Virus record (IMG/VR): IMGVR_UViG_3300032224_001305
Coordinates: 37,376 to 101,375 of that record
From: a virus
Strand: one strand, 5' to 3'
DNA: 64,000 nt
Shown here: piece by piece, positions 1 to 64,000 of the stretch
Layout: each line of letters begins with the position of its first letter
Numbering within the stretch: position 1 is the first letter of the stretch
The notes under the pieces: model-generated
What the model was told of the DNA's origin: nothing
Seen by the model: only the letters and a program-made list of their open reading frames with translations
Databases searched by the model: none
Position numbers and translations under genes: made by a program

Positions 1-87
1 GACGTGCATTACTCCTATACCAGTTTTTGCTAGCACTTCTGCAACGTGGGAGCCGATAGAACCGACACCAACGACAGTTGTTGTCAT
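1..87 (-). CDS. ThiF/E1-like adenylyltransferase, N-terminus only (partial)
   Basis: Only the first 29 codons lie in the window; the gene runs off the left edge. They encode a Rossmann nucleotide-binding start, with GVGSIGSHVAEVL matching the GxGxxG loop of ThiF/MoeB/E1 enzymes. These enzymes adenylate the C-terminus of ubiquitin-like or sulfur-carrier proteins. The ATG at 87 follows GAGG 8 bases upstream. It is the fourth gene of a cassette with a JAMM protease, an E2-RING protein and a small beta-grasp protein, and that context supports an E1 role. The adenylation residues and the catalytic cysteine are outside the window, so a different Rossmann enzyme cannot be excluded from this fragment alone. 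Confidence 0.7.
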   Translation of the reverse strand, partial: MTTTVVGVGSIGSHVAEVLAKTGIGVMHV

Positions 88-131
88 ACCTGATACCTCT
101 TGAGGGATCAGTGTAGATTGGCGTGTGAAAT

Positions 132-1004
132 CTAGCTTGACAGCCATTTGCGTGTCCAATATCCGATATTATCTCGGATCGTTTCGGGTTTCTTCTCAAC
201 GTTTATAACGGTGCTTTCCGTCTTTACCTGTCTTTCCTCTATTTTTTTAGCCTTTGCCGGCTCCTCTATAAATCTCACCGGAGGCACGTTCCTAGTGCCC
301 TGCCATCCCCACCAGGCAGGAAAGTCATCGTCGTCATCATGTAGTTTAGTCTTTACCGGCAGGTTGGTCTGAACTCCAGCCTGCCACGTTCTAGTGACCG
401 GAGCAGTAAAGGACTGTTTCTGTACGGTGACCACGTTGTGCATACGCTCAACTTTAGCCAGTGACTCTTCTATCCACTTATTAGTAACGGTGCCCTGATA
501 CAACACACCGTACGAGCAGTTGACTACGGTATTTCTGTACACGCTGTTGTTGTTACCGTGGCTGTTGGGATCATACGTATCTAGACGCAAGTACAGATTA
601 TTGCCAGGATCTTTACCAGCTAGCGCGGCTGCAGCACCACTTTTATTAGTGATAATACTCCACATAAAGGCGCCGTTAGCCAGACGATCGATAGTAGCTT
701 CGTCTGTGCCAGAGGGACTAGCTGTCATGTTCACGTGGCTGTGGAAGAACACACGCAGTCTAGAAGTATCAGCGCCCTGATTGATCAACTCTAGCTGCAG
801 CAAAGACAGAGACTGGTCGTCCATCTCAGTGTACACACCAGAGCACTTTTGCTTTGGTACATAAAACTCTTGAACGACATCGTCTCTGCCAGGCAGCAGC
901 AAGCCGAGAGCAGAGATCTCGATATCGCATGCCTCGGTAAGACGCCACATCTGTATCCACGCCTTGGGCGTGAACAGAAGCTTCTTCGTTTGCACTACAC
1001 TCAT
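132..1004 (-). CDS. JAMM/MPN (JAB) metalloprotease, deubiquitinase-like
   Basis: A 290-aa protein with a complete JAMM zinc motif: H88-x-H90, then seven residues to S98, then D101, with an upstream Glu near residue 24-29 as the likely general base. The family cleaves isopeptide or C-terminal extensions next to the terminal Gly of ubiquitin-like proteins. The C-terminal third is charged and low in hydrophobics, suggesting a flexible or partner-binding tail. The start ATG overlaps the stop of the upstream E2-RING gene (ATGA), so the two are translationally coupled. In this cassette the likely roles are maturing the modifier, removing it from targets, or both. Phage lambda-type tail-tip JAB proteins are an alternative family, but no NlpC domain follows here. 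Confidence 0.85.
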   Translation of the reverse strand: MSVVQTKKLLFTPKAWIQMWRLTEACDIEISALGLLLPGRDDVVQEFYVPKQKCSGVYTEMDDQSLSLLQLELINQGADTSRLRVFFHSHVNMTASPSGTDEATIDRLANGAFMWSIITNKSGAAAALAGKDPGNNLYLRLDTYDPNSHGNNNSVYRNTVVNCSYGVLYQGTVTNKWIEESLAKVERMHNVVTVQKQSFTAPVTRTWQAGVQTNLPVKTKLHDDDDDFPAWWGWQGTRNVPPVRFIEEPAKAKKIEERQVKTESTVINVEKKPETIRDNIGYWTRKWLSS

Positions 1005-2035
1005 GATACCGTCCTAGGTACGCAGCCAGAGTTGTTTAGGCCGCTGTTTGTTTCTAGAGATACTAGCGAGAACATATGTAGCTTTGCGCAACAAGTGGGA
1101 CATGAGCCACAATGTGACACTGCCGTTTCCTGAAAGCAGTTAGCGCAGAAAATACTCTCGTGTACATGCTCACAACCCTGAGCGGCCGGAGCTACGCCAA
1201 GATCGTTGCAGTGTGGACACACGATCCTACCCCAAGGACCTTTGGGATCCCTATCTATGAGATTGGTATACGCGCTCGCTGGATTAGCAAACAACAGACA
1301 ACCGCTTAGAAGTGCCAGCGCGTTGGCCACGTTTCCATGTAGTAAAGAGTCTGAGATACGTATAGCCTCGTCACCCGTACACACACTGTTGTTGTAGTTT
1401 ATGTGCGGGTGGTCGCGAAACGTCGTAACAACATCGTTACTATCTTTAGCAGTGACCTGTAGATTAGCGCCGTATCTCTGTACATCCCAGCCAAGTTTTA
1501 CTAGGTACGAACCATACTTTTCGTGCGATTTGAGACCGGTACCTCGCTGAATAATACGGAATACCTTTGTGCGAAACTCTACGTTGATTCTGGGGGGTTC
1601 AGTACCACTCTGAGTAGAGACAGTAACCGTAGGCACATCAACGGTACTGAGTAGCTCTGAGGCGTTGTCATAGTCAAACGTATCGCACAGATCTTTGTAG
1701 CTCTCAAACAGCGCTTTATTTTTAATGATATACTGAATAGCTTTTATAGTGCTTTGGTGACGGTCATTAAGCTCATCAGACTTGCGTTCGGCGTAGTAAA
1801 CTTCGTCAGCAAGTGCTTGTTCCTTTGTTGTGATTAGTCGAAGCTTTTCTTTAAGCTTTTCCTTCTCTTCTTTTATAGCGTCTATAAACGCCTGCTTCTT
1901 CTCTTTAACCTCCTTGAGTTCGGCGTCAGCAGTGTCGACAAGCTTCTTAGTCTGCTCCGCCTCTACCCGTTTTGACTCTATGGTACTGTCATCTACTTTG
2001 AAACAGCCCATCAAACGCGTTTTCAGTTCTGACAT
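1001..2035 (-). CDS. E2-like ubiquitin-conjugating enzyme fused to RING-like zinc domain
   Basis: A 344-aa protein in three parts. Residues 15-100 form a Lys/Glu-rich coiled coil. Residues ~140-258 form an E2-like fold, with HPHI at 209-212 and the candidate catalytic Cys at 219 in a VCTGDEA context. This closely matches the HPN...C signature of E2 enzymes, and NPASAYTNL follows as in bacterial E2s. Residues 273-316 carry CPHC, CEH, CANC and CGSCPTCC clusters, a treble-clef/RING-like zinc site. E2 and E3-like functions would thus be on one chain. It lies between the modifier and protease genes, with start ATG after AGGGG. Folding of the zinc domain as a true RING is inferred from Cys/His spacing, which is not canonical in the central cluster. 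Confidence 0.78.
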   Translation of the reverse strand: MSELKTRLMGCFKVDDSTIESKRVEAEQTKKLVDTADAELKEVKEKKQAFIDAIKEEKEKLKEKLRLITTKEQALADEVYYAERKSDELNDRHQSTIKAIQYIIKNKALFESYKDLCDTFDYDNASELLSTVDVPTVTVSTQSGTEPPRINVEFRTKVFRIIQRGTGLKSHEKYGSYLVKLGWDVQRYGANLQVTAKDSNDVVTTFRDHPHINYNNSVCTGDEAIRISDSLLHGNVANALALLSGCLLFANPASAYTNLIDRDPKGPWGRIVCPHCNDLGVAPAAQGCEHVHESIFCANCFQETAVSHCGSCPTCCAKLHMFSLVSLETNSGLNNSGCVPRTVS

Positions 2036-2044
2036 TGCTGACCC

Positions 2045-2093
2045 CTAAAAACGCGAGAGGGCACCACATACTAGATGTATGCAGTGCCCCCTC
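2045..2093 (-). terminator. Intrinsic terminator/attenuator between modifier and E2 genes
   Basis: On the minus strand an imperfect hairpin (GAGGG.GCAC..GTATG arm, loop of 5) is followed by CGCGTTTTTAGG. It lies in the 88-base gap after the ubiquitin-like gene and just before the E2 ribosome site. It would reduce read-through, giving more modifier mRNA than enzyme mRNA. Confidence 0.6.
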
Positions 2094-2123
2094 ACGCAGC
2101 CATAGACCTACGCCGCTACCAAA

Positions 2124-2534
2124 TTAGCCAGCGTTGACGTTGACCTGCACCATGATGGTGTGATTGCCTGCGGGCACCGGGTCGTTAGCCGACAGCGGGA
2201 CGAGCTGGCTGTCACGAACGTAAGCATAGCTAGCGGTGCTGGTATTCCAGCCAGCCGAAGCCACGATGTCCTTGATAGGCGTACCAGGGACGAAGTTCAC
2301 CGGAACCGCGTCCTTACCCAAGCTACCCTTGAGAAGGACGGTGTTACCGCCCTGAGCCTCAGCCAGCTTCTCGTTGTACGCCGCCTTGGCGCGCGTCATC
2401 TTAGCCGCAGCGGCAGTCAACTCATCCATGTTCTCGGTCGAGAACTCTTCTTCGAATGCCGCCTTGGCATCTTCGTACGCGTTGGTGGCTTCGTCCAGAA
2501 TGCGCTGCAGATCATCAATCGAGAGTGCGCCCAT
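2124..2534 (-). CDS. Ubiquitin-like (beta-grasp) modifier with N-terminal coiled coil
   Basis: A 136-aa protein. Residues 1-62 are an Ala/Glu-rich helix; residues ~64-136 are a compact beta-rich domain ending in QVNVNAG-COOH. The pattern is that of a small ThiS/MoaD/ubiquitin-type beta-grasp fold: initial strand NTVLLKG, an 'IKDIVASAGW' helix, a 'DPVPAGNHTI' turn and a last strand running to a terminal Gly. A bare terminal Gly is what E1 enzymes adenylate, so the protein needs no processing. It is the first gene of the E2-RING/JAMM/ThiF cassette and is followed by a terminator, consistent with high expression. The fold is inferred from pattern and context; sequence alone does not prove it. 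Confidence 0.65.
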   Translation of the reverse strand: MGALSIDDLQRILDEATNAYEDAKAAFEEEFSTENMDELTAAAAKMTRAKAAYNEKLAEAQGGNTVLLKGSLGKDAVPVNFVPGTPIKDIVASAGWNTSTASYAYVRDSQLVPLSANDPVPAGNHTIMVQVNVNAG

Positions 2535-2535
2535 G

Positions 2536-2775
2536 TTATTTCTCCATGAAAAGCCTAACGGCTTTTGTTGTCCTAGCTTTGCTTGTTGTTGCGATAGTTA
2601 CAGATTTGTAAGTCTTTCCGCCGCATTCGGACGTAAGACGTATAGCCCACGGCAATCTTCCGTTGTCGGGTGCTTCTGCGTCTTCTGTCTGCAGATGAGC
2701 TACAAACAAAAGAGTCGTTACATTGCCTGATTGAACCGGTTCTCGGCTGTAAGATACAGTCCAGCCTTGGCTCAT
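2536..2775 (-). CDS. Hypothetical protein upstream of the ubiquitin-like cassette
   Basis: A 79-aa protein beginning MSQGWTVSY, chosen because AAGGA lies just upstream of this ATG. A longer frame from 2820 adds MLLYLLRVVASSKDA but has no ribosome site. The sequence looks beta-rich with no recognisable family. It ends one base before the modifier gene, so it is probably co-transcribed with the conjugation cassette and could be a target or partner; that is speculation. Confidence 0.6.
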   Translation of the reverse strand: MSQGWTVSYSREPVQSGNVTTLLFVAHLQTEDAEAPDNGRLPWAIRLTSECGGKTYKSVTIATTSKARTTKAVRLFMEK

Positions 2776-2849
2776 TGCGTCCTTACTACTAGCTACCACC
2801 CGTAGTAGGTACAAGAGCATATAACATTATTTTTATTTGTTTTGCAGAC

Positions 2850-3053
2850 TTAGTCTACGGCGGTCACATCATCCGCGGCGTCAACGGTGACGGTGACATC
2901 CGTCGCTACCGAGACTTCTCCAGCCAGCGGAGCTGCGTCAGCATCTACAGCGTCTACTACATCGACATCTGCATTACCAGCGTCAACGTCAGCCGTAGAC
3001 TTGCTGCAGCCTGCGAAAACAATTACTAGTGATAAACAAGCTAAAACTTTCAT
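2850..3053 (-). CDS. Small acidic lipoprotein
   Basis: A 67-aa protein with a type II signal peptide: MKVLACLSLVIVFAGC, with the lipobox FAGC giving Cys16 as the lipidated residue. The mature part is built from D/V/A (DVDAGNADVDVVDAVDADAA) with no folded domain visible. Such D/A-rich post-lipobox spacers are typical of lipoproteins in Myxococcota and relatives, which hints at the host. It may act at the host surface, for example in exclusion. Function unknown. Confidence 0.7.
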   Translation of the reverse strand: MKVLACLSLVIVFAGCSKSTADVDAGNADVDVVDAVDADAAPLAGEVSVATDVTVTVDAADDVTAVD

Positions 3054-3071
3054 CTAAACTCCCAATCAGGG

Positions 3072-3395
<324 letters not shown>

Positions 3396-4091
3396 TTATA
3401 TTTTCTCCTTGTCTTGAAATATATCTCTGAATACTTTTGTGATGTTGCCTCTACTTACTGGCTCTGGCTGTTTCCTGCCCGTAGCCATTATGGACACATC
3501 TTTCTTTGACACTTTCTTAACTACACCAAATCGGTGCCCACCGATCTTAGAATAGAACTGGACCATATCACCGGCCCTAATAGCGTCAATAGAGACTTCT
3601 TCGTGAAAGAGAGGTGAACTCATATTTTTCTCACACCTCATAACTTTAGCTGCATAATTTTTAGCGCGACGTAACTTTGGACCCGCTCCCTTGGCCGCAG
3701 CAGTTCCAGCGTTGTAACCCATCAGGGTATGTCGGATGGTACATGTGGTATCTTTACCGCATGCTCCCCGCGCAAGTCTATACCACGCATTAGTTTTGCC
3801 TAGTAAAGACGCTGTCCTACTAAGGGCAACCGGGACCTTCTTCAAAGACGCACAGGGTACTTTCTTTGACGGGAGTACTTGAGTAACCCCGCACTCTCCG
3901 CTGGAACCTATTTGACTAGCGTCCCATTTGGACTCTACGTGTGCCACGCATATAAGTCTTTCTACAGGTACGTCAGATTCTTTGGCGGTGTTAACTAGAG
4001 CAGCTTCGTTCTCGCAAATTACTTGTACTTCCTTACTATTCAGTACGCCTGGATTTGCTGAGAGTACTGCGCAAAGTGCTAGATTTATCAA
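3396..4091 (-). CDS. SLT-type lytic transglycosylase (virion or lysis muramidase)
   Basis: A 231-aa protein starting at TTG 4091, preceded by GAGG and overlapping the upstream stop (TTGA). The N-terminus MINLALCAVLSA is a weak signal peptide. Residues ~35-145 form an SLT domain: catalytic Glu in AHVESKWDASQIG, the GECGVTQVLP strand, and the GYNAGT motif typical of soluble lytic transglycosylases. It has several Cys (C29, C48, C67, C80), suggesting periplasmic folding. Residues ~170-225 look like a small SH3/KOW-type barrel. It cleaves peptidoglycan glycan strands. A second hydrolase (M15 endolysin) is encoded at 45.9 kb. Confidence 0.82.
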   Translation of the reverse strand: MINLALCAVLSANPGVLNSKEVQVICENEAALVNTAKESDVPVERLICVAHVESKWDASQIGSSGECGVTQVLPSKKVPCASLKKVPVALSRTASLLGKTNAWYRLARGACGKDTTCTIRHTLMGYNAGTAAAKGAGPKLRRAKNYAAKVMRCEKNMSSPLFHEEVSIDAIRAGDMVQFYSKIGGHRFGVVKKVSKKDVSIMATGRKQPEPVSRGNITKVFRDIFQDKEKI

Positions 4092-4630
4092 GGTGCCTCA
4101 TCTAGTTTAGCCACCTCAGGACTTAACCTAATCCTATCTTTAGTTAGTTGGTCGGATAGATCAGTAAAGTCCAAAGATCGCTTGAGAATCAGCTGCGCCC
4201 AAGATGCAGGTACATCTTCCCCAAAGTAGACTATTGTGCATTCCTTTCCAGCATCTCTTAGAATCTTTTGGGTGTTAGACGCAGCCTCGATGTTTGTTAC
4301 AAGGGCTATCTCGCTGGCATCATTAGCCATAGCGTAAGCCAACATTTCTGGTAAGTAACTATCCTTAGACTCCCTAGTGGGTGAGTATTGTATAACCACA
4401 TAACCGGATTGTTCCAATCTCTTTATAAAATTTTGCTGTGGTTTATTTGCGTCTATGGCTGTTGTAAAACCGATGGCAGACACAGAGTCGGAAGCCTCTC
4501 CATCTAGATCTAGTAAGTATTTTATCTCGCCAAGTAGTTCCTTGTAGTCTATTAGCAAGTCTAAGCGTCTACTGGTGAAGTACAGCTGAGTTAAATCAAA
4601 CAGGATAAATACTTTGTTGCTTTGGGTCAT
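4088..4630 (-). CDS. NYN/LabA-like PIN-fold nuclease
   Basis: A 180-aa protein; the ATG at 4630 is chosen because AGG-TAATAA lies just upstream, ten codons inside a longer frame. It has a NYN (DUF88/LabA-like) layout: strand with Asp in FILFDLTQLYFT, a mid-domain acidic SKDSYLPEML, and the late strand EIALVTNIEAASNTQKIL corresponding to the family's 'VSGDGDF' region. These are Mg-dependent RNases of the PIN fold. Key acidic positions are only partly conserved, so catalysis is uncertain. It is the first gene of the leftward operon containing the lysozyme and conjugation genes. Confidence 0.6.
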   Translation of the reverse strand: MTQSNKVFILFDLTQLYFTSRRLDLLIDYKELLGEIKYLLDLDGEASDSVSAIGFTTAIDANKPQQNFIKRLEQSGYVVIQYSPTRESKDSYLPEMLAYAMANDASEIALVTNIEAASNTQKILRDAGKECTIVYFGEDVPASWAQLILKRSLDFTDLSDQLTKDRIRLSPEVAKLDEAP

Positions 4631-5037
4631 TTTATTACCTATCAATATTATTGAGCGCATATATTAGCGCGAGCCCCTTGTACAGTACCGAACCTATAGT
4701 GTCAACGCGACATACCTTCGCAAGGGGTCACCAAGTATAGACCCAAAACACCTGTAGCTGTGTATGCTGGCTAAAAAATTGGCAGAGTACACATAGAAGG
4801 ATTTATTAGACCCTTCTATGTGTACTCCACCTTGGCAGTTAGCCCACGCACGACGTCCGTCTTTCTCCTTGTCACAGGATACTCAGCCGTATATCAATGC
4901 ACCGCCCGCGTTAGTCTCGTCAAACGGAGCGAACGGCCTCCGTAAGACACAGTTGGTAACACAAGTAACTAGCTAGGTACTAGTTATATGTGTCACCGAC
5001 ATTCTTCATATATCAGAAACTTTCTTATTTTTGCATT
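4631..5037. other. Non-coding region between NYN gene and tRNA cluster
   Basis: About 400 bases without a supported gene. It holds two hairpins: CCCCTTG at 4674 pairing with CAAGGGG at 4721, and the long stem-loop at 4769-4844. The rest shows no clear coding. It is probably the terminator of the minus-strand tRNA transcript together with the promoter region of the NYN operon. Confidence 0.5.
4769..4844 (-). terminator. Long two-part stem-loop, probable terminator of tRNA transcript
   Basis: A perfect 16-bp inverted repeat (GAGTACACATAGAAGG at 4785-4800 and its complement at 4812-4827, loop 11) sits inside an outer stem GGCTAA/TTAGCC. On the minus strand the stem is followed by TGCCAATTTTTTAGCC, a U-rich tail placed like a terminator downstream of tRNA-Leu(TAA). 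Confidence 0.55.
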
Positions 5038-5122
5038 TGGTGCGAGAAGCGGGACTTGAACCCGCACGCCAAAAAGCGAAAGATTTTAAGTCTCTTGCGT
5101 CTACCGATTCCGCCATTCTCGC
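5038..5122 (-). tRNA. tRNA-Leu (TAA)
   Basis: Cloverleaf on the minus strand: acceptor GCGAGAA/TTCTCGC, D-arm with GGTAGACGC, anticodon loop CTTAAAA giving TAA (reads UUA), long class II variable arm, T-loop GGTTCAAGTCC. Encoded CCA at 5038-5040. Confidence 0.95.
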
Positions 5123-5148
5123 GAAGCATAACGACTAACCATATACAG

Positions 5149-5221
<73 letters not shown>

Positions 5222-5261
5222 TTAGCTGGTAACGCGTACGCTACCAGAGTTTTATAAAATA

Positions 5262-5858
5262 TCAACACTGCGTAGATAGTTCTGCAAATCTATCGTTGTA
5301 GTAATTCTTTAACGTTCCACGCAAGTAAGGAAAGTCTCCTAAGAGCGCTGGCAAGTGCGTACGTAGTTTCGCCCGATCGTTGAACTTACCGATGTTAGTA
5401 GGATCAACTAAGTACGGCACCTTATTCCTATCAGCGTAGTCTCGTATAGAAGACCTATTAGTGTTTAGCATAGGTCTAAACACTTTTCCGTTTACTACTG
5501 GCGTATAGGAGGGATTACCCTTAAACGCCGTTATTAAATACCACTCTATTGCGTCATCCAATGTGTGTCCAGTAACTACCTGTGCTTCAGACATCTGGTA
5601 ATACTGGCTACGCATATCGTGCCACTCTGCCTCTGTACCATATGGTAGCTTAGTAACACAGAGCGGTAATTCGTGGTCAGAACAGTAGTCTTCCACTAGA
5701 CACCGACTTAGCTTTGAGAAGTCCGACTCACCGTGCTGAAAATGTAGTACAGTTATATCTTTCCTACCCACTCTACAGAAATGGAGTAGCGCCATAGAAT
5801 CTGGACCACCAGAGCATGCAACTACAACGCGCCTATCAATATTAGGGCTGAATAACAT
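5262..5858 (-). CDS. tilS: tRNA(Ile)-lysidine synthase-like PP-loop enzyme (short TilS)
   Basis: A 198-aa protein. The start at 5858 is set by AGGAG just upstream; the longer frame would run through the neighbouring tRNA. The PP-loop ATP motif is SGGPDSMALL (about residue 15). QHGESD, GHTLDDAIEW (the HHADDQ-equivalent), FRPML..SRSSIRDYA and PYLVDPTN follow in TilS order. TilS uses ATP and lysine to turn C34 of tRNA-Ile2(CAU) into lysidine, switching it from Met/AUG to Ile/AUA. This copy has only the N-terminal catalytic domain; E. coli TilS has an extra C-terminal half. It sits within the tRNA cluster, which includes a CAU tRNA with Ile2-type identity pairs, a probable substrate. Confidence 0.85.
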   Translation of the reverse strand: MLFSPNIDRRVVVACSGGPDSMALLHFCRVGRKDITVLHFQHGESDFSKLSRCLVEDYCSDHELPLCVTKLPYGTEAEWHDMRSQYYQMSEAQVVTGHTLDDAIEWYLITAFKGNPSYTPVVNGKVFRPMLNTNRSSIRDYADRNKVPYLVDPTNIGKFNDRAKLRTHLPALLGDFPYLRGTLKNYYNDRFAELSTQC

Positions 5859-5877
5859 TTGCACTCCTATAACATAA

Positions 5878-5954
<77 letters not shown>

Positions 5955-5967
5955 ACTGAAAACAATT

Positions 5968-6044
5968 TGGTCGGAGTGAAGGGATTCGAACCCATGACCC
6001 TCTGCTCCCAAAGCAGATGCGCTACCAGACTGCGCTACACTCCG
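5968..6044 (-). tRNA. tRNA-Pro (TGG)
   Basis: Acceptor CGGAGTG/CACTCCG, D-arm TAGCGCAGTCTGGTAGCGCA, anticodon loop TTTGGGA giving TGG, T-loop GGTTCGAATCC. Encoded CCA at 5968-5970. Confidence 0.95.
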
Positions 6045-6190
6045 AAAGGCTCCTGCACAATTAAGCATCGTGCTAACGCGTGGAGTACACGACGATCTTA
6101 CTTCTGTCGCTGGACTAGGCCATACGGCGCCCGATGGGGGACGAGAGAAGAGATAGATCGCGACCCGGAGGTGAACACCCCATCTCCAGG

Positions 6191-6273
6191 TGGAAGGTGG
6201 TAGATTCGAACTACCGTAGGCTGACGCCGGCAGATTTACAGTCTGCTCCAATTGGCCACTCTGGCAACCTTCC
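6191..6273 (-). tRNA. tRNA-Tyr (GTA)
   Basis: Acceptor GGAAGGT/ACCTTCC, D-arm GCCAGAGTGGCCAATTGG, anticodon loop CTGTAAA giving GTA, long class II variable arm, T-loop AGTTCGAATCT. No encoded CCA (CCT follows). The 146 bases between this tRNA and tRNA-Pro hold no gene I can support. Confidence 0.95.
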
Positions 6274-6306
6274 ATTGGGGTGCGCTCGCAGGATGATCCT
6301 AGACCG

Positions 6307-6870
6307 CTAACTTAACTGCTGATCTACGCAATGCTCGACAGACATAAAGTCCGTATGTGCTTTGCATCTAGGCTCGTACCCTTCTTTACCTCCGACCTTA
6401 ACTTCTTCCTGCTTCTCCACCAAAGTAATTGTGTAGTAGGCGTCGTTTCCGCAGAAGCAAACCGCGGGACAAAGCTCAATCTTTGTTGCCCACGGCAGTA
6501 TCTTTGCCATCTCTGGAAAGGCGCTACCTTCTGACGAGAGCTGCAAGGAGGAGACGTATATTTGCTTTCCTTGTTTGTATAACTCAACCAGAACGTCTGA
6601 CACCCCCGGTATCATAAAGGCTTCGTCAACCGCTATTACCTCTGCTTTACCTAGATGGTCAAAGATCTCTCTACCCTCGCTGATAGGAATAGACTCCCAG
6701 CGGTTTCCGTTATGAGAAACAACAGCCTTCGTTGCATACCTAGTATCAATGCTCGGCTTGAACAGTTTAATTACCTTCTTCTGGTATTTTGCTCTTTCCA
6801 GCTGCGAAAGCATTCTTGACGTTTTACCGCCGAACATTGGGCCGGTGAAGACTACAAACTCTTGTTTCAT
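6307..6870 (-). CDS. tdk: Thymidine kinase (type II)
   Basis: A 187-aa protein with the type II thymidine kinase layout. Walker A is GPMFGGKTSRML at residues 10-21, the Mg-binding motif is VIAVDEAFMI (~80), and SSLQLSSEGSAFPEM is the lasso/substrate region. The C-terminal zinc ribbon appears as CPAVCFCGNDAYYT and YEPRCKAH. It phosphorylates thymidine to dTMP with ATP, complementing the ThyX at 57.5 kb and the ribonucleotide reductase at 30 kb. It lies inside the tRNA cluster on the same strand. Length is normal for the family. Confidence 0.95.
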   Translation of the reverse strand: MKQEFVVFTGPMFGGKTSRMLSQLERAKYQKKVIKLFKPSIDTRYATKAVVSHNGNRWESIPISEGREIFDHLGKAEVIAVDEAFMIPGVSDVLVELYKQGKQIYVSSLQLSSEGSAFPEMAKILPWATKIELCPAVCFCGNDAYYTITLVEKQEEVKVGGKEGYEPRCKAHTDFMSVEHCVDQQLS

Positions 6871-6889
6871 TTTTATACTCTAGTTGTAG

Positions 6890-6962
6890 TGCGCTCGGAG
6901 GGAATCGAACCCTCGACCAACAGATTAAAAGTCTGCTGCTCTACCGACTGAGCTACAAGCGC
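6890..6962 (-). tRNA. tRNA-Lys (TTT)
   Basis: Acceptor GCGCTTG against CGAGCGC, D-arm TAGCTCAGTCGGTAGAGCA, anticodon loop CTTTTAA giving TTT, T-loop GGTTCGATTCC. No encoded CCA. It directly precedes the tdk gene in transcription. Confidence 0.95.
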
Positions 6963-6967
6963 AGCCG

Positions 6968-7081
6968 CTATTTATTCTTAAGATACATCCCGATTAAATC
7001 TATTATGATTGATACACCGAAGCCAAACGCGGCTCCCCATACAAATCCCTCTATACCAGAAGCGCTAGCTAGATAATCCAA
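6968..7081 (-). CDS. Small single-span membrane protein (37 aa)
   Basis: The ORF is preceded by AGGAGGTAGC directly before a TTG at 7081. Starting there avoids overlap with tRNA-Gly, which a longer frame to 7162 would require. The product begins (M)DYLASASG and has one hydrophobic span (FVWGAAFGFGVSIIIDLIGMYL) and a Lys tail. Function unknown; it lies between two tRNAs. Confidence 0.5.
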   Translation of the reverse strand: MDYLASASGIEGFVWGAAFGFGVSIIIDLIGMYLKNK

Positions 7082-7109
7082 GCTACCTCCTACTAGATTA
7101 GTATCACTG

Positions 7110-7184
7110 TGGAGCGGGCGATGGGATTCGAACCCACGACGTTCAGCTTGGAAGGCTGACACTCTACCGCTGAGTTACACCCGC
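7110..7184 (-). tRNA. tRNA-Gly (TCC)
   Basis: Acceptor GCGGGTG against CGCCCGC, D-arm TAACTCAGCGGTAGAGT, anticodon loop CTTCCAA giving TCC, T-loop GGTTCGAATCC. Encoded CCA at 7110-7112. Confidence 0.95.
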
Positions 7185-7200
7185 GTCCCCATTATAGATG

Positions 7201-7289
7201 TGGCGGAGGGAGAGGGATTCGAACCCCCGGACGCTTTTAACGTCGACGGTTTTCAAGACCGCTCCATTAAACCACTCTGGCATCCCTCC
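7201..7289 (-). tRNA. tRNA-Ser (TGA)
   Basis: Acceptor GGAGGGA/TCCCTCC, anticodon loop CTTGAAA giving TGA, long class II variable arm (CGTCGACGTTAAAAGCGTCC), T-loop GGTTCGAATCC. Encoded CCA at 7201-7203. Confidence 0.95.
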
Positions 7290-7345
7290 GGCTAGTACCG
7301 CCCGTGAGGACGGCACCGTTACACCTTGTACACGTGGTACATGTG

Positions 7346-7726
7346 CTATTTCTGAAACTGCTCAGGATCGTCCGCATCGGTGTCTACCTGTAGCATAGAC
7401 GCGACCAACTGACATATTTTCATTTTAGTGTAGTGGGTTTGGTTAGACAACGGACACTTACTCAAGAAGTAGCTTGTGTGTAGAAAGCCTGATGCAGGTG
7501 CTTCGAACACGTAAGATTCTCCTAACGTTCGTCCTAAGACGTAAACCGAGTTATCGTCCGGAGCAATACACGCTATGGCCTTGTATCTAGTTCCGTCGCC
7601 TGGTTGCCATTCCACCACAACCACGTTTTCTTTAATGCAAACTTTATTCGTTCCCGGCCTGCTATATGGACTGTACGCAGCATCTAACCTGCTACTCACG
7701 TTGTCGGCATATGTCGAATCAAACAT
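7346..7726 (-). CDS. Hypothetical protein in tRNA cluster
   Basis: A 126-aa protein; ATG after GAGGTAGCC. No recognised family. It is rich in Tyr and Ser and mixed alpha/beta; central strands 'VVVVEWQPGDGTRYKAIACIAP' suggest a small beta-barrel. It lies between tRNA-Ser and a small membrane protein on the same strand. Confidence 0.7.
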   Translation of the reverse strand: MFDSTYADNVSSRLDAAYSPYSRPGTNKVCIKENVVVVEWQPGDGTRYKAIACIAPDDNSVYVLGRTLGESYVFEAPASGFLHTSYFLSKCPLSNQTHYTKMKICQLVASMLQVDTDADDPEQFQK

Positions 7727-7741
7727 GGCTACCTCAAATAA

Positions 7742-8008
7742 TTAGGTCCAATCTCTAACCACTAGAAATACACCAGTGGCTACCGTGTAACCGACGCCCT
7801 CCATTAGAGCTATCTTTACTCGATCTTGTGCACTACGTGCTTCTACTATCAATATCGTAGGAACCATAGCTATAAGCGGGTAAGTAAAGCTAATGGCCAA
7901 TCCAAGGGTGTACACCTTGTTATTGGCCGCGTACGCTGCTACGTCGAACCACATCTGCAGTAGGAACGCAGCTAAAAAAGCGGCAACGTATTTAGCTTTA
8001 TTACTCAT
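7742..8008 (-). CDS. Small multi-span membrane protein
   Basis: An 88-aa protein; start at 8008 (MSNKAKYV) chosen for the upstream CCAGGAATTTAAT, because the longer frame to 8041 runs into tRNA-Ala. Three hydrophobic segments are visible: AAFLAAFLLQMWFDVAAYA, LAISFTYPLIAMVPTILIV and VGYTVATGVFLVV. Inner-membrane location expected; function unknown. Confidence 0.65.
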   Translation of the reverse strand: MSNKAKYVAAFLAAFLLQMWFDVAAYAANNKVYTLGLAISFTYPLIAMVPTILIVEARSAQDRVKIALMEGVGYTVATGVFLVVRDWT

Positions 8009-8029
8009 ATTAAATTCCTGGTTATTTGG

Positions 8030-8105
8030 TGGTGGACTCAAGGGGGATCGAACCCCTGACCCTCGGCTTGCAAAGCCGATGCTCTCCCAGCTGAGCTATG
8101 AGCCC
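8030..8105 (-). tRNA. tRNA-Ala (TGC)
   Basis: Acceptor GGGCTCA with TGAGTCC (one G-U pair), D-arm TAGCTCAGCTGGGAGAGCA, anticodon loop TTTGCAA giving TGC, T-loop GGTTCGATCCC. Encoded CCA at 8030-8032. Confidence 0.95.
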
Positions 8106-8200
8106 TTGGTAAAAAGCGCGTGATAGCCAATATCATGGCGATATACAGAGACACTCGCTCTGCATATCGGCCACTCGGCGTGGACTTTGACTATACGCGC

Positions 8201-8275
8201 TGGTGGATGCTGAGGGATTCGAACCCCCGACTGCCTCCGTGTAAAGGAGGAACTCTACCGCTGAGTTAAGCATCC
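8201..8275 (-). tRNA. tRNA-Val (TAC)
   Basis: Acceptor GGATGCT/AGCATCC, D-arm TAACTCAGCGGTAGAGT, anticodon loop TTTACAC giving TAC, T-loop GGTTCGAATCC. Encoded CCA at 8201-8203. Confidence 0.95.
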
Positions 8276-8401
8276 TTAAGGAAAGTACCTGAGCGCCTTT
8301 ATAGGTAGCGCTTTCCTGCTGCAACAGGCATGCGTTTTACCAGTGAGCACTTGCAGGTGCTTACTCGATCTGTCGCATCTTTCTAAATCAGGTACTCCCG
8401 G

Positions 8402-8475
8402 TGGGCCCTCTGGGATTTGAACCCAGTACCCGCAGTTTATGAGACTGCTGCTCTAACCGATTGAGCTAAGGGCCC
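8402..8475 (-). tRNA. tRNA with CAT anticodon, probable tRNA-Ile2 (lysidine type)
   Basis: Acceptor GGGCCCT/AGGGCCC, D-arm TAGCTCAATCGGTTAGAGCA, anticodon loop CTCATAA giving CAT, T-loop GGTTCAAATCC; no complete CCA. It could be elongator Met, but the C4:G69 and C5:G68 acceptor pairs and overall similarity to E. coli ileX (GGCCCCTTAGCTCAG start) fit tRNA-Ile2, the TilS substrate. A TilS-like enzyme is encoded 2.5 kb away in the same cluster. Assignment as Ile2 is inference. Confidence 0.8.
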
Positions 8476-8492
8476 GTTCACCTAACTGACAG

Positions 8493-8574
8493 TGCGTGTA
8501 GAGGGACTCGAACCCCCACGTCTCTCAACAACAGAACCTAAATCTGCCGCGTCTACCAATTCCGCCATACACGC
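8493..8574 (-). tRNA. tRNA-Leu (TAG)
   Basis: Acceptor GCGTGTA/TACACGC, anticodon loop TTTAGGT giving TAG (reads CUA), long class II arm, T-loop GGTTCGAGTCC. No encoded CCA. First tRNA of the minus-strand cluster. CUA is a very common Leu codon in the neighbouring virion genes. Confidence 0.95.
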
Positions 8575-8694
8575 CTAATGAACTCTACGCAGTATTCATA
8601 TATCAAAGAACAACGCGCTTTTTGCACGCAAATACAAAGTCGATCTTGGTATAGGAGCTGTGCTGCACAAGCACCAAGCAGCTAGGAGGTATAC

Positions 8695-9291
8695 ATGCAG
8701 TTCGACTTGACGTCAATACAACCCAATGATCCGCTCAAGGACTTCTTATCTGCTGTGATGAGAATCGATAAAGCCAGTATCAATATGCACATGCAGAATC
8801 TGGCAGAGTTCGATATCGAAATTACTGTCAACGGGCGCTCGATAATGCCGGATGTGCTAATCAAGACGATGCTGGCGGCTAAAGACAGAGAGATTGCGAG
8901 TCTTCGTGAAAAGCTAACGCAGGAGTCAGTTAGTCGACTTCTACGGTCTAGCGCTTCTACTGGGCAAGTCTCTGCGCCAGTAAGCGCAGAACCTGAAGTA
9001 GTGCAAGCACCTGCTACACAGGCACAACCGGAGACACCTACAGTAAACTATGACGCTGACGTAACCGTTAGTCGAGATCTGGTCGTCTTCAAGAAAGAGG
9101 CCTTTAAGAAGTTCTACGAGTCTACGCAGCAGGGCGTAGAGTCTCTGTCGGATCTACTACTACAGCACATCAATCATACGCAGAGACGTAAGGGTGTAAT
9201 ACCCAGCGAGACGCTCGTGCGTCTGCTGACAGTAGAAAGTAAATTTGGTGTTGTCTCTAAGATGATGGAGCGTGTACGAAATGACTTTTGA
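8695..9291 (+). CDS. Hypothetical virion/tail-region protein
   Basis: A 198-aa protein; ATG 6 bases after AGGAGG. First gene of the rightward assembly cluster. An N-terminal alpha/beta part (1-75) is followed by a Pro/Ala/Glu linker (~90-120: VSAEPEVVQAPATQAQPETP) and a helical C-terminus. No family recognised. The upstream divergent gap (8575-8694) contains GGTATAGGAG at 8648 and likely holds promoters for both directions. Confidence 0.7.
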   Translation: MQFDLTSIQPNDPLKDFLSAVMRIDKASINMHMQNLAEFDIEITVNGRSIMPDVLIKTMLAAKDREIASLREKLTQESVSRLLRSSASTGQVSAPVSAEPEVVQAPATQAQPETPTVNYDADVTVSRDLVVFKKEAFKKFYESTQQGVESLSDLLLQHINHTQRRKGVIPSETLVRLLTVESKFGVVSKMMERVRNDF

Positions 9292-9577
9292 ACCACCGCA
9301 GTTTGGCTTGCCTCCGCATGTGGTAAGTCACATACTGGTAAACCCGTCTCGCTGGACAAAGAAAGGCGACTTGCTGAAGAAGCAACTTCGCAAGTTGACC
9401 ACTAATGAAACAGCCATAAATAATTTTCTGACTCGGCACTCTGTCGGAAGTAGCAAGGTCTACTTCCCGATAGCTGCTAACCACGCGCCTAGGCTAGATA
9501 CAGCTAAGTACCCCACTAGGAATCACTACGAGGATGTAGTACCAGGCAGTGTCTACGCCTTGGTAGTTATTCCCTAG
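9281..9577 (+). CDS. Hypothetical protein
   Basis: A 98-aa protein; its ATG overlaps the upstream stop (ATGACTTTTGA) with GGAG 10 bases before. Basic N-terminal half (WTKKGDLLKKQLRKL), no known domain. Last gene before a strong terminator. Confidence 0.65.
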   Translation: MTFEPPQFGLPPHVVSHILVNPSRWTKKGDLLKKQLRKLTTNETAINNFLTRHSVGSSKVYFPIAANHAPRLDTAKYPTRNHYEDVVPGSVYALVVIP

Positions 9578-9585
9578 AAATAAAA

Positions 9586-9625
9586 GACGGCGCGATGATC
9601 TACCAAGGTCATCTCGTCGTTTTTT
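9586..9625 (+). terminator. Intrinsic terminator followed by TTAGCTATTG motif
   Basis: Hairpin GACGGCGCGATGATC / GGTCATCTCGTCG with loop taccaa, then GTTTTTTAGC. The sequence right after the U-tract is TTAGCTATTG (9624-9633), the same motif that follows many minus-strand terminator hairpins in this window. TTGACA at 9631 could also serve as a -35 box for the next gene. Confidence 0.8.
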
Positions 9626-9701
9626 AGCTATTGACAGTCGTAGAGGCTACGTGGTAAACCGCTGCTGTATTGATGTGTATACAGTAAACTAGGTGAAACC
9701 A

Positions 9702-9941
9702 GTGGCAAGTTCGGCACAACTGACAATTTGGCAACACCGTGATTTGTGCTCAGTACGTCGTCATGACGAGCTGAACGGACTAGGTCCGTATCAACTTTTT
9801 ACTACTGATGACGTATGCAGATATTTAGATTGCGCCAACTATGATGGCTGCCTAACCTTTGCGGCGGCAAACAAATGGGGGTCCTTTTCTTGTAAAGGAT
9901 GCAGGAAGGCCCTACACGGAGAATTTGTAACAGAGGAGTAA
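9702..9941 (+). CDS. Small Cys-containing protein
   Basis: A 79-aa protein; GTG at 9702 follows AGGTG by six bases (an upstream GTG at 9693 lies within the ribosome site). Cysteines in CRYLDCANYDGC and SFSCKGC could bind zinc. No family assigned. Confidence 0.55.
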   Translation: MASSAQLTIWQHRDLCSVRRHDELNGLGPYQLFTTDDVCRYLDCANYDGCLTFAAANKWGSFSCKGCRKALHGEFVTEE

Positions 9942-9943
9942 TT

Positions 9944-10681
9944 ATGAATATTGAGGACCTAAAAGCCCGAGCCAGCGTAGTGTACGCTGACAAGGACCAG
10001 GAGTCACAGGCCAAAGAGGACTTTCAGTCGCACCTGAAGGGCTCAGCGCCCAGCAATCAAACGCAGCCTGACCCAGGCGGAAGACGGCTACCGTCTGAGC
10101 TACAAAGCCAATTGGCCAGTCTGGAAAAGGATATGCTTAAGGTCAATGCTACTGAGCAAAAGATTGACCTAGGACCGTTGCCCGAAGCAGCGCGTCGTAA
10201 GATTGCCGGAGCTGAAGACGACAACACAGGGAATAAGACCAATACACCACTCGACCAGGTTCTAAAAGAGAAGACCGAGAAAGCATGCGCGCCGATGGAT
10301 TTTGGCGAGCTTATCATGACAGGACGCGTTCAGCAGGATGTACCTGTCCTACCTGGCAAGCTAAAAGTAACATTTCAGTCTCTTACCGGAGCTGAGAGTT
10401 ATTGGGTTGAGCGCATGATGAGCGAGCAGCCTACAGAACTAGGACGCTCATGGGCGGTCTACATGCAGTTGGCTATGACGGTACACGCCGTCAACGGCTC
10501 GATGCGTGAGCCTTTTAATATCGACGGTAAGATCGACAGAGCAATCCTAGAGCGTCGTCTGTCCTTGCTGATGAAGATGAATACGCGCCTAATAGAATTA
10601 TTAATTGCCAATATGTTTTGGTTCTTCGACCGCGTTAATTCCCTTTACGACAATGATTTCGAATCCATAAAAAATGGATAG
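9944..10681 (+). CDS. Putative tail assembly chaperone (short, 0-frame product)
   Basis: A 245-aa protein; ATG 9944 after GAGGAG, 2 bases downstream of the previous stop. The N-terminal ~110 residues are polar and flexible. Residues ~120-240 are compact: VLPGKLKVTFQSLTGAESYWVERMM followed by helices, which resembles the 'gp G' core of tail assembly chaperones that begins with 'v.lPsG..v.l..lTg'. The gene ends at a slippery A_AAA_AAT, and an open -1 frame continues for 106 codons. A 0-frame product plus a longer frameshifted product is the hallmark of tail assembly chaperones. Family assignment is by architecture, not strong sequence identity. Confidence 0.65.
   Translation: MNIEDLKARASVVYADKDQESQAKEDFQSHLKGSAPSNQTQPDPGGRRLPSELQSQLASLEKDMLKVNATEQKIDLGPLPEAARRKIAGAEDDNTGNKTNTPLDQVLKEKTEKACAPMDFGELIMTGRVQQDVPVLPGKLKVTFQSLTGAESYWVERMMSEQPTELGRSWAVYMQLAMTVHAVNGSMREPFNIDGKIDRAILERRLSLLMKMNTRLIELLIANMFWFFDRVNSLYDNDFESIKNG
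10669..10675 (+). promoter_or_regulatory. Programmed -1 ribosomal frameshift site (A_AAA_AAT)
   Basis: In the reading frame the codons are ATA AAA AAT GGA TAG, giving a perfect X_XXY_YYZ heptamer just before the stop. After a -1 slip both codons re-pair as AAA AAA. A small hairpin (ACCC-loop-GGGT) begins about 8 bases downstream, at 10684. Confidence 0.7.
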
Positions 10682-10995
10682 AGACCCCTCTAGGGTGGGC
10701 ACGGGCTAATTTGTTTTACGACAACTTAGTTAGGATGCCAGAGCCGGGTTCCCTAAAGGAGGTCGTGTGTATCATTGTTCAGAGGCACCGGCAGGAACAG
10801 GAAGTCTACAGACTTATCGCCCAGATGGAGTCATCAACAGAGGGAAGAAGTAAGGCTCTGAACAACTTCAAGAACTCGTTGGCTCCGTATGTAAACAAGC
10901 AGCGGGAGCAAGAGTCTAAGGCAATTGCTGACCGCATGAATAAGTACATACACACTGGGCAGTGGGTTATTAACTTGGATGACAAAAATGAATGA
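10675..10995 (+). CDS. Frameshift extension of the tail assembly chaperone (-1 frame)
   Basis: After the slip the next codons read W-I-E-T-P-L-G-W-A-R and continue open to TGA at 10995. This adds 106 residues, for a ~350-aa fusion. There is no good start codon with a ribosome site near the beginning of this frame; the first ATG is mid-sequence. The part after the slip is helical and charged (EVVCIIVQRHRQEQEVYRLIAQ, a likely coiled coil). Analogous 'GT' fusions bind the tape measure protein during tail assembly. Confidence 0.6.
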   Translation, partial: WIETPLGWARANLFYDNLVRMPEPGSLKEVVCIIVQRHRQEQEVYRLIAQMESSTEGRSKALNNFKNSLAPYVNKQREQESKAIADRMNKYIHTGQWVINLDDKNE

Positions 10996-11389
10996 GCCAC
11001 TACTTGTACTAATTGGCGTGGCGTCCAGATATCTGGTGGGAGAGGGCCTCGTACAAGAGGCTGTCTTCATGAACCAGGTAACAGGAGAAGAGTACGTACT
11101 AGGACTAGTCTCCGGGCAGTTCGAGGCATTACTCGAAATATTACGGTTAAACAATGGCGAGTCCACGTCAGGCCAAAACTCTCAAGATGCTGTGGAGGAA
11201 GAATCGGCTGCACGAAGCACCGCAGCTATTAGAATCGATCGTAAGCTCGGTTCTAACAGCGTACCCCTCCAACAAGAAGATGAAGAGGACACGGAACCGT
11301 CGTGGACGTCCGAGGAAGATACCGAAGAAGACGTTGTGGACGAAGCGACACCAGAAGCGATACGTTCTATCTTTGGCAGAGGATTTTAA
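10988..11389 (+). CDS. Hypothetical protein with acidic tail
   Basis: A 133-aa protein; ATG overlaps the preceding stop (AATGA). N-terminal ~60 residues are a hydrophobic alpha/beta domain with VTGEEYVLGLVSGQFEALLEILRL; the second half is acidic and low-complexity (EDEEDTEPSWTSEEDTEED) and ends FGRGF. Its 3' 236 bases overlap the next gene in another frame. Confidence 0.6.
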   Translation: MNEPLLVLIGVASRYLVGEGLVQEAVFMNQVTGEEYVLGLVSGQFEALLEILRLNNGESTSGQNSQDAVEEESAARSTAAIRIDRKLGSNSVPLQQEDEEDTEPSWTSEEDTEEDVVDEATPEAIRSIFGRGF

Positions 11390-11795
11390 TCAACTTTGGC
11401 GGTGCCCGGTATGTAAGGGATGGTGGGTATCTGAACTTACATACTCGGGCTGCGCTACTTGTGAAAACCAAGTATTTCCAGAGGTAGTGTTGTTTAGGGA
11501 GAAAGTAGACTTACGGGAGTATTTGCAAAAATATATTGAGCTATGGCTTGAACGTACTTCGCTTATGCTTCTCGTAACGTCTGCTACTAATAGGCGCTCT
11601 GCAAAAAGAAGAATACCGTTATCTACTGTGTTTAGTGTGTTACAGCCGAAGGCTAAGCCTTCAGTAAGAAAATCGAAGAAGTGGTTTACACAAATATTTT
11701 CTGGAGGGTGCAGATATACAGGTTATGTTGACCATGATTTCTGCATGTATGACTTATGGCCAAACACTTACGACGCCGCACTCCTACGCGTCTAA
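11154..11795 (+). CDS. Zinc-ribbon protein with basic N-terminus
   Basis: An open frame of 213 codons. A Cys4 zinc ribbon, CPVCKGWWVSELTYSGCATC, lies at about residues 84-103, preceded by a basic stretch with an AT-hook-like RRGRPRK. The ATG at 11154 would overlap the previous gene by 236 bases; the ATG at 11280 (MKRTRNRRG) would halve the overlap. The zinc ribbon is the best evidence that the frame is real. Start uncertain; possible nucleic-acid-binding role. Confidence 0.55.
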   Translation: MASPRQAKTLKMLWRKNRLHEAPQLLESIVSSVLTAYPSNKKMKRTRNRRGRPRKIPKKTLWTKRHQKRYVLSLAEDFNQLWRCPVCKGWWVSELTYSGCATCENQVFPEVVLFREKVDLREYLQKYIELWLERTSLMLLVTSATNRRSAKRRIPLSTVFSVLQPKAKPSVRKSKKWFTQIFSGGCRYTGYVDHDFCMYDLWPNTYDAALLRV

Positions 11796-11941
11796 TGCAG
11801 CTACGTGTACCAGAAGAGCTACACACTTGGCTGAAGGAGTACGCGTTTGTCAACAAAACTACTATGACAAACATAGTAACTGCCTATCTAACAAGACTAC
11901 GTGATAGGAAAGAGTCCCCGATGAAGGTGCCGGAGGTGTAA
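11756..11941 (+). CDS. Ribbon-helix-helix-like small DNA-binding protein
   Basis: A 61-aa protein. Its core, MQLRVPEELHTWLKEYAFVNKTTMTNIVTAYLTRLRD, fits the Arc/CopG pattern of one strand (LRVP) and two helices, with the beta-strand 'xLRVPEEL' typical of such repressors. It overlaps the preceding gene by 40 bases. Probable autoregulator or late-gene regulator; the target is unknown. Confidence 0.65.
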   Translation: MAKHLRRRTPTRLMQLRVPEELHTWLKEYAFVNKTTMTNIVTAYLTRLRDRKESPMKVPEV

Positions 11942-11942
11942 A

Positions 11943-12542
11943 ATGGCTGCCACAGAATTACGTGTGGAAAAGCTAACAGTACCAAAGTCTTCTACTGAAG
12001 TTGCTGGCCTACTACAAAGGCTGCTCTCCATAAAAGGACTTGTGTCGTTCTCAGTTAGCCGTGAAGGTGTAGAGATAAAGCGTTATCGGTCTCTACATGA
12101 TCCACCGATATCGGATGAATCTCCTATCGAAGAGCCAGAGCTAGGAATAGCCCTAGCTACGCTAGAAGAGATAATAGAGATAGAAGACTGTCCTACCACA
12201 GAACTATCGCTGACAAGGGCGGCACACCTTATATCTTCTAGGGGATTCGCTCCGTCAATCCTAGTACTGCCCTCAGAGGAATACGTAAAAGTATTCCAAG
12301 ATATTACTGGACCCATAACTCCCGATTTCTCAGAAGGAGCCGGATCTGTATTTATCAGCGGCTATCGTGTAGAGATCTCCGACATGCTTGCTGATAATAC
12401 TTTTCTTATGCTGGGCTCGTTAGTTTCTACGTACCACCTGGATTCAGTACGGATGGCCGTACGTATATTCGTCAAAGGAGTAAACAATGGCGTCGACCAA
12501 GAAAGAGACAGTGTCATTGGAGAAGATGCAGCTACAGCTTAA
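11943..12542 (+). CDS. Hypothetical assembly-region protein
   Basis: A 199-aa protein; start after GGAGGTGTAAA. Mixed alpha/beta, no recognised motif. It overlaps the next gene by 56 bases; part of a tightly packed rightward operon. Confidence 0.7.
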   Translation: MAATELRVEKLTVPKSSTEVAGLLQRLLSIKGLVSFSVSREGVEIKRYRSLHDPPISDESPIEEPELGIALATLEEIIEIEDCPTTELSLTRAAHLISSRGFAPSILVLPSEEYVKVFQDITGPITPDFSEGAGSVFISGYRVEISDMLADNTFLMLGSLVSTYHLDSVRMAVRIFVKGVNNGVDQERDSVIGEDAATA

Positions 12543-12960
12543 GCAGGCTCTTGAAACCACCAAAGCTTGCGAAGTGTTGGCCATGCAGTCTAGAAATGGT
12601 GACCTGCGAGCAGTGTTTAGAGTCACTGACCAACCTGCTTGGCTAAGAGTACTTTCTACATATCTAGCCAATGAGAACAAAGAGCAGTGGTACTCGTTCA
12701 TAGGTCAGGCCTATAAACTGAACAACGGTTCTCTTGTGACCGCATGGGTTATGTTTGTAGACGCTCCTCCCGGAGTATCTTTAGAAAGCGCGGTACAGGG
12801 TGCCTGTCGCTGCCTTACACAGACCGTGGCTAACACTACCGTATCAGACTCCGAGGCCTTATTTCCTGACGAAGCCACTATTCCAGCTGCATGGGCTATT
12901 GGTCCACAGGCGCTAAGTAGAATTAAACACACCGCAATCGACTCCAGCATGCGGAGGTAA
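12487..12960 (+). CDS. Hypothetical assembly-region protein
   Basis: A 157-aa protein; start after AAAGGAG. N-terminal helix (EKMQLQLKQALETTKACEVLAMQ) then a beta-rich part with GSLVTAWVMFVDAPPG. No family recognised. Confidence 0.7.
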   Translation: MASTKKETVSLEKMQLQLKQALETTKACEVLAMQSRNGDLRAVFRVTDQPAWLRVLSTYLANENKEQWYSFIGQAYKLNNGSLVTAWVMFVDAPPGVSLESAVQGACRCLTQTVANTTVSDSEALFPDEATIPAAWAIGPQALSRIKHTAIDSSMRR

Positions 12961-12963
12961 TAG

Positions 12964-13602
12964 ATGTCTAAGCTAGTAACTGCAGAACTACGCGCTAATT
13001 ATGTAGTGGAAGTAACGCTGCATTATTTACCAAAGCGCGTAAATATTAGAGGAAATATAAATCTGTATAAAAAGGGCGGAGAGTACGGACGTAGCGACTC
13101 TGTACTAGATATGTGCAGCGAAATGGGATGCCTGGGCGTGTTCACAGACTCTTTCCAGCTCACTGAAGTGGAGCTGGAAGAGATAATAAAAGGCGGTAAC
13201 CCAAATATCGAGTTCTGGCCAGAAAGCGCCAAGAACCGCTATGACAATTGGGGAGCCATGTTGGTTACATGTCCTAAGTGCAAGGTAATCTCCAGACGTA
13301 ATACTCTGTCCGATGCTTATGGATTCAACACCACGTTAAACAAGATAGCTCTAGCAGTTACCGGGTACTTTAGAGAGCTTGATAGCAATGCTGATATAGT
13401 TCTAAAAGTGCACAGAGCCCCTGGCAGCTTACAGACAGCCAAGCAGGATTTTCTATCCACCGGCAATAAGGGAAAATATGCCGAGGATCTAGAAAAGGCT
13501 CGCTTGAACCATCACGTTTTCTATCCGCTAGCTAAGCTGTTAAAAGATACTGCTGGAGGCGCTTCAGTAGAGTCCTGCATCGAGAGATTCTTACGAGCGT
13601 AG
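12964..13602 (+). CDS. Hypothetical protein with Cys pair
   Basis: A 212-aa protein; start 3 bases after the previous stop with GGAGGTAATAG upstream. A CPKC motif at ~residue 102 and a CSEMGC upstream may bind metal. The C-terminal half is helical. Family unknown; operon position suggests tail or baseplate assembly. Confidence 0.7.
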   Translation: MSKLVTAELRANYVVEVTLHYLPKRVNIRGNINLYKKGGEYGRSDSVLDMCSEMGCLGVFTDSFQLTEVELEEIIKGGNPNIEFWPESAKNRYDNWGAMLVTCPKCKVISRRNTLSDAYGFNTTLNKIALAVTGYFRELDSNADIVLKVHRAPGSLQTAKQDFLSTGNKGKYAEDLEKARLNHHVFYPLAKLLKDTAGGASVESCIERFLRA

Positions 13603-13607
13603 AGCTG

Positions 13608-13895
13608 ATGAACATAAAAGAGGCACTAGTAAAGATAAGCTACCTGCGCCACAAGGACGCTGCCCTTGACTTTTTGCAGAAAGAACTCGAGAGAGTATTG
13701 CCAAATGACGCAGGAACGCGTACTAAGGAGCCGCTGAGTGCAGCGGGTGTGTCTCCAGAGCAAGTTCCTGACGATGTAATACAAGATGTATTGGCCACGT
13801 TGGGCGAGTTACGGTCCACACTACAAATAGAGCTCGAACAAATAGAGCGTATGGAGTTTACAGATGTCGGAAAAGGAAAATCCAACCGTAAGTGA
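13608..13895 (+). CDS. Hypothetical helical protein
   Basis: A 95-aa protein, mostly helical (AALDFLQKELERVL; LGELRSTLQIELEQIERME). It overlaps the next gene by 32 bases. Confidence 0.6.
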   Translation: MNIKEALVKISYLRHKDAALDFLQKELERVLPNDAGTRTKEPLSAAGVSPEQVPDDVIQDVLATLGELRSTLQIELEQIERMEFTDVGKGKSNRK

Positions 13896-14259
13896 CATTG
13901 CGACACTAGAAGCCAAAGTGGCTGAGATAGATAATAACGTTGTCCAAATAGCAATGTTCATAGACAAGCTAGCAAAGGAGCACATGGCAGCTACTAAGCT
14001 GCTACAGCGCACCGAGCACTTCTTGTTCTCGTTAATTAAGGTAGGACTAGATAGCGGCCTAGACTTCAATGCTATGCAGGATGCTATGGAAGACTACAAC
14101 AAGCATGAGGACTTGTTGGTATTCTGGGGCGTGCGTACTCAGGAAGAGTACGAAACACTCAAAGCGCAGTCACAAGCTGCTCAGGAAGCTGCACAGGTAC
14201 TGGCAGATGGACAGGCAGCTAGTATGGCTGACATCGAAGCTGAGGCTGAGAGCGTATAA
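13864..14259 (+). CDS. Hypothetical helical protein, last gene of the operon
   Basis: A 131-aa protein; GGAG upstream of the ATG. Acidic and helical throughout, with a coiled-coil start (DIATLEAKVAEIDNNVVQIAMFIDKLAKE). It is followed by a strong terminator. Confidence 0.65.
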   Translation: MSEKENPTVSDIATLEAKVAEIDNNVVQIAMFIDKLAKEHMAATKLLQRTEHFLFSLIKVGLDSGLDFNAMQDAMEDYNKHEDLLVFWGVRTQEEYETLKAQSQAAQEAAQVLADGQAASMADIEAEAESV

Positions 14260-14282
14260 CAATCCGTGTGAGGGTGAGGTAA

Positions 14283-14316
14283 GGGGTCGCCGTAACTGGC
14301 GGCCCCTTTCTTTTTT
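14283..14316 (+). terminator. Rho-independent terminator
   Basis: GGGGTCGCC-gtaact-GGCGGCCCC stem followed by TTTCTTTTTT, ending the 9.7-14.3 kb rightward operon. Confidence 0.9.
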
Positions 14317-14317
14317 G

Positions 14318-14359
14318 TAATAGGTAAAAGAATGACAAGAGCGCTAGCTCGTTGTCATT
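14318..14359 (-). terminator. Minus-strand terminator with TTACCTATTA motif
   Basis: Hairpin AATGACAA-GAGC...GCTC(G)TTGTCATT at 14331-14359. On the minus strand it is followed by CTTTTACCTATTA, the recurring terminator-linked motif. It is placed just downstream of the 38-aa membrane gene at 14371. Confidence 0.6.
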
Positions 14360-14370
14360 CAGTCGCGCTC

Positions 14371-14487
14371 TCAGCCGAATACGGCTACAAGAAGCGCAAA
14401 GAACACATGAAATCCTACTAGGGCCAGAAGGGCCCCGAGAATTTCTTTCACCGAAAAATCTTCCAGGCCACCAGGTTCACCGCGCAT
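14371..14487 (-). CDS. Small single-span membrane protein (38 aa)
   Basis: MRGEPGGLEDFSVKEIL then a hydrophobic span (LGALLALVGFHVFFALLVAVFG) at the C-terminus. GAGG lies 5 bases before the ATG. A GGTATAAG promoter-like element lies 37 bases further upstream and a terminator hairpin follows the stop, so it forms a complete small transcription unit. Function unknown. Confidence 0.55.
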   Translation of the reverse strand: MRGEPGGLEDFSVKEILGALLALVGFHVFFALLVAVFG

Positions 14488-14523
14488 ACGCACCTCTAAG
14501 CGTGTTACTGTACGCTCATAATA

Positions 14524-14531
14524 CTTATACC
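14524..14531 (-). promoter_or_regulatory. GGTATAAG promoter-like element
   Basis: Reads ACGGTATAAGTATT on the minus strand, upstream of the 38-aa gene. It matches the element found ahead of at least seven other minus-strand units in the window. Confidence 0.45.
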
Positions 14532-14547
14532 GTAATACGCCTATAAT

Positions 14548-14949
14548 TTAGCTAGGGTTTTCGTCTGCCATCCAGAAGGCCAGGTCGTTTATAGTATCGA
14601 CGGCCATACATCCCTCTTGGCTAGTTATAACCGGCTTATCTACTGATAATAATTTTTCAAGAATAGGAATAAACGAGACATTCTCGTCAACAATTTCCGC
14701 TCTGCGGTGAACAATCTTAAGCGGCTCCTTGTTTTCCAGTGCTCGCTCGAAGTTATCGGGCTCAAGTAGAAACAAACCAACGCGCTTGTCTTTCTTTAGT
14801 AGTAAGCATTGCGACGGGCGCTTTCCGTTCATTACACGCCCATAAATCACGTCTATCTCGTCGTGTATTGGTGCAATACGCCAATACATAGCCGTGAACT
14901 TGTCGTATATACCGTCTAGGTGCTCAGTCATATCTTCTTGTATGCTCAT
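14548..14949 (-). CDS. Hypothetical protein
   Basis: A 133-aa protein; its start overlaps the stop of the upstream 213-aa gene. Mixed alpha/beta, no motif recognised. Probably co-translated with its neighbour. Confidence 0.65.
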   Translation of the reverse strand: MSIQEDMTEHLDGIYDKFTAMYWRIAPIHDEIDVIYGRVMNGKRPSQCLLLKKDKRVGLFLLEPDNFERALENKEPLKIVHRRAEIVDENVSFIPILEKLLSVDKPVITSQEGCMAVDTINDLAFWMADENPS

Positions 14950-15587
14950 ATCGGTTCCTCTAACAATTTACCGGCCCTTATATCTCCGTAACCATACTCG
15001 TACATCTGTAGCACAGGTAAAAACGCTTTACGTTCCTCGTAAAGGTCCTGTACAAGCTTCCTGGGTATTTCTCTACCAGCATAATCCATAAAGTCCGGGT
15101 AGAAGCCTAGCTGCGCCCGTCTGGCTACATGGTTGTCGTAGTAGTCTATTTCTAAAGTGGTGGCTAGGTCGGCTACCTTGCCGTGCAATGTGCACCAGGC
15201 GTGGTACTTGACCTCGTCCCCATCCTTCAAGAAACCCTCGTAGTACCTGAGTTTGTGCGCGTCGTCTTCCATAAGCATCTTCTGGTGCAATGTAAACGCG
15301 TATTGTGGGTCTAACTGCCTATTTTTTAACGTATAACCTACTTTTGTGAAAATAAGAGATACGTAGCGCTTTTCTTCCACAGACATGACGTGGTTAGGAA
15401 AAGAAATCCAGCCAAGAGCACATACAAGCTCTCTACTAGTATGTTCTAGCTGCAGATTCTCGCGTTCTAGGCTGTAACGCTTCTCTCTTATTGTCCTGTT
15501 GATTTCCAACGCTACAGACACGCCTCTAGAGAGGCTGGATAGCTCTTTTGGCCGTGTTTTTCTTATGAAATCTTGCCTAGTTGTCAT
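14946..15587 (-). CDS. Hypothetical protein with 'YHAWC..HGKVADL' segment
   Basis: A 213-aa protein. The segment DEVKYHAWCTLHGKVADLATT (~residues 125-145) resembles the 'HAW-x-n-G-x-V-D' strand pair found in several phage proteins of unknown function. An N-terminal Arg/Lys/Glu-rich helix and a helical C-terminus flank it. No enzymatic function can be named. Confidence 0.65.
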   Translation of the reverse strand: MTTRQDFIRKTRPKELSSLSRGVSVALEINRTIREKRYSLERENLQLEHTSRELVCALGWISFPNHVMSVEEKRYVSLIFTKVGYTLKNRQLDPQYAFTLHQKMLMEDDAHKLRYYEGFLKDGDEVKYHAWCTLHGKVADLATTLEIDYYDNHVARRAQLGFYPDFMDYAGREIPRKLVQDLYEERKAFLPVLQMYEYGYGDIRAGKLLEEPI

Positions 15588-15722
15588 TTTGAAGCCCGTA
15601 AATGCTCAATTTTACGTTAAAAATGGCTATTTTTGCTCATGGAGGCCTATTTTGGCCTATTTTTACTGAATTTATCACTAAGAAGCATAAAAAGGCCATT
15701 TATAATGACCATTTCTCTGTAA

Positions 15723-15761
15723 TGATAGCTAAGTACGAGGTGGTTGTAAACCACCCCGTAC
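15723..15761 (-). terminator. Terminator hairpin with TTAGCTATCA motif
   Basis: GTACG-A-GGTGGTT/AACCACC-C-CGTAC stem (15733-15761), followed on the minus strand by TTAGCTATCA (15723-15732). It lies just downstream of the gene ending at 15770. Confidence 0.6.
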
Positions 15762-15769
15762 CAACACCT

Positions 15770-16189
15770 CTACGCCTCGGCCATAGGTGCCATAATCGCG
15801 CCCTCGATATCCTTATCGAAATACGTAGAGTCGGAGTCAACCAGTTCGATGCTACTAAGCTCTTTATCGTGGATGATAAGTGTCAGAGGACCCATCGTGG
15901 CATATTCCTCTATCAACTTGGCGGCCTTTTCTTTACCTACGATGCCCTCTAGAAGTAAATCGAGGAAAGCGACTATGCGATTTACAAACTCGTCGTGTAG
16001 GCCCGTCAGACGTATGTTAAACCGCAGCTCGAAATAGAACGCTGGGCACTTACGTAGAACTTCGTACATACCTTTTAGCTGCTTGCGTTCATCTGCACAA
16101 TCGGGACAGTCTCCGCATCCTACACACGTCAGAAACAGCATAGTCGCTATCCATTCGCTGACTTCTTCCAATGAAAGCTCATTACCCAT
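15770..16189 (-). CDS. Hypothetical protein with Cys cluster
   Basis: A 139-aa protein starting MGNELSLEEV at 16189, where GAGG lies upstream. CVGCGDCPDC near residue 23 is a possible metal site. The rest is helical (LDLLLEGIVGKEKAAKLIEEYA). Family unknown. Confidence 0.65.
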   Translation of the reverse strand: MGNELSLEEVSEWIATMLFLTCVGCGDCPDCADERKQLKGMYEVLRKCPAFYFELRFNIRLTGLHDEFVNRIVAFLDLLLEGIVGKEKAAKLIEEYATMGPLTLIIHDKELSSIELVDSDSTYFDKDIEGAIMAPMAEA

Positions 16190-16306
16190 AATCAACCTCG
16201 CTGGCGCAAGAGCGCCATCTATTTGGCAAACGGCGCTCCTGCACCAGCGGTAACTATGCCACATAGTAGTCCATGCCCACTACGCTATATTTATTACTCG
16301 TGGATA

Positions 16307-16489
16307 TTACGCCAACGAGTCATAGCTCATCAGTCCTAGTTCTAGCGCCAGGAAATGCACAATCGCCTGACCGAACTCGGACACCAATGGCATGATCTCT
16401 TCGCTGATGAAACGCATAACGCTGGATGTGAGAATACCCAGAGCCTGCTTGAACATACCGACGAAGAAGTCAAAAATGGTAGAGAGCAT
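16307..16489 (-). CDS. Small hydrophobic protein (60 aa)
   Basis: MLSTIFDFFVGMFKQALGIL start after AAGGGG; strongly amphipathic or hydrophobic along its length with acidic interruptions. It could be a membrane-associated or holin-like peptide, though no clear second span is present. Function unknown. Confidence 0.55.
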   Translation of the reverse strand: MLSTIFDFFVGMFKQALGILTSSVMRFISEEIMPLVSEFGQAIVHFLALELGLMSYDSLA

Positions 16490-16559
16490 ATTCTAATCCC
16501 CTTTAAGTTTGGCGGCTTTATCAATGAAGGTGCGCCTGCCGCCTATAGGCTATCTCACC

Positions 16560-17453
16560 TTAAACCACCGTTCTAGGAAGCCGTATGGTAGGCATTCCTG
16601 AACTGAACATTCGATCTATGAAGACCTCGTTCAAGAGCTCTTCAGCAGCGTAAGCAGTAATATTATCGTGAATAGTCTTACCATCTAGAGACACAACCGG
16701 GTTCACCACCACGGTGTATCTATTGTCTTTGTTAATACCAATCCAGAACCACGCACAGTTTTTGACGTTGCGCATATTATTCAGCCCGCCCATAAGACCG
16801 GTGCTATCTTTTGCTTTTATGACAGTAAACGCGTGGGAAGCGGTGAAAGCGCTAAGAATAATCTCTAGAGGATTATTTGGACCATTAATACCGCGGAACA
16901 ATTGCTGATGAACGTACTGTTCACGCACGGTTACTGGAGAGGTACCGTAGGACTCAAGGTACTTACCGCGCACCTCTCTAAAATGCACTCTAGGAGACGT
17001 AAAAGACAGTAAGGAGGAACTGGGCAGTTTAGGCAGATCCTTTTTCACTTGCTGGCACATGCGAACTGCTATTTCGTTTACCAGTTCCGGATCGGCACTA
17101 ATGTATTCAAGAATTCCTGGCAGGAACCTATTCAAGAACACAGCCATAGACGTGCAACTACCTACCTGAATTCTTTTAGGAGAAGCCGCGTCCGCTGTCT
17201 CCCGCCAAGGAGTGTGTCCACTACGACCACGTGCCTGCCTATACCAGAGCACAATTCTGACACTGTCCGGAGTCTCACTAGCTATATCGATGGTTTTCAG
17301 TACTACTATCGCAGACTGATTTCCCATTATGCTGATGCCCTGCCTACACGTGAAAGTGGCCCTATCATCTAACACATGCGCATCAAATGCCAATCGCCCA
17401 ATGGTGGGCAGAATGACTTTCAGGTACTTAGTAGTTTCTAGATATAGAGACAT
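16560..17453 (-). CDS. Hypothetical protein
   Basis: A 297-aa protein; the ATG at 17453 (MSLYLET) is chosen for GGAGG upstream, seven codons inside the longer frame. Predominantly beta-rich (CRQGISIMGNQSAIVVLKT; SVRIVLWYRQARG; RYTVVVNPVVSLDG), with no catalytic motif seen. It is divergent from the tape-measure gene. Confidence 0.7.
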   Translation of the reverse strand: MSLYLETTKYLKVILPTIGRLAFDAHVLDDRATFTCRQGISIMGNQSAIVVLKTIDIASETPDSVRIVLWYRQARGRSGHTPWRETADAASPKRIQVGSCTSMAVFLNRFLPGILEYISADPELVNEIAVRMCQQVKKDLPKLPSSSLLSFTSPRVHFREVRGKYLESYGTSPVTVREQYVHQQLFRGINGPNNPLEIILSAFTASHAFTVIKAKDSTGLMGGLNNMRNVKNCAWFWIGINKDNRYTVVVNPVVSLDGKTIHDNITAYAAEELLNEVFIDRMFSSGMPTIRLPRTVV

Positions 17454-17594
17454 CCGCAACACCTCCGTCAACAACTAAAGTTTATTGGTGCGCAATAATC
17501 TTTTGACTGCGCATGTACATATACCTGCAAATAAGCCAAAGTTGCGGCTGAACGGAACGAGTGTGCTACACTGCCACCACTTGCGGAGTGTAAG

Positions 17595-20500
17595 ATGGCC
17601 ATAAACTCAAGCGATATATCACAGAGAATAGCCCAAGACGCCGCTGCCATGCAGGCGCAGCATATGGCTGCACTACAGGCACAATACCCAGCCACAGGAG
17701 TAGGTCCTGGACTACAGCAGCCAATGCCGTCTGACTTTCAGGCCGGTATACCAAATATGGCCGCATCTGCCGCTACGTATGCGGGTGGTGTACCAGGTGG
17801 TCTCACCACAGGTATCGGACTAGCTGCTGCCTTTGGTTACGCACCAAGAATCCTAGATCCTTTCACTCAAGCCATACACGCAGGTAAGACTGCTTCCGCT
17901 ATGCGCGGCGGTTTCATGGCTAGCGGTGCTGGCGCCGCAGCAGGTATTGGTGCAGCCGCTGTAACATTAGGTGGATACTATGCCGCAGGCGCAGCAGCTG
18001 ATTACTTAGCCTTCGATCCATTTAAGACCGGCGCACAAATGCGCGGCCAAACATTAGGCGCAATCCACTCATTTATGCCGCAAGCACCGATGTCATCTAT
18101 GGCATCCACCGCGGCCATGATGGAAAACATACAACGCCAATCTGGTGGTATGTATGGCATAGGTGACTTATCTAACTTAATGGGAATGGGCGTGTCCGGC
18201 GGTGATATCCGCACCATGGACATGAATTCATTTCAATCCGACTTTAAGACATTAATAAGCAAGACTAAGGAAGTCGCGCAGGCACTATCGTCGTCTCTAA
18301 CAGAAGCCTACGGGGCTATGAAAGAGATAAAGTCGTTAGGCGTGTCTGACGTAGCCGGCACTGCATATGGTATGCGCGGATTAGGCGTAGCCGCAGGTAT
18401 ATCTCCCGCAGAGATGATGGGTATAGCTCGCGGCGGATCTATGCTCGCAAAGCAATCAGGTATTAGCCGTGATATTGGTGTATCTGGTGCAATGTCTTCC
18501 GCAGCCACATTTGGCTACATAGGCCAACGCAAATTATTAGGAGAAGACTTTGGTTTAGAGGACTTAGGCACTTTCCAAAACGCGGGCTATCGATTCTTCG
18601 GTTCTATGCAAGGACAAAAAGTCCTAGCGGCCATGATGAATCAGCGCGGCGAGATAGATGAATCCATCGCCCAGCAGATAGCACAAGGAACGATCTCTAA
18701 GTCAGAGATCAACCGCCTGTCAAATATCACGCTAAATAAAAGACAAGATTTATTCGGCGCGCACAGTTCCGAATTAGTCGCCACCTACCTGAGCCAATAC
18801 GGGCCGCAAGGTATTGTTAACCCGCTGTCCACCATGACGCAGGGTATGGCTAATCCATTATCAGCTAGACAAGGACTCACTGGACTCAACCAAGAGCAGA
18901 TGCACGAGCTGAGTCTACTAAACTCAAGTAGCGCGTCTCTAAAGCAGCAAATAGCAAACGCCGCCGTAGAAGGGTTCGCTCAAGGAACACAGAAGCTAGG
19001 TCTACAAGATCAGCTAACTCTAGCCGTAAGCAAAATGACGGCACCGGTGAGAGAGAAGTTCCAGCAAATGGGCGCATCAGTAGCTCAGTCAATTGCTGAG
19101 TCCATAGAGGATGTAACCAAAGACTTCGTAACAAGACCTACTACCGTCACGGCTGACTACAGTGGCGTGCGTGCCATGAGATCGGCCTTATCTACAGGCA
19201 ACTTCTCACGAGCCTCAAATATCGAATCCATGTTGTCTGGTGGCGGTGGGCTAGGTATGCGCCAGTATCAACTGGGACCTAGATCCGGTGGATTCCTGCA
19301 GAGAAATCTACCGCGAGCTCTGTCTGCAGAAGCATATGGAGAAGAGATAGATCTTCTGCCTACTACCCTAGGTATACACGGACTAGATAGCTACCAGTCT
19401 ACTGGTGACCTATTAGAGGGTGCGGCATTGGGCGTTGGCCTAGGTGGAAGACTAGCCGGAGCTTCTTACAGAAACGCGGGAATGCTTGCCAACGCAACTC
19501 TAGGTAGGGCGGGCAGATACTTAACAGGCCTGGGAGCAGAAGCCGCTGCTGAAGGCGGACTTGCCGGCGTAGGTCTTGCCGCTGGTTCCGTAAGAATGGC
19601 AGGCGGCGCATTAAGACTAGCCTCACTAGGTGCACGTGTCCTAGGTCCAGTAGGTGCCGCACTAGCAGTTAAAGACTCCTGGGAGTTAGGTGCAAAAGCA
19701 GGCCACTACATAAACGCTCTAACAGGTATGGAGAGCTTTGCCGACGCCGACTACACAAAGCGCGGACAAATGATGCGCATGGCACAGGAAGCAGGATTAG
19801 CTGATCCGAACGAAGTTATGCGCATGTCCGACGCTGTGCACGCATCCTCCGGAGGGAAAGACCTCATAGAGATCGCGGGTACGGCGCAAGTTAGATATGT
19901 AGAAAATCCTAGCTACGATCCAAACTACATCCCCCCAGTCGACGCCACTACAGGGTACGTTACACACGAAAACCCTGTCATAAACGACCCAATGCGTATG
20001 TACTTCAAAAGAGATGCGTCTAGGACACTAGCCAACATAAATAAATTCGACACTAATAAAACAATTTCTGCCCTTACTCAGGCCACCGACGGCGCGTTTG
20101 TATCACAGCTCAGAGGTATCGCCGGAGACCAGACAAAGAGCACTACGCAAAAAGAACAGGAACTGCGTGGTCTGATGCTCCAGCGTGGTGCAGATCTACA
20201 GAGACAAGGAAAGGGTACGTCTGCTAGCGACCTTATTAATAGTAATAAAGGCGCAATTTTCGCTCTCATGAAGGAAGGCGGTCACTACGACGAAACCAAT
20301 GAAACATACGTTCAGCAAGTATCTAGTAAGCTAGACGAAGCTAGAAATGGAAATAGACTACAGAATGTAGCCGCAGACTTTATGTCTGGGCAGATGAACA
20401 CATACCAGGGACTAGTAGCCGAAGTACTGACTGAAGGTAAGTATGGGATAGGTAATAAAGACGCGTTCGCTCAAGAAGTAAATAGACGCTTTACGGAGAG

Positions 20501-21365
20501 ATTTACTGGTGCTGAAGCAGTACAGGCACAAAATGCGCTGGCCATATTTAAAGACGCCCAACCAATACTAATAGGTGCTGGTCTAGAACCCTTGCAGAAG
20601 GCCGCACACGAAATAAACCTAGCCTACCGCAATCAATACAGAAAAGAAGGCGGAGAAGTAAAAGAGTTTATGTCAATGGCCGCTGGTTCTGCAGGTATGA
20701 CTGGTGTCGTATCCGAAGCGTCTAAGTCTTTGTTCGCTGCTCTTGGTAACGATAACGTTGGACCAGTGCAGCGCACTCAAGCCATGACTGAGTTCTACGA
20801 GAAGATGATTGACAGCAAGGCGACCGCCGAACAGCTAGGCGCCTTCACGTCACGTATGGGTATGTCTAGAACTGAGCTAGGTATAGACATAGCCGCCGCT
20901 GGTGCTGGCTATACCCGTATGTTAGGTCTCGAAGAGCAATTCTTTGGTAAGGGTAGAAAGGGCAAAGGCAAGCAGTGGGCCGAAGCGTTCTTGGGTACGT
21001 CTCTATCTGGCGTAGGACTTGAGGACTGGGTAAGTGGTAAATCTAAGACAGCCACTGCTGACGCACGCCAGAGAATAGAAAAGGGCATCATAGATATGAT
21101 GGTCACTACTTCAGGTGGTGCCCTATCACCAGACCAAATACGCACTGCGGAGTCCAACGTACAAAAAGTGCTCGACCACATGAAGGGCGGCGGCACTGGA
21201 GATGTAAAAGAGTTGGCCAAACTCTTCCAAGCTCCGTCGGGTAATGCAACGCCTCCGCCTAATGCCGCACAGCAAGCCAAGTTAATGGCCGACTTCAACA
21301 CGACGATAGACAGCGTCACTAAGAAGATGCAAAAGCTTGCAGACGTAATACCCGCAGGTAGCTAA
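17595..21365 (+). CDS. Tape-measure-like virion structural protein
   Basis: A 1256-aa protein; ATG after GGAG. Ala/Gly/Met-rich with long helical stretches and several Gly-rich hydrophobic segments (around residues 75-140 and 600-720), the composition of tail tape measure or large tail-lumen proteins. It is the longest gene of the window and stands at the head of the virion block. Codon choice shifts toward less CTA/CTG around 18.0-18.9 kb compared with the flanks. The TAA at 21363 is followed in the same frame by 99 codons encoding an S74-type chaperone segment, unusual for a tape measure, so the protein may instead be a fibre- or spike-linked structural protein. Confidence 0.6.
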   Translation: MAINSSDISQRIAQDAAAMQAQHMAALQAQYPATGVGPGLQQPMPSDFQAGIPNMAASAATYAGGVPGGLTTGIGLAAAFGYAPRILDPFTQAIHAGKTASAMRGGFMASGAGAAAGIGAAAVTLGGYYAAGAAADYLAFDPFKTGAQMRGQTLGAIHSFMPQAPMSSMASTAAMMENIQRQSGGMYGIGDLSNLMGMGVSGGDIRTMDMNSFQSDFKTLISKTKEVAQALSSSLTEAYGAMKEIKSLGVSDVAGTAYGMRGLGVAAGISPAEMMGIARGGSMLAKQSGISRDIGVSGAMSSAATFGYIGQRKLLGEDFGLEDLGTFQNAGYRFFGSMQGQKVLAAMMNQRGEIDESIAQQIAQGTISKSEINRLSNITLNKRQDLFGAHSSELVATYLSQYGPQGIVNPLSTMTQGMANPLSARQGLTGLNQEQMHELSLLNSSSASLKQQIANAAVEGFAQGTQKLGLQDQLTLAVSKMTAPVREKFQQMGASVAQSIAESIEDVTKDFVTRPTTVTADYSGVRAMRSALSTGNFSRASNIESMLSGGGGLGMRQYQLGPRSGGFLQRNLPRALSAEAYGEEIDLLPTTLGIHGLDSYQSTGDLLEGAALGVGLGGRLAGASYRNAGMLANATLGRAGRYLTGLGAEAAAEGGLAGVGLAAGSVRMAGGALRLASLGARVLGPVGAALAVKDSWELGAKAGHYINALTGMESFADADYTKRGQMMRMAQEAGLADPNEVMRMSDAVHASSGGKDLIEIAGTAQVRYVENPSYDPNYIPPVDATTGYVTHENPVINDPMRMYFKRDASRTLANINKFDTNKTISALTQATDGAFVSQLRGIAGDQTKSTTQKEQELRGLMLQRGADLQRQGKGTSASDLINSNKGAIFALMKEGGHYDETNETYVQQVSSKLDEARNGNRLQNVAADFMSGQMNTYQGLVAEVLTEGKYGIGNKDAFAQEVNRRFTERFTGAEAVQAQNALAIFKDAQPILIGAGLEPLQKAAHEINLAYRNQYRKEGGEVKEFMSMAAGSAGMTGVVSEASKSLFAALGNDNVGPVQRTQAMTEFYEKMIDSKATAEQLGAFTSRMGMSRTELGIDIAAAGAGYTRMLGLEEQFFGKGRKGKGKQWAEAFLGTSLSGVGLEDWVSGKSKTATADARQRIEKGIIDMMVTTSGGALSPDQIRTAESNVQKVLDHMKGGGTGDVKELAKLFQAPSGNATPPPNAAQQAKLMADFNTTIDSVTKKMQKLADVIPAGS

Positions 21366-21665
21366 GGCAATGGCTCTCCGCCGCCAGCTACAGCGTCGGG
21401 CGGCGCTGGATACTCTGACGCACGTCTGAAAGATAACGTGACGGCCTTGCTTGTATCTGTATATGCGAAAATAGGTCTGACCGGAGTTTCTTGGATATGG
21501 AATGGTGTGGCCAACGCTATAGGACTATATGGCTACGCAGAAGGTGTTCTAGCGCAAGAGGTATTAGAGAAGTATCCAGACACTGTTGGTGTTGACGAGA
21601 GTGGTTGGTTATTCGTTCGATACGATTTACTTAACGACATGATAGGAAGAGTATCTAATATCTGA
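21366..21665 (+). CDS. Peptidase S74 / intramolecular chaperone segment, in frame after a TAA stop
   Basis: Directly after the TAA of the large virion gene the same frame stays open for 99 codons. A Gly/Ser/Pro linker leads to YSDARLKDNV (from 21411), then GVSWIWNG, GYAEGVLAQEVLEKYPDTV and GWLFVRYDLL. This is the complete signature of the S74 endosialidase-type chaperone domain (S-D-x-R-L-K; GxxAQEV; V-x-Y). The only start codon near is GTG at 21438, which lies after the SDARLK motif, so independent translation would lose the self-cleavage site. Readthrough of TAA, a recent stop mutation or a sequencing error are the options. Confidence 0.7.
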   Translation, partial: GNGSPPPATASGGAGYSDARLKDNVTALLVSVYAKIGLTGVSWIWNGVANAIGLYGYAEGVLAQEVLEKYPDTVGVDESGWLFVRYDLLNDMIGRVSNI

Positions 21666-21675
21666 GGTAATAAAA

Positions 21676-21978
21676 ATGAACAAACTGCGCCGACAATTGC
21701 TGAAGATAGCTGGAGCCTATGGCCAGATAACAGACCCGCAGTCTTCTGCTGGTATACGTCCTGATTCTGAATATCCAGGACCGGGCGAATATGAGCCCTT
21801 AGTACGTACAGACACTTCTCGCAAAGGCGCGTACCCAACGTCTAAGTACAGCGTAAGAGACGAAGAGACGCCGCAGAGATTTGCTCCAAAAAATAATCTA
21901 ACGGCGGGTTTGTTCTCAGACCCAAAGAAGGTTACTGACGAGCAGTTGATGCGCTATAAAGATTTAGCCCGTAAGTAA
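21676..21978 (+). CDS. Small virion-type protein with N-terminal LLKIA motif
   Basis: A 100-aa protein; ATG after GAGG. Begins MNKLRRQLLKIAGAYG, the recurrent N-terminal motif of this window, followed by a Pro/Asp-rich, probably disordered body. Likely a packaged internal or minor virion protein. Confidence 0.65.
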   Translation: MNKLRRQLLKIAGAYGQITDPQSSAGIRPDSEYPGPGEYEPLVRTDTSRKGAYPTSKYSVRDEETPQRFAPKNNLTAGLFSDPKKVTDEQLMRYKDLARK

Positions 21979-22002
21979 TTACTCGTAATAAAGGTGGCGG
22001 AC

Positions 22003-22467
22003 ATGGCAAACGTACGTGAGCAGCTGATAAAGATAGCAACTGAACTAAACAAGGAAGCAGCGCGCCCTTTGACCTCATCCGAGTGGTCTGGTCGTGCAGC
22101 TGGCGAACACCTCTTCAACGCTAGATTGTGGGACGCCGAAAGAAAGCGTGCCGAAGGTGCTGCCAGTAGACTACGTACGCAATTTACGGGAGACAGTCCT
22201 GCAGCTTTATATGGCCAAGGCTTAGCTAAGAAGATGGATACAGCCGCTTCTGACTATGCCTTTGGTGCAGCTAACAACTTAGAGCACGCTAAGTACATGG
22301 CTGACGTGGGTGCTTCTCACAAGGCTAGACAGATAGCCGAAGCAGGCATACCCGCAGAACAAGCGGCTAATAACCTCAGTAAGTTCTTAGCCGCATCAAG
22401 AGCACCAGAGAAAGCAACTGCCGCTCCTTCGTTGATGAAGCGCCTACTCGCCAAGATTGCTCGTTAG
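22003..22467 (+). CDS. Virion-type protein with N-terminal LIKIA motif
   Basis: A 154-aa protein starting at ATG 22003 (MANVREQLIKIATELNKEA) with AGGTGG upstream. Helical, Ala-rich body ending in a basic LMKRLLAKIAR. The N-terminal tag ends in NKEA, also seen as VKEA and DKEA in sister proteins, which resembles a protease cleavage junction. Confidence 0.65.
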   Translation: MANVREQLIKIATELNKEAARPLTSSEWSGRAAGEHLFNARLWDAERKRAEGAASRLRTQFTGDSPAALYGQGLAKKMDTAASDYAFGAANNLEHAKYMADVGASHKARQIAEAGIPAEQAANNLSKFLAASRAPEKATAAPSLMKRLLAKIAR

Positions 22468-22491
22468 TATTTTCTATTAATAAGGTGCGTC

Positions 22492-22800
22492 ATGAATACG
22501 AGACTCAGACTGGTAAAGATGGCGGCTAGGTTACAGCTTGGTATACCAAAGCCACCACCTCCGGTGTCACAACCGCCCGCACCAGAGAATGTGCCTCCGC
22601 CTCCTCCACCCCCTGAGCCAACTGAGATGCCGGGTATGGACTACTCGCGCAACATGCAGCAGCTCCTAAAGACGTACGGGTTAAAGTCTGCCATCAACCC
22701 AAATAAGATACTGAAGGGGTTGTCTGATGTGCAGGACATTAGCCAGTACGTAGACCAGCCCGCACCACCCCCCGCAACACAAGCACCAGCACCTCAGTAA
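22492..22800 (+). CDS. Pro-rich virion-type protein with LVKMA motif
   Basis: A 102-aa protein: MNTRLRLVKMAARLQLG, then runs of Pro (PPPPVSQPPAPENVPPPPPP) and a short helical segment (NMQQLLKTYGLKSAI), ending Pro-rich. Disordered linker-type protein; function unknown. Confidence 0.65.
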   Translation: MNTRLRLVKMAARLQLGIPKPPPPVSQPPAPENVPPPPPPPEPTEMPGMDYSRNMQQLLKTYGLKSAINPNKILKGLSDVQDISQYVDQPAPPPATQAPAPQ

Positions 22801-22809
22801 GGAGCCTGT

Positions 22810-23235
22810 ATGACACGCGTTCTCAGTTTAATATCTATCGTAATATTCTTCTTACTTCCATCCACGGCGTACTCATACGACTGGAAGGTAGTGAAGGTGC
22901 TTGACGGAGACACCGTGAAGTTTGAGGTCAAGTTCCTACCTAAGGAGCTAGGCACCAATCTAAGCGTGCGCGTGCTGGGCATAGACACACCAGAGAAAGC
23001 TCCGCGTGCTAAATGTGACAAAGAGGCGCAGCTAGGTCTGAAAGCTACTGAGTTCACCAAGCAGGCGGTAGGGCAAGCTAAGAAGATCGAAGTAGACATC
23101 ACCGAGTGGGACAAATACGGCGGTCGTGTACTAGGGCACATCAAGCTAGACGGTAAGCGGTTGTCAGACCTTCTGATAGATGCGGGTCTTGCTAGACCGT
23201 ACCACGGTGAGAAGAAGTCTGACTGGTGTAAGTAG
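22810..23235 (+). CDS. Secreted thermonuclease-like nuclease (SNase family)
   Basis: A 141-aa protein with a signal peptide (MTRVLSLISIVIFFLLPSTAYS). The mature domain reads VLDGDTVKFEV, VRVLGIDTPEKA, GRVLGHIKLDGKRLSDLLIDAGLARPY, the SNc fold of staphylococcal nuclease, including the D-x-D-T and R-x-L-G-I-D-T-P-E active-site segments. It degrades DNA or RNA with Ca2+. Unlike its neighbours it carries an export signal rather than the LVKMA tag, so it is probably periplasmic and may clear competing or host DNA. Confidence 0.88.
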   Translation: MTRVLSLISIVIFFLLPSTAYSYDWKVVKVLDGDTVKFEVKFLPKELGTNLSVRVLGIDTPEKAPRAKCDKEAQLGLKATEFTKQAVGQAKKIEVDITEWDKYGGRVLGHIKLDGKRLSDLLIDAGLARPYHGEKKSDWCK

Positions 23236-23238
23236 TAG

Positions 23239-24027
23239 TTAATCTCTACTTAGCAATTTAGACAGCACCAGGGCATTATCGCCTATTTTGCCGTGATACC
23301 ACGGACTTCTAAACGGCCTAACCGTTACCATCTCAAAGTGGCCGTCACTCTCTAGTGCTCGCACTGAGTTCTGCGTTTCTGTTCTGGCCATGTATAGGAT
23401 CTCTACTCTGTCTGGGATATTGCGCAGGCAAGCTTTCCAAGCCCGATTCAACCAATCGCCATACGTAGAGTCTGACCATAGGACTAGGTATGGGTCCATG
23501 TCACATAGCCCGCCACTGGTTGCCGCGTATGCAATAGACTTACCTCCCCTAGAGTGACCGACCACTACCAGTCTCTGCGGTAGACTCCTCTTCATGGCAG
23601 GCACTTTATTCATAGCAGCTTCTACCATGCGCTTGAAAGAACCTGGTGTCGTCCATGCTCTACGGGCCTCTATTGATCTCTCATAGGTGCTCCACGGCAG
23701 CTCAGGCTCTATCAGCGTGAAACTAAAGCCACGTTTAACTAATGTGCGGAGCTGTGGGTACATGTTGTGCTTAAAATCATGGAAGCCGTGCATACCATGG
23801 CCCCACACTATCACGTAGTGGTATTTGGCATCCGGGTTCTCATGATGAACCACTAACGTCACCCTCTTTTTATTACGGTGCAGGATATCCAGCTCATCAT
23901 TACCTTCCATATAGCCGACCCATGACCACAGGTCTTCTGCCGCAGCAGATTTAACGTCGTTTGCTATTTCCGGTAATACTCCGTGCTGTATTGACAACCA
24001 CCCTGCTAGAAGCCACCACATGAACAT
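23239..24027 (-). CDS. Secreted alpha/beta hydrolase (serine esterase-like)
   Basis: A 262-aa protein with an N-terminal hydrophobic segment (MFMWWLLAGWLSI). The nucleophile elbow is GHSRGGKS at ~residue 153, the oxyanion strand is VIVWGHGMHGFHDF, the candidate acid lies in LVLWSDSTYGDW, and the late His is in YHGKIGDNAL. This is an alpha/beta-hydrolase triad layout. The substrate is unknown; cell-envelope lipid or ester bonds are plausible given export. It is convergent with the nuclease gene, an isolated minus-strand gene inside a plus-strand virion block, suggesting a moron-type insertion. Confidence 0.75.
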   Translation of the reverse strand: MFMWWLLAGWLSIQHGVLPEIANDVKSAAAEDLWSWVGYMEGNDELDILHRNKKRVTLVVHHENPDAKYHYVIVWGHGMHGFHDFKHNMYPQLRTLVKRGFSFTLIEPELPWSTYERSIEARRAWTTPGSFKRMVEAAMNKVPAMKRSLPQRLVVVGHSRGGKSIAYAATSGGLCDMDPYLVLWSDSTYGDWLNRAWKACLRNIPDRVEILYMARTETQNSVRALESDGHFEMVTVRPFRSPWYHGKIGDNALVLSKLLSRD

Positions 24028-24162
24028 CTCCTTGCTAATTCTTACAACGACAATATCATCTCTAATATTTGGTGTTAAGAGCTTTCAAAGCGTAGCGTAT
24101 TGGCATTACACCCTTTACTTAGTATCCTAGTGAACGTGTTACCTACTCTTCGTGAGGAAATT

Positions 24163-25077
24163 ATGCTACGTCACGACAAAAAAGCGCGTCTTCTAGCCAA
24201 GGTAGCCGGTAAGGGCGGCAAAGGTGACGCTAGCGTTTTCACCAGTACTGGCGTAGACGCCGCCATATCACACCATAAGCACAACAAGGGAACATGGGCG
24301 TCGGGCACAGACCTACAGCCCGTAGTTCCAGTTCCCTTAGAGACAAAGCGCCCCATATTGGCGGACGACTTTCCTAAGAACCTTGCTGAGATAGTCAACG
24401 CTAAGTACCAGGCCTTGCGTGAAGAAGCACACCACACTGAGGAGATGCACAAGACTCCTAGCGGTGAGAAGGCTCCCTCAGCAGAGACACTGGTTGACGT
24501 AGTTCCCACGGGAGCCGGTAGATTGCGTCTACAGGCTATTGCCGATGGGCTGACCTCATCAAAGAATACGACTGGCGGTGACTACGATCCGCTCTACCCA
24601 CGCAAGGTCACCTTTGGCAATGCCAAGGCCGACAAGCCCATAGCGGTAGGACAGGACAAGGTCGCTAGCCACGAGGGTTGCTGCAACAAGTGTGGTGCCA
24701 AGTGCGCTAAGTGCTCTGCCGAAGAAGAGAAGAAAGAGCATTCAAAGAAGGCCAGCGCAGTTATGGGTAGCCAACTTGGTCAGTTCATCGCTGGCGCTCC
24801 TGGTGCAGCCCTAGGCGCAGCGGCTCTGACCGATAAGAAGAAGAATCGTGGTAAGGCCGCGCTATATTCTGGCCTTGGTTCAGTGGGCGGTACACTGGCC
24901 GGTGCTCTTGGCGGAGCAGGCGCAGGAGCCATAGCTGGACCACACGTTGCCGTACCGTTGGCACTATTAGGTGCCGTAGCTGGTGGTCATGTAGGCGCAG
25001 GCTACGGAGCTCATAAAGCAGAGCACGGTTCTAAGGTTAGAGCCAAGCTAAAGAAGAACAACAAGAAGAGCAAGTGA
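24163..25077 (+). CDS. Virion-type protein with Cys cluster and glycine-zipper C-terminus
   Basis: A 304-aa protein starting MLRHDKKARLLAKVAGKGG at 24163, with GAGGAAATT upstream. The middle holds a dense Cys group (GCCNKCGAKCAKCSAEEEKKE, ~residues 189-209), possibly metal-binding. The C-terminal ~90 residues form Gly/Ala-rich hydrophobic zippers (GAPGAALGAAAL; GTLAGALGGAGAGAIAG), typical of membrane-inserting virion proteins. The N-terminus is a variant of the shared tag. Confidence 0.65.
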   Translation: MLRHDKKARLLAKVAGKGGKGDASVFTSTGVDAAISHHKHNKGTWASGTDLQPVVPVPLETKRPILADDFPKNLAEIVNAKYQALREEAHHTEEMHKTPSGEKAPSAETLVDVVPTGAGRLRLQAIADGLTSSKNTTGGDYDPLYPRKVTFGNAKADKPIAVGQDKVASHEGCCNKCGAKCAKCSAEEEKKEHSKKASAVMGSQLGQFIAGAPGAALGAAALTDKKKNRGKAALYSGLGSVGGTLAGALGGAGAGAIAGPHVAVPLALLGAVAGGHVGAGYGAHKAEHGSKVRAKLKKNNKKSK

Positions 25078-25107
25078 TAACCGCACTTAGCTGTTAGGAG
25101 ACAGACA

Positions 25108-25620
25108 ATGAACAGAGAGCGTTTACTACGTATGGCCGCACTAGCAAACGGCGCGCCGGTTGAGAAGACTGCAGCTGATATTTCTTCATGCAAGGACACG
25201 CTGTGCCACGTACTAGGCGCTCTTCTGGCCCTGCGCCAGATGCACCAGTCGATACACTGGACGCTGTCAGGACCCAACTACTACGGTGACCACCAGCTAT
25301 TTGGTCGCCTATATGACGCGCAGGACGACGACATCGACACGATCGGTGAGAAGATCGTCGCTTTCTGCGGCCCTGACCCAGTAGAGGCGGGTTACCTGTC
25401 GAATCTACAGGCAGAATATATCAAGAAGTGGTCTTCGGGTGATGCGATCAAAGCAGCCCTAGCCGCTGAGCAGGACTTCCAGGCCATCATCAAGGACGTA
25501 TACGACAAGCTTGAGGAGAACGACGAGCTGACACTAGGCTTGGACGACTTCTTGATGACCGTGGCTGACAAGCACGAGACGCACATCTACCTGCTACAGC
25601 AGAGACTAGGTGGTAAGTAA
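25108..25620 (+). CDS. Dps-like ferritin with N-terminal virion tag
   Basis: A 170-aa protein; ATG after TAGGAG. After a 25-residue leader (MNRERLLRMAALANGAPVEKTA) comes a four-helix ferritin-like domain. HQSIHWTLSGPNYYGDHQLFGRLYDAQDDDIDTIGEKI carries the His and Asp/Glu residues of the Dps ferroxidase site, and a later EQDFQAIIKDVYDKLEEN helix and HETHIYLLQQRL helix follow. Dps proteins oxidise and store iron and shield DNA. The leader has the same L-[LV]-[KR]-M-A pattern as neighbouring virion proteins, so it is probably loaded into the capsid or another phage compartment. Confidence 0.82.
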   Translation: MNRERLLRMAALANGAPVEKTAADISSCKDTLCHVLGALLALRQMHQSIHWTLSGPNYYGDHQLFGRLYDAQDDDIDTIGEKIVAFCGPDPVEAGYLSNLQAEYIKKWSSGDAIKAALAAEQDFQAIIKDVYDKLEENDELTLGLDDFLMTVADKHETHIYLLQQRLGGK

Positions 25621-25643
25621 TTTTCTAACCAGTAGAGGGCTGC

Positions 25644-26171
25644 ATGTCTAACAGAGACCAGCTAGTAAAATTTGCTTTCGCTACTGGCCTTGTAAAAGAG
25701 GCCGTTAATCCTATGGCTGCTGTAGAAACTGTGGCTAAGGGATACGGCGCAGCAGCGAAAGGCCTAGGGGCAGACATAAAGTCTGGCGCGGGGCAGTTCT
25801 TTGAGAATGTGCTGGGCAAGAACGTTGCTGGTGCTAAAGCAGCGCGTACAGAGGCCAAAGCTGCCATAGGTAAGCTAGACACAGAGCTTACGGAAGCAGC
25901 CAAAGCTGGTAAGCCTGTTGAGGCACGTTTCGGTGAGTTTGCTCCTCTGAGAGACAACTTAGAAGCGGCAAAGACAGGAGTAGGCGAGGCAGAAATGGCC
26001 ACCAGAAAAGCTAGACTAGCTGCTGGTGCCGGTGCTGGCGCGATAGGTGCTGGCCTATTAGGCTTGAAGATGTACCGCAACGCTGCTGCCAAAGCTATGA
26101 ACCGCAAGCTGCTAATGGGTGCTGGTGCCGCAGGCTTGGGCGGTTTGGCTCTTGGTTCGGCACTGGACTAA
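25644..26171 (+). CDS. Virion-type protein with LVKFA tag and glycine zippers
   Basis: A 175-aa protein: MSNRDQLVKFAFATGLVKEA, an Ala/Glu-rich helical middle, then two Gly-rich hydrophobic segments (AAGAGAGAIGAGLLGLKMY; LLMGAGAAGLGGLALGSALD). Likely a membrane-active internal virion protein. Confidence 0.65.
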   Translation: MSNRDQLVKFAFATGLVKEAVNPMAAVETVAKGYGAAAKGLGADIKSGAGQFFENVLGKNVAGAKAARTEAKAAIGKLDTELTEAAKAGKPVEARFGEFAPLRDNLEAAKTGVGEAEMATRKARLAAGAGAGAIGAGLLGLKMYRNAAAKAMNRKLLMGAGAAGLGGLALGSALD

Positions 26172-26173
26172 TA

Positions 26174-26398
26174 ATGACGTCTCACTTACGTAGTAGATTA
26201 GTGAAGCTGGCGTCCTCTCTGTACAAGGGGGACGTCCGCTTTATTAATAGAACAAAAGTCACTACGGAAGTGGGTACGAATCAGGTAGTGACCTCTAAGT
26301 TATTGGGCCTGCCAGATCCTACGGATCTAAGCGTCGTCCCCGTGGGACCTAGCAACCCGCAGAGTGAGACGACACCATGGACCAAGACTCTTACCTAG
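26174..26398 (+). CDS. Small virion-type protein with LVKLA tag
   Basis: A 74-aa protein: MTSHLRSRLVKLASSLYKG, then a beta-rich or disordered body. It overlaps the following gene by 22 bases. Confidence 0.6.
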   Translation: MTSHLRSRLVKLASSLYKGDVRFINRTKVTTEVGTNQVVTSKLLGLPDPTDLSVVPVGPSNPQSETTPWTKTLT

Positions 26399-27219
26399 CA
26401 AAACAAGCCGCACATGCAGACGATAGGCTACGTGAGCGTACCAAGGCTCACCCTGCCGTCTTGCATGAGCTACGTAAGAAATTACGAAGAATAAAACTAG
26501 AGCGCGGAACCCACCATGCTAGGATACCTGGCGGTGGCTACGCTGTTCTAAAAGATATTGGCGACCGTCATGTAGTAGCTACAGTACTAGCTAGCAACAT
26601 GAATCCGCCTGGCAAAGACGTAAGTCAGCGCCTACGAGGTAAGCGTATGCTGTTTAAACGAGCGCAGCTCATCAAAATGGCCGACAGAATTGCTAGCCAG
26701 ATTGGCCCTGTAAAACCACCGGCGCAGACTGTTACAGTCAAGGGTATTGCTCCACCGCCACCAGCTTCGTCAATGGGAGGAGTGCCAAATGCTCCGCCTG
26801 TAAAGCCGATGTCAACTAGATCGGCCAGCCCTACTACAGAGCTGGGCGGTATGCCCAACGTGACGTCTAATCCAATCCCGTCACTACCGCCTATACAGTC
26901 ATCGGCATCACTAAAGCCGCAAGTGGGTTCTAATGTGGACGCTGTAATAAAGAAGGCGTCCAGACTGTCTAGATTCATGAAAGCTCCTAGAGACACTGAC
27001 AGCAAGCCAGACTGGTTTCCCAAAGCCATATTGGCCGGCGCAGTACTTGGTGGTTTACACGGAGTTATACGACCGCACTCAGCCTTCTCAGGTGGTATAG
27101 AGCAGGGGAAGATCACGCTGAAGAATAGATTAGCTGGTGGTTTAGTGGGCTCTACTGTTGGCGCAGGTCTTGGTTGGATGCCGCAGATTGTCTATGAAGG
27201 CCTCAACGGTAAAGACTGA
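26377..27219 (+). CDS. Two-part virion-type protein with internal LIKMA start
   Basis: A 280-aa frame. Residues 1-88 form a basic alpha/beta domain (HPAVLHELRKKLRRIKLERGTHHARIPGGGYAVLKD...HVVATVL) of unknown family. At residue 91 a second start (MLFKRAQLIKMADRIASQI) carries the shared N-terminal motif and is preceded by GAGGTAAGC. The remainder is Pro/Ser-rich with a glycine-zipper hydrophobic end. Two proteins (280 and 190 aa) are likely made from one gene. Confidence 0.6.
   Translation: MDQDSYLAKQAAHADDRLRERTKAHPAVLHELRKKLRRIKLERGTHHARIPGGGYAVLKDIGDRHVVATVLASNMNPPGKDVSQRLRGKRMLFKRAQLIKMADRIASQIGPVKPPAQTVTVKGIAPPPPASSMGGVPNAPPVKPMSTRSASPTTELGGMPNVTSNPIPSLPPIQSSASLKPQVGSNVDAVIKKASRLSRFMKAPRDTDSKPDWFPKAILAGAVLGGLHGVIRPHSAFSGGIEQGKITLKNRLAGGLVGSTVGAGLGWMPQIVYEGLNGKD
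26647..27219 (+). CDS. Internal-start product of the preceding gene (190 aa)
   Basis: ATG at 26647 with GAGG six bases upstream, in frame with the 280-aa gene. Its N-terminus exactly matches the position and pattern of the virion tag in sister genes. Alternatively the two parts were once separate genes that fused by loss of a stop. Confidence 0.45.
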   Translation: MLFKRAQLIKMADRIASQIGPVKPPAQTVTVKGIAPPPPASSMGGVPNAPPVKPMSTRSASPTTELGGMPNVTSNPIPSLPPIQSSASLKPQVGSNVDAVIKKASRLSRFMKAPRDTDSKPDWFPKAILAGAVLGGLHGVIRPHSAFSGGIEQGKITLKNRLAGGLVGSTVGAGLGWMPQIVYEGLNGKD

Positions 27220-27255
27220 TAGCTAAACAAACAGAGGCCCCCTTGGGCTTGTTTG
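27217..27255 (-). terminator. Bidirectional terminator with TTTAGCTATCA motif
   Basis: CAAACAGAGGCCC..GGGC..TGTTTG stem at 27228-27255 between convergent genes. The minus-strand exit reads TTTAGCTATCA and overlaps the TGA stop of the rightward gene. Confidence 0.65.
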
Positions 27256-27261
27256 CGTGCG

Positions 27262-27522
27262 CTACCGCCAAGAAACCTCTCGGAAAGCCCGCGCTTTATG
27301 CGGGTCCATCCAAGTTAGTTTCATCGCAATGTCCGGACGTGTATTACGCATAATACGCGCCTCGCTTTTTGCCTTTTCGACGTCGTCCCACTGCTGTGCG
27401 TACATCCAGCAATTGTTGGTAGCGTCGTAGACACGAAGCACTACGACTCGATGTAGGCGCGCCAGTTCTTCTTCGTGTTCTTCTTTTTCCCTTTCCCACT
27501 TATCCAACCAGTGTTGCTTCAT
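27262..27522 (-). CDS. Hypothetical protein
   Basis: An 86-aa protein; Glu/Lys/Arg-rich helix at the N-terminus, then VVVLRVYDATNNCWMYAQQWDDVEKAKSEA. It overlaps the upstream kinase gene by 23 bases. No family recognised. Confidence 0.65.
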   Translation of the reverse strand: MKQHWLDKWEREKEEHEEELARLHRVVVLRVYDATNNCWMYAQQWDDVEKAKSEARIMRNTRPDIAMKLTWMDPHKARAFREVSWR

Positions 27523-28039
27523 AGCTATTTACCCCCACATATTCGATTTTGGGCCAAAACACCGGCCACTCGGCCGCCATCTTGGTGAAGTTGCTTGCCT
27601 GCCGCTGAATACCACTTGCTGGAACTCCGTGCAGGTTCCTGTCCGCATAGCTCTGGTAATCAAGCCAACCTCCCCTAGGGAGCATGGTGATTACCTCCAC
27701 CGCGTATTCGTACGCGTTGGACAGTGCCATGTATGGCGCCACCTCTGCAATACTGCAGTTGGTGTTGTCCACCACCACAAACGACTTACCAGTGGACACG
27801 CACTCTACGAACTTGCGCAGACATTCGCCATGCGCTTTTGGCAACTGCTTTGGGTCGAAGTTGTAGTTGCCGTGTCTATCGATGAAGTAGTTGTCCGCAG
27901 ACACTACGTGCGGCGGATCAATCCCGTACTTCTCCACCCATGCAAATTGTCCAGTACCCGGGTCTACCCTGTAAAGGTTCTTGACCCAGGTCGATTTACC
28001 AGAGCCAGAGGGACCCGAAAGAATAACGACGTGTTTCAT
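27500..28039 (-). CDS. P-loop kinase, polynucleotide kinase-like (AAA_33 / NEDD4BP2-like)
   Basis: A 179-aa protein with Walker A GPSGSGKSTW at residues 9-18, then VSADNYFID (substrate/metal Asp), NYNFDPKQLPKAHGECLR, and the Walker-B-like strand SFVVVDNTNCSIAEVAPYMAL. The order matches the N-terminal domain of NEDD4BP2-type and other PNK-like kinases, which phosphorylate 5'-OH ends of RNA or DNA. A repair role toward host tRNA cleavage would fit a tRNA-carrying phage, but this is inferred. Confidence 0.8.
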   Translation of the reverse strand: MKHVVILSGPSGSGKSTWVKNLYRVDPGTGQFAWVEKYGIDPPHVVSADNYFIDRHGNYNFDPKQLPKAHGECLRKFVECVSTGKSFVVVDNTNCSIAEVAPYMALSNAYEYAVEVITMLPRGGWLDYQSYADRNLHGVPASGIQRQASNFTKMAAEWPVFWPKIEYVGVNSYEATLVG

Positions 28040-28076
28040 GTTGTCCTACATGGCGCAGTAGCACCGTTCGGACTTC

Positions 28077-28083
28077 TTATACC
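28077..28083 (-). promoter_or_regulatory. GGTATAAGAAG promoter-like element
   Basis: On the minus strand CTGGTATAAGAAG lies ~38 bases upstream of the kinase ATG and shortly after a terminator hairpin plus TTAGCTATTA motif. It begins a new operon. Confidence 0.5.
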
Positions 28084-28104
28084 AGCCTGTGCCGTAAAGT
28101 TTGC

Positions 28105-28145
28105 TAATAGCTAAACAACAACGGCGCCCATATGAGCGCCGCCGT
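28105..28145 (-). terminator. Terminator hairpin with TTAGCTATTA motif
   Basis: GGCGC-loop-GCGCC stem within ACGGCG...GCCGT (28121-28145), then TTGTTGTTTAGCTATTA on the minus strand. Confidence 0.65.
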
Positions 28146-28158
28146 GTTTATTACCTAA

Positions 28159-28485
28159 CTATAGATCGTCGGACTTGGCATACGCGCGCAAGTAGACATC
28201 CTTACTTGCCAGTTGTGCCGTAGTGCTTGGTTCAAGCTTTGCATAAAACGCGCTGCTATCTACGCCGTACACAACGACGCCGCCTTGCCCATCACCAGTG
28301 GTAATGAACGTCTTGACTGCCTCAACGGCCTCGTCTACGTCCTTTACCGCCTTTACTGTGATCAGGTCGGATACGAGCTCCAGACTGGTTAGCTTCTTCT
28401 TAGTTAGGCTCTTGGTCGTGTCGACTAATAGCACAGCTCGGCCCGAACCAGTTAGATCCTGTATGTCTACGATTGACGACTTCAT
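28159..28485 (-). CDS. Hypothetical protein
   Basis: A 108-aa alpha/beta protein (AVLLVDTTKSLTKKKL; VVVYGVDSSAFYAKL). No family recognised. Last gene of its operon. Confidence 0.65.
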   Translation of the reverse strand: MKSSIVDIQDLTGSGRAVLLVDTTKSLTKKKLTSLELVSDLITVKAVKDVDEAVEAVKTFITTGDGQGGVVVYGVDSSAFYAKLEPSTTAQLASKDVYLRAYAKSDDL

Positions 28486-28913
28486 AACACTCCTTGCTTC
28501 ATGTAGTTTACCTCGATATCTGCGCTGAATGACACATCAGGCGATAGGATTGTACATCGGCGGCAGCGTCCGTACTTATTACTGAGTGTTAAATCGTTGC
28601 AAGAAGTTCTATCGTGCGTAGGCAATAACACATTAAGAAGCTCCGCGCCGTTTTCCAACAACTTACTGCGTAACAGCTCTGCTGCTTTCTCCGCAGCAGC
28701 TCTTTGCGCTCTGCACTCCTCGGCCACTCTACTACTTGATAGTGCCATAAGCTGGGCACCAGACATTGTGTCTATGTCCACGACTAATTCCCTCCAGTCA
28801 TACGGTACGGGAGCGCACAGCGACATCGGGTCCTCCGGTAGTGTTAGGGATTGGTACGTACCGGAGGAAGTGTACACCGAGTGCCGCTCTGTTGGTCCTA
28901 GTACCAAGCCCAC
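28482..28913 (-). CDS. Hypothetical protein with C-terminal Cys pair
   Basis: A 143-aa protein; a central coiled-coil helix (RVAEECRAQRAAAEKAAELLRSKLLENG) and GRCRRCTI near the end, possibly with the Cys in TSCNDL forming a zinc site. Overlaps both neighbours by a few bases. Confidence 0.6.
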   Translation of the reverse strand: MGLVLGPTERHSVYTSSGTYQSLTLPEDPMSLCAPVPYDWRELVVDIDTMSGAQLMALSSSRVAEECRAQRAAAEKAAELLRSKLLENGAELLNVLLPTHDRTSCNDLTLSNKYGRCRRCTILSPDVSFSADIEVNYMKQGVL

Positions 28914-29557
28914 ATTGAGAACCCTTTATTAGCCCAGAACCTAAGCCACTTACAAGCCTGGTAAATTGTTAGGTAATTTCTAAGCGGGTATTCTGGGAAG
29001 TTGTAGGTCTTTGGCAGATATTCTTTATTACCCGTCATAAGCGCCTCTGCAATCCCTTTGATCTCGGGAGAAAAGAGCTCGGCTGACTTCTTGGCGGCTG
29101 CCTCAAGTTTGTCCGCATACTCTAACATTTTATCAGCGGTCATATCCTTGTATGCTTCGCCAATGAGGTCGCCACCTACTGTACTTGAACAGTGCCTCAG
29201 CACATTGCCGCGAAAACCAACGTCTGTTGTGGCAATACCGATGACCTCACCGAAGCCGTCTTGTGTGGCAGCCAACTCTCCGATGTAAATGCCGTCGCAT
29301 TCTTTTAGGGCTTCCTCCCACGACAGTCCACCAGGATTAGCCGCATGGTCCGCACGCAGCCATTCCGTAGCCGCGGCGTCTCTACCAACGCGTGGGCAAC
29401 CAATGACCTCATATGGGCTGATGGAGATGGCGTCCATCAGCTTACGTAGTTCCTTCTTCCTATCAGAGGTTGCTTGGTAGTATTCCTCTTCTAGCGCAAC
29501 TCCTTCATCAAGGTGCTCATCAATAAACTTTCTGTTCAGTACCCAATCAAGACCCAT
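28898..29557 (-). CDS. Conserved 'MGLDWV' phage protein
   Basis: A 219-aa protein beginning MGLDWVLNRK. A similar start is found in conserved proteins of large phages and viruses, but the function is not known. Mixed alpha/beta with a GCPRVGRDAAATEW segment. ATG after GGAGG. Confidence 0.65.
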   Translation of the reverse strand: MGLDWVLNRKFIDEHLDEGVALEEEYYQATSDRKKELRKLMDAISISPYEVIGCPRVGRDAAATEWLRADHAANPGGLSWEEALKECDGIYIGELAATQDGFGEVIGIATTDVGFRGNVLRHCSSTVGGDLIGEAYKDMTADKMLEYADKLEAAAKKSAELFSPEIKGIAEALMTGNKEYLPKTYNFPEYPLRNYLTIYQACKWLRFWANKGFSMWAWY

Positions 29558-29581
29558 AACGCACCTCCATTAAATAAGAAA

Positions 29582-29606
29582 GGGTAGCCACATACAGTGA
29601 CTACCC
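29582..29606 (-). terminator. Rho-independent terminator
   Basis: GGGTAG/CTACCC stem with 13-base loop; minus-strand exit TTTCTTATTT. Confidence 0.6.
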
Positions 29607-29646
29607 CTTCTTACTTTTACCAGCAATGACTAAGGCTTTTGCTATA

Positions 29647-30015
29647 TTAAGCAGGTACACTAATCTTTGGCGCGCTTTCTAGTGCAGAAACAAGCGCTTC
29701 CACCTCAGATGAGTAGTCCGAGAGTATCGGTACGATACCTATACGACCAACTCGCCACTGCTTGCCTTTGATACGGCTAATTGGATGTACGTACAGACTA
29801 TTGTCCTGCCACGCACGCCGCACCAGTTCTAGCAACCCCCCTAGCGTGGTCGGGTCGTCTAACATAGGTAGGCACTCAAACTCTAGAGCCACTAACCCGC
29901 TATCGGGTACGCGCCAAGTCACACCATCGCTTGTTTGATAAGCCATACCAGGCAACCAGCGCCAGCCTTTGCACTTGATTACCCTCTTTGCCAATGTTTT
30001 GTATCTCATATCCAC
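29647..30015 (-). CDS. Phage protein with 'DDPTTLGGLLELV' domain
   Basis: A 122-aa protein. The segments RVIKCKGWRWLPGM, LPMLDDPTTLGGLLELVRRAW and EALVSALESA match the 120-aa protein at 36960-37322 almost position by position, and the C-terminus of the 232-aa protein at 35544 carries a related module. It is a common small phage domain of unknown function. Confidence 0.7.
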   Translation of the reverse strand: MDMRYKTLAKRVIKCKGWRWLPGMAYQTSDGVTWRVPDSGLVALEFECLPMLDDPTTLGGLLELVRRAWQDNSLYVHPISRIKGKQWRVGRIGIVPILSDYSSEVEALVSALESAPKISVPA

Positions 30016-30069
30016 CCCTGATATAAGAATACCTGTGCCAGGTGGAATCGGAAGTATTATCTGACAGGA

Positions 30070-30107
30070 TATGCCGTAGATACTACGAATAAAGCATCTA
30101 CGGCATA
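30070..30107 (-). terminator. Perfect 12-bp stem-loop after the reductase gene
   Basis: TATGCCGTAGAT/ATCTACGGCATA with 14-base loop, 14 bases downstream of the reductase stop on the minus strand. No clear U-tract. Confidence 0.5.
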
Positions 30108-30121
30108 CCCAGACACAATGA

Positions 30122-32338
30122 TTAGCCGATGTTCAGTTCGATTGGGCAAGCACCTCCAGAGCAGGCAAGTGCTTCCTCATCGTAACCTTCTTCCGTAACA
30201 GCATCGGTTATCTGCGCTGATAATTCTGCGTACTTCTTAGCGTCGATGCGCTCCTCAGGTACGTAAGCGTACGCAGAGAAGTCATCGTCCTGAGCCATCA
30301 CAGAGCAACAACGCACCGTAGACTGGAACTTGAGCACCATTTCCGTGAACTGCTCAAACGCAACCTTCTTAGGGTTGTACTTAAGAGTATACGAGCACTG
30401 GTTGCCACGAGGACCCAGCCAGTACTTCTCAATTAGCTGCAGCCACTTGTATTGCTCTTCTGGTGTGGCATCTCCGGCGGCAGTGAAGTCTTCGCCCATC
30501 AGATTACCTATCGGCAACTCTGTCGGGAAACCAACTACCCAATGGCCTGGGTACGATGCTGACACATCCTTGTGCGGATATCCTTTGGCTATCAGACTAT
30601 TGAGCTCGTCAGTGCCTATACCATACTGCACCCAACGCACATAGTGACCGTAGGCAGGGAGGTGCGCACCCTCTGTGCAGAACATCACCTTGCTAATGGT
30701 GCCTGAAGGCTTAACAGTGGTGACCGTGTGAGGATGCACGAGGGTGTCGTTCTGGAGTCTACCTACGAAGCCGTCGTACACCAGCTTGTGTCTAGCCGCG
30801 TTTAGCTTATCCACGTACTTGTCAGCGGTTTCTTCTATATGCTTACGTAGACTGTCCACAAACTCCCAGAACTCCTTGCCCTTCTCAGTGGGGGTTACTA
30901 GGTCAGACCACGTGCAGCCATAGTACTTGTACGCAAATTCGTGGACACCTGTTAGACCAATACCTATGCGGTTAGTGCGACGGACTTCTGCTGCATACAG
31001 ATTGTCCATGCTGTTGACGCGTACTAGGAACTTGGCCATCTCACCGCCAGCATGTAGCGCTTCCTCAGCTGACTCAGCATTAGCCAAGCAAACGTCAGCT
31101 ATGGTGCAGTAGGCGCCCCAGCAGGCCAGAATAATCTCGCCACATGGGTTGGGCAGGAACGGGTATCTCTTCTTCTTAGCTACTTCAAGCGTGTAACCCA
31201 ACATCTCCATAGTTTTATTATGCAGAGTTAACTTACCAGCAATCTTCTCGTCAAAGAGTGTGCGGATATCTAGAGCATCGACACCAGCCGGGTTCCAAGA
31301 CATCAGATGCGCGTTGATAAACCCAGGCTCGCCTGTTCCGTCAAAGTAACCAGCGGAGACCATAGCTTCAAACACACGACGACCGTGGCTGGGCTTGGGC
31401 GAACTGGCTTGCTCCCAGAACTCCTCATCTAGCACAACTGAGTTGTTGGCGGAGCGTAGAAACCCGCCGCGCTTGATGTCGATGAAGTCGAAGATGTCTC
31501 TATCACGCCAAGTCTTAGCAGCCAGACGGGCGGCACGGCGAACACCGCCCACTGCAACGCAAGCAGCCAAGTAGTGGTCTACGAACATAGCCTGCTTCCA
31601 AGGGCGCATACCTGAGCCCTTAATGCCTGCTACCTGCATCAGCGCCTTTATCAGCGGAACCGGCCCCGAGGACGGTCTATTCTGCTGTCCTCTGATAGGA
31701 GAGTTCTTGTGACGGATCTTGGAGAAGTCAAAGATGAATAGTTTCTCCTTGTGCTTCTCCTGCCATGCCGCGGTCTCTAGTATCTCTACTACCTTTACCC
31801 AACCTTCGGCTGTGTCTTCCACTGTAAACCAACGTACAGCCTCTGAGTCCGACGCATACTTGTGACGTGCATCGCGAGCGTTCTCGATCCAGTCCTCGTA
31901 GTCAGGGTGACCGCCCATGTCCCACTGGTCTGGTCCCTCTAGCACGAAGCGCACGTTGGGCATGTTATCCCAGTTTACGCGACACATGTCCGAATCGTAC
32001 AGACGGCTGACGCCAGAGCCCTTCATTAGCAGCCAGAACTTGATAAAGCTGGCCATTGCCGTGCTGCAGTTAGTGAAGGACTCCATAAGCTTTGCTGGCT
32101 GGTCGGAATCGCCGTGCTGTAGGTGTCTACCCGACGTAGGAGCAACGCCAGATAGTATCGCCTTATACAGATCGTTGAATTCCTCCTCGCTACCATTTTC
32201 AGCTAGTGACCAATTGCCTAAGGCAACTCTGTGCGCTACTTCTTCCCAGCTCTCATGAGAGCCGTCCTCTTTCTTTCTGGCGTACTTGTTATTGAATACC
32301 GATTTAGCCATGCCATTTGGAACGTCAAATACACGCAT
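30122..32338 (-). CDS. Class II (adenosylcobalamin-dependent) ribonucleotide reductase, monomeric
   Basis: A 738-aa protein, the size of the Lactobacillus RTPR type. Key cysteines are visible: SFTNCSTAM (early redox Cys), the radical/acid loop NPCGEIILA, the partner Cys in GAYCTIADV, and the C-terminal reducing pair CSGGAC. VKPSGTISKVMFCTEGAHLP is the phosphate-binding region. It reduces ribonucleotides to deoxyribonucleotides using coenzyme B12 and needs neither oxygen nor a second subunit. ATG after AGGAG. With tdk and thyX it supplies dNTPs. A long leader precedes it (to ~32588), but no B12-riboswitch core was recognised there. Confidence 0.92.
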   Translation of the reverse strand: MRVFDVPNGMAKSVFNNKYARKKEDGSHESWEEVAHRVALGNWSLAENGSEEEFNDLYKAILSGVAPTSGRHLQHGDSDQPAKLMESFTNCSTAMASFIKFWLLMKGSGVSRLYDSDMCRVNWDNMPNVRFVLEGPDQWDMGGHPDYEDWIENARDARHKYASDSEAVRWFTVEDTAEGWVKVVEILETAAWQEKHKEKLFIFDFSKIRHKNSPIRGQQNRPSSGPVPLIKALMQVAGIKGSGMRPWKQAMFVDHYLAACVAVGGVRRAARLAAKTWRDRDIFDFIDIKRGGFLRSANNSVVLDEEFWEQASSPKPSHGRRVFEAMVSAGYFDGTGEPGFINAHLMSWNPAGVDALDIRTLFDEKIAGKLTLHNKTMEMLGYTLEVAKKKRYPFLPNPCGEIILACWGAYCTIADVCLANAESAEEALHAGGEMAKFLVRVNSMDNLYAAEVRRTNRIGIGLTGVHEFAYKYYGCTWSDLVTPTEKGKEFWEFVDSLRKHIEETADKYVDKLNAARHKLVYDGFVGRLQNDTLVHPHTVTTVKPSGTISKVMFCTEGAHLPAYGHYVRWVQYGIGTDELNSLIAKGYPHKDVSASYPGHWVVGFPTELPIGNLMGEDFTAAGDATPEEQYKWLQLIEKYWLGPRGNQCSYTLKYNPKKVAFEQFTEMVLKFQSTVRCCSVMAQDDDFSAYAYVPEERIDAKKYAELSAQITDAVTEEGYDEEALACSGGACPIELNIG

Positions 32339-32588
32339 GTAAGCTCCTGCCGATGGTGAAGCAGCAACGTCGCCAGGTAGGACGAGGTAACTACTAAATT
32401 ATTTAGGATTTCCGCGTAATCATTACAGAAAATGCAAGTAGCAACACCCAGAAGGACCACGCCCGGGTATCATACAGCTACTTAGCCGCGTAGCAACTTC
32501 TGCTAGCCTACGTCTTTAATCTTATTACCCAAGATATACATAACCTGGGTGTTGTTGTGGTGTAACTGCTTGATAAGACTATCTGCCG
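32339..32588. other. Gene-free leader upstream of the reductase
   Basis: About 250 bases between the SspB-like gene and the reductase. It contains small hairpins (TAGCA-gaagt-TGCTA; ACCCA..TGGGT near 32527-32550) but no coding frame with a ribosome site and no clear cobalamin-box. Possibly a 5' UTR. Confidence 0.4.
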
Positions 32589-33035
32589 TTATCCTTCTGC
32601 GGACTCTGCTAACCATTTGGCGTCTATCTCGAAGAGATCTTCCTCATCGCCGCACAGTGCGTCCATTTTATCCATGGCGTCTTTGTCGCCTTCTAGTATC
32701 AGTCCTATGCCTAGTTCCTCGTTTACATACGACCAGGCCTCCATAACTTTATTATCCTGCATTAAATGTATGACCGAGTCCCACGGTACAAACGTCATGT
32801 GTGACTTACCGCCAAAGGTAAGAACGGCGCGTATACCTTTGTCGTCTACCTTAAACTGCGGCATATTAAATCTGGCTGAATAATCTAAGGACAATAGAAC
32901 ACCGTCTGACGACTTATCCTTAGCCGCCCCAGGGAGTTCCACACCTTCGTGGACCATACAGAACGTTACGCGGACCTTTCCGCTATCCATCAACGTCTCA
33001 AATGCTATGCGCTTATCACCATTGATATCTTGCAT
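32589..33035 (-). CDS. SspB-like ClpXP adaptor
   Basis: A 148-aa protein; start MQDINGDKR at 33035 chosen for AGGA upstream. It reads like SspB of proteobacteria: KRIAFETLMDSGKVRVTFCMVHEGVELPG, SLDYSARFNMPQFKVDDKGIRAVLTFGGKSH, VPWDSVIHLM. The tail is acidic, as in the ClpX-tethering region. SspB delivers ssrA-tagged proteins to ClpXP. A phage copy could redirect host proteolysis or rescue of stalled ribosomes. The 'V-W-G-I-R-A-x-L-x-F-G-G...VPW' pattern is closest to deltaproteobacterial versions as I recall them. Confidence 0.75.
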   Translation of the reverse strand: MQDINGDKRIAFETLMDSGKVRVTFCMVHEGVELPGAAKDKSSDGVLLSLDYSARFNMPQFKVDDKGIRAVLTFGGKSHMTFVPWDSVIHLMQDNKVMEAWSYVNEELGIGLILEGDKDAMDKMDALCGDEEDLFEIDAKWLAESAEG

Positions 33036-33037
33036 GT

Positions 33038-33214
33038 CTATCCTATTAAGCATTGGTCTTGCTTCCAGTTGCGGGACATTTCCACGAACAGTCCCACCAG
33101 AGTGCGACCACAATACATCCAGCAGCCAGAAAAACATACCCAGCAGCCCTTTTCGCTTATCTCTCCGGGCTTGCTCCAGAAGATAACTGCTGTATTTCCT
33201 ATTCTAAATCGCAT
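33038..33214 (-). CDS. Possible small Cys/Trp-rich membrane protein (58 aa)
   Basis: ATG at 33214 after AGGTG; product MRFRIGNTAVIFWSKPG followed by a Cys-rich hydrophobic stretch (GCWVCFSGCWMYCGRTLVGLF). It ends 3 bases before the SspB-like start. Weak support apart from ribosome site and location. Confidence 0.4.
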   Translation of the reverse strand: MRFRIGNTAVIFWSKPGEISEKGCWVCFSGCWMYCGRTLVGLFVEMSRNWKQDQCLIG

Positions 33215-33235
33215 CACACACCTACTAGGTAAGCA

Positions 33236-33263
33236 GAAGGTGCAGTCATATGACCACACCTTC
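33236..33263 (-). terminator. Stem-loop after the 97-aa gene
   Basis: GAAGGTG/CACCTTC stem enclosing a palindromic TCATATGA; seven bases beyond the stop on the minus strand. No U-tract. Confidence 0.4.
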
Positions 33264-33269
33264 CACTGT

Positions 33270-33563
33270 TTATGCCTCTGCCGGTCCCGCCTCGAACCCG
33301 CCGCGCAGTTCAAGCTTACACAGCAACTCTGACAACTGAGCAATACACTCCTCCAATACCTTAGCCTTGTTCGGCGGAGCGTAAGCTGATTGCACTAACA
33401 GTGCTCCCATAATGCCACTGACGTTTGTGATTGCGTCCTCGAATCGAGCAAAGTGTACGTCTTCCTGCGTAAAGCACCGCAGGTTGTTGACATGACGACG
33501 CCAGTCGGCATCGGTCTCCGTCTCCATGACTTTATCAAACACCTCTTTGATCTCGATATCCAT
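33270..33563 (-). CDS. Hypothetical helical protein
   Basis: A 97-aa helical protein (MDIEIKEVFDKVMETET; KVLEECIAQLSELLCKLEL). No family recognised. Preceded by a GGTATAAG element at 33599. Confidence 0.65.
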   Translation of the reverse strand: MDIEIKEVFDKVMETETDADWRRHVNNLRCFTQEDVHFARFEDAITNVSGIMGALLVQSAYAPPNKAKVLEECIAQLSELLCKLELRGGFEAGPAEA

Positions 33564-33598
33564 GGCAGCTCCTAGCTCCTGTTATTGGAGCAAAAGTC

Positions 33599-33605
33599 TT
33601 ATACC
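33599..33605 (-). promoter_or_regulatory. GGTATAAGAC promoter-like element
   Basis: AATAGGTATAAGAC on the minus strand ~36 bases upstream of the 97-aa gene's ATG. Confidence 0.45.
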
Positions 33606-33610
33606 TATTT

Positions 33611-33907
33611 TTAGGGGTCTACTTGCGGTACGAAGATGGCATCGAGTGGAGGATCGTCCTCGCAGCCCTTCTTGAACACTTCTACGCTCACACCCTTTGC
33701 AGTTCGGTAGATGTATACAGATAATCCATCTACACCTATCCAACAGGACGGAGCCTCGTCTGACATCTCATAATCAACTTCACCCGTCAGAGTCACTGGC
33801 TCGTAACTGACGATACCTGTCAGCGTCAATCTGGCTTCTTGCTCCGCTGCGCTATCCTGCATCTGTGGCTCCTGCATCGCTTGTGGCCGCGTCAAACTCA
33901 TAACCAC
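33611..33907 (-). CDS. Hypothetical protein
   Basis: A 98-aa protein, C-terminal half beta-rich (APSCWIGVDGLSVYIYRTAKGVSVEVFKKG). The N-terminus overlaps the upstream DUF6915 gene by 56 bases, so the true start may be an internal Met (MQEP or MQDS). Confidence 0.6.
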   Translation of the reverse strand: MVMSLTRPQAMQEPQMQDSAAEQEARLTLTGIVSYEPVTLTGEVDYEMSDEAPSCWIGVDGLSVYIYRTAKGVSVEVFKKGCEDDPPLDAIFVPQVDP

Positions 33908-34223
33908 GGCTCATCCACGCCTCTGGCCGTAGGTTGACTAGCCAGTCTGCTACGGTAGGGATGCGCCCTCCACAATCTTCCAGCACGTGCTGCTCACCGA
34001 TATATCTGACCGGAATATTCTTGCCCGCTGAGTTAGTAATGGTCACGCCAAACACACGCTCAGCTTCGAAGATACCCTGACTATGATGGCGCAAAGCGCG
34101 GTGTCTAAAATCGGCCCAATGCTCCTTAGTCGCATCGAACCAATTATGGATAGCCTGATAGTCCTCAGGTACACCGCCGTACTTCTTGGCAGAAGATACA
34201 GCATGATAATACGTGCTAGTCAT
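33852..34223 (-). CDS. DUF6915-family protein
   Basis: A 123-aa protein with the family core HAVSSAKKYGGVPEDYQAIHNWFDATKEHWADFRHRALRHHSQGIF, then VFGVTITNSAGKNIPVRYIGEQHVLED and GRIPTVADWL. A conserved phage and bacterial protein of unknown function; the many His suggest metal binding. The DUF name is from memory of the pattern. Confidence 0.75.
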   Translation of the reverse strand: MTSTYYHAVSSAKKYGGVPEDYQAIHNWFDATKEHWADFRHRALRHHSQGIFEAERVFGVTITNSAGKNIPVRYIGEQHVLEDCGGRIPTVADWLVNLRPEAWMSRGYEFDAATSDAGATDAG

Positions 34224-34684
34224 AGAACGCCCCCACGAGGCTTGGACTTCTTGCTCTTACTTGCTACCGGTGCTTCTTGTTCTTCAGGCTCCAGATTAGG
34301 GTCATCGCCCTCACCAATAGACTCATTTTCGACAGTAATGACATTCCATCCGATGTCGCCACCTACTCGACCATCTGCGTAAGCCCATAGATCGCCCTGC
34401 GAGCCGTCATTGATTTCCCAACCGCCTGGTAGCGCCACTATCAAGTAGTCCTCTAGTACGTCAATTACGGCGCGTGACAGTACCTTTTCGACTTTATTAT
34501 TGTCGTAGGCAATAAGGGTATCTATATTTCCGCTATCACCACATCCAGAGAAGCAAGCATTCACCTTGTAAATGCCGTTCTCCGTGCAAGCAGTAATAAA
34601 TGCTTGTTTGTGGCGTGCTGTGCGCTCTTCTTGCTCGCGTTGGTATCGAGCCCTAAAGTCGGTCATATCAAATCGATCGCTCAT
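34220..34684 (-). CDS. DUF6878-like protein
   Basis: A 154-aa protein. ACFSGCGDSGNIDTLIAYD, then LPGGWEINDGSQGDLWAYADGRV, matches the 'GCGDSGqIe..GWEiNdGs.G' pattern of a phage family of unknown function. The C-terminus is acidic then basic. It overlaps its neighbours by 4 bases on each side. Confidence 0.7.
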   Translation of the reverse strand: MSDRFDMTDFRARYQREQEERTARHKQAFITACTENGIYKVNACFSGCGDSGNIDTLIAYDNNKVEKVLSRAVIDVLEDYLIVALPGGWEINDGSQGDLWAYADGRVGGDIGWNVITVENESIGEGDDPNLEPEEQEAPVASKSKKSKPRGGVL

Positions 34685-34902
34685 CTACGTCTCCTTCTAT
34701 TCAGTTCTCGATCGTTACAAGCTTCTGCCAGCTCTTGCCTAGTTTTATATGGGTGGTGTTTTATTTGGCTCCACGCTTCATCTAGACATGCACGCCAATC
34801 ATCTAATTCATTGGAACGAATACCGCGCTGCCTAGCTATTTCGTTAGCCTTAGCCGCTAGATTCATCATAATCTGTAATGGATCTACGACATTACTTCTC
34901 AT
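34681..34902 (-). CDS. Small basic helical protein
   Basis: A 73-aa protein with a helix 'ANEIARQRGIRSNELDDWRACLDEAW' resembling DUF2934-type helices, ending RELNRRRRR. Function unknown. Confidence 0.6.
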   Translation of the reverse strand: MRSNVVDPLQIMMNLAAKANEIARQRGIRSNELDDWRACLDEAWSQIKHHPYKTRQELAEACNDRELNRRRRR

Positions 34903-35252
34903 ACTGGTCGCAGCTTACTCCAACCAGTCAAGTCATCTACAAAGAAGAACCAATGACCCAAATGTTCTGTGGCAACGCCGATGAATCTAGGCAATTCGTC
35001 TTCTGATAGGACTTCGGATACCCATAAACAAGAATTATTTAGAATAAGTACGCTGCCGTCTTGGTGAGTAATACGCATTACGTACTTGAAGTTTTCGAGT
35101 TCTCTACTGAGACTAAACTCATTAAATTTAGCTTTTTCCTGCTCTACCACAGAATTGGTGGACTCAGACACGTTCCCCTCCTTAATCGCGCACGTGCAAC
35201 GCTGGTCTTCGTAACCAGCGTCACACAATGCGCATTGATACCATGAGCTCAT
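34899..35252 (-). CDS. Hypothetical protein with N-terminal zinc knuckle
   Basis: A 117-aa protein; CALCDAGYEDQRCTC at the N-terminus is a likely Cys4 zinc knuckle. A beta-rich C-terminus (YVMRITHQDGSVLILNNSCLWVSEVL) follows. No family assigned. Confidence 0.65.
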   Translation of the reverse strand: MSSWYQCALCDAGYEDQRCTCAIKEGNVSESTNSVVEQEKAKFNEFSLSRELENFKYVMRITHQDGSVLILNNSCLWVSEVLSEDELPRFIGVATEHLGHWFFFVDDLTGWSKLRPV

Positions 35253-35515
35253 ACAATGTCTAATCCTGTATCATCTGTTACAGGAATTCCTGCTTCTTTC
35301 ATATGCTTAGCTATCAGTCGGTAGTCTTCTTTCTGGTAATTATCAAACTCTTTGAAGCCTACCGACATACCTGACTCCCACGGCATTCTATTCGTGAGAA
35401 TAAATGAGCCACTGCTCTTTTTGAAGATAAGGCCGGACCTAGGAACAGCCCAGGTTCCGCCTTCTTTAATAGTGCTGAATAAATGTTTAGACCATGCCAC
35501 ATAGCTTTGAGACAT
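35249..35515 (-). CDS. Hypothetical protein
   Basis: An 88-aa protein: GTWAVPRSGLIFKKSSGSFILTNRMPWE suggests a small beta domain. ATG follows GGAGG. The promoter-like GGTATAAAAAT is about 16 bases upstream. Confidence 0.65.
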   Translation of the reverse strand: MSQSYVAWSKHLFSTIKEGGTWAVPRSGLIFKKSSGSFILTNRMPWESGMSVGFKEFDNYQKEDYRLIAKHMKEAGIPVTDDTGLDIV

Positions 35516-35530
35516 GTCACCTCCATATTT

Positions 35531-35537
35531 TTATACC
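35531..35537 (-). promoter_or_regulatory. GGTATAAAAAT promoter-like element
   Basis: TTGGTATAAAAAT on the minus strand directly upstream of the 88-aa gene's ribosome site. Confidence 0.45.
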
Positions 35538-35543
35538 AATATC

Positions 35544-36242
35544 TCAGTGGACTTTGCTGCGCTCTAATTCTTCTTCCGCTAGTTTAATTAGGCAGCCATA
35601 CGTGGCCGGATCTGATAAGTCAGGCTCCGCGTGTAATTCTTCCATACGACTGGTCGGTACGTAGATGATAGCGACACTACCATCAGTATCTTCGGCTGCC
35701 CCACACACGGTCTCTACTTCGTCTTTCTCCATCACGCTTATTAGGCGCAGAGATACCTTTTCTCCACCTATAGCGATGCAGAACTTTACTCCAGGAGAAC
35801 GTGCCCAACTATATCCTATCGAAGACGTATCTAGACCCTTGGGCAATGTAGGCGCATCCTTAATTTCTACACAACTTAGCAGCTCTGCGCGTAGGTCTTT
35901 CGCATCGGCCGTGAGTTCGCTCTCATCACATAGAACATACTCTTTCCACAAGAAACGAAGCCACTGCATGAGCGTAGCGTTTGTTTCTCGCAGTTCGCGC
36001 GTTAGTCCATCTCTTTCACCGCGCAAATGTTCGATCTCGTTTGACATCGTTACGCCACAATTGCACCAATCATACCAAGTGGGGCAGTCAGCAGGGCTAG
36101 TATGCTCACCGTTGTAACACTCCTGCCAGAAGTCGATCTCTTCCTGCGGTTCCATACAATCTTTGCATGGCTGTTTCTTCTCTATATAGAAGTCACAAAT
36201 TCTGGATGGGTGTTTGTCCTGCATAGAGTCGTTATCACTCAT
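35544..36242 (-). CDS. Cys-rich protein with C-terminal 'DPATYGCL' module
   Basis: A 232-aa protein. The N-terminal 60 residues have Cys clusters (CDFYIEKKQPCKDC, CPTWYDWCNCG). A helical linker and a beta-rich part follow, and the end DLSDPATYGCLIKLAEEEL is a version of the module in the 29.6 kb and 37.0 kb proteins. Function unknown. Confidence 0.65.
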   Translation of the reverse strand: MSDNDSMQDKHPSRICDFYIEKKQPCKDCMEPQEEIDFWQECYNGEHTSPADCPTWYDWCNCGVTMSNEIEHLRGERDGLTRELRETNATLMQWLRFLWKEYVLCDESELTADAKDLRAELLSCVEIKDAPTLPKGLDTSSIGYSWARSPGVKFCIAIGGEKVSLRLISVMEKDEVETVCGAAEDTDGSVAIIYVPTSRMEELHAEPDLSDPATYGCLIKLAEEELERSKVH

Positions 36243-36750
36243 TTGTCTTCTCCGGTTCTTTGCTTTTACGGTAACTGGCGCGATTAGCTTCTCGCCGGCA
36301 TATTACGCAATAACGCCTATATGTACCGTCTTTACGCTTAGAGAACCTATAGTTTTCTTCTGTCCATGGGTGTCCTTTGGCGCATGTCTCTTTCAGCGCA
36401 CCATAAGTTCCACGCATTATGTTAGTTTGGTTAGAAACCAATTCTAGGTGTGACGGATTAACACAGCCGTGGTTACGGCATAAGTGGTCTATGACCATGC
36501 CTTCTTCTGGTTCTCTGCCGTGCTCCACTGCCCACGCCGCACGATGGGCGGTAACAGATCTGCTAGAAGATGTATGGAAACTTCCGTATCCCTTAGGGTC
36601 ACAGCTGCCAGTCCACATCCAACAGGAGTCTGGACCGCCTGAAGTATCTGTCTTTGATAAAACGCGTTGTTTGACGGAGGCAGATGTCCAGTCCACTACT
36701 ACGACAACGCGTCCCTTGCTGCTCAGTCTGGTTGGATTTGGTTTCTGCAT
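36235..36750 (-). CDS. HNH homing-type endonuclease (HNH_3)
   Basis: A 171-aa protein: CWMWTGSCDPKGYGSF, VTAHRAAWAVEHGREPEEGMVIDHLCRNHGCVNPSHLELVSNQTNI is a textbook HNH_3 core. CAKGHPWTEENYRF and CVICRREANRASY form the second zinc-binding half. A phage homing endonuclease or DNA-nicking enzyme that promotes its own spread; it is free-standing and overlaps the downstream gene by 8 bases. Confidence 0.92.
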   Translation of the reverse strand: MQKPNPTRLSSKGRVVVVVDWTSASVKQRVLSKTDTSGGPDSCWMWTGSCDPKGYGSFHTSSSRSVTAHRAAWAVEHGREPEEGMVIDHLCRNHGCVNPSHLELVSNQTNIMRGTYGALKETCAKGHPWTEENYRFSKRKDGTYRRYCVICRREANRASYRKSKEPEKTNE

Positions 36751-36768
36751 TAATACTATGCTCCCTAT

Positions 36769-36963
36769 TTAGCGACCGCCTTCTACAATGGCAGACTCCA
36801 TATTTGCGGCAATAACATCTGCCTCCTCTTTAGTATTACAGATAATATCCTCAGCATCGCTTTGGGTATCGCAAACGAGCCACTTGCCGGTTGGCTCCCA
36901 GCAAGAGCAACACCTACACCCCTTTTCAATCTGGTACTCGGGCTCGACTTCGTAGCGACTCAT
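36769..36963 (-). CDS. Small Cys-rich protein
   Basis: A 64-aa protein with CRCCSCWEPTGKWLVCDTQ, then an alternating acidic helix (CNTKEEADVIAANMESA). Its ATG overlaps the stop of the upstream GC-rich gene. Confidence 0.6.
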   Translation of the reverse strand: MSRYEVEPEYQIEKGCRCCSCWEPTGKWLVCDTQSDAEDIICNTKEEADVIAANMESAIVEGGR

Positions 36964-37322
36964 GCCGCAGCCTCCAGTGCGCCGACGAGCGCCTCGGCTT
37001 CGGTTGTCCCAGTGCAGATCCAGTCATCATCGCCATCCGCCACAGCCCAGCCGACATCCGTTGTCGGAAGGGTGTTGATTCTTTGATCGTTCCAAGCCCA
37101 CCGCACCAGCGCCAGCAAGCATCCCAGCGTCGCGGGGTCGTCGAGATCGGGCATGTGTTCTGCGTTGATTTTCCACAGTAGCGGCCCAACTTGGCTGTAT
37201 TCACCGTGCGGTAGACCATCAGGGTTGATTGCCGTAATGCGGAAATCGTCAGTAGTCAACATCCCCGGCATCCACTTCCAGTGCTTACAGGCTACCGCAC
37301 GTTTTGCTAGTTCAAGGTTCAT
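36960..37322 (-). CDS. Phage protein with 'DDPATLGCLLALV' domain
   Basis: A 120-aa protein: LAKRAVACKHWKWMPGM, MPDLDDPATLGCLLALVRWAW, EALVGALEAA. It is a paralogue of the 29.6 kb protein, but its DNA is much richer in G and C than its paralogue or the surrounding genome. Probable recent acquisition. Confidence 0.7.
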   Translation of the reverse strand: MNLELAKRAVACKHWKWMPGMLTTDDFRITAINPDGLPHGEYSQVGPLLWKINAEHMPDLDDPATLGCLLALVRWAWNDQRINTLPTTDVGWAVADGDDDWICTGTTEAEALVGALEAAA

Positions 37323-37711
37323 AGCTCTTTATCCCCCAGCCCGACCAGACGCCGGGCAGTTTCTCGGGCCTCAAACTCTTGCGCCGCCCCGCAGTCGCAC
37401 GGGCATTCCGCTCGCGTCACGCACCATTGCGCGTGCGGGCCAACTGCCCAGTGCCGGATCGCCTCGCGCAGTTGGGCGATCGCGCCCTCAAGCACAGACA
37501 ACATCTCCTTGGAGTCCTCAAGTTTCTGCCGCAAGCACTTGGGGCACTCGCTGGTCACAGTCCAGTGGTGTTCGCACGCCATAGCTTCCTCCTCGCACTT
37601 GCCGTCGCAGACATGGACGCGCTCGCACACCTCGCAGAAGTGCTCCCAACCGCAGGGGTTTTGCTTGGTGCAGAGGTAGTCCTCGAAGTAGCACCGCTTG
37701 GTCTGGCTCAC
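37319..37711 (-). CDS. Cys-rich hypothetical protein (GC-rich)
   Basis: A 130-aa protein; GTG at 37711 follows GGAGGA and overlaps the upstream stop. Many Cys pairs (CEVCERVHVCDGKC; CPKC; CPCDCG) suggest zinc binding. G+C content is strikingly high here. Function unknown. Confidence 0.65.
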   Translation of the reverse strand: MSQTKRCYFEDYLCTKQNPCGWEHFCEVCERVHVCDGKCEEEAMACEHHWTVTSECPKCLRQKLEDSKEMLSVLEGAIAQLREAIRHWAVGPHAQWCVTRAECPCDCGAAQEFEARETARRLVGLGDKEL

Positions 37712-37983
37712 GGCTCCTCCCACATGGCTGCTTGCAGCGCCTTGTCCGCTGCGTTCATCGCCTTCGCCACGCGAACGAGGTCTGCATAGTCGTTCCAGTC
37801 ACCGCGCTGGTAGTACCAGCCGATCTCGCGAGTCACCCAGCCGCGACCGCCACGGTCGTAGACCACCCAGTCGGGCACGCCATCGGCCATCTCACCGGGG
37901 CACTCCCACACATCATGGGAGCCGCTGGTGTTCGGACTCCAGTCGCCGCACGCGATAGATCCCAGTGCTTGTTCCAGTGTCAT
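37708..37983 (-). CDS. Hypothetical protein (GC-rich)
   Basis: A 91-aa protein starting MTLEQALGSIACGDW; Trp-rich, no family recognised. Part of the GC-rich patch. Confidence 0.6.
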   Translation of the reverse strand: MTLEQALGSIACGDWSPNTSGSHDVWECPGEMADGVPDWVVYDRGGRGWVTREIGWYYQRGDWNDYADLVRVAKAMNAADKALQAAMWEEP

Positions 37984-38496
37984 CTAATCCCCCTTCAGCG
38001 CGATCAACACCGATCGCGCTAGTGCGCGCTCTTGCGCCGTCGCCTCGTCGGGGCCGGTGCAAGACAGGATCCACTCGCACAGGCCGATTGCGCGGTGAAT
38101 CCGTCCGTCTGTGACCAGCGACGCGTTGGCCCACTCGATGTTCTCGGCGTGCCTCTCGGCAAGCTCCGACGTGAGGTGTGCGATCTTCTCGTCACGCGGA
38201 TCAGGCTTGGGCACTTGGCCGTCATGGCAGTCGTCGCACCAGTGCATGTAGGCTTCAGCACCCATGTGGACGACGTGGTAGCCGTAGTCTGTGTCGCGGC
38301 AGCACTTGCCGCTACAAAATGGGCACGCATTGGCGCGGAACTCACAGTCCTCGTTCGCCTTGTCCAGCCACCACTTTTGGACCACCAGCATCGGTGCCAA
38401 CGCGATCTTCTGCTCGATCGCCCACCGCTCGCAGTCGGGTGCCCCACAGCGTGGGCAGACATGGCTCTCTCTAGCAATCCAGTCGTCGGTTCCCAT
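37984..38496 (-). CDS. Zinc-finger-like protein (GC-rich)
   Basis: A 170-aa protein with CPRCGAPDCERW, CPFCSGKCCRD and HWCDDCHDG clusters in the first 90 residues, then a helical C-terminus. Probably binds two or three zinc ions. First gene of the GC-rich patch. Confidence 0.65.
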   Translation of the reverse strand: MGTDDWIARESHVCPRCGAPDCERWAIEQKIALAPMLVVQKWWLDKANEDCEFRANACPFCSGKCCRDTDYGYHVVHMGAEAYMHWCDDCHDGQVPKPDPRDEKIAHLTSELAERHAENIEWANASLVTDGRIHRAIGLCEWILSCTGPDEATAQERALARSVLIALKGD

Positions 38497-38537
38497 TACT
38501 AACCTCCCCTTCCTCTGCGTTTATTATCAAAAGTACT

Positions 38538-39032
38538 TTACGTCTTCTTCGTCGTAAACTTTACGCACAGTCGCTCAGCCGCGTCGTAGCTGACCTCCCA
38601 ATCCGAGGAGTTCTGCCACGCGTCACTCCCCCAGCCATGTCGATCAATATCGGCCTGGGTATTGCTCTCCGCTTCCTCCTGGCTGGTGGCGGATACATAG
38701 ACGTGCGCGCCGATTGGTACCCACGCCTCTATATCTACCTCGTAGATCTGTGTTTCCCTCACCGTGACCGGGTTCTCCCAATCAAATTTGGGTAATTTAT
38801 CTACTACTGGCGCATCGCAATCAAAGCGTACCCACTCAGCCTTACCGGCTTTTGCCCACCGGCAGATTGGACGTAACCAAGCAGGCAACGACGATAATTC
38901 TTCCTGCCCGACCCAGACAAAGCCGCCGTACTCATTGGTCGCACAAGAAGTGATCGGCTTTATCTCCTCTAGCGCATCTGAACTAGGCATATGAGCCGTA
39001 GAAAGCTCTAACACGCGTAAAGTGCTGTTCAT
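38538..39032 (-). CDS. DUF5983-like protein
   Basis: A 164-aa protein; VLELSTAHMPSSDA, EYGGFVWVGQEELSSLPAWLRPICRWAKAG and WVRFDCDAPVVDKLP follow the pattern of DUF5983-type phage proteins. A second beta-rich half (EVDIEAWVPIGAHVYVSATSQEEAE) follows. Function unknown. Confidence 0.65.
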   Translation of the reverse strand: MNSTLRVLELSTAHMPSSDALEEIKPITSCATNEYGGFVWVGQEELSSLPAWLRPICRWAKAGKAEWVRFDCDAPVVDKLPKFDWENPVTVRETQIYEVDIEAWVPIGAHVYVSATSQEEAESNTQADIDRHGWGSDAWQNSSDWEVSYDAAERLCVKFTTKKT

Positions 39033-39092
39033 GTTATCTCCAAGGTAATGAGTTGAGTCCTATCTGACTGTTCAGTTGAACTGTAAAGATTT

Positions 39093-39233
39093 TTAGCGGT
39101 TCCGCTCGTCGCAGAACTTCTGGCACTCTTCTTTGGTGCGAAACACCATACGTAGGGTACGTAGATATCTACCCTTACCATCTGGTATAGATGCTACCCA
39201 GCAATTATTACCGGTCTGTCGTGGTTCAAACAT
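39093..39233 (-). CDS. Small basic protein (46 aa)
   Basis: MFEPRQTGNNCWVASIPDGKG, then RYLRTLRMVFRTKEECQKFCDERNR. The start shares bases with the upstream stop (TAATG), and the upstream gene's last codons form AAGGAGG as ribosome site. A coupled, convincing small gene. Confidence 0.65.
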   Translation of the reverse strand: MFEPRQTGNNCWVASIPDGKGRYLRTLRMVFRTKEECQKFCDERNR

Positions 39234-39634
39234 TAGGCCTCCTTTTGCTTTTCACTAATACGGTTGATAACCACCACCGCTTCTGACGGCGGGTCGTTTG
39301 GGATGACGACGCACTCGTCACGGTACACGCGGTAATCGCGGTCGCCGTCCATCTCCTTCGGATCCATCAAGCAGAGCGGGCCACCCATCCACCCGAAGTT
39401 GTGGTTGCCGTCCTTACTGGCAAACCACATCACGCCACCCACGTCGTCCGGGCTTGGCGGGATGCTGCCGAGCAGTTCGAGCGCCTCTTCCGACACTCCC
39501 AAGTTCTTCCGCGTGTCGCGGACGACACAGCCGAATCGGGTTGGACTGTCTGGGAAGAACTCGTCTGTCTCGGTAAATGGCGGGGTCGTCTCAATAACCA
39601 ACTGGCCCATATGGGCCGTGATCTTCACCTTCAT
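39233..39634 (-). CDS. Hypothetical protein (moderately GC-rich)
   Basis: A 133-aa protein with a beta-rich middle (GGVMWFASKDGNHNFGWMGGPLCLMDP). No family known. Its base composition resembles the 37-38.5 kb patch. Confidence 0.65.
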   Translation of the reverse strand: MKVKITAHMGQLVIETTPPFTETDEFFPDSPTRFGCVVRDTRKNLGVSEEALELLGSIPPSPDDVGGVMWFASKDGNHNFGWMGGPLCLMDPKEMDGDRDYRVYRDECVVIPNDPPSEAVVVINRISEKQKEA

Positions 39635-39728
39635 GTACTCTCCAATAGCGCTAAAATATTACGCTAGATACTAATAACCTACAGGAACGTACAAGTTCCA
39701 GATCGCTAGTCGGACTGCTTATACAAGC

Positions 39729-40163
39729 TTACTTAGGCGTGCTTTCTATCTTTACTACAGGTAGCGGCTCACTGTTACGCTGCCAGTTCATAACAGGATC
39801 AAAACATACTGACCAACCGCCCTCAGGATTACGGTGGTACGCTATAGCACGCCGCAGGCTTTTGGCGACTACATCCGCCTGGACTATCTGAGGGTGTAGA
39901 CGGTCGGACAGAATCCCGTAGTGCATATTCTCATGCGTCTTACCGGTAAACGTCATGACGGACAGGGCAGATAGTATCTGACTGATAGGTCCATAATGAG
40001 CTCCGGCTGTGTCGGCGTCACGATTAGTTAACGCAGCAAAAGCACTAACCTCTCGCCAGTCCCCGGCAGCCACACGGTAGGCCAGGTCACTGGCTGCGAT
40101 CAAGGCTTGAGCCTGCGACACTGTCATAGTAACTGATACGACAAGGTCCTTATCTTCATCCAT
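39729..40163 (-). CDS. Hypothetical protein
   Basis: A 144-aa protein; start MDEDKDLVV at 40163 with GGAGAAAAAG upstream, overlapping the previous gene by 8 bases. Helical N-terminal half (SQAQALIAASDLAYRVAAGDW). Function unknown. Confidence 0.65.
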   Translation of the reverse strand: MDEDKDLVVSVTMTVSQAQALIAASDLAYRVAAGDWREVSAFAALTNRDADTAGAHYGPISQILSALSVMTFTGKTHENMHYGILSDRLHPQIVQADVVAKSLRRAIAYHRNPEGGWSVCFDPVMNWQRNSEPLPVVKIESTPK

Positions 40164-40365
40164 CTTTTTCTCCGTCCGTACTAGGCAACATTTCAAACTG
40201 ATACCCACTAGGCAGCAACCTAGGAGGAGAGATAGCCACTTCTTTGATCCGCACTTCACTATTGCGCAGCTCTTCTTCTGTAACTTGGGCGGGGCCGGAG
40301 AACTTTAACTCTCGACCATCTCTGAGATGTATGGTTACTAGCTGTATCTCACGTGCGCTAGACAT
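40156..40365 (-). CDS. Hypothetical protein
   Basis: A 69-aa beta-rich protein (IQLVTIHLRDGRELKFSGPAQVTEEEL). No family recognised. Confidence 0.6.
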   Translation of the reverse strand: MSSAREIQLVTIHLRDGRELKFSGPAQVTEEELRNSEVRIKEVAISPPRLLPSGYQFEMLPSTDGEKDG

Positions 40366-40370
40366 GACGA

Positions 40371-40586
40371 CTACCCCTTACCACTGTGATTAGGTTTCTT
40401 ATCAGGAGTTCTGCTTGGTGCGCGCCTGTACATCTCCTTAGCTGGCCAGAAGTGCGTACACTTGTTCTCGTCTGAGTCTGCCTCAAACTTGGAGTAAGAC
40501 TGCCATCTACTTGGAGGCGCTGCGTGTCGCCAACAATCGTTTTTTAGGCGGCAATCTCTATTAAGACACATTGTTATATCTGCCAT
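40371..40586 (-). CDS. Small conserved Cys-containing phage protein
   Basis: A 71-aa protein: MADITMCLNRDCRLKNDCWRHAAPPS...CTHFWPAKE. The 'MC.n.dC.l...C.R....p....QsY..F......C..F' pattern is a small Cys4 protein common in phages. Likely zinc-binding; function unknown. Confidence 0.7.
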   Translation of the reverse strand: MADITMCLNRDCRLKNDCWRHAAPPSRWQSYSKFEADSDENKCTHFWPAKEMYRRAPSRTPDKKPNHSGKG

Positions 40587-40613
40587 ACTAAAGTTCTCCT
40601 GCGGTCACGTGAC

Positions 40614-40620
40614 TTATACC
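40614..40620 (-). promoter_or_regulatory. GGTATAAGTC promoter-like element
   Basis: TTCGGTATAAGTC on the minus strand, ~28 bases upstream of the 71-aa gene and downstream of a terminator plus TTAGCTGTTA motif. Confidence 0.5.
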
Positions 40621-40643
40621 GAAAATGTCGTTGATATTACATG

Positions 40644-40682
40644 TAACAGCTAAGCAACAACCGACACTTTTAATGCCGGTTG
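40644..40682 (-). terminator. Terminator hairpin with TTAGCTGTTA motif
   Basis: CAACCG/CGGTTG stem (40658-40682, 13-base loop), then TTGCTTAGCTGTTA on the minus strand. One base differs from the usual motif. Confidence 0.6.
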
Positions 40683-40722
40683 CGCTGATGAGTTCGGTAT
40701 TACGAATAATAATTACTACTCG

Positions 40723-41142
40723 TTAGCCTGCACTCATGAAATCAAATTGTAACTGCGAACCTTTATCGGCCCAATGGTAGCCGTATTTATTGCACAACTG
40801 CTCATCGTTTAACAGGTTGATTATACCCAGCGCAATAGTATCTGCTTCTTTGTACGCTTTTTCGCCCAACACATCAGAGGGACTGGTCAACACAAAAGTC
40901 AACCTAGTCTTTCCTCTATAGGAGTACGACTCTACAAAGCACGCCCAAGTCGGACCACCCGATTCACCATCGCTAGCGGTGACTATTGGATAAATCGAAT
41001 TTAGTCTTTCAGCTACGAACTTTATAATGAACGGTGACTTACCGTGGCCGCAGCATGAATAAAACGTACGCACACCTGCGCACTTATTCAGAATGGTAAC
41101 CAGGTTTATACATTCAGGGTCGAGCTTTGATGTGCTCTTCAT
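40723..41142 (-). CDS. Conserved phage protein with TYW3-like 'SCCGHG' motif
   Basis: A 139-aa protein from ATG 41142 (GAGG upstream). It reads SKLDPECINLVTILNKCAGVRTFYSCCGHGKSPFIIKF, then ...TWACFVESY...LTFVLTSPSD. The 'D..ci.lv..lN...gv.T..SC.Gh' segment resembles the substrate-binding core of TYW3-type proteins. It is a frequent phage family; enzymatic function not established. Confidence 0.65.
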   Translation of the reverse strand: MKSTSKLDPECINLVTILNKCAGVRTFYSCCGHGKSPFIIKFVAERLNSIYPIVTASDGESGGPTWACFVESYSYRGKTRLTFVLTSPSDVLGEKAYKEADTIALGIINLLNDEQLCNKYGYHWADKGSQLQFDFMSAG

Positions 41143-41150
41143 AGACAGCC

Positions 41151-41297
41151 TCATCTAGTCACTTGGGCTAATACAAACCCAATGGTAAAGCCGAACATTG
41201 CTACGATAAGGAGCAAAATAGCGAGAGCGATTCTTCTAAAAGGCTTGCCGATCTGCTCTTCTAAACTGACAAGTTCATTTCCTTGCTGGTTACTCAT
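41151..41297 (-). CDS. Small membrane protein (48 aa)
   Basis: MSNQQGNELVSLEEQIGKPFRR, then one hydrophobic span (IALAILLLIVAMFGFTIGFVLA). GGAGG lies 7 bases before the ATG, and the start overlaps the upstream stop. Its end overlaps the next gene's ribosome site. Confidence 0.65.
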   Translation of the reverse strand: MSNQQGNELVSLEEQIGKPFRRIALAILLLIVAMFGFTIGFVLAQVTR

Positions 41298-41592
41298 TAT
41301 AACCCTCCTTCCAATAACGCTTAAGTTCCTTTAGCGCCTTATCTCTATCTGAAGTAAGCACCTTTTTCTTACCCTGCTTGTCTAGTCTATTCGCTATAGA
41401 AGCGGTCTGACACGCATCGCAGAACCCGTGCCAGTTACTACTCTTACCGCACAAATACTCAGAGCCGTGTCGAGCGAAAACTTGCCCACATCCCCTAAAA
41501 GTCTTGTTAGGAGCGCTGGCTGCGTCATCAGCAGCAACGAATTTAGCTACTAACAACAGCAACTTATCTATCTTGTTCAATGTTGTGCTCAA
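41290..41592 (-). CDS. Hypothetical Cys-containing protein
   Basis: A 100-aa protein: hydrophobic N-terminal helix (IDKLLLLVAKFVAAD), then CGQVF..HGSEYLCGKSSNWHGFCDACQTAS, a probable zinc site. Basic C-terminus. Confidence 0.65.
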   Translation of the reverse strand: MSTTLNKIDKLLLLVAKFVAADDAASAPNKTFRGCGQVFARHGSEYLCGKSSNWHGFCDACQTASIANRLDKQGKKKVLTSDRDKALKELKRYWKEGYNE

Positions 41593-41623
41593 CTTGTGCT
41601 CCGGCTGTACGTGTAAGTCCTAA

Positions 41624-41776
41624 TTAACCAGCTGTGCGAAGTAACTCTTCTATACGCTTAGTAATGGCGTCTACCTCAGCAGTGGTTTTATCAACCCTGC
41701 TAAGCAATTCGTCAAATAAATCAAGAGCGGCTTTCTGTTCTTTATCTTCGGCCGCGTCCTTGTTTTCCGGTTCCAT
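41624..41776 (-). CDS. Small acidic helical protein (50 aa)
   Basis: MEPENKDAAEDKEQKAALDLF followed by DELLSRVDKTTAEVDAITKR, a single amphipathic helix or coiled coil. GGAG lies upstream of the ATG. Confidence 0.6.
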   Translation of the reverse strand: MEPENKDAAEDKEQKAALDLFDELLSRVDKTTAEVDAITKRIEELLRTAG

Positions 41777-41795
41777 AACAACTCCGAAAGAAGGT

Positions 41796-41837
41796 AAAAA
41801 GAAGTACTACGCATATGACAATGCGCAGTACTTCTTT
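41796..41837 (-). terminator. Strong terminator
   Basis: AAGAAGTACT-a-CGCAT/ATGCG-c-AGTACTTCTT stem with a 4-base loop; minus-strand exit TTTTTACC. Confidence 0.75.
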
Positions 41838-41847
41838 GTCAAGCGAC

Positions 41848-41991
41848 CTAGTTCGCACTAACCGTGCGTTTCTTGCTTACGGAGACAAGCATGATAGGCA
41901 CCACGATTATCGCGGCGAATAAAAGTGCGGCAACCGTGGCTCTTACGCCTGACTGATGATAGAACACAACTGAGTTATCTTCATTGAGCAT
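41848..41991 (-). CDS. Small membrane protein (47 aa)
   Basis: MLNEDNSVVFYHQSG, then a hydrophobic span (VAALLFAAIIVVPIMLVSV) and a basic tail. The ATG overlaps the end of the upstream 82-aa gene. Ends just before the strong terminator. Confidence 0.55.
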   Translation of the reverse strand: MLNEDNSVVFYHQSGVRATVAALLFAAIIVVPIMLVSVSKKRTVSAN

Positions 41992-42229
41992 CGCCGCACA
42001 ACCTCGGAGGAGGGTCTCTCCACTGGTCCGTCCCAGGCGACACGATGCCGCGTAGAACGAGCTCTTTGTTCTTGTATACAGGCCTAGGCTGTTCCCACGG
42101 ACTTACCATATTGATAGGTCCTTCTTCGAAGTTGTTCTGTATCTCTAGGCTTGGGGATGATAGAGAACAAGAAAACGACGTTCCGTCCTCAAAAGTGATT
42201 ACTACGTTAGTTTTCATTATGCGCATCAC
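41981..42229 (-). CDS. Hypothetical protein
   Basis: An 82-aa protein (the start may be the Met at 42217, MKTNVVITFEDG). Beta-rich N-terminus and a Pro-rich end. Overlaps both neighbours. Confidence 0.6.
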   Translation of the reverse strand: MMRIMKTNVVITFEDGTSFSCSLSSPSLEIQNNFEEGPINMVSPWEQPRPVYKNKELVLRGIVSPGTDQWRDPPPRLCGDAQ

Positions 42230-42494
42230 CTGTAAGTAATTCGTTTATCTTGCACTTTATCTGCAGTAATTCTTTACGCAGCCATGCAAAAGGATCTTCG
42301 CCGTCTGGGCAGGTTATCACGCCTCTGGCGGATTCTACCTTCCCATCGTCCATAATGTACACGCCTAGGTAGTCGTCGTGCTCAGTAGAGAATAGCTGCA
42401 CTTCGTACCCGTCAAAGCTTTCTCCAGAGACTTCTTCCCAGTTCGCGCCTGGTAGAGCTTGTTGTGCCTTATGCAGCAATTCCTTCTTGGTCAT
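42207..42494 (-). CDS. Hypothetical protein
   Basis: A 95-aa protein; start MTKKELLHKAQ at 42494 with GAGGAGG upstream. Contains VQLFSTEHDDYLGVYIMDDGKVES, a small alpha/beta fold. No family recognised. Confidence 0.65.
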   Translation of the reverse strand: MTKKELLHKAQQALPGANWEEVSGESFDGYEVQLFSTEHDDYLGVYIMDDGKVESARGVITCPDGEDPFAWLRKELLQIKCKINELLTGDAHNEN

Positions 42495-42870
42495 TGGCTG
42501 CCTCCTCAACAATGGCGGCAAAGGTCTTCTTAAACTTCTCAGCAGCCTCTTTGATATTTCCGCCTGACATTCTCGCTCGGTATTCTGCGTCGTGCAGACG
42601 GCCTTTCTTGATTCTATTTAACCACACACGTCGCGCCTCTTGGCTGACATTTGTGCGCAGTCCAACCCATTTAGATAACTCATGGATCGGTGTAGTACCG
42701 CCGTACGTCCCGTCGAATACCTTTGCACGAAACTGCAACTCTTTTAGGTTGCTTTCAGTGATCTCACACATACCAGTGGCCATTAGCAGAGTACCCATAA
42801 AGAAACCGTACTTTTCAATAGTCTCTCGATCGTCTAGCAAAGACTCGGGCCAATAACAGTTCAGACTCAT
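42469..42870 (-). CDS. Hypothetical protein
   Basis: A 133-aa protein; start MSLNCYWPES at 42870 with AGGAGACATT upstream. Helical with RTNVSQEARRVWLNRIKKGRL, possibly DNA-binding. Function unknown. Confidence 0.65.
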   Translation of the reverse strand: MSLNCYWPESLLDDRETIEKYGFFMGTLLMATGMCEITESNLKELQFRAKVFDGTYGGTTPIHELSKWVGLRTNVSQEARRVWLNRIKKGRLHDAEYRARMSGGNIKEAAEKFKKTFAAIVEEAANDQEGIAA

Positions 42871-42898
42871 AATGTCTCCTAAGCGATAAATGGTTAAA

Positions 42899-43174
42899 TT
42901 AGTCGTCGCGCTCACGAATACGTTCGGCCTCTGCGCGGTGCTCAATACAGTCTCCACACAGGTAGTAATCTAGATCGGGATGGTAGAACACGAGGATATT
43001 TGGGCGCACCCGCCATGATCCCGTTTCATCGTTCTTAGTGCAGTCATCGCACAAGGACGAATCCTTGCGTTCGACAATCCACTCAGAGTCTTCAAGCTCT
43101 GGAAACACACTTAGAGACAGCAACTCTAAGCAGCGCTCTTTTTCATCAGGCCCATCGAAAAAAGGGTCTTTCAT
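42899..43174 (-). CDS. Hypothetical protein with two CxxC motifs
   Basis: A 91-aa protein; CDDC and LCGDCIEH form a probable zinc ribbon around a short beta hairpin. ATG after GGAGG. Confidence 0.65.
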   Translation of the reverse strand: MKDPFFDGPDEKERCLELLSLSVFPELEDSEWIVERKDSSLCDDCTKNDETGSWRVRPNILVFYHPDLDYYLCGDCIEHRAEAERIRERDD

Positions 43175-43221
43175 AACGCCTCCTTACGCAAGTAAATAAG
43201 TACCGTTAGGTACTGTAAGAT

Positions 43222-43228
43222 TTATACC
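43222..43228 (-). promoter_or_regulatory. GGTATAAATC promoter-like element
   Basis: CTGGTATAAATC on the minus strand ~48 bases upstream of the 91-aa gene, 13 bases after a TTAGCTATTA motif. Confidence 0.5.
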
Positions 43229-43241
43229 AGAATATTCGCGG

Positions 43242-43283
43242 TAATAGCTAAAAACGTCGTCGGCTCTATTGGCCTACGACGTT
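43242..43283 (-). terminator. Terminator hairpin with TTTAGCTATTA motif
   Basis: AACGTCGT/ACGACGTT stem (43253-43283), minus-strand exit TTTTTAGCTATTA. It lies just downstream of the 27-aa gene at 43289. Confidence 0.7.
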
Positions 43284-43288
43284 CGTTG

Positions 43289-43372
43289 TCACACCAGCGC
43301 CTCGAACTTCCACGGGACATTTTTATCTCCAGTGTCCCAGATTTCGTGCAGCAGCATCGCGATAAATTCCAT
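43289..43372 (-). CDS. Very small protein (27 aa)
   Basis: MEFIAMLLHEIWDTGDKN then VPWKFEALV. An excellent AAGGAGGG ribosome site lies 4 bases before the ATG, a GGTATAAG promoter element ~38 bases upstream and a terminator just after. It is a complete monocistronic unit, so probably real despite its size. Confidence 0.55.
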   Translation of the reverse strand: MEFIAMLLHEIWDTGDKNVPWKFEALV

Positions 43373-43409
43373 GGTGCCCTCCTTCTTAAGTCCTTCCCTT
43401 CCATATTTC

Positions 43410-43416
43410 TTATACC
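43410..43416 (-). promoter_or_regulatory. GGTATAAGAAA promoter-like element
   Basis: CTGGTATAAGAAATATGG on the minus strand upstream of the 27-aa gene, within the divergent gap before the rightward virion block. Confidence 0.5.
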
Positions 43417-43457
43417 AGTTTATAGTATTCTTATTGCCGTGTAACTTGGGGGCTAAG

Positions 43458-43937
43458 ATGTTCGACAGACAGCAGTTGGTAAAGATGGCTAAGGTGCTCA
43501 CTACAGCAGGTAGAGAGCACATTGCCGAGAAGAATTTTGCTCTTTCTGGAGAGCGCTACCCAATACACGACATCGCACATGCGCGTAACGCGCTTGCTCG
43601 CGTGGCTCAGAGCGGAACTCCGGCTGAACAAGCCAAGGTAAGAGCCGCCGTAGCACGCAAGTATCCGAGCCTAGCTAACAAAGAAAAGAACGCCGCTAAG
43701 ATGGGCGCCCCTGGTCGTATGTTAGACCATGGCACAGTCAAGTCGGATTCTAACGAAGGCGAGATGATGAAGAGCGTCCTAGCCACCATAGCTAGAGACG
43801 CTACTGAACTGCACAACATGCTAGAAGACGGCGACGACGTTCCTGCATGGGCATTGACCAAAGTAGCCCAGGCTCAGCAGCAGGTGTCAGGTGTACGAGA
43901 TTGGTTGCAGAACGAGATTGCATCTAAGGGTAAGTAA
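43458..43937 (+). CDS. Virion-type protein, LVKMA tag plus DUF6582-like domain
   Basis: A 159-aa protein starting MFDRQQLVKMAKVL at 43458. The next domain, IAEKNFALSGERYPIHDIAHARNALARVAQSGTPAEQAKVRAAVARKYPSL, is the 'F..pg.r.yPI.d..HArnALaRvaq.gt.aeq.kVraAV..kyP' pattern found in many phage head/tail-region proteins (DUF6582-like). A helical C-terminus follows. It is the first gene of this rightward block. Confidence 0.7.
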   Translation: MFDRQQLVKMAKVLTTAGREHIAEKNFALSGERYPIHDIAHARNALARVAQSGTPAEQAKVRAAVARKYPSLANKEKNAAKMGAPGRMLDHGTVKSDSNEGEMMKSVLATIARDATELHNMLEDGDDVPAWALTKVAQAQQQVSGVRDWLQNEIASKGK

Positions 43938-45262
43938 TGCCCTACCGTTCTCTACAGCAGCAAAGAGCTATGTGGGCTCGGCGTAAGAAAGACGCCGAGT
44001 TCCATGCTCGTTTTAAGAAGCACGCCGCCCACGATTCTGCTGCTCTGAAGATGGAGGCGGAGGACATCTACAAGTACCGCCTACCGGACGGGTCACCGGG
44101 ATTAGTGCTTTCCGCCGCTGGTAAGGCTATGCCTGCTGCTAAGTACCGGAAGTACAATGAAGACTATTTACACGTACTAGCTCAAATAGACAGCGGAAAG
44201 ATCCACAACACTAAACAGTTACATACACACATGCGTCCGTTCATTCAGGCGGCCAAAGGCGCCGTAAAGACTGCAGCCAAGGATGTGCGTACTTGGAACT
44301 CCAAGAGCGGAGAGACGTACGTAAAGGTTCGTTTATTAGCTAACAAAAAAGATGCACAGCACGGAGCAGAACGTATTTGGGCTCGTCTAGCAAAAGGCGA
44401 CCTAAATAAGGGCTCTGGATATCTAGCTAATACTCCTTTGCTAAATACGAAACGTTATGGCGCGCATGTTGCTTGGGATGGTGGTAAAAACAAGGAGCTG
44501 GCCGTGATAAAGCAGGCAAGCGCTGTGCGAAGTATATTACTGAAAATAGCCGGTGCAGGTTTTGTACCGCCCCCTGCTGTAGCTGCCGCCGCTGCTCGTG
44601 GGTTAGAATTGCGTAGCAAAGCTTCGCCTTCTAATAAGGGAGGCCTAACTGTATCACAAGCGCATGAGCAAGGCATTGGCTCCGGCGTGCAGCGAGCAGT
44701 TGATCTAAAGAACCGACGTGCTCTCTCACCAGAGACAATACGTCGCATGGTGGCATTCTTTTCACGCCACCAGAAAAACAAAGCGATTGACCCAGGTAAG
44801 ACACCGGACCAAGACAAGGGATATCAGGCCTGGTTGTTGTGGGGTGGCGATCCTGGACGTGCGTGGTCCACACGTATTGCTAACTCCCTCAGAAATGAGG
44901 GAGAGATGTCTAAGAAGTCTACTATTACAAAGGTCGCTGAACGACCTGCGAACATGAAAGAGCACTTACAGAACGCTCTCGCAAAGTATAAAGCTGGTAA
45001 GGAGTTAGGTGCTACAGAAGAAGCTAGATTGAAGGCAAGAGGGCTTATCCCGAGAAAAGACGGTTCAGTTCACCGCGGTAAACTAGGTATGGGCAAGACT
45101 GCGTCTAAGTCATCGCAGGAAAATGTCCCTACACAACCAGATTTGTGGGCCGAAGCTGTGCAAGAAGCGAAGCGTCGGTTCAAGATTTATCCATCTGCAT
45201 ACGCAAATGGATGGGCGGCTAAGTGGTACAAAGAACGTGGTGGAAGCTGGAAGAAAGCGTAA
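43937..45262 (+). CDS. Multi-domain structural protein (DUF5824-like and DUF5872-like parts)
   Basis: A 441-aa protein. N-terminus MPYRSLQQQRAMWARR. Residues ~45-190 are a basic domain. Around 200-215 an internal VRSILLKIAGAGF repeats the tag motif. Residues ~225-320 are the 'GLTVSQAHEQGIGSGVQRAVDLKNRRALSPETIRRMVAFFSRH...GYQAWLLWGGDPGRAW' domain of phage structural polyproteins. A MSKKSTITKVAERP segment follows, then the C-terminal QPDLWAEAVQEAKRRF / YPSAYANGWAAKWYKERGG domain. The repeated tag-like segments suggest a fusion of several once-separate proteins or proteolytic processing. The DUF names are from memory. Confidence 0.65.
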   Translation: MPYRSLQQQRAMWARRKKDAEFHARFKKHAAHDSAALKMEAEDIYKYRLPDGSPGLVLSAAGKAMPAAKYRKYNEDYLHVLAQIDSGKIHNTKQLHTHMRPFIQAAKGAVKTAAKDVRTWNSKSGETYVKVRLLANKKDAQHGAERIWARLAKGDLNKGSGYLANTPLLNTKRYGAHVAWDGGKNKELAVIKQASAVRSILLKIAGAGFVPPPAVAAAAARGLELRSKASPSNKGGLTVSQAHEQGIGSGVQRAVDLKNRRALSPETIRRMVAFFSRHQKNKAIDPGKTPDQDKGYQAWLLWGGDPGRAWSTRIANSLRNEGEMSKKSTITKVAERPANMKEHLQNALAKYKAGKELGATEEARLKARGLIPRKDGSVHRGKLGMGKTASKSSQENVPTQPDLWAEAVQEAKRRFKIYPSAYANGWAAKWYKERGGSWKKA

Positions 45263-45286
45263 GCCAACCGAACTCGGGAGACACCC

Positions 45287-45505
45287 ATGAGCGTAGAGAT
45301 AACAATGAAAGATATTCTGCAGATTGCTAGCTTCGTTGTGGTTGCCGCCGGTATCATCTGGCGCTTCAGTAATATTTTGGCTGATATAAAAACAGATCTG
45401 AAACTTATAGCTCAGAAACTAAATGATCTAGGTCCTAAATTGGACGATCACGAGGCCCGTATCAGAGTTCTTGAGAGCAAACTGAGAACCGGCGAGCACG
45501 CCTAA
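45287..45505 (+). CDS. Membrane-anchored coiled-coil protein
   Basis: A 72-aa protein: one N-terminal span (ILQIASFVVVAAGIIWRF), then a coiled coil (ADIKTDLKLIAQKLNDLGPKLDDHEARIRVLESKL). Similar small anchors accompany lysis genes; it lies two genes before the endolysin. ATG after CGGGAG. Confidence 0.65.
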   Translation: MSVEITMKDILQIASFVVVAAGIIWRFSNILADIKTDLKLIAQKLNDLGPKLDDHEARIRVLESKLRTGEHA

Positions 45506-45518
45506 GCACTAGGACACC

Positions 45519-45914
45519 ATGCGCAGCATCCGCATATCGCTAATAAAGATTGCCGCCGCGTCTAAGAAAGACGTAGGCCACGGTGGTCTTGACGAATGGT
45601 TTAGCGGACATGGTAAGGACAGAGGAAAAGCCCAATGGGGCGACTGGGTATCTATTAGCCCCATACGTAAGAGATTGCGTAGCGGCAGACTGGTAGAGCC
45701 CGGCGACATAGTCGGTCAATGCGGCATCTCTAAAGACCCAGACTGGGCCGAGTACACCAAAAACGGCAATGACCCGTTAAAGTGTATGCCACGAAAGAAG
45801 GCGCAGGCTCTGACAAAAGAACAACGTGCCGCACTAGCTCGCGGAAAAGCTAGCGCAGAAAGAATCTCCAGCAACACTGGAGAGCCGGTACGAACACGCA
45901 CGTTTTCCAAGTAG
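45519..45914 (+). CDS. Conserved 'GGLDEWFSGHG' protein with N-terminal tag
   Basis: A 131-aa protein. Leader MRSIRISLIKIAAASKKD, then GHGGLDEWFSGHGKDRGKAQWGDWVSISPI, PGDIVGQCGISKDPDWAEYTKNGNDPLKCMPRKKA and KEQRAALARGKASAE. This is a conserved family seen in jumbo phages and giant viruses, of unknown function, with Cys/Asp/His suggestive of metal. Here it carries the LIKIA virion tag. Confidence 0.7.
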   Translation: MRSIRISLIKIAAASKKDVGHGGLDEWFSGHGKDRGKAQWGDWVSISPIRKRLRSGRLVEPGDIVGQCGISKDPDWAEYTKNGNDPLKCMPRKKAQALTKEQRAALARGKASAERISSNTGEPVRTRTFSK

Positions 45915-45938
45915 TTCACATTCAATCCGGAGGATAGC

Positions 45939-46865
45939 ATGGTACTCAAGAGAGGATCAAAGGGTGACGACGTACTTAAACTACAGAAGGGTCTAGCGTC
46001 GTTGGGATACAACGTAGGTACGCCCGACGGTGCTTTTGGCCAAAAGACTGAAGACGCCGTAGAGGACTTCCAGGACTCTGTAGATTTGACGTCTGACGGT
46101 GTGTTCGGCAAAGGCTCGATGACGGCCTACAATGCCAAAGTTGCTCCTGAGTTCCAGTTTGCCGTAGCTGTGACTGCCGACCCGGTAGATATTCCGGCTG
46201 ATAAGAAGAACAAGTGGGTAAGCGTTCCCTGCCACGTAGCAGGCGGCGGCTTCTCCAGCACAACTCTGCGCGACGACGCTGCTGCTTCGTTTAAGGCGAT
46301 GTATGACGAGGTCACAGCCCTAGGCGGCAAGTTATCATCAGCAGGCGGTAAGCGTCCGCTATCAGCTGGTGGCGGCAAGGCGCAGTCAAAGACCTCGATG
46401 CACTATCTAGGTAGAGCGCACGACATGTCACTTGGTGCGGGTATGCAAGACCCGACCAAAGATAGCGCTGTATGTGTCCGTGTAGGTCCCGATAGCCGCA
46501 AGTGGATCGTATGGCTACGCACAGAAAACCCCAACGTTCCAGTTGTAACGCTACAAGGTGTAAAGTGCAGCACAGTCAATGGCAAGACGGTCCTCACGAC
46601 CGTTCCTGTCACTGGGCGCTTCTTTAACTTCACCGAGTTGGCCGCTAAGCATGGCTGGAGCGGCATTGGTGGACGTAAATTCTTCTTCCAAGGTGGAACC
46701 TACTCCGGCGCAGAGTGGTGGCACTTCCAGTGGGAAGTAGGATTGGTTAAAGGCCAGACGACGTTTGGTAACGAACTGCTACGTCTATACAGCCCAGCTG
46801 AGTGCAAAGCGCTAGCGTGGTGGGACGAAGTCAAGGATGCCGTATTTGGCGAAGACTTTAACTAA
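45939..46865 (+). CDS. Endolysin: PG-binding domain plus M15 (VanY-like) peptidase
   Basis: A 308-aa protein; ATG after GGAGG. Residues ~5-65 are a PG_binding_1 domain (GSKGDDVLKLQKGLASLGYNVGTPDGAFGQKTEDAVEDFQ). The catalytic part has the M15 zinc signature: MHYLGRAHDMS (S/H-x3-G-R-A-x-D, about residues 151-161) and AEWWHFQWEV near 265. It hydrolyses D-Ala-linked peptide bonds of peptidoglycan. No signal peptide, so it needs a holin; a two-span holin-like protein lies at 50.1 kb. Confidence 0.88.
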   Translation: MVLKRGSKGDDVLKLQKGLASLGYNVGTPDGAFGQKTEDAVEDFQDSVDLTSDGVFGKGSMTAYNAKVAPEFQFAVAVTADPVDIPADKKNKWVSVPCHVAGGGFSSTTLRDDAAASFKAMYDEVTALGGKLSSAGGKRPLSAGGGKAQSKTSMHYLGRAHDMSLGAGMQDPTKDSAVCVRVGPDSRKWIVWLRTENPNVPVVTLQGVKCSTVNGKTVLTTVPVTGRFFNFTELAAKHGWSGIGGRKFFFQGGTYSGAEWWHFQWEVGLVKGQTTFGNELLRLYSPAECKALAWWDEVKDAVFGEDFN

Positions 46866-46877
46866 GAAGGTGTCGTC

Positions 46878-47114
46878 GTGCGAGAGTACATAGACAAGGC
46901 CACGCTAGAACTAAAACAGAAGTCTCTAAACGACATCCAGCAAGAGACTGCAAAGGTTTGGGCTGGCCGAGCTTGCGCCGCAGCGCAATTAGGCAACGCA
47001 GCGGACGCGCTAGAGTACTCGCATGAAGCTATAGAGCACGCGGCTTTATCAGGCAATGATAAACTGCTAGGACAGGTAAGAGCGCTCATGCGCCACTTCG
47101 GCGTCCCTGTCTAG
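46878..47114 (+). CDS. Hypothetical helical protein
   Basis: A 78-aa protein with a TPR-like helical pair (GRACAAAQLGNAADALEYSHEAIEHAALSG). GTG start after AAGGTG. Function unknown. Confidence 0.6.
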   Translation: MREYIDKATLELKQKSLNDIQQETAKVWAGRACAAAQLGNAADALEYSHEAIEHAALSGNDKLLGQVRALMRHFGVPV

Positions 47115-47144
47115 CTCTAACGTTTTTTAGACGATACGTAAGCC

Positions 47145-47186
47145 CCTATACTGTTCTGTGTTACAGCAGAACAGTATAGGTGTATC
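47145..47186 (+). promoter_or_regulatory. Perfect 14-bp hairpin covering the lipoprotein ribosome site
   Basis: CCTATACTGTTCTG at 47145-47158 and its exact complement at 47167-47180 (loop 8) end in ATAGG, whose AGGTG is the Shine-Dalgarno of the gene starting 47187. Folding would hide the ribosome site; as DNA it is a palindromic operator candidate. Confidence 0.55.
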
Positions 47187-49055
47187 ATGTCTAAGAGAAA
47201 TATCGTGTTAGTTCTGTCTCTTCTGCTGTATAGTTGCGGCGATGACTTAGGTTGGTCCAACCAGCCTACCGATACCACCATAGACTGTGATACCACACAC
47301 GAGGAAGATACCGATGAGGATACTCTTCAAGGCATTGATACCGGTATTGACGATATTAACAGCGCTGACATTTGGAGCAGCGACAATAGCGATGCTGACG
47401 ACGCTGAAGGTACTGAAATCCTTGTCAGCGTAGACAGTGCTGATGACGTAGAAGCCCCGACAGACGCAACTTCTATAGAAGACTCTACGTCAGAAGAAGA
47501 TACAGTTATTTCTGACGTAGGAGATATAGTTTCCATACCGGCAGAATGTACTGTCTCATCAGACTGCGCCAATGACCAACCCTGCGCATACGCTTGGTGT
47601 GATGACGGTAAGTGCAAGAAAGATTTAACACTTCTAGATAGCACGCCGTGTCAACTAGACGGCTCTGTTTGTACAATAGATAAGTGTTTAGATGGCAAAT
47701 GCCTAAGCGCTGGTAGTTTATTTTGTGAAGATAACAATCCCTGCACAGATAACCTATGCGATGCGGAGAAGGGGTGTGAGGCTTGGGCTAATATTGGTGC
47801 GTGTGATGATGGCTCAACTTGTACCGGCTTAGACGTATGCTCAGGAGGTTCTTGCCAACCTGGTCCAACAATAGACTGTGATGACGCTAATCCATGTACA
47901 TCTGATAGCTGCTCTGAAGATTTTGGATGTATTCATGATAATAACTCTGCGCCATGCAACGACGGAGTAGAGTGTACGTTGGACGACGCCTGCTCTAATG
48001 GCATGTGCTTGCCCGGAGATCCGACATCTTGCGAGGACCAGAATCCATGCACTGATGACACATGTGACATCTTGTCTGGATGCGTTAACGAGCCCAACGA
48101 TGTCACATGTACCGACCAGAACGCTTGTACAGAACAAGACAAGTGCGAGCTGGCTATGTGCCTAGGAGTGTCCGTAGTCTGCGAGGACGGAAACGCCTGT
48201 ACGTCAGATCTATGTGACACCGTAGTAGGCTGTGTAAGTCTGCCTATTGCAGCGACATGCACAGACAACTCATCCTGTACCGAAGGGGACAACTGCGAGC
48301 AAGGTATATGCACCAGTATTCCGATCATATGTAATGACCAAAACGAATGTACGGCAGATACTTGTGATATATCCGCAGGCTGTACATACAATGCTCAGCC
48401 CAACGGTACTAAATGCGGAGGCGGTACGTGCGCCAACGGCGTATGTACTTGTCTAACAGGGTTCGGTTGCGCTGCTCCTAAGTTTATTTACAACGGAGAT
48501 GTGACAGCAGGTATGCTTGGAGGAATGGGCGGAGTCGTAGGTCCTAAGATGGGCTGCGCTACCACAGACGTACTTATAGGCATAGGGTTTGATTTCAGTA
48601 ACAACACTAAGACCGCCACCAGAACAACTGTAGTTTGTGGCACTGTCACGGCAGACCAGACTGGGAACGTAACCACAACCCAAACCACTACTCAGAAAAA
48701 CGGTGGCTCTGGATGTTCAGGATGGGAGCCGACGGCACCTACTCCAATAACGAAATGCCCTAACGGCTGGGTTATCGTAGGTATAACTGGTAATAAACCT
48801 GGTTCTACTTTGTTCAATAGCGTGAGCATAGTGTGCTCACAGCTTAGTGTTGGAGGCGTGCCCGTTGGTACAGAGCAGACAATTGCTGTGCCTGGTATGC
48901 CTGGAACTGGAACTCCTCAAAGTGTTAAGTGTCCCGTAGGCACTATAGCTAGATACTTCGAGACACGCGCTGGATGTGGACAAGACGCCCTAACTCTTTA
49001 TTGCGCCAAAGCTAATCCTGACTGCACAGGCCAGCCTCTCATATGTAAGGACTAA
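47187..49055 (+). CDS. Large Cys-rich repeat lipoprotein, adhesin-like
   Basis: A 622-aa protein. Lipobox LLLYSC gives lipidated Cys17. Residues ~20-110 are acidic, D/T/S-rich. Residues ~115-425 hold about eight Cys-rich repeats of the form C-x-D-x-N-x-C-T-x-D-x-C-D-x(5)-G-C (for example CEDQNPCTDDTCDILSGC). The last ~190 residues are a beta-rich domain (CPNGWVIVGITGNKPG, FNSVSIVCSQL) like surface carbohydrate- or protein-binding modules. Such repeats are common in Myxococcota surface proteins, so this looks host-derived. Likely displayed on the infected cell surface, or on the virion; the next gene is an outer-membrane-type protein. Confidence 0.7.
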   Translation: MSKRNIVLVLSLLLYSCGDDLGWSNQPTDTTIDCDTTHEEDTDEDTLQGIDTGIDDINSADIWSSDNSDADDAEGTEILVSVDSADDVEAPTDATSIEDSTSEEDTVISDVGDIVSIPAECTVSSDCANDQPCAYAWCDDGKCKKDLTLLDSTPCQLDGSVCTIDKCLDGKCLSAGSLFCEDNNPCTDNLCDAEKGCEAWANIGACDDGSTCTGLDVCSGGSCQPGPTIDCDDANPCTSDSCSEDFGCIHDNNSAPCNDGVECTLDDACSNGMCLPGDPTSCEDQNPCTDDTCDILSGCVNEPNDVTCTDQNACTEQDKCELAMCLGVSVVCEDGNACTSDLCDTVVGCVSLPIAATCTDNSSCTEGDNCEQGICTSIPIICNDQNECTADTCDISAGCTYNAQPNGTKCGGGTCANGVCTCLTGFGCAAPKFIYNGDVTAGMLGGMGGVVGPKMGCATTDVLIGIGFDFSNNTKTATRTTVVCGTVTADQTGNVTTTQTTTQKNGGSGCSGWEPTAPTPITKCPNGWVIVGITGNKPGSTLFNSVSIVCSQLSVGGVPVGTEQTIAVPGMPGTGTPQSVKCPVGTIARYFETRAGCGQDALTLYCAKANPDCTGQPLICKD

Positions 49056-49057
49056 CA

Positions 49058-50092
49058 ATGTGGCGCAAAGTCGTAACGCTTTCGCTACTTACGCTACCGT
49101 GTGCTGTCAGCGCTTACGCTGCGGACTGGTCTATAGATGCTGGATATTACCGCCGCGAGTACTCTATAGAAGACCAACTAGGTGCCACAAGCCCTAGTAA
49201 AAACTTAAAGCTTGTAAGTGGACAAGGACCGTCATTACACGCTTCTGTAGGCTGGCACACTAAGTACTTTCAGTTTGGCGTGCAGACACAGGCGGCTTAC
49301 TTATTTCTTAACGGACAGCCGAAGCAAGAGTACGTGGTAAAGGGTACTCATGTAGATACAGCAAAACTTACTAGTCCGTTAGTCACTATGGACGCTGTCC
49401 TAGGTTTTAGAACGGACAAACTCTCACTGGCGGTAGCTATAGGACCAGCCGTGCAGGCAGTGTCGCCTAGATGGGGCGCGCCGTTTGACTACGATGTTGT
49501 GAGTCACGTAGGTATCAAAACAGCATTTCCGTACTCGGGTATGGATGTATGCTTAGAAGTGGATCTGTTTGTGGTACCAACTGTAGTAGCTAAAAACGCT
49601 TTTGCTGTATCACCCGCAGTAAATATTACCTTTGGTAAGGCGGACGAGCCGCGCATCACGCCTATAGCGCCAGCGTCTGCGCCAACTATTGTGACCGCAG
49701 CTCCACATGAAACGGTAATAGCGCTACCTAAGGAAGAAACTCCCGCCGCATTACCAAACGCGCCTACTCCAGCGGAGCAACTACCCGACCCAGTTACGCA
49801 GACTATCAGTAAGGAAGAACTGCATAAAAAAGCTGCAGTAAAACCGCATAAGCGGGCTGATGAAGATACCGCAGTTAACTTCATAGCTAAAGTATTGAAA
49901 TCCAACCAAAAACTAGACGTGCAGATAAAAGTAGGGACTGAGTTCAGCGGTAAGCTGAGACAACGCGCCGAAGAGATTAAAAAGCAACTTCTGGCCCAAG
50001 GAATAAACGGTAACCGTATCAGGCTATCTTTTAATACTGGTAATAAAGTAGAATCGAAGGACGTGAAGTTCACTTTTGTGCTAAGCAGATAA
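49058..50092 (+). CDS. Outer-membrane beta-barrel protein with OmpA-like C-terminus
   Basis: A 344-aa protein with signal peptide MWRKVVTLSLLTLPCAVSAYAA. Residues ~25-195 alternate in barrel-like strands (WSIDAGYYRREYS; FQFGVQTQAAYLFL; LSLAVAIGPAVQAV; VCLEVDLFVVPTVVA). A Pro/Ala linker (200-260) leads to an OmpA-like periplasmic segment (NFIAKVLKSNQKLDVQIKVGTEFSGKLRQRAEEIKKQLLAQGINGNRI) that may bind peptidoglycan. Two bases after the lipoprotein gene. A phage-encoded outer-membrane protein could block superinfection or stabilise the envelope. Confidence 0.65.
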   Translation: MWRKVVTLSLLTLPCAVSAYAADWSIDAGYYRREYSIEDQLGATSPSKNLKLVSGQGPSLHASVGWHTKYFQFGVQTQAAYLFLNGQPKQEYVVKGTHVDTAKLTSPLVTMDAVLGFRTDKLSLAVAIGPAVQAVSPRWGAPFDYDVVSHVGIKTAFPYSGMDVCLEVDLFVVPTVVAKNAFAVSPAVNITFGKADEPRITPIAPASAPTIVTAAPHETVIALPKEETPAALPNAPTPAEQLPDPVTQTISKEELHKKAAVKPHKRADEDTAVNFIAKVLKSNQKLDVQIKVGTEFSGKLRQRAEEIKKQLLAQGINGNRIRLSFNTGNKVESKDVKFTFVLSR

Positions 50093-50102
50093 AGAGGTTG
50101 AG

Positions 50103-50552
50103 ATGTTCAAGGATATTATCGAGAAGATCTTTTCGTCGTCGGCCCAAGTGGATATTACCGATGATAAAAATCGATTCAACCTGGTCTATCAGAAGATGCT
50201 CAACACGCGGTGGTATATAACCATCATTACGTTGTTGACGCTAATGCTCATACTTATGGGTGTTTTGTCCGCGACTATCTTCAACGCACACATAGCACAG
50301 GAGTGGAAAGAGCTGCTGTTCTTGCTGTTGGGTGCATTTATTGGTAGTTATAACCGCGTAATAGATTATTGGTTCAACAATAGCCAGCGCGATGACAAGC
50401 TGATAGAAAAGATGGATCAAGAGAACGACACTGACGATCTAGTAAAAGCTAAACTAGCGTCAGCGTCGAGAAAAGGAAACGGAGAGGCCCCTGTGGGAGA
50501 AGGCTCAGTAGTGCCGGTTGCTACAGAAACTGCCCCTAAGGCTGCGGAGTAA
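50103..50552 (+). CDS. Holin-like two-span membrane protein
   Basis: A 149-aa protein with two spans: WYITIITLLTLMLILMGVLSATIF and LLFLLLGAFIGSYNRVIDYWF. A short loop separates them, followed by a charged Asp/Lys-rich cytoplasmic tail (NNSQRDDKLIEKMDQENDTDD) and an Ala/Pro-rich end. The 'LLGAFIGSy..v..fWF..S' motif is shared with phage holin-type proteins. Located 3 kb after the endolysin. Holin function inferred. Confidence 0.6.
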   Translation: MFKDIIEKIFSSSAQVDITDDKNRFNLVYQKMLNTRWYITIITLLTLMLILMGVLSATIFNAHIAQEWKELLFLLLGAFIGSYNRVIDYWFNNSQRDDKLIEKMDQENDTDDLVKAKLASASRKGNGEAPVGEGSVVPVATETAPKAAE

Positions 50553-50585
50553 GCTAATACAATTGAGCCGTATATGGAGTCGAAC

Positions 50586-51134
50586 ATGCGTTTCAGCAGA
50601 CACCAACTAGTTAAATTCGCCGCCAAAGCCACAGGTCCTTCTAACGTGGATCTGTATGGGTCACTGACCCAAAATGGCTCATACGCCGATAGAATCGCGG
50701 GACTGAATCCTAAAAAAATGCCTTATGCTGACAGACTGTACATGTCAGGCAGCCCAGAGGGTCAGGCGTTGGCGGCTAAGTACAATATTGACGTGTCTCC
50801 GGGCATGATCGCCAAGATGGAAGGCGTACGTCGTCAACAGCAGCAAATGATGGCTACAGGTCCTTCGCCCAAGTCGGCACCAGCAGCAAGAACCACGGCT
50901 GCACCCGCGGCACCCGCGGCGCAAGTACCACAGGAAGGACAAGCCCCGCTGAAGTTAGATATAAAGATGCCTGCTAGTGTAGCTAAGCGCGTAGCTGCGG
51001 ATACCGCGGCCTACAAGGCGAAGCAGCAGGCGAAAGTAACACCGGGTGCACCGTCGGCCACACAGGCTCCGTCGGTACCTCCGTCTCCGACTATGGAAGC
51101 TCCGGTAGACACCTCTAAGCCGGTTGTATTCTAG
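50586..51134 (+). CDS. Virion-type protein with LVKFA tag
   Basis: A 182-aa protein; start MRFSRHQLVKFAAKATG at 50586 after GGAG. Gly/Asp-Tyr-rich middle (GSLTQNGSYADRIAGLNPKKMPYADRLYM), then Ala/Pro-rich disordered C-terminus. Last gene of the rightward block before a terminator. Confidence 0.65.
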   Translation: MRFSRHQLVKFAAKATGPSNVDLYGSLTQNGSYADRIAGLNPKKMPYADRLYMSGSPEGQALAAKYNIDVSPGMIAKMEGVRRQQQQMMATGPSPKSAPAARTTAAPAAPAAQVPQEGQAPLKLDIKMPASVAKRVAADTAAYKAKQQAKVTPGAPSATQAPSVPPSPTMEAPVDTSKPVVF

Positions 51135-51166
51135 TAGTTCTCTAATAGTTAGTGCTACCAATGAAG

Positions 51167-51198
51167 ACGGCGTCAGCGAGAAATCGCGCGCCGTTTTT
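51167..51198 (+). terminator. Rho-independent terminator
   Basis: ACGGCG...CGCCGT stem followed by TTTTTCTG, ending the 43.4-51.1 kb rightward block. Confidence 0.8.
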
Positions 51199-51201
51199 CT
51201 G

Positions 51202-51243
51202 TGATAGCTAAGTAACGACAAAAGTTTGTGCTTGTCGTTACTT
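51202..51243 (-). terminator. Perfect 12-bp hairpin with TTAGCTATCA motif
   Basis: AAGTAACGACAA/TTGTCGTTACTT (51210-51243, loop 10); the minus-strand exit overlaps TTAGCTATCA. Ends the short leftward unit at 51253-52056. Confidence 0.65.
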
Positions 51244-51252
51244 GTAGCATAG

Positions 51253-51522
51253 CTACGGTGTCTTGAGCATACCGACGATCTCTTTTACTACTGCTGCCGG
51301 AGCAGTACCAAATTGGTACTCCAGATACTTATGTAGCTCTCCGCGCAGTCCCTTCTTCTTTAGCGTTAAGATATATCGTGCCTCTGGCAGACATTCGTCG
51401 TCTGGTATGTACGAGTCGCTTATGAACTTACATGTCAGATACGCATTCAGTCTTTTCTCTAAAGGCGTACCTCCGGCCATAGTTGTCTCTGTCACTTTCT
51501 TGACCATCGAGTAGTTTTTCAT
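51253..51522 (-). CDS. Hypothetical protein
   Basis: An 89-aa protein, Lys-rich and helical (EKRLNAYLTCKFISDSYIPDDECLPEARYILTLKKKGLRGELHKYL). No family recognised. Confidence 0.6.
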   Translation of the reverse strand: MKNYSMVKKVTETTMAGGTPLEKRLNAYLTCKFISDSYIPDDECLPEARYILTLKKKGLRGELHKYLEYQFGTAPAAVVKEIVGMLKTP

Positions 51523-51543
51523 TAGAAACCTGCATTAGTTCAT

Positions 51544-51810
51544 TCATTTCTCCGCTAAAATTTGTACAGGGGCTTCCTTGCTTTCTCTGTAGAGCAAGGT
51601 GGGCCTTTTCTTTTTAGGCAGCCTAATCTTTTTGTTATTAGCGCCTAATAAGTCGAGTGAAGAGCGCACACGCATCTCCCACGGTTCATTCTCGCTGGGC
51701 GGGTTTTTGTCCCACAACGTGAGAACGCGCTTAGGATGTATATGACCGTATCCCATTATTACCAGCGTCTTCTCTACCCTTAGTAGAAGAGCTTCGTTGT
51801 AAGTGTTCAT
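51544..51810 (-). CDS. Hypothetical protein
   Basis: An 88-aa basic protein (GYGHIHPKRVLTLWDKNPPSENEPWEMRVRSSLDLLGANNKKIRLPKKKRPTL). No family recognised. Confidence 0.6.
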   Translation of the reverse strand: MNTYNEALLLRVEKTLVIMGYGHIHPKRVLTLWDKNPPSENEPWEMRVRSSLDLLGANNKKIRLPKKKRPTLLYRESKEAPVQILAEK

Positions 51811-51828
51811 ATGGACCCTTTAGTGGTT

Positions 51829-52056
51829 TTAGTACTGCTTGGCCTGGTGATACGTTATGTCCAAGCCGATTATCAACATGAATGTAGTGAATACTCCGAA
51901 CGCCGCCAACTGGTAGTCACTCTGTAGCCAGAGCATAGACGTCAGAGCACACACTACTACAGTGGTGATACCGATCAAGCACAAGAGCAAAGAGTATAGA
52001 TAACCCCAGAACACGTTCACGGCATTCTCCCTAGAGTAATAGTTGTCGTCCTGCAT
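51829..52056 (-). CDS. Small two-span membrane protein
   Basis: A 75-aa protein from MQDDNYYSREN at 52056; a longer frame to 52158 would overlap the divergent gene's start. Two spans: VFWGYLYSLLLCLIGITTVVVCAL and AAFGVFTTFMLIIGLDI. The start is uncertain because GGGTATAAG lies only 5 bases upstream. Confidence 0.5.
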   Translation of the reverse strand: MQDDNYYSRENAVNVFWGYLYSLLLCLIGITTVVVCALTSMLWLQSDYQLAAFGVFTTFMLIIGLDITYHQAKQY

Positions 52057-52151
52057 GGGCTTATACCCGACGATAGTGTATTTTTGCGAGACCGCACCCG
52101 TTCTTTTTATCACTATTTGTAGTATCCTAACTTCTGCGCAGGAGGTACTTA

Positions 52152-52475
52152 ATGCCATTCACATCAGAAAAACAGCGCCGCTTCATGTTTGCGGAGCATC
52201 CTAGAATTGCTAAGCGCTGGGCGCATGAAGCCCCAGACAAAGACCAAGGGTTGCCCACTTACGCGCATGGAGGAACAACCACTTCTCCAGAAGTTAAGAG
52301 CAAGTGGGAGAGAGTTAAGCGCTTAGTTCGACGCCGTGATATGGAAAAGAAAGCCGACATCGGCTCTCGTCTGTTTAGAATACGCGCCTTGTACAGCTAC
52401 CTGACGGGCAAGCCGCTACCTAAGGACGGTTCGGCAGTTGTACCTATGTCTGCCATGCAGAATAGAGCGAAGTAA
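52152..52475 (+). CDS. Conserved 'MPF-S-QRRFMFA' phage protein
   Basis: A 107-aa protein: MPFTSEKQRRFMFAEHPRIAKRWAHE is a short N-terminal signature common in phage structural regions. The rest is basic, including RRRDMEKKADIGSRLFRI, another KKA-type junction. AGGAGG before the ATG. Confidence 0.7.
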   Translation: MPFTSEKQRRFMFAEHPRIAKRWAHEAPDKDQGLPTYAHGGTTTSPEVKSKWERVKRLVRRRDMEKKADIGSRLFRIRALYSYLTGKPLPKDGSAVVPMSAMQNRAK

Positions 52476-52478
52476 ATA

Positions 52479-52718
52479 ATGAGCACCTGGGTAGTCTACC
52501 TGCTTAAGAACGACAGCAACCGTACCTACGTAGGTTGTACTACAGACGTAGACCGAAGATTGCGTCAGCATAACGGTGAGCTATCCGGAGGGGCGAAGTA
52601 CACTAAGCGTGGTAGACCCTGGACACTAGTGAAAGTGGCCGGGGCTTATCCAAATCGCTCTGAGGCGCAGAAAGCAGAATATGCTGCCAAACGGAATCGG
52701 GAGTTCAGATATGCCTAA
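52479..52718 (+). CDS. GIY-YIG endonuclease
   Basis: A 79-aa minimal GIY-YIG domain: WVVYLLKNDSNRTYVGCTTDVDRRLRQHNGELSGGAKYTKRGRPW, with the catalytic Tyr pair, Arg in RRLRQH and a late Glu (EAQKAE). Similar to the SLX1/UvrC-type single-domain nucleases. It overlaps the next gene by 8 bases. Confidence 0.9.
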   Translation: MSTWVVYLLKNDSNRTYVGCTTDVDRRLRQHNGELSGGAKYTKRGRPWTLVKVAGAYPNRSEAQKAEYAAKRNREFRYA

Positions 52719-54051
52719 GAAACAACCTGCTCCTGGTATTCCAGACCGTAGAGTAATAAAGGAAATAAAAGAGCCTGCTGGTAACTGGAAGTACGTATTC
52801 CAGAAGCACGAGGCGTTCAGGGCGGGACCGCATTTCGATATCAGATTGGCCCCGTCTGACGTGTCACACTCTTGGGCTACTCGTAGAATACCGGAGCCCG
52901 GAAAGGCTACTTTGGCCAAGCAGCAGCCTACTCACGCAGTGTCTTGGCATGACTTCGAAGGTGACATACCTAGAGGTCTTTATGGTGGCGGCAAAGTCTC
53001 CACTCATGCCAAAGGTACAGCTGATGTAGTAGAGGTCAGCAAAGACAAGGTGCTCTTTAATATCCACGAAGGACGCACTACCAAAGAAATGGTATTGCTC
53101 AGACCTAGGGCAGCTAGACCTAAGGATTGGTTATTTCTAAATAGAAGCACCGTCCCCGGTAAATACCAGATACCGCACGAGAAGCCCAAATATAAGAGCC
53201 TGCCGTATACGTTTTCATTGAGCGATACCGAAGGGCCACTCCAGCCAAAAGTAGATGGAGCGCACTCGCTACTGTTACTAGAAGGCGGTAAGCGTCCACG
53301 GGTATTCTCGTATCGAGAATCCAAGCGCGGCGATGCTCTAGAGTACACCCACAAGATACCGGGGCTTTTCTCGCAAAGAGTTCCTGCTGGTGTACCTAGA
53401 ACAGTTCTTCGCGCAGAGACTTACTTATCTGATCCGAAAGGAAAGGCCCAACCAGCCTTTAGAACAGCAGGCATCCTGAACTCAAACGTGGACAAGGCAC
53501 GCGCCGCGCAGACTAGAGATAAGTTGCGCGTGATGCCATTTGACGTTGTAGGACAAGAAAACAAGCCCTACGCTACTAGACTAGCACTCATAAAGAAGTA
53601 TACCGCAGGACTCAATGCTGTACACGAACCTCCTACAGCAATAGAAGCCGACGAAAAGCGTAAACTATTACTGGCAATAAAGAGCCGCAAGCATCCACTT
53701 ACGGCAGAAGGAATTGTCCACTGGTCACCAACAGGACCACAGAAAGCCAAGATAGTAGATGAAGCCGACGTCTACATCAGAGGCGTTCAGCCGGGACAAG
53801 GTAAATATAAAGATAGTGCTGGCGTGTTTACCTACTCCAGTACGCCACGTGGTCCGATCCTAGGTAAAGTAGGAACTGGCATATCAGATAGACTACGTAA
53901 GGACATGTGGAAGAACCGCTCATCCTATGTAGGCTCGGTAGCCAGAGTGGGTTATGAAAAGAAGTCTACTAAGGGAACGTTATTTGCCCCTAGATTGGTA
54001 GATATTCACGTAGATAAAAGCTTGCGCGGAGTTAAGGCACAGAAGCGTTGA
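52711..54051 (+). CDS. LigD-like phosphoesterase-ATP-dependent DNA ligase fusion
   Basis: A 446-aa protein; start at 52711 after GGGAG. Residues ~25-125 are a LigD 3'-phosphoesterase domain: YVFQKHEAFRAGPHFDIRLAPSDVSHSWAT...HDFEGDIPRGLYGGGKV. Residues ~165-340 are an ATP-dependent ligase nucleotidyl-transferase, with the adenylation Lys in LQPKVDGAHSLLLLEG (~K180), RAETYL (motif III-like) and AEGIVHWSP (motif IV). The C-terminus is OB-like. It heals 3' ends and seals DNA nicks, as in bacterial end joining; no polymerase domain and no Ku gene are in the window. Confidence 0.85.
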   Translation: MPKKQPAPGIPDRRVIKEIKEPAGNWKYVFQKHEAFRAGPHFDIRLAPSDVSHSWATRRIPEPGKATLAKQQPTHAVSWHDFEGDIPRGLYGGGKVSTHAKGTADVVEVSKDKVLFNIHEGRTTKEMVLLRPRAARPKDWLFLNRSTVPGKYQIPHEKPKYKSLPYTFSLSDTEGPLQPKVDGAHSLLLLEGGKRPRVFSYRESKRGDALEYTHKIPGLFSQRVPAGVPRTVLRAETYLSDPKGKAQPAFRTAGILNSNVDKARAAQTRDKLRVMPFDVVGQENKPYATRLALIKKYTAGLNAVHEPPTAIEADEKRKLLLAIKSRKHPLTAEGIVHWSPTGPQKAKIVDEADVYIRGVQPGQGKYKDSAGVFTYSSTPRGPILGKVGTGISDRLRKDMWKNRSSYVGSVARVGYEKKSTKGTLFAPRLVDIHVDKSLRGVKAQKR

Positions 54052-54097
54052 TAGGTAAGAACAAACGCGCACCACCAATCGATAGTGCGCGTTGTTC
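54049..54097 (-). terminator. Bidirectional terminator with TTACCTATCA motif
   Basis: GAACAA.CGCGCAC/GTGCGCG.TTGTTC stem (54059-54097) between convergent genes. Plus-strand exit TACTGTTTTAC; minus-strand exit TTACCTATCA. Confidence 0.7.
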
Positions 54098-54104
54098 TAC
54101 TGTT

Positions 54105-54329
54105 TTACTCCTGTCCTTCTCGCTCTCGACGCAAGCTCTCTATCTTCCTGTTCAAATACCAAGCCGCTTTCTCCAAATCCTCTAGCGTCTTGGACTTGTC
54201 TTTGTGGCCAGCCCTAGAGATATATTTGACCGTGTTGCCCAGACAGAAGTCTAGCTTCCAGTCCTCAATAACATCTATGGCCTCAAACTTACCTACGTTG
54301 TAGTGCTTAGGATGGTCAACCGAGCTCAT
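54105..54329 (-). CDS. DUF3310 protein
   Basis: A 74-aa protein: VDHPKHYNVGKFEAIDVIEDWKLDFCLGNTVKYISRAGHKDKSKTLEDLEKAAWYLNRKI. This is the complete DUF3310 signature of phage proteins often called nucleotide kinase-like; true function unresolved. Downstream of the RT operon on the same strand. Confidence 0.92.
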   Translation of the reverse strand: MSSVDHPKHYNVGKFEAIDVIEDWKLDFCLGNTVKYISRAGHKDKSKTLEDLEKAAWYLNRKIESLRREREGQE

Positions 54330-54340
54330 GTTTATCCTTA

Positions 54341-55225
54341 TTAGACGGGCAGTTGCTTCAACGTTACTTGCCGCAACACTTCGCTTTTGATGATTGGCTG
54401 AACCAGTAGCAGAACTGTTTTATTGGGCAGTTCATTAATATCAGCCGCCAGTTCTATAGTTGCCGCAAGGTCGCTAGCTTCAGTGGAACCACGTAGTAGG
54501 GACGTATCGAAACTTGGCACCAGCTTGTAAGTGTCAGTTCCAACTACCTGCTGAAAGAGTAGATATGGCGTCTTGGTAGGCTTGTCTACTACAGGAGCCG
54601 GTGCTGGAACTGGGACGGGAACAGGAGCCGCCACTACTTGCGGTTCCTCTGTCTCTTCTAGTTCCTCTGAAATATCTTGCTGTTGCGTCTCCAGTGCCTT
54701 CTTCCTAGGGTAGGGCTCTGGCAGCGATCTGAACAAGTTCTGGTCGTTCGTAAGCGCCTCCACAGCGTTGTCCAGACTACGCTTGTCGTACATTATTTTG
54801 TTGGATACTTGTCGACTGATAACAAGACTAGAACGCAGAATCGTCAGACACTTGTGGTAAGGAAACCCAAGGTACTTAATCGCATCTGCCTGACTCAAGT
54901 CAGTCGGAGCGTTTAGAGCGACTTCATCAGATTTATTAACGTCAATACCTGCGATACGCATAGCGTTCATTTTCGAGCCGAAAGCTAGAATGACCAGAGG
55001 AACTCCGCTTTTCTTAGCCAGCTCCGCAGCGAACTTAGACAGCTGATGTGACTGGTAGACCACCATGCTGGCTACCTTGTCATACGTCCCTTTCTTGGGC
55101 GGAAATGGAATACGCGACCTATACCGCACGTGTCCAACAATCTCGAACCCGAACTCCTCACCGTAACTTGCCAGTTCGTCTTTATGCTTGTCGGAACCGC
55201 CGACAAGAAACACTCTAATTGGCAT
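54341..55225 (-). CDS. RT-associated protein with DUF2325-like Rossmannoid domain
   Basis: A 294-aa protein; start MPIRVFLVGG at 55225, overlapping the RT stop by 11 bases with GGAGG upstream, so the two are translationally coupled. Residues 1-100: VFLVGGSDKHKDELASYGEEFGFEIVGHVRYR...VASMVVYQSHQLSKFAAELAKKSGVPLVIL, matching the DUF2325 pattern (GG loop, Ser-His, C-terminal strand). Residues ~200-225 are a Glu- then Pro/Val/Ala-rich linker. The C-terminal ~70 residues (PYLLFQQVVGTDTYKLVPSFD) form an unidentified beta domain. In retron terms it would be the accessory or effector protein. Confidence 0.6.
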   Translation of the reverse strand: MPIRVFLVGGSDKHKDELASYGEEFGFEIVGHVRYRSRIPFPPKKGTYDKVASMVVYQSHQLSKFAAELAKKSGVPLVILAFGSKMNAMRIAGIDVNKSDEVALNAPTDLSQADAIKYLGFPYHKCLTILRSSLVISRQVSNKIMYDKRSLDNAVEALTNDQNLFRSLPEPYPRKKALETQQQDISEELEETEEPQVVAAPVPVPVPAPAPVVDKPTKTPYLLFQQVVGTDTYKLVPSFDTSLLRGSTEASDLAATIELAADINELPNKTVLLLVQPIIKSEVLRQVTLKQLPV

Positions 55226-56525
55226 TATCACCCTCCACATAAAATCGCAGGAATAGTTTGTTTTTAGTTGCTCTATCAATAATTACACCACTGGGCCGTA
55301 AGAAACTCCGCGTAATTCTGTCAATCTCCACTTTTATCTCTTTTAGAGCAGACATATCGCGCACCTGACTCAGCTCAGAGTCCGTGAGCACGCGTTTGAT
55401 TCCAAGCCGCCTAAGTTGGCTGACTAGGCGTCGGCTATTTCTGTTGTGCATCACAGTGTCTAGCAATACCAGACCGGCCTCGGTCAATATAGCCAGAGTT
55501 ACTGCTGATGACCGCCAACCGTATTCTATAGTAGTGTTGCCGACAGTCAGACGTCTGTTCCAGTTATCGTTACATACGATGCACACACGCGGATCTATTG
55601 CCCAATTCAGTAGCGCTTTTCCTCCTTTACCTAGGAGTAATCTGGAGGGTTTTCCGTAGTTTACGTGTGCCGCTGCCAGAACAATCTCCGGAGCTACTTG
55701 TATACTAAAGTTGCTTCCGACTACTTCATGGATGCTTACTTGCTTAGGAGGTGGAGTTACCACCGGTATTCCGAACTCTATGCAAATGCGGGACAGGTTA
55801 GTGTCTGCATCCGGCGGAACCTTTAGTTTCTGCCACTCCTCAAGACCTTTGGTGGAACTCTCGTTACCCTGATGCTTGGCTGCGCGAAGCTTTCTCTTGG
55901 ACTCTCTGGTAGGGTATACCGCGTCAGAGCCCACACTCACGCCGGTAACTTTTCTATAGCCCGCCGACGCTTTGTACAAAGTGGTCTTATGCGCGGCTAG
56001 CTCAAAGCCACTTTCGATAACTTTATCACGCACTAGTTCTTTTATGCGTTCTACCAATGACCCGTCATCAAACGAAATGGTCAGGTCGTCTGCGTAACGG
56101 GTGTAGACGATTTCTGTAGAAATAAGACGCAGGCCCACAGACAAACCTGCGTCTAGCTTGATGGCCGCAATGTTTGCGATAGCAGGGCTGGTGGGAAGTC
56201 CCTGTCTAGCTACATTGTCTACAAAACATTTGTCGTAATAACTTTCGGCAAATCTATCGCACACCGCCGTGACTTTACTGCGCGTGACGGTATCGAAAAA
56301 GTCCTTTAGGTCAAAGCACAACGTGAACTGCTTACCGATGTGTGCCTTGGCGTTTGTAACCGCCGATCTAAGAGGCATGAAGCCGTGTACGGTGTTATTG
56401 CACAACGAATACTGAAGTTTGTTCAGTTCTGGTAGTAACACCTTTAGATCTTTCTTCTCAGCTTCGGTAGGCACGCATACGTGCCGGTAACTTCCGTTTC
56501 TCTTTGGGATTGCGACTATTCTCAT
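55215..56525 (-). CDS. Retron-type reverse transcriptase with C-terminal extension
   Basis: A 436-aa protein; ATG 56525 after AGGTG. Residues 1-~230 are an RT. They include HGFMPLRSAVTNAKAH (retron region X, NAxxH), CFDLKDFFDTVT (motif A, catalytic Asp), VARQGLPTSPAIANI (motif B, QG-x3-SP as in retrons and group II, not the SQ of DGRs), YTRYADDLTIS (YADD), and YRKVTGVSV (region Y, VTG). Ordinary retron RTs are ~310-330 aa; the remaining ~200 residues here (from ~240) form an extra domain I do not recognise. It makes cDNA from a structured RNA; a ~950-nt structured non-coding region lies directly upstream. Confidence 0.88.
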   Translation of the reverse strand: MRIVAIPKRNGSYRHVCVPTEAEKKDLKVLLPELNKLQYSLCNNTVHGFMPLRSAVTNAKAHIGKQFTLCFDLKDFFDTVTRSKVTAVCDRFAESYYDKCFVDNVARQGLPTSPAIANIAAIKLDAGLSVGLRLISTEIVYTRYADDLTISFDDGSLVERIKELVRDKVIESGFELAAHKTTLYKASAGYRKVTGVSVGSDAVYPTRESKRKLRAAKHQGNESSTKGLEEWQKLKVPPDADTNLSRICIEFGIPVVTPPPKQVSIHEVVGSNFSIQVAPEIVLAAAHVNYGKPSRLLLGKGGKALLNWAIDPRVCIVCNDNWNRRLTVGNTTIEYGWRSSAVTLAILTEAGLVLLDTVMHNRNSRRLVSQLRRLGIKRVLTDSELSQVRDMSALKEIKVEIDRITRSFLRPSGVIIDRATKNKLFLRFYVEGDNAN

Positions 56526-56549
56526 GGTAGGCACCTAAGAAGAAAAGGG

Positions 56550-56580
56550 AATGCACCGCCGTATAGATACCCATACGGCG
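56550..56580 (-). terminator. Hairpin between ncRNA and RT gene
   Basis: GCCGTAT/ATACGGC stem at about 56559-56580 in the RT leader; the minus-strand exit is GGTGCATTCCCTTTTCTTC. It could partially terminate ncRNA transcription ahead of the RT gene. Confidence 0.45.
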
Positions 56581-56582
56581 AT

Positions 56583-56777
56583 GCACCCACACATTGGCTA
56601 TAGTGCAAAAGAGTGCGTTTATTTATTTAAAGCTCGGTAGGAGCTTTAAATAAATAATTGAGCAACCTTGTAGTATTACGTCAGCCACTTCTGTACACAC
56701 GGCGAAACACCGTGGGTGCTGCTGACGTTGTTCAGCCACTAAAGCTTTCACAGATCGCTACCTAGACGCTTTCTGTG
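56583..56777 (-). ncRNA. ncRNA unit 4 (adjacent to RT), with possible a1/a2 repeat
   Basis: CACAGA/TCTGTG stem (56749-56754, 56772-56777) with CTACCTAG in the loop, TTCAGCC at 56731, closing stem ACGTCAGC/GCTGACGT (56678, 56721) enclosing CGAAACAC. Long hairpin TTATTTATTTAAAGCTC, loop GGTAG, at 56619-56657. An 8-bp inverted repeat, GCACCCAC (56583-56590) with GTGGGTGC (56712-56719), encloses the long hairpin, as a1/a2 repeats do in retrons. Confidence 0.5.
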
Positions 56778-56830
56778 CACAGTACATATACCGTGTTTCA
56801 CGTTTTATTTGCAGGACTATACGCTAAAAA

Positions 56831-57066
56831 CAAGTACGCATGGATGTCCATACGTACTTGCTTGCCATCGGCGCAAATGATGAGTTTAAGATGTCTGGGT
56901 GTAGTAATAATTTTCTCAAAATTATTACGTAACCCAGGACATATTAAAGTACACCATAGTATTCCTAGTAAAGACTTTTTGTAGACATATCGAAGCAACA
57001 TGACTGCTCTTTACCTATTCAGCCGCCGATACGGCCTATCTACAAGCCTACCTAGGGACTTGTAGA
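56831..57066 (-). ncRNA. ncRNA unit 3
   Basis: TCTACAAG/CTTGTAGA stem (57039-57046, 57059-57066) with CTACCTAG in the loop. Small hairpin GCCG-ata-CGGC at 57025-57035, TTCAGCC at 57018, closing stem GTAAAG/CTTTAC (56968, 57009) enclosing CGAAGCAA. Long hairpins: CTGGGT-gta-GTAATAATTTT with its complement at 56895-56937, and CAAGTACG.ATGG with its complement at 56831-56860. Confidence 0.55.
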
Positions 57067-57104
57067 ATTCAGTGTAGATGTGCATTACCGCACACCCGCG
57101 TTTG

Positions 57105-57271
57105 GTGCGAATAAGTTCTGGATCATGTCACAGCGGGATGTTAAGCCCGTGGTGACATGATCTCGAACTGTTTGTGAGATATTACTGCCCATTTAGTAAC
57201 GTGTCGAAGCAACTACGTTTAGGACCAGTATTCGCAATAGCCACCAATCACTTTATTACCCAGACATAAAG
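57105..57271 (-). ncRNA. ncRNA unit 2 (diverged)
   Basis: CTTTAT/ATAAAG stem (57251-57256, 57266-57271) with loop TACCCAGAC, a variant of the CTACCTAGAC block. AATAGCC at 57236 stands for TTCAGCC. Closing stem TGCGAATA/TATTCGCA plus CTGG/CCAG encloses CGAAGCA at 57205 and the long hairpin GATCATGTCAC/GTGACATGATC (57121-57162). Confidence 0.45.
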
Positions 57272-57298
57272 CACATGACCAGCGCGAAGATCGTTTAA

Positions 57299-57487
57299 TC
57301 CTGGAAAGTAGTGTAGGATCAGTAGCGGCTTTAGCTGCGGATGATCCGGAACGGTTTCCAGGAATCAACTAGAACACTACCTATGTCACTGACGCTAAAT
57401 CCCAGCCGAAACAGTGTGGACGTCAGTAACTTTTTCAGCCGCTGGTGCAGCCTACGCATAAGATCTACCTAGATAACCTTACAGCGC
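57299..57487 (-). ncRNA. ncRNA unit 1 (5'-most)
   Basis: Loop block CTACCTAG (plus strand) at 57465 in a stem TAAG/CTTA plus CGC/GCG. Small hairpin GCTG-gtg-CAGC at 57441-57451, TTCAGCC at 57434, closing stem ACTGACG/CGTCAGT (57388-57394, 57421-57427) enclosing CGAAACAG. Long hairpin TCCTGGAAA/TTTCCAGGA at 57299-57363 has an inner GGATCA/TGATCC stem. Confidence 0.55.
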
Positions 57488-57523
57488 ACAGTACTTTTAT
57501 CACATTTTTTCTGTGTTTTGCAC

Positions 57524-58315
57524 TCAGTAATCTACAAGGGCTCGTAACTGAACCCAGCCTTTGTAGTTACGTTGTATATCGGGCGTGTCTCCGTGTACTG
57601 CTGGACTATACGGAGTAGCCTGGTGCTCTAGCGGTGACCAGTGCTTAACTACTTCCATATTACGGCCTTTCTTTAGGTCGGTCGGGTAGTTCAGTTCTGG
57701 TAATAAAAACGAAACCCGACCACATCTAGCAGCGCTAACGTAGGCGTCGTTTAGTTGGTTGTCAGTTCTTTCTTCTTCAGGTACTAGCGGTAGATGCCAA
57801 CCGCCAACATCTACTTCTTTTGGCGTACTGGCTGTTAGGGCCTCATACATACTTCTAGCCAACATAGCCGTCTCTGACTGCACGCCTACCCCAAACGCAC
57901 GTACGTCAAAGAAATTGAACGTCTCTGTAGCAGACAAGATTACTACCACATGCGCAAACGGCTCTAATATTCTGTTTAATACTTCCTTATGCAGGTTCAG
58001 TTCTAACCCTTTTTGGTGCTGTGCCAGCGCGTATTCCATACACTCTAGCCACCACGCAGTCGCCGTTTCCGACGATACTTCTTTGTGTGCCTTCATCCCT
58101 GGTTCGTTCTCTCCCCAGAACATAGGCATGGCTGGGTTCTCTCTAACTAGTCGTGCTAGTTTAGCCGCAGGTATTGCGCGAGACGAGGATGTGTTCCTAG
58201 AAAAGGCTCTGTGCGTGAGCACGTGTGCGTGAATGAAACGCGGGTAAATCAACCTAAAGGTAGTTAGCCGGTGCCCACTATTTGTACTATCTGTAATCAC
58301 TTCAGCGCTTATCAT
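57524..58315 (-). CDS. thyX: ThyX-like flavin-dependent thymidylate synthase
   Basis: A 263-aa protein from ATG 58315 (GGAGAATTAT upstream). The ThyX motif appears as THRAFSRNTSSSRAIPAAKL (the R-H-R-x7-S family motif in variant form). HKEVLNRILEPFAHVVVILSATETFNFFDVR is the FAD/dUMP helix region, and HWSPLEHQATP is present near the C-terminus. It methylates dUMP to dTMP with FAD and methylene-THF. It is transcribed toward the ncRNA/RT locus and completes the phage dTTP pathway with tdk and the class II reductase. Confidence 0.85.
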   Translation of the reverse strand: MISAEVITDSTNSGHRLTTFRLIYPRFIHAHVLTHRAFSRNTSSSRAIPAAKLARLVRENPAMPMFWGENEPGMKAHKEVSSETATAWWLECMEYALAQHQKGLELNLHKEVLNRILEPFAHVVVILSATETFNFFDVRAFGVGVQSETAMLARSMYEALTASTPKEVDVGGWHLPLVPEEERTDNQLNDAYVSAARCGRVSFLLPELNYPTDLKKGRNMEVVKHWSPLEHQATPYSPAVHGDTPDIQRNYKGWVQLRALVDY

Positions 58316-58782
58316 ATAATTCTCCACCATTCTGGTTCGGCAGTCCGCCACGTGGCGAACAGCACTTTCTCGTTTATATAATACTTTCGATAAGAAATAA
58401 CTGGGTCGTCTGTTTTGTATTGGTCTGGCATAGCCAGTGCAAAAGGCGTGAGACCGTTATCAGGGCACATCGCTGGCACATTTTCACATAGGCGCACTAT
58501 GTTAGCGGCTGTATGTACTCCGCCGTACCGCCTTGTAAACTCCTTGCCTATTTCATCGGCGTGTTCCCATAACCATGCGCAGTTATCCTTAGACTCCATC
58601 GCCCATAACGTACATTTATGTTTAGGGTGCGCAGTCTTGTAGAGTCGCTGTTCTGTTGCTCCGTAATGTCTGCCCACAGTGCTAAGAATTTGTGCCGATT
58701 CAAGCACCATTTTTACTACGTGTTTGTCACATAGATACCTTGCCGCCTGCCTAGGGTCGGCGTCTAGGACAAAGATATTCAT
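58312..58782 (-). CDS. Conserved phage protein ('DADPRQAARYLCDKHVVKM')
   Basis: A 156-aa protein. Motifs NIFVLDADPRQAARYLCDKHVVKMVLESAQILS, HPKHKCTLWAMESKDNCAWLWEHADEIGKEFTRRYG, TPFALAMPDQYK and ISYRKYYINEK define a widespread phage family with conserved Asp, His and Tyr, function unknown. It overlaps thyX by 4 bases. Confidence 0.75.
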   Translation of the reverse strand: MNIFVLDADPRQAARYLCDKHVVKMVLESAQILSTVGRHYGATEQRLYKTAHPKHKCTLWAMESKDNCAWLWEHADEIGKEFTRRYGGVHTAANIVRLCENVPAMCPDNGLTPFALAMPDQYKTDDPVISYRKYYINEKVLFATWRTAEPEWWRII

Positions 58783-58795
58783 GCTGGTATTCACC

Positions 58796-58837
58796 TAATA
58801 GGTAAAGAAACGCGCCACTCCGTAACGATGGCGCGTT
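58796..58837 (-). terminator. Hairpin with TTACCTATTA motif
   Basis: AACGCGCCA/TGGCGCGTT perfect stem (58809-58837); minus-strand exit TTTCTTTACCTATTA. No gene lies upstream on the minus strand within 180 bases, only a GGTATAA element at 58935. Confidence 0.6.
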
Positions 58838-58934
58838 GTGTGTAGGGATATTGGTGGGATAGAAGACGGGAAGTAACGAGGAGAAAATGAAAGGAGACTA
58901 GGACTATATACGGATTTGTGGCCCTACATGTTTA

Positions 58935-58941
58935 TTATACC
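58935..58941 (-). promoter_or_regulatory. GGTATAATAAAC promoter-like element
   Basis: CAGGTATAATAAAC on the minus strand, ~100 bases before the 58809-58837 hairpin. The two could bound a short untranslated RNA or serve as the leader of the 156-aa gene/thyX operon. Confidence 0.45.
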
Positions 58942-59040
58942 TGATATTGGCAACTTTATTGCTAGTGCGCTAACCTGTTGGTCTGCTACGGGGCATAATT
59001 TACATACTGTGTACGTGTGTTCCTAAATGAGGCGACATCG

Positions 59041-59880
59041 ATGGCAATAAGCAAAATTCTGAAAGAGTCGTACTTTCCTCTAGAGAAGGTTGCCGTAGAC
59101 GCCACTAACGCATCTCCTACGCAGTCTTTTTTTAACACCGCACGTGACTGGGCAGGTAGAGCCAGAAACTACTTTTCCGGTACAGAAGCCCCTACGCCTA
59201 CAACCGGAGTAAACGCCTCTTTCAATGTACCAACATACACACCGCCTAAGACCGCACCAGCTTCCGGTTCACAACCGATAACGCCTCAGTATCTACGGCA
59301 GAACTTGGCATGGACGGGTGTGGACTTCAGCGCTCCGGCAACACAACCTGCAGCCGCTAAAAGCTCGCCCATAACCATGAAAGCTAACATGGGTTATAGC
59401 TGGTTGGCCAATCAACTAAGTAAGCAAGACCCTAGGTTTAATTGGTCCGCTGAGAACGTACGCCAAGCTACTGGCGGAAGAATGCTGCGGGCAGGAGAGA
59501 CTTTCGATCCTGCAAAGTTTATTACTGGTGATAAGTCAGTTTCTCAAATAGCTGGAGCAGAAAAGGCTACTTACGTTGACCCAGCTGCTAGAAAGAGAGA
59601 AGAAGCCACTGTGAAACGCATACTAGCCGCCAACGCCGCCAAGCGACAGGACGCTAAAGATGTGGCATCGGGTGCAACGCGTCCTGCAACTCCTCAAGAG
59701 ACGCAAGATTTTAACGCGTCTAGAGCAGCCTTTATGGATGCCCAAGCTGAGGCCCTTAGAAATAGAAAGTCTGCTACAAGCGTTGCCACACCCGCCCCAA
59801 CTACTGCAGATACTAAGCAAGCACCCCAACCAACGGGCGCTAAAGCGCCTCAACCAGTAGATAAACCTACTGGTGGCTAG
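59041..59880 (+). CDS. Virion-type protein with N-terminal 'LEKVA' tag
   Basis: A 279-aa protein; start MAISKILKESYFPLEKVAVDA at 59041 (GAGGCGAC upstream). The leader is a variant of the shared tag. The body is Ala/Pro/Thr-rich with one compact part (MGYSWLANQLSKQDPRFNWSAENVRQATGGRML) and a disordered C-terminus. Probably virion-associated. Confidence 0.65.
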   Translation: MAISKILKESYFPLEKVAVDATNASPTQSFFNTARDWAGRARNYFSGTEAPTPTTGVNASFNVPTYTPPKTAPASGSQPITPQYLRQNLAWTGVDFSAPATQPAAAKSSPITMKANMGYSWLANQLSKQDPRFNWSAENVRQATGGRMLRAGETFDPAKFITGDKSVSQIAGAEKATYVDPAARKREEATVKRILAANAAKRQDAKDVASGATRPATPQETQDFNASRAAFMDAQAEALRNRKSATSVATPAPTTADTKQAPQPTGAKAPQPVDKPTGG

Positions 59881-59922
59881 ATTAACACCAGTGCCCGTAC
59901 GCGCCTTAAGGAGATAGTACAA

Positions 59923-60378
59923 ATGTTTTTTCTAGCTCAGGTTGTACTGCCCGCAGTACCTACGGCAACATCAGCTACAGGTATAGACATAAACCAGATC
60001 GCTCAGCTAAGTGGCGGCAATCCAGTAATGGTAGTTGCACTAGGAGCGGTAGCGCTTCTTGGTGGAAAGAAGGTATGGGACTTCTTCCAGAAGAAGCAGG
60101 AACTGGCGCACGAACAGAAGATGGAAGAACTAAAGACCATGAAAACTGGTCATGAGGCTTGTGTCGCCAAACAGCAGGCATTAGAGGAAGCACTTCAGGT
60201 GCTAAAGAACAAGTTATCCGAGCTTGAGTCTAAGACAAACGCCTCTGAAAAGAAGGTCGAAGAAGTAGTGGCCACCAGTGAAGCTAAGGTGGAAGAACTA
60301 AAGACTAAAGTGTCTAAGTTAAAAAAGAAGGTCGTTGAAGTTACCAGCGAAGAGAAAGATAAGAAGAAAAAGACTTGA
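59923..60378 (+). CDS. Membrane-anchored coiled-coil protein
   Basis: A 151-aa protein: one hydrophobic segment (VMVVALGAVALLGGKKVW), then a long Lys/Glu coiled coil to the end. Resembles spanin-like or virion anchoring proteins. Its stop overlaps the next gene's TTG start (TTGA). Confidence 0.65.
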   Translation: MFFLAQVVLPAVPTATSATGIDINQIAQLSGGNPVMVVALGAVALLGGKKVWDFFQKKQELAHEQKMEELKTMKTGHEACVAKQQALEEALQVLKNKLSELESKTNASEKKVEEVVATSEAKVEELKTKVSKLKKKVVEVTSEEKDKKKKT

Positions 60379-61031
60379 GCGAAGACACCAAACACTGCGT
60401 AGTTAAGCCTGGTGAGTCGGTGATAGTAATCGACCGCGGGTATTTATTACCAGATGGAACTACATCGTCGTCTATAGCCAACTGTGACTTTCAAGACGGC
60501 TCTTCTATAGCGTTCAGTTACCAAAAGGACCCGCCTAAGGTAGAGAACCCTGTAGAGGTAACGACTTCTTCTGCTGTGACAGAGACGGATCAACCAGATG
60601 AAGTCACTACCGTCGCGACCGTTGCTGTAGAAGCAACTACTCCTCTTTCACCTGTAGTATCCGAACCTACGTTAGATGTTTCTACCGGTCTGGTTATAGC
60701 AGCAGCCACTGTTGCAACAGCCGCCGCTGTTAGTGCAGCGTCAGCGTCTATGCGTAAAGGCAACTCTAGAAAGAAGCCTAAGGAAACTAAGAGTAACAAA
60801 TCGCAGAAACAGCAAGAGCGAGAGAAAGAAGAGCAGGAAAAGTGTTCTACTGCATCAGACGTAGTATCAGACAAAATAAATGCAGTACTAGCCTCGGCTG
60901 ACGCTAGCCATATCCACAGAGTGTCAATAAAAGAGCCGAAGTCTTTATACGCCGACATAGAAGAACTTCAGCAGGAAGTATCTATATTAACCAAGGTGCT
61001 AAAAAAGAAGAGAAAGGACAGAGACTCGTGA
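60375..61031 (+). CDS. Hypothetical protein with hydrophobic centre
   Basis: A 218-aa protein starting at TTG. Beta-rich N-terminus (GESVIVIDRGYLLPDGTT), a Val/Thr-rich stretch, a hydrophobic Ala/Val segment (TGLVIAAATVATAAAVSAASA, ~110-132), then a Lys-rich and coiled C-terminus. Confidence 0.6.
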   Translation: MSEDTKHCVVKPGESVIVIDRGYLLPDGTTSSSIANCDFQDGSSIAFSYQKDPPKVENPVEVTTSSAVTETDQPDEVTTVATVAVEATTPLSPVVSEPTLDVSTGLVIAAATVATAAAVSAASASMRKGNSRKKPKETKSNKSQKQQEREKEEQEKCSTASDVVSDKINAVLASADASHIHRVSIKEPKSLYADIEELQQEVSILTKVLKKKRKDRDS

Positions 61032-61079
61032 TGGGTTGATCCACCACGAGCCTCGTCCTCTAGTAACACACCTTGGTGT

Positions 61080-61274
61080 TTATTCTTCCGAATAATATGG
61101 CCACTTACCTTTAGGCCATACTCCGTGCTGCAACCTGTACCATTGTTTGAAGTACAGGCCTCCTGGTACGTTTGTATATAAAAACCAGGCGCCTTTGTAC
61201 TCTACTACACACTGACCGTCTTTAAGTGGCGGCAGGTACGACTCTTTTAGGGACCTCAAAAGTAGTGTTATCAA
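61080..61274 (-). CDS. Small hypothetical protein, start uncertain
   Basis: The convincing part is KESYLPPLKDGQCVVEYKGAWFLYTNVP then LYFKQWYRLQHGVWPKGKWPYYSEE. Possible TTG starts lie within the end of the upstream 191-aa gene (61274 with GGAG upstream, or 61259). Confidence 0.4.
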   Translation of the reverse strand: MITLLLRSLKESYLPPLKDGQCVVEYKGAWFLYTNVPGGLYFKQWYRLQHGVWPKGKWPYYSEE

Positions 61275-61797
61275 CGAGTGCTTTCTCCAGCAAGGCCATA
61301 GCGTTGACCAAATTGTCGGTGCAGTTGATTTGCTTGGCATCCACAAGTGTGCTGAACGTATCAAGAACTCCCGAACAGACATTGAAGAAAAAGTCTGTAG
61401 CTTCCGCCGGAAGCTCTAGACCTACCGAAAATGTATATGTATCCTTGCTAGTCGAAAGCGCCCGTATTGATAGAGTGTTTACGTTCGCATTGCCTTGTGC
61501 ATCGTACGTATCAGTACTCTCACTGATCTCTAGCAAGTTCTCTTTGCATAGCACTGTGAAGGACTGGCCTTCACACTCTATCTCCGCCTGAATAACCAAG
61601 TTACCGTCTGTAACGGACCCAGACCATACACTAGTGCCTAGCTCCCTTTCTGCCGCCACCCACGATCTGTACAAGAACTCTTTAAGAGTGGTTGGCATGT
61701 TTGTTGCTGTTGATGCGTAATCAACAACACCAGCATCTCGTAGTTCGTCCTCGATCTCATCCAGTAGGTAACTCAGTACTTCTTCACCTTCGAACAT
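61222..61797 (-). CDS. Hypothetical protein
   Basis: A 191-aa acidic alpha/beta protein: MFEGEEVLSYLLDEIEDELRDAG, VIQAEIECEGQSFTVLCKENLLEIS. ATG after GAGGGG. No family recognised. Confidence 0.65.
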   Translation of the reverse strand: MFEGEEVLSYLLDEIEDELRDAGVVDYASTATNMPTTLKEFLYRSWVAAERELGTSVWSGSVTDGNLVIQAEIECEGQSFTVLCKENLLEISESTDTYDAQGNANVNTLSIRALSTSKDTYTFSVGLELPAEATDFFFNVCSGVLDTFSTLVDAKQINCTDNLVNAMALLEKALVDNTTFEVPKRVVPAAT

Positions 61798-61955
61798 GTT
61801 CCCCTCGTCGCGTTGTTGCGAAATTTTGGTAGAGTAAGTTTGCGCTTTTTCTTTTTATTACTGTTGATACTAAACAGTGCGGACAGCTCTTGCAGAGTGT
61901 ACGCTGGATTTAAAAGGTCTTTCGTTTGCTCATAAGAGAGATGGACGGTAAACAT
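61773..61955 (-). CDS. Small basic protein (60 aa)
   Basis: MFTVHLSYEQTKDLLNPAYTLQELSALF then a strongly basic tail (NSNKKKKRKLTLPKFR). Overlaps the next gene's start by 25 bases. Possible nucleic-acid binding. Confidence 0.5.
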   Translation of the reverse strand: MFTVHLSYEQTKDLLNPAYTLQELSALFSINSNKKKKRKLTLPKFRNNATRGTCSKVKKY

Positions 61956-62125
61956 GGTCGTACCTAGTATCTGTGTGGTCCACTCTCATATAACAATTTA
62001 TTGTCTAGGTTTGCGGCCGCGATACATTGCTTGCTTGTAAATACTGCGTTACGCTTACGTTGCGATAATATCGCGCCCGTAGACGTCACGGGTAGACTGT
62101 GTTGCAACATAGAGGAGTACTTAAA

Positions 62126-62557
62126 ATGACACTAGTAGAGCAGTACATGAACGCTGGTATTGACAAGGAAGCCGGAGTCCTGGGTCAGCGCATTAAGATG
62201 CGCGCCAAGGCGATTCTTGGTGGCGGTAAGGCGGAAGCCGAGCGCGCTATGGCGGTCGGTCGCGGTGGCAAGGGCCAGATTGGTCCGGTCACGGCGCGTT
62301 CGTCACAGATGGCTGAGAACTTCCTACAGAAGGGCCGTAATGCCCGTATGGATGCAGGCCTAGGCGCCGCTGCTGCGCTAGGCGCGGCTGGTCTGGTTGG
62401 TGGTGCAGGTATGGCTGCTAAGAAGCTGCTAGCCAAGAAGACCATGGGCCAGAAGCTGATCAGCGCCCTGAAGGCTAACCGCAAGGCGCTAGCCATCGGT
62501 GGTGGCGCGGCGGCGGGCCTCGGTGGTCTGGCGGCGTACAAGAAGGCCAAGGGTTAA
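62126..62557 (+). CDS. Virion-type protein with 'IDKEAG' leader and glycine zippers
   Basis: A 143-aa protein; start MTLVEQYMNAGIDKEAGVLG at 62126 (GAGGAG upstream). Basic helical middle, then GLGAAAALGAAGLVGGAGMAAKKLL and AIGGGAAAGLGGLAAYKKAKG hydrophobic zippers. More GC-rich than its neighbours, with translation-optimal codons, suggesting an abundant virion protein. Confidence 0.65.
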   Translation: MTLVEQYMNAGIDKEAGVLGQRIKMRAKAILGGGKAEAERAMAVGRGGKGQIGPVTARSSQMAENFLQKGRNARMDAGLGAAAALGAAGLVGGAGMAAKKLLAKKTMGQKLISALKANRKALAIGGGAAAGLGGLAAYKKAKG

Positions 62558-62586
62558 TCAATAACCTGACGACGTCTTTTCAGCAG

Positions 62587-62614
62587 GGCCGGGAGTGGGA
62601 AACTACTTCCGGCC
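62587..62614 (+). terminator. Rho-independent terminator
   Basis: GGCCGGgAGT...ACTtCCGGCC stem followed by TTGTTGTTTC. Confidence 0.7.
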
Positions 62615-62649
62615 TTGTTGTTTCTACTTTACACGATAGAATATTACCC

Positions 62650-62871
62650 ATGATTAAGGGCGATCCAGAAATACCAGTTTCCAAAGATACCATAACCCAT
62701 AATTTTGGGGCGGCTACCCAGCGTATACATTTATTTGCTACGCTACCCGTGGACGAGGTGGTTCGCTATCAATCCAAGATTGTAGCGTTCCTGCTATACA
62801 CCGGAACGTCCCTTACCAATGTAGAACTAGACCCTGTGCCTAGAGGTATAAAAGACATATTGAGAGGTTAG
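62650..62871 (+). CDS. Hypothetical protein
   Basis: A 73-aa protein, MIKGDPEIPVSKDTITHNFG then a beta/alpha segment (IHLFATLPVDEVVRYQSKIVAFLLYTG). Function unknown. Confidence 0.6.
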   Translation: MIKGDPEIPVSKDTITHNFGAATQRIHLFATLPVDEVVRYQSKIVAFLLYTGTSLTNVELDPVPRGIKDILRG

Positions 62872-62873
62872 AT

Positions 62874-64000
62874 ATGCCAGCGCCCTTTGAAGCCATAGCT
62901 GATGCGATCCTAAAAAGAAAAGCTAAGGACAGCGCCTTGGCTGGAATAGCACAGGCCGCTTCTACCATTGCTGGTGGAGAAATTGGCAAGCGTGTAGGCA
63001 CACATATAGCTAAGAAGTCAACTAATGCAGAACTCGCCTCTCTGCAAAAAGAACTAAGCGCAGGTAGAGAGTGGGCTGCTAAGAAGTTTGGGAAAGAAGC
63101 CCCTGAATTCGTAATGTTCCGGCAGTATACAGAATCCGCTAAGTCTAACAACGTACCTGGCGCTCTGAATACCATCAAAGACCAGATGCAGTACAATGCT
63201 CTACGCAGACTCGAACAGGGTCATACAGAACAATTAGCGGCGCATATGTCAAAGTATGAGACACCTGGAAAGGGGTTGGGAATGGTTGCTGGATACGCCG
63301 TAGGCAAGGCTGCTCCTGAGATAGTACATCGTTTTAAAGTAAAGCAGCTAGCTAAGAAACTACGTACTGGTGCAGTAGCCGGTGGCGGAGCCGCAGCCGG
63401 CGGTCTTATTTTGTATAATAAGAAGAAGGGAAAAGTTAAGAAGGCATACCTACAAAAGGTATCTGCTACGCCTTTCCTCCCGGCTGCCGGTAGATCGTTA
63501 GTTGAAGGCGCTGGTGCTCTATTCGGAAAGCTGGTTGGTAGAGGCGCAGAAGCCACCGCTGGAAGAGCTGCAGAATATGGTGCAGGCAACCTAGCACAAC
63601 GGGCGACAGAACTAGCTGGAGAAAGAGCGCTAGGAATAAAGGGCGGCAACACCCTATTCAAACCTGGCGTAAATATGGGAGAGGCGGGTAGGAGTCTAGC
63701 AGAATCTGGTGCTGTAGGGACCGTACCAAAAACTACCATGCCAGTAATGGCCCCACAGACGACCCGAGACTATTTTAGCCTCAGCGCAAACCCAGTCACT
63801 ACAAACTACAAAAATGTAGGGACAGCTGTTGCTACACCAATGCCTGGACAGACTGGGTTTGGCGTTCTGAATAGTGCGTTTAATCCTGACGCCGCCGCAC
63901 TAGCTTTTCGTCCGTTAGAAGTTGCTAGAGCACAGAGAGCGACCGGACGAGCCATACTTGGACAAGGAGCTGCTGTGCAGACAGCCGCTAGAGAAGCCGC
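62874..64000 (+). CDS. Large virion-type protein (partial, runs off the end)
   Basis: ATG at 62874 after GAGAGG; open to the window edge (375 codons). Starts MPAPFEAIADAILKRKAKD. Two hydrophobic Gly-rich segments (IAQAASTIAGGEIG; GAVAGGGAAAGGLILYNKKKG), a KKAYLQKVSATP junction at ~residue 195 like the tags of neighbours, then Ala/Gly-rich repeats. Likely an internal virion or membrane-active protein. Confidence 0.65.
   Translation, partial: MPAPFEAIADAILKRKAKDSALAGIAQAASTIAGGEIGKRVGTHIAKKSTNAELASLQKELSAGREWAAKKFGKEAPEFVMFRQYTESAKSNNVPGALNTIKDQMQYNALRRLEQGHTEQLAAHMSKYETPGKGLGMVAGYAVGKAAPEIVHRFKVKQLAKKLRTGAVAGGGAAAGGLILYNKKKGKVKKAYLQKVSATPFLPAAGRSLVEGAGALFGKLVGRGAEATAGRAAEYGAGNLAQRATELAGERALGIKGGNTLFKPGVNMGEAGRSLAESGAVGTVPKTTMPVMAPQTTRDYFSLSANPVTTNYKNVGTAVATPMPGQTGFGVLNSAFNPDAAALAFRPLEVARAQRATGRAILGQGAAVQTAAREA

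What the first reader, a model, noticed from the sequence alone, without database searches (positions are those of the whole stretch)
56543..57523. Tandem array of four structured RNA units directly upstream of a retron-type RT
Seen: ~980 bases with no gene, dense in long inverted repeats. Four units on the minus strand share ordered short blocks (loop CTAGGTAG; GGCTGAA; interior TG(T/C)TTCG) at near-regular spacing (208, 209, 290). The loop stems differ in sequence yet keep pairing (CACAGA/TCTGTG, CTACAAG/CTTGTAG, CTTTAT/ATAAAG, TAAG/CTTA), and the second hairpin changes GCCG/CGGC to GCTG/CAGC. Each unit has its own long hairpin. Known: retrons encode one msr-msd RNA of ~150-250 nt upstream of the RT. 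Inference: a retron-like system with several RNA templates per RT, possibly producing several different msDNAs.
Basis: partly seen in the sequence, partly recalled or inferred. Interest (0 to 1): 0.93.

Follow-up and report, generated by a model that had tools for sequence, protein, structure and literature searches.

The report
Phage retron with four RNA units
A bacterial virus carries one retron-type reverse transcriptase next to four different RNA units in a row instead of the usual one, and several unrelated viruses show similar rows, so these viruses may make a whole set of different small DNA molecules.

Summary
Confirmed and extended. The window is part of a 101-kb phage contig. Between thyX and an RT gene, all on the minus strand, lie four tandem RNA units (56543-57523). 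The RT is a retron RT: it has NAxxH and VTG, its best PADLOC models are retron RTs, and the top 13 Foldseek hits are retron complexes, Ec86 first.

All four units carry it; 0 of 2000 shuffles have three or more. Each unit also has its own P1 hairpin and its own long msd-like hairpin.

Arrays are not unique to this phage. They occur upstream of related RTs (L120, L045, the L039/L040/L043/L125 group) and of other viral retron RTs (L061, L063, L081, L102). L102 has four units, each flanked by its own a1/a2-like inverted repeat. None of 62-77 cellular retron loci checked shows one.

Not shown: transcription, cDNA, branch points, and any per-unit a1/a2 pair in the window. Best reading: a multi-template retron array, a new variant of a known kind; its products and function are untested.

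The parts
56543..57523 (-). Whole tandem array of four msr-msd-like RNA units, between thyX and the RT, all genes and units on the minus strand
57386..57481 (-). Unit 1 core: P1 hairpin 57481-57459 (loop CTAGGTAG), GGCTGAA, P3 57429-57386 with msr-type tip ACTG-TTT-CGGC
57297..57364 (-). Unit 1 long hairpin M1 (putative msd)
   Evidence: z -5.0
57183..57271 (-). Unit 2 core (most diverged): P1 57271-57251 (loop TCTGGGTA), P3 57230-57183 with tip GTTG-CTT-CGAC
   Evidence: CM hit E 0.16 as best non-training hit
57114..57169 (-). Unit 2 long hairpin M2 (putative msd)
   Evidence: z -7.0
56968..57065 (-). Unit 3 core: P1 57065-57040 (loop CTAGGTAG), small hairpin GCCG-TAT-CGGC, GGCTGAA, P3 57014-56968 with tip GTTG-CTT-CGAT
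56891..56942 (-). Unit 3 long hairpin M3a (putative msd)
   Evidence: z -6.3
56829..56863 (-). Extra hairpin M3b followed by TTTTT, terminator-like; accounts for the larger third spacing
   Evidence: z -7.9; reading as terminator is inference
56678..56777 (-). Unit 4 core: P1 56777-56749 (loop CTAGGTAG), GGCTGAA, P3 56728-56678 with tip CACGGTG-TTT-CGCCGTG
56619..56657 (-). Unit 4 long hairpin M4 (putative msd)
   Evidence: z -10.4
56549..56588 (-). Hairpin M5, intrinsic-terminator-like (18-bp stem, then CCTTTTCTTC), just before the RT
55215..56525 (-). Retron reverse transcriptase, 436 aa (ATG at 56525): RT domain about 1-235 with NAKAH, YADD, VTG; C-terminal ~200 aa extension of unknown fold
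54341..55279 (-). Next ORF downstream on the same strand (about 300 aa, sub-threshold DUF2325 match), possible operon partner; no homologue near the related RTs held

Best explanation
A phage-borne retron whose single reverse transcriptase is served by a tandem array of four non-coding RNA units. Each unit carries its own msr-type recognition hairpin (NUU triloop closed by G-C then U.G) with a P1 hairpin in front and its own long hairpin behind, the latter the likely msd template. Shown here: the retron RT, the four units, the conserved pairing, the shared recognition hairpin, and similar arrays beside other viral retron RTs. Inferred: the array is transcribed, cut or terminated into units (terminator-like hairpins M3b and M5), each msr hairpin recruits the RT, and the RT copies the neighbouring long hairpin from a 2'-OH-primed branch point, so up to four different msDNAs form per phage. 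Function, inferred and weaker: a defence or superinfection-exclusion retron (effector: the RT's C-terminal extension or the next ORF) or several DNA decoys against host defences.
For: RT: Pfam RVT_1 6.6e-25; the listed PADLOC hits are all retron RTs, 52 models matched in all; NAKAH and VTG; best PDB sequence hit Ec86 8e-20; top 13 Foldseek hits are retron complexes. msr hairpin: present four times, 0 of 2000 dinucleotide shuffles reach three; in Ec86 the same hairpin GGATGTTG-TTT-CGGCATCC (sequence confirmed in E. coli) is what RT region Y binds, an 8-bp stem with a UUU loop (PMC6868368). The descriptor is enriched beside the RT in this clade: 17 hits per 101 kb near, 2 per 144 kb far, 3 per 244 kb on the other strand. 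Unit homology. Pairing kept while sequence changes. RT clade of 26 on one side of a branch, SH-aLRT 91. Other arrays: L120 two units; L045/L124 two 70-nt blocks 98.6% identical with different hairpins after them; L039/L040/L125/L043 with 3-4 hairpin units; L061 three; L081 four hairpins passing the test; L063 four msr hairpins and 12 GGAAAG..TAG elements; L102 four units of 159-188 nt, each closed by its own 12-17 bp inverted repeat. Two or more strict msr hairpins upstream: 3 of 74 viral, 0 of 62 cellular loci.
Against: No unit in the window has a statistically supported a1/a2 inverted repeat, a defining retron part. Unit 2 is diverged and supported mainly by structure. The branch G is not identified. 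The window-unit model does not find the RNAs of related RTs, so homology across the clade rests on the short P3/msr motif. Most clade members show one recognizable unit or none, so arrays are not universal. In the L039 group the units are mostly hairpins behind a single msr-like hairpin, a different layout. No transcript or cDNA data.
Confidence: 0.77

Rival explanations
1. Only one unit (for example U4, nearest the RT) is a working retron ncRNA; the others are decaying duplicates.
For: U2 has lost the exact CTAGGTAG and GGCTGAA blocks; many related RTs have a single unit.
Against: Units differ at most positions yet all four keep the msr hairpin, P1 and a strong long hairpin, which decay would not preserve; arrays of 2 to 12 elements recur in other viral RT lineages.
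Confidence: 0.13
2. The region is one long structured RNA that scaffolds or regulates (giant-RNA-like), and the hairpins are not templates.
For: Strong global fold (z -12.6); Rfam would miss an undescribed family.
Against: No GOLLD/ROOL or other Rfam match; each unit has the retron RT recognition hairpin and sits beside a retron RT; L102 units are closed one by one by inverted repeats.
Confidence: 0.08
3. The RT belongs to another class (DGR, group II intron, DRT) and the array is its ncRNA.
For: Phage RTs are often DGR RTs (own knowledge); DRTs also use ncRNAs.
Against: Retron motifs, retron profiles and fold rank first; DGR, group II and DRT structures rank lower; no intron RNA in Rfam.
Confidence: 0.02

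Closest known systems
Retron Ec86 (Eco1, type II-A)
   Same: RT family and fold; P1 hairpin with an AGGT loop, then the msr hairpin with UUU loop and U.G/G-C closing pairs, then a long msd hairpin (own comparison)
   Different: Ec86 has one ncRNA with clear a1/a2; here four units, no resolved a1/a2, an extra closing helix around the msr hairpin, and a C-terminal extension on the RT
Engineered retron arrays (Gonzalez-Delgado et al. 2024, cited in PMC12548924)
   Same: Several retron ncRNAs served by one RT
   Different: Man-made for multi-site editing; here natural and viral, with different hairpins in each unit (only the citation was seen)
Single-unit retrons in the same RT clade (L143 Syntrophomonadaceae MAG, L144 Helicobacteraceae MAG)
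   Same: Related RT (50% and 41% identity over the RT domain), same P3/msr hairpin less than 300 nt upstream
   Different: One unit only
Phage record L102 (IMGVR_UViG_3300031950_000001)
   Same: Four tandem ncRNA units upstream of one retron-type RT
   Different: Different RT branch; every unit keeps a1/a2-like terminal repeats and units are near-repeats of each other

Membership tests
Retron | RT with retron-specific region X (NAxxH) and region Y (VTG) | tested here: met
   NAKAH and VTG in the alignment with Ec86; NAXXH definition in PMC6868368
Retron | RT falls among retron RTs by profile and fold | tested here: met
   own unclassified clade, not one PADLOC type
Retron | msr hairpin recognised by the RT | tested here: met
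   four NUU-triloop G-C/U.G hairpins, 0/2000 shuffles with three or more; by sequence and predicted fold only, binding not tested
Retron | long msd hairpin in each ncRNA | tested here: met
   M1, M2, M3a, M4, z -5 to -10
Retron | a1/a2 inverted repeats enclosing the ncRNA | tested here: inconclusive
   no unit's flanks pair better than shuffles; L102 units do have them
Retron | one ncRNA per RT (usual arrangement) | tested here: not met
   four units; this is usual, not strictly defining
Retron | branch guanosine and 2'-5' linked msDNA | not testable with these tools
   needs RNA/DNA from cells
Retron | effector gene or domain | tested here: inconclusive
   C-terminal extension and next ORF have no clear family
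GOLLD/ROOL or other Rfam giant RNA | match to the covariance model | tested here: not met
   only tRNAs at gathering scores; chance-level matches at E<=5
Group II intron | intron RNA domains next to the RT | tested here: not met
   no Rfam intron match; RT fold nearer retrons
DGR | template repeat / variable repeat pair and DGR RT | tested here: not met
   RT is nearer retrons; only one 13-base word of the array recurs elsewhere in the genome, below chance expectation

The most novel reading that the evidence does not exclude
Retron arrays are a recurring viral form of the retron: phages of several separate RT lineages carry 2 to 12 tandem msr-msd or msd-like elements per RT, keep the RT-recognition and flanking parts constant and let the template hairpins diversify, so as to make a repertoire of different msDNAs (a set of sensors or decoys), something not seen in cellular retrons.
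Probability: 0.5. Interest if true: 0.92.

Novelty: new variant of a known kind. Interest (0 to 1): 0.83.

Why it matters
Retrons are described as one RT, one ncRNA, one msDNA. A natural array would mean one RT makes several different DNAs, as an array of spacers serves one Cas machine. It would show what retrons do for phages rather than against them, give natural designs for multiplexed in-cell DNA synthesis, and make the question of what the msd sequence senses testable by comparing the hairpins that phages diversify.

Tried and rejected
Exact-motif scan of viral contigs (CTAGGTAG..GGCTGAA..TTCG): 16 loci, none with a related RT nearby, taken as chance. DNA similarity to known phages: none. 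Per-unit a1/a2 pairing: not significant. Window-unit CM on related loci: no credible hit. Phage kin found through the terminase: 1 of 7 has an RT. Homology of the msd hairpins to other parts of the genome: none. Role of the GWTSCM C-terminal domain of related RTs: no significant fold match, best hits GNAT acetyltransferases at E>0.05; left open. Downstream DUF2325-like ORF as conserved effector: no homologue near related RTs. Giant RNA, DGR and group II intron readings rejected. One decoy hairpin at 7734-7668 minus strand resembled the profile weakly (E 0.6-1) and was not followed.

Full report
What is there. The window lies at 37376-101375 of a 101,375-base virus record; terminase-, capsid- and tail-like ORFs lie in the rest of the record (own reading; the terminase query retrieves other viral records). 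On the minus strand, in order, are a thyX-like gene (57524-58351), a gene-free stretch of 981 bases (56543-57523) and an RT gene (ATG 56525 to 55215). The two longest ORFs inside the stretch are 67-69 aa and overlap hairpins. Rfam finds only tRNAs in the window, all far away, and nothing above chance in the stretch.

The four units. Leave-one-out sequence profiles recover units 1, 3 and 4 as the best non-training hit in the whole genome, both strands (E 0.003-0.005); unit 2 is not found by sequence. A covariance model built from units 1, 3 and 4 finds unit 2 as best non-training hit at its exact place, E 0.16. Helix lengths around the P1 loop and around the TTCG tip, summed over units, exceed all of 4000 flank shuffles. 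The long hairpins M1, M2, M3a, M4 and the two further hairpins M3b and M5 have z of -5 to -10; the whole stretch z -12.6. M3b and M5 are followed by U-rich tails and look like terminators (for M5; M3b from the sequence). M3b explains why the third spacing is 290 rather than 209.

What the TTCG block is. Written as a structure it is a hairpin with an NUU triloop, a G-C closing pair and a U.G pair below it. The retron Ec86 ncRNA, whose sequence was confirmed against 48 E. coli genomes, has the same hairpin, GGATGTTG-TTT-CGGCATCC. The review PMC6868368 reports that region Y of the Ec86 RT binds an eight-base-pair msr stem with a UUU loop. All four window units have the hairpin; of 2000 dinucleotide shuffles none has three. 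Ordinary retrons outside the window's RT clade have it too, usually once.

The RT. It has NAKAH and VTG, the retron region X and Y motifs, matches retron RT models of several types almost equally, and its AlphaFold model (pLDDT mostly above 90 over residues 1-230; C-terminal 200 residues low) has retron complexes as its 13 best PDB matches, Ec86 first. Scans of viral and genome contigs gave about 30 closer relatives; 26 rows, the window included, lie on one side of a branch against 46 other retron RTs (SH-aLRT 91). This is an unclassified retron RT lineage, mostly viral with some bacterial members.

Units belong with the RT. In the clade the msr hairpin inside its closing helix is found 17 times in 101 kb beside the RT, 2 times in 144 kb further off and 3 times in 244 kb on the other strand. 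The nearest relative, L143 (50% identity), and the Helicobacteraceae loci have it once, within 300 bases upstream.

Other arrays. L120, close to the window RT in the tree (a fork drawn open), has two units. L045/L124 has two 70-base blocks 98.6% identical, each followed by a different long hairpin. L039, L040, L125 and L043 are related phages with three or four hairpins of differing stem, constant loop CCCAACCCC and constant flank; the consensus fold has 11 pairs with changes on both sides. They have a single msr-like hairpin in front, and in three of them two ORFs lie between array and RT. Outside the clade, L061 has three msr hairpins, L081 four, L063 four msr hairpins and twelve GGAAAG..TAG elements with different hairpins, and L102 four units of 159-188 bases, each closed by its own inverted repeat of 12-17 pairs, like a complete retron ncRNA. 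The RTs of L063, L061, L081 and L102 match retron RT models. With the strict hairpin test, 3 of 74 viral and 0 of 62 cellular loci have two or more; four or more strong hairpins upstream occur in 5 of 87 viral and 0 of 77 cellular loci. The sample was drawn by similarity to the window RT, and hairpin counts in GC-rich coding DNA (L121 for one) can be false, so these figures are indicative.

How it probably works. The array is transcribed, the RT binds each msr hairpin and copies the neighbouring long hairpin, so one RT serves several templates. Transcription and every step after it are inference. No a1/a2 pair was found for single units in the window, the priming G is unknown, and the function (defence against competing phages, or decoys against host systems) is open. 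The C-terminal extension of the RT and the next ORF are effector candidates without a known family.

Known or new. Searches of 5.39 million open-access papers found retrons with one ncRNA and a citation of engineered retron arrays, but no natural one; most papers of subscription journals are not in that library. I therefore file it as a new variant of a known kind.

Noticed in passing
L063 1316-2500 (IMGVR_UViG_3300037247_001602): Twelve tandem GGAAAG(G)TAG/GGAAAGCCTAG elements with different hairpins and four msr hairpins upstream of a type XIII-like retron RT.
   Followed up: partly
L102 1855-2854 (IMGVR_UViG_3300031950_000001): Four tandem complete ncRNA units of 159-188 bases, each closed by its own 12-17 bp inverted repeat, upstream of one retron-type RT.
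   Followed up: partly
L061 2390-2880 and L081 1900-2720: Three and four msr-type hairpins upstream of viral retron RTs outside the window's clade.
   Followed up: partly
L039 1124-1500, L040 1248-1500, L125 1243-1500, L043 2672-2985: Related phages with 3-4 hairpins of different stem and constant loop CCCAACCCC and flank GCGACCACTCCC; the flank can also pair with one shared upstream copy, so it may be one msr with several msd parts.
   Followed up: partly
L143, L118, L038, L042, L152, C-terminal parts of the RTs: Shared ~190-aa C-terminal domain with a WTSC motif, no Pfam family; weak GNAT-like fold similarity only.
   Followed up: partly
L144 and L156 (Helicobacteraceae MAGs): RT of the same clade with a long C-terminal part, PEGA-like in L144 by a sub-threshold match.
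   Followed up: no
window 5038-8574: Cluster of twelve tRNA genes on the minus strand of the phage.
   Followed up: no
window 52681-54051: ORF with a LigD 3'-phosphoesterase domain and a weak DNA-ligase OB-domain match.
   Followed up: no
window 58312-58794: Pyrimidine-dimer DNA glycosylase-like ORF next to the thyX-like gene.
   Followed up: no
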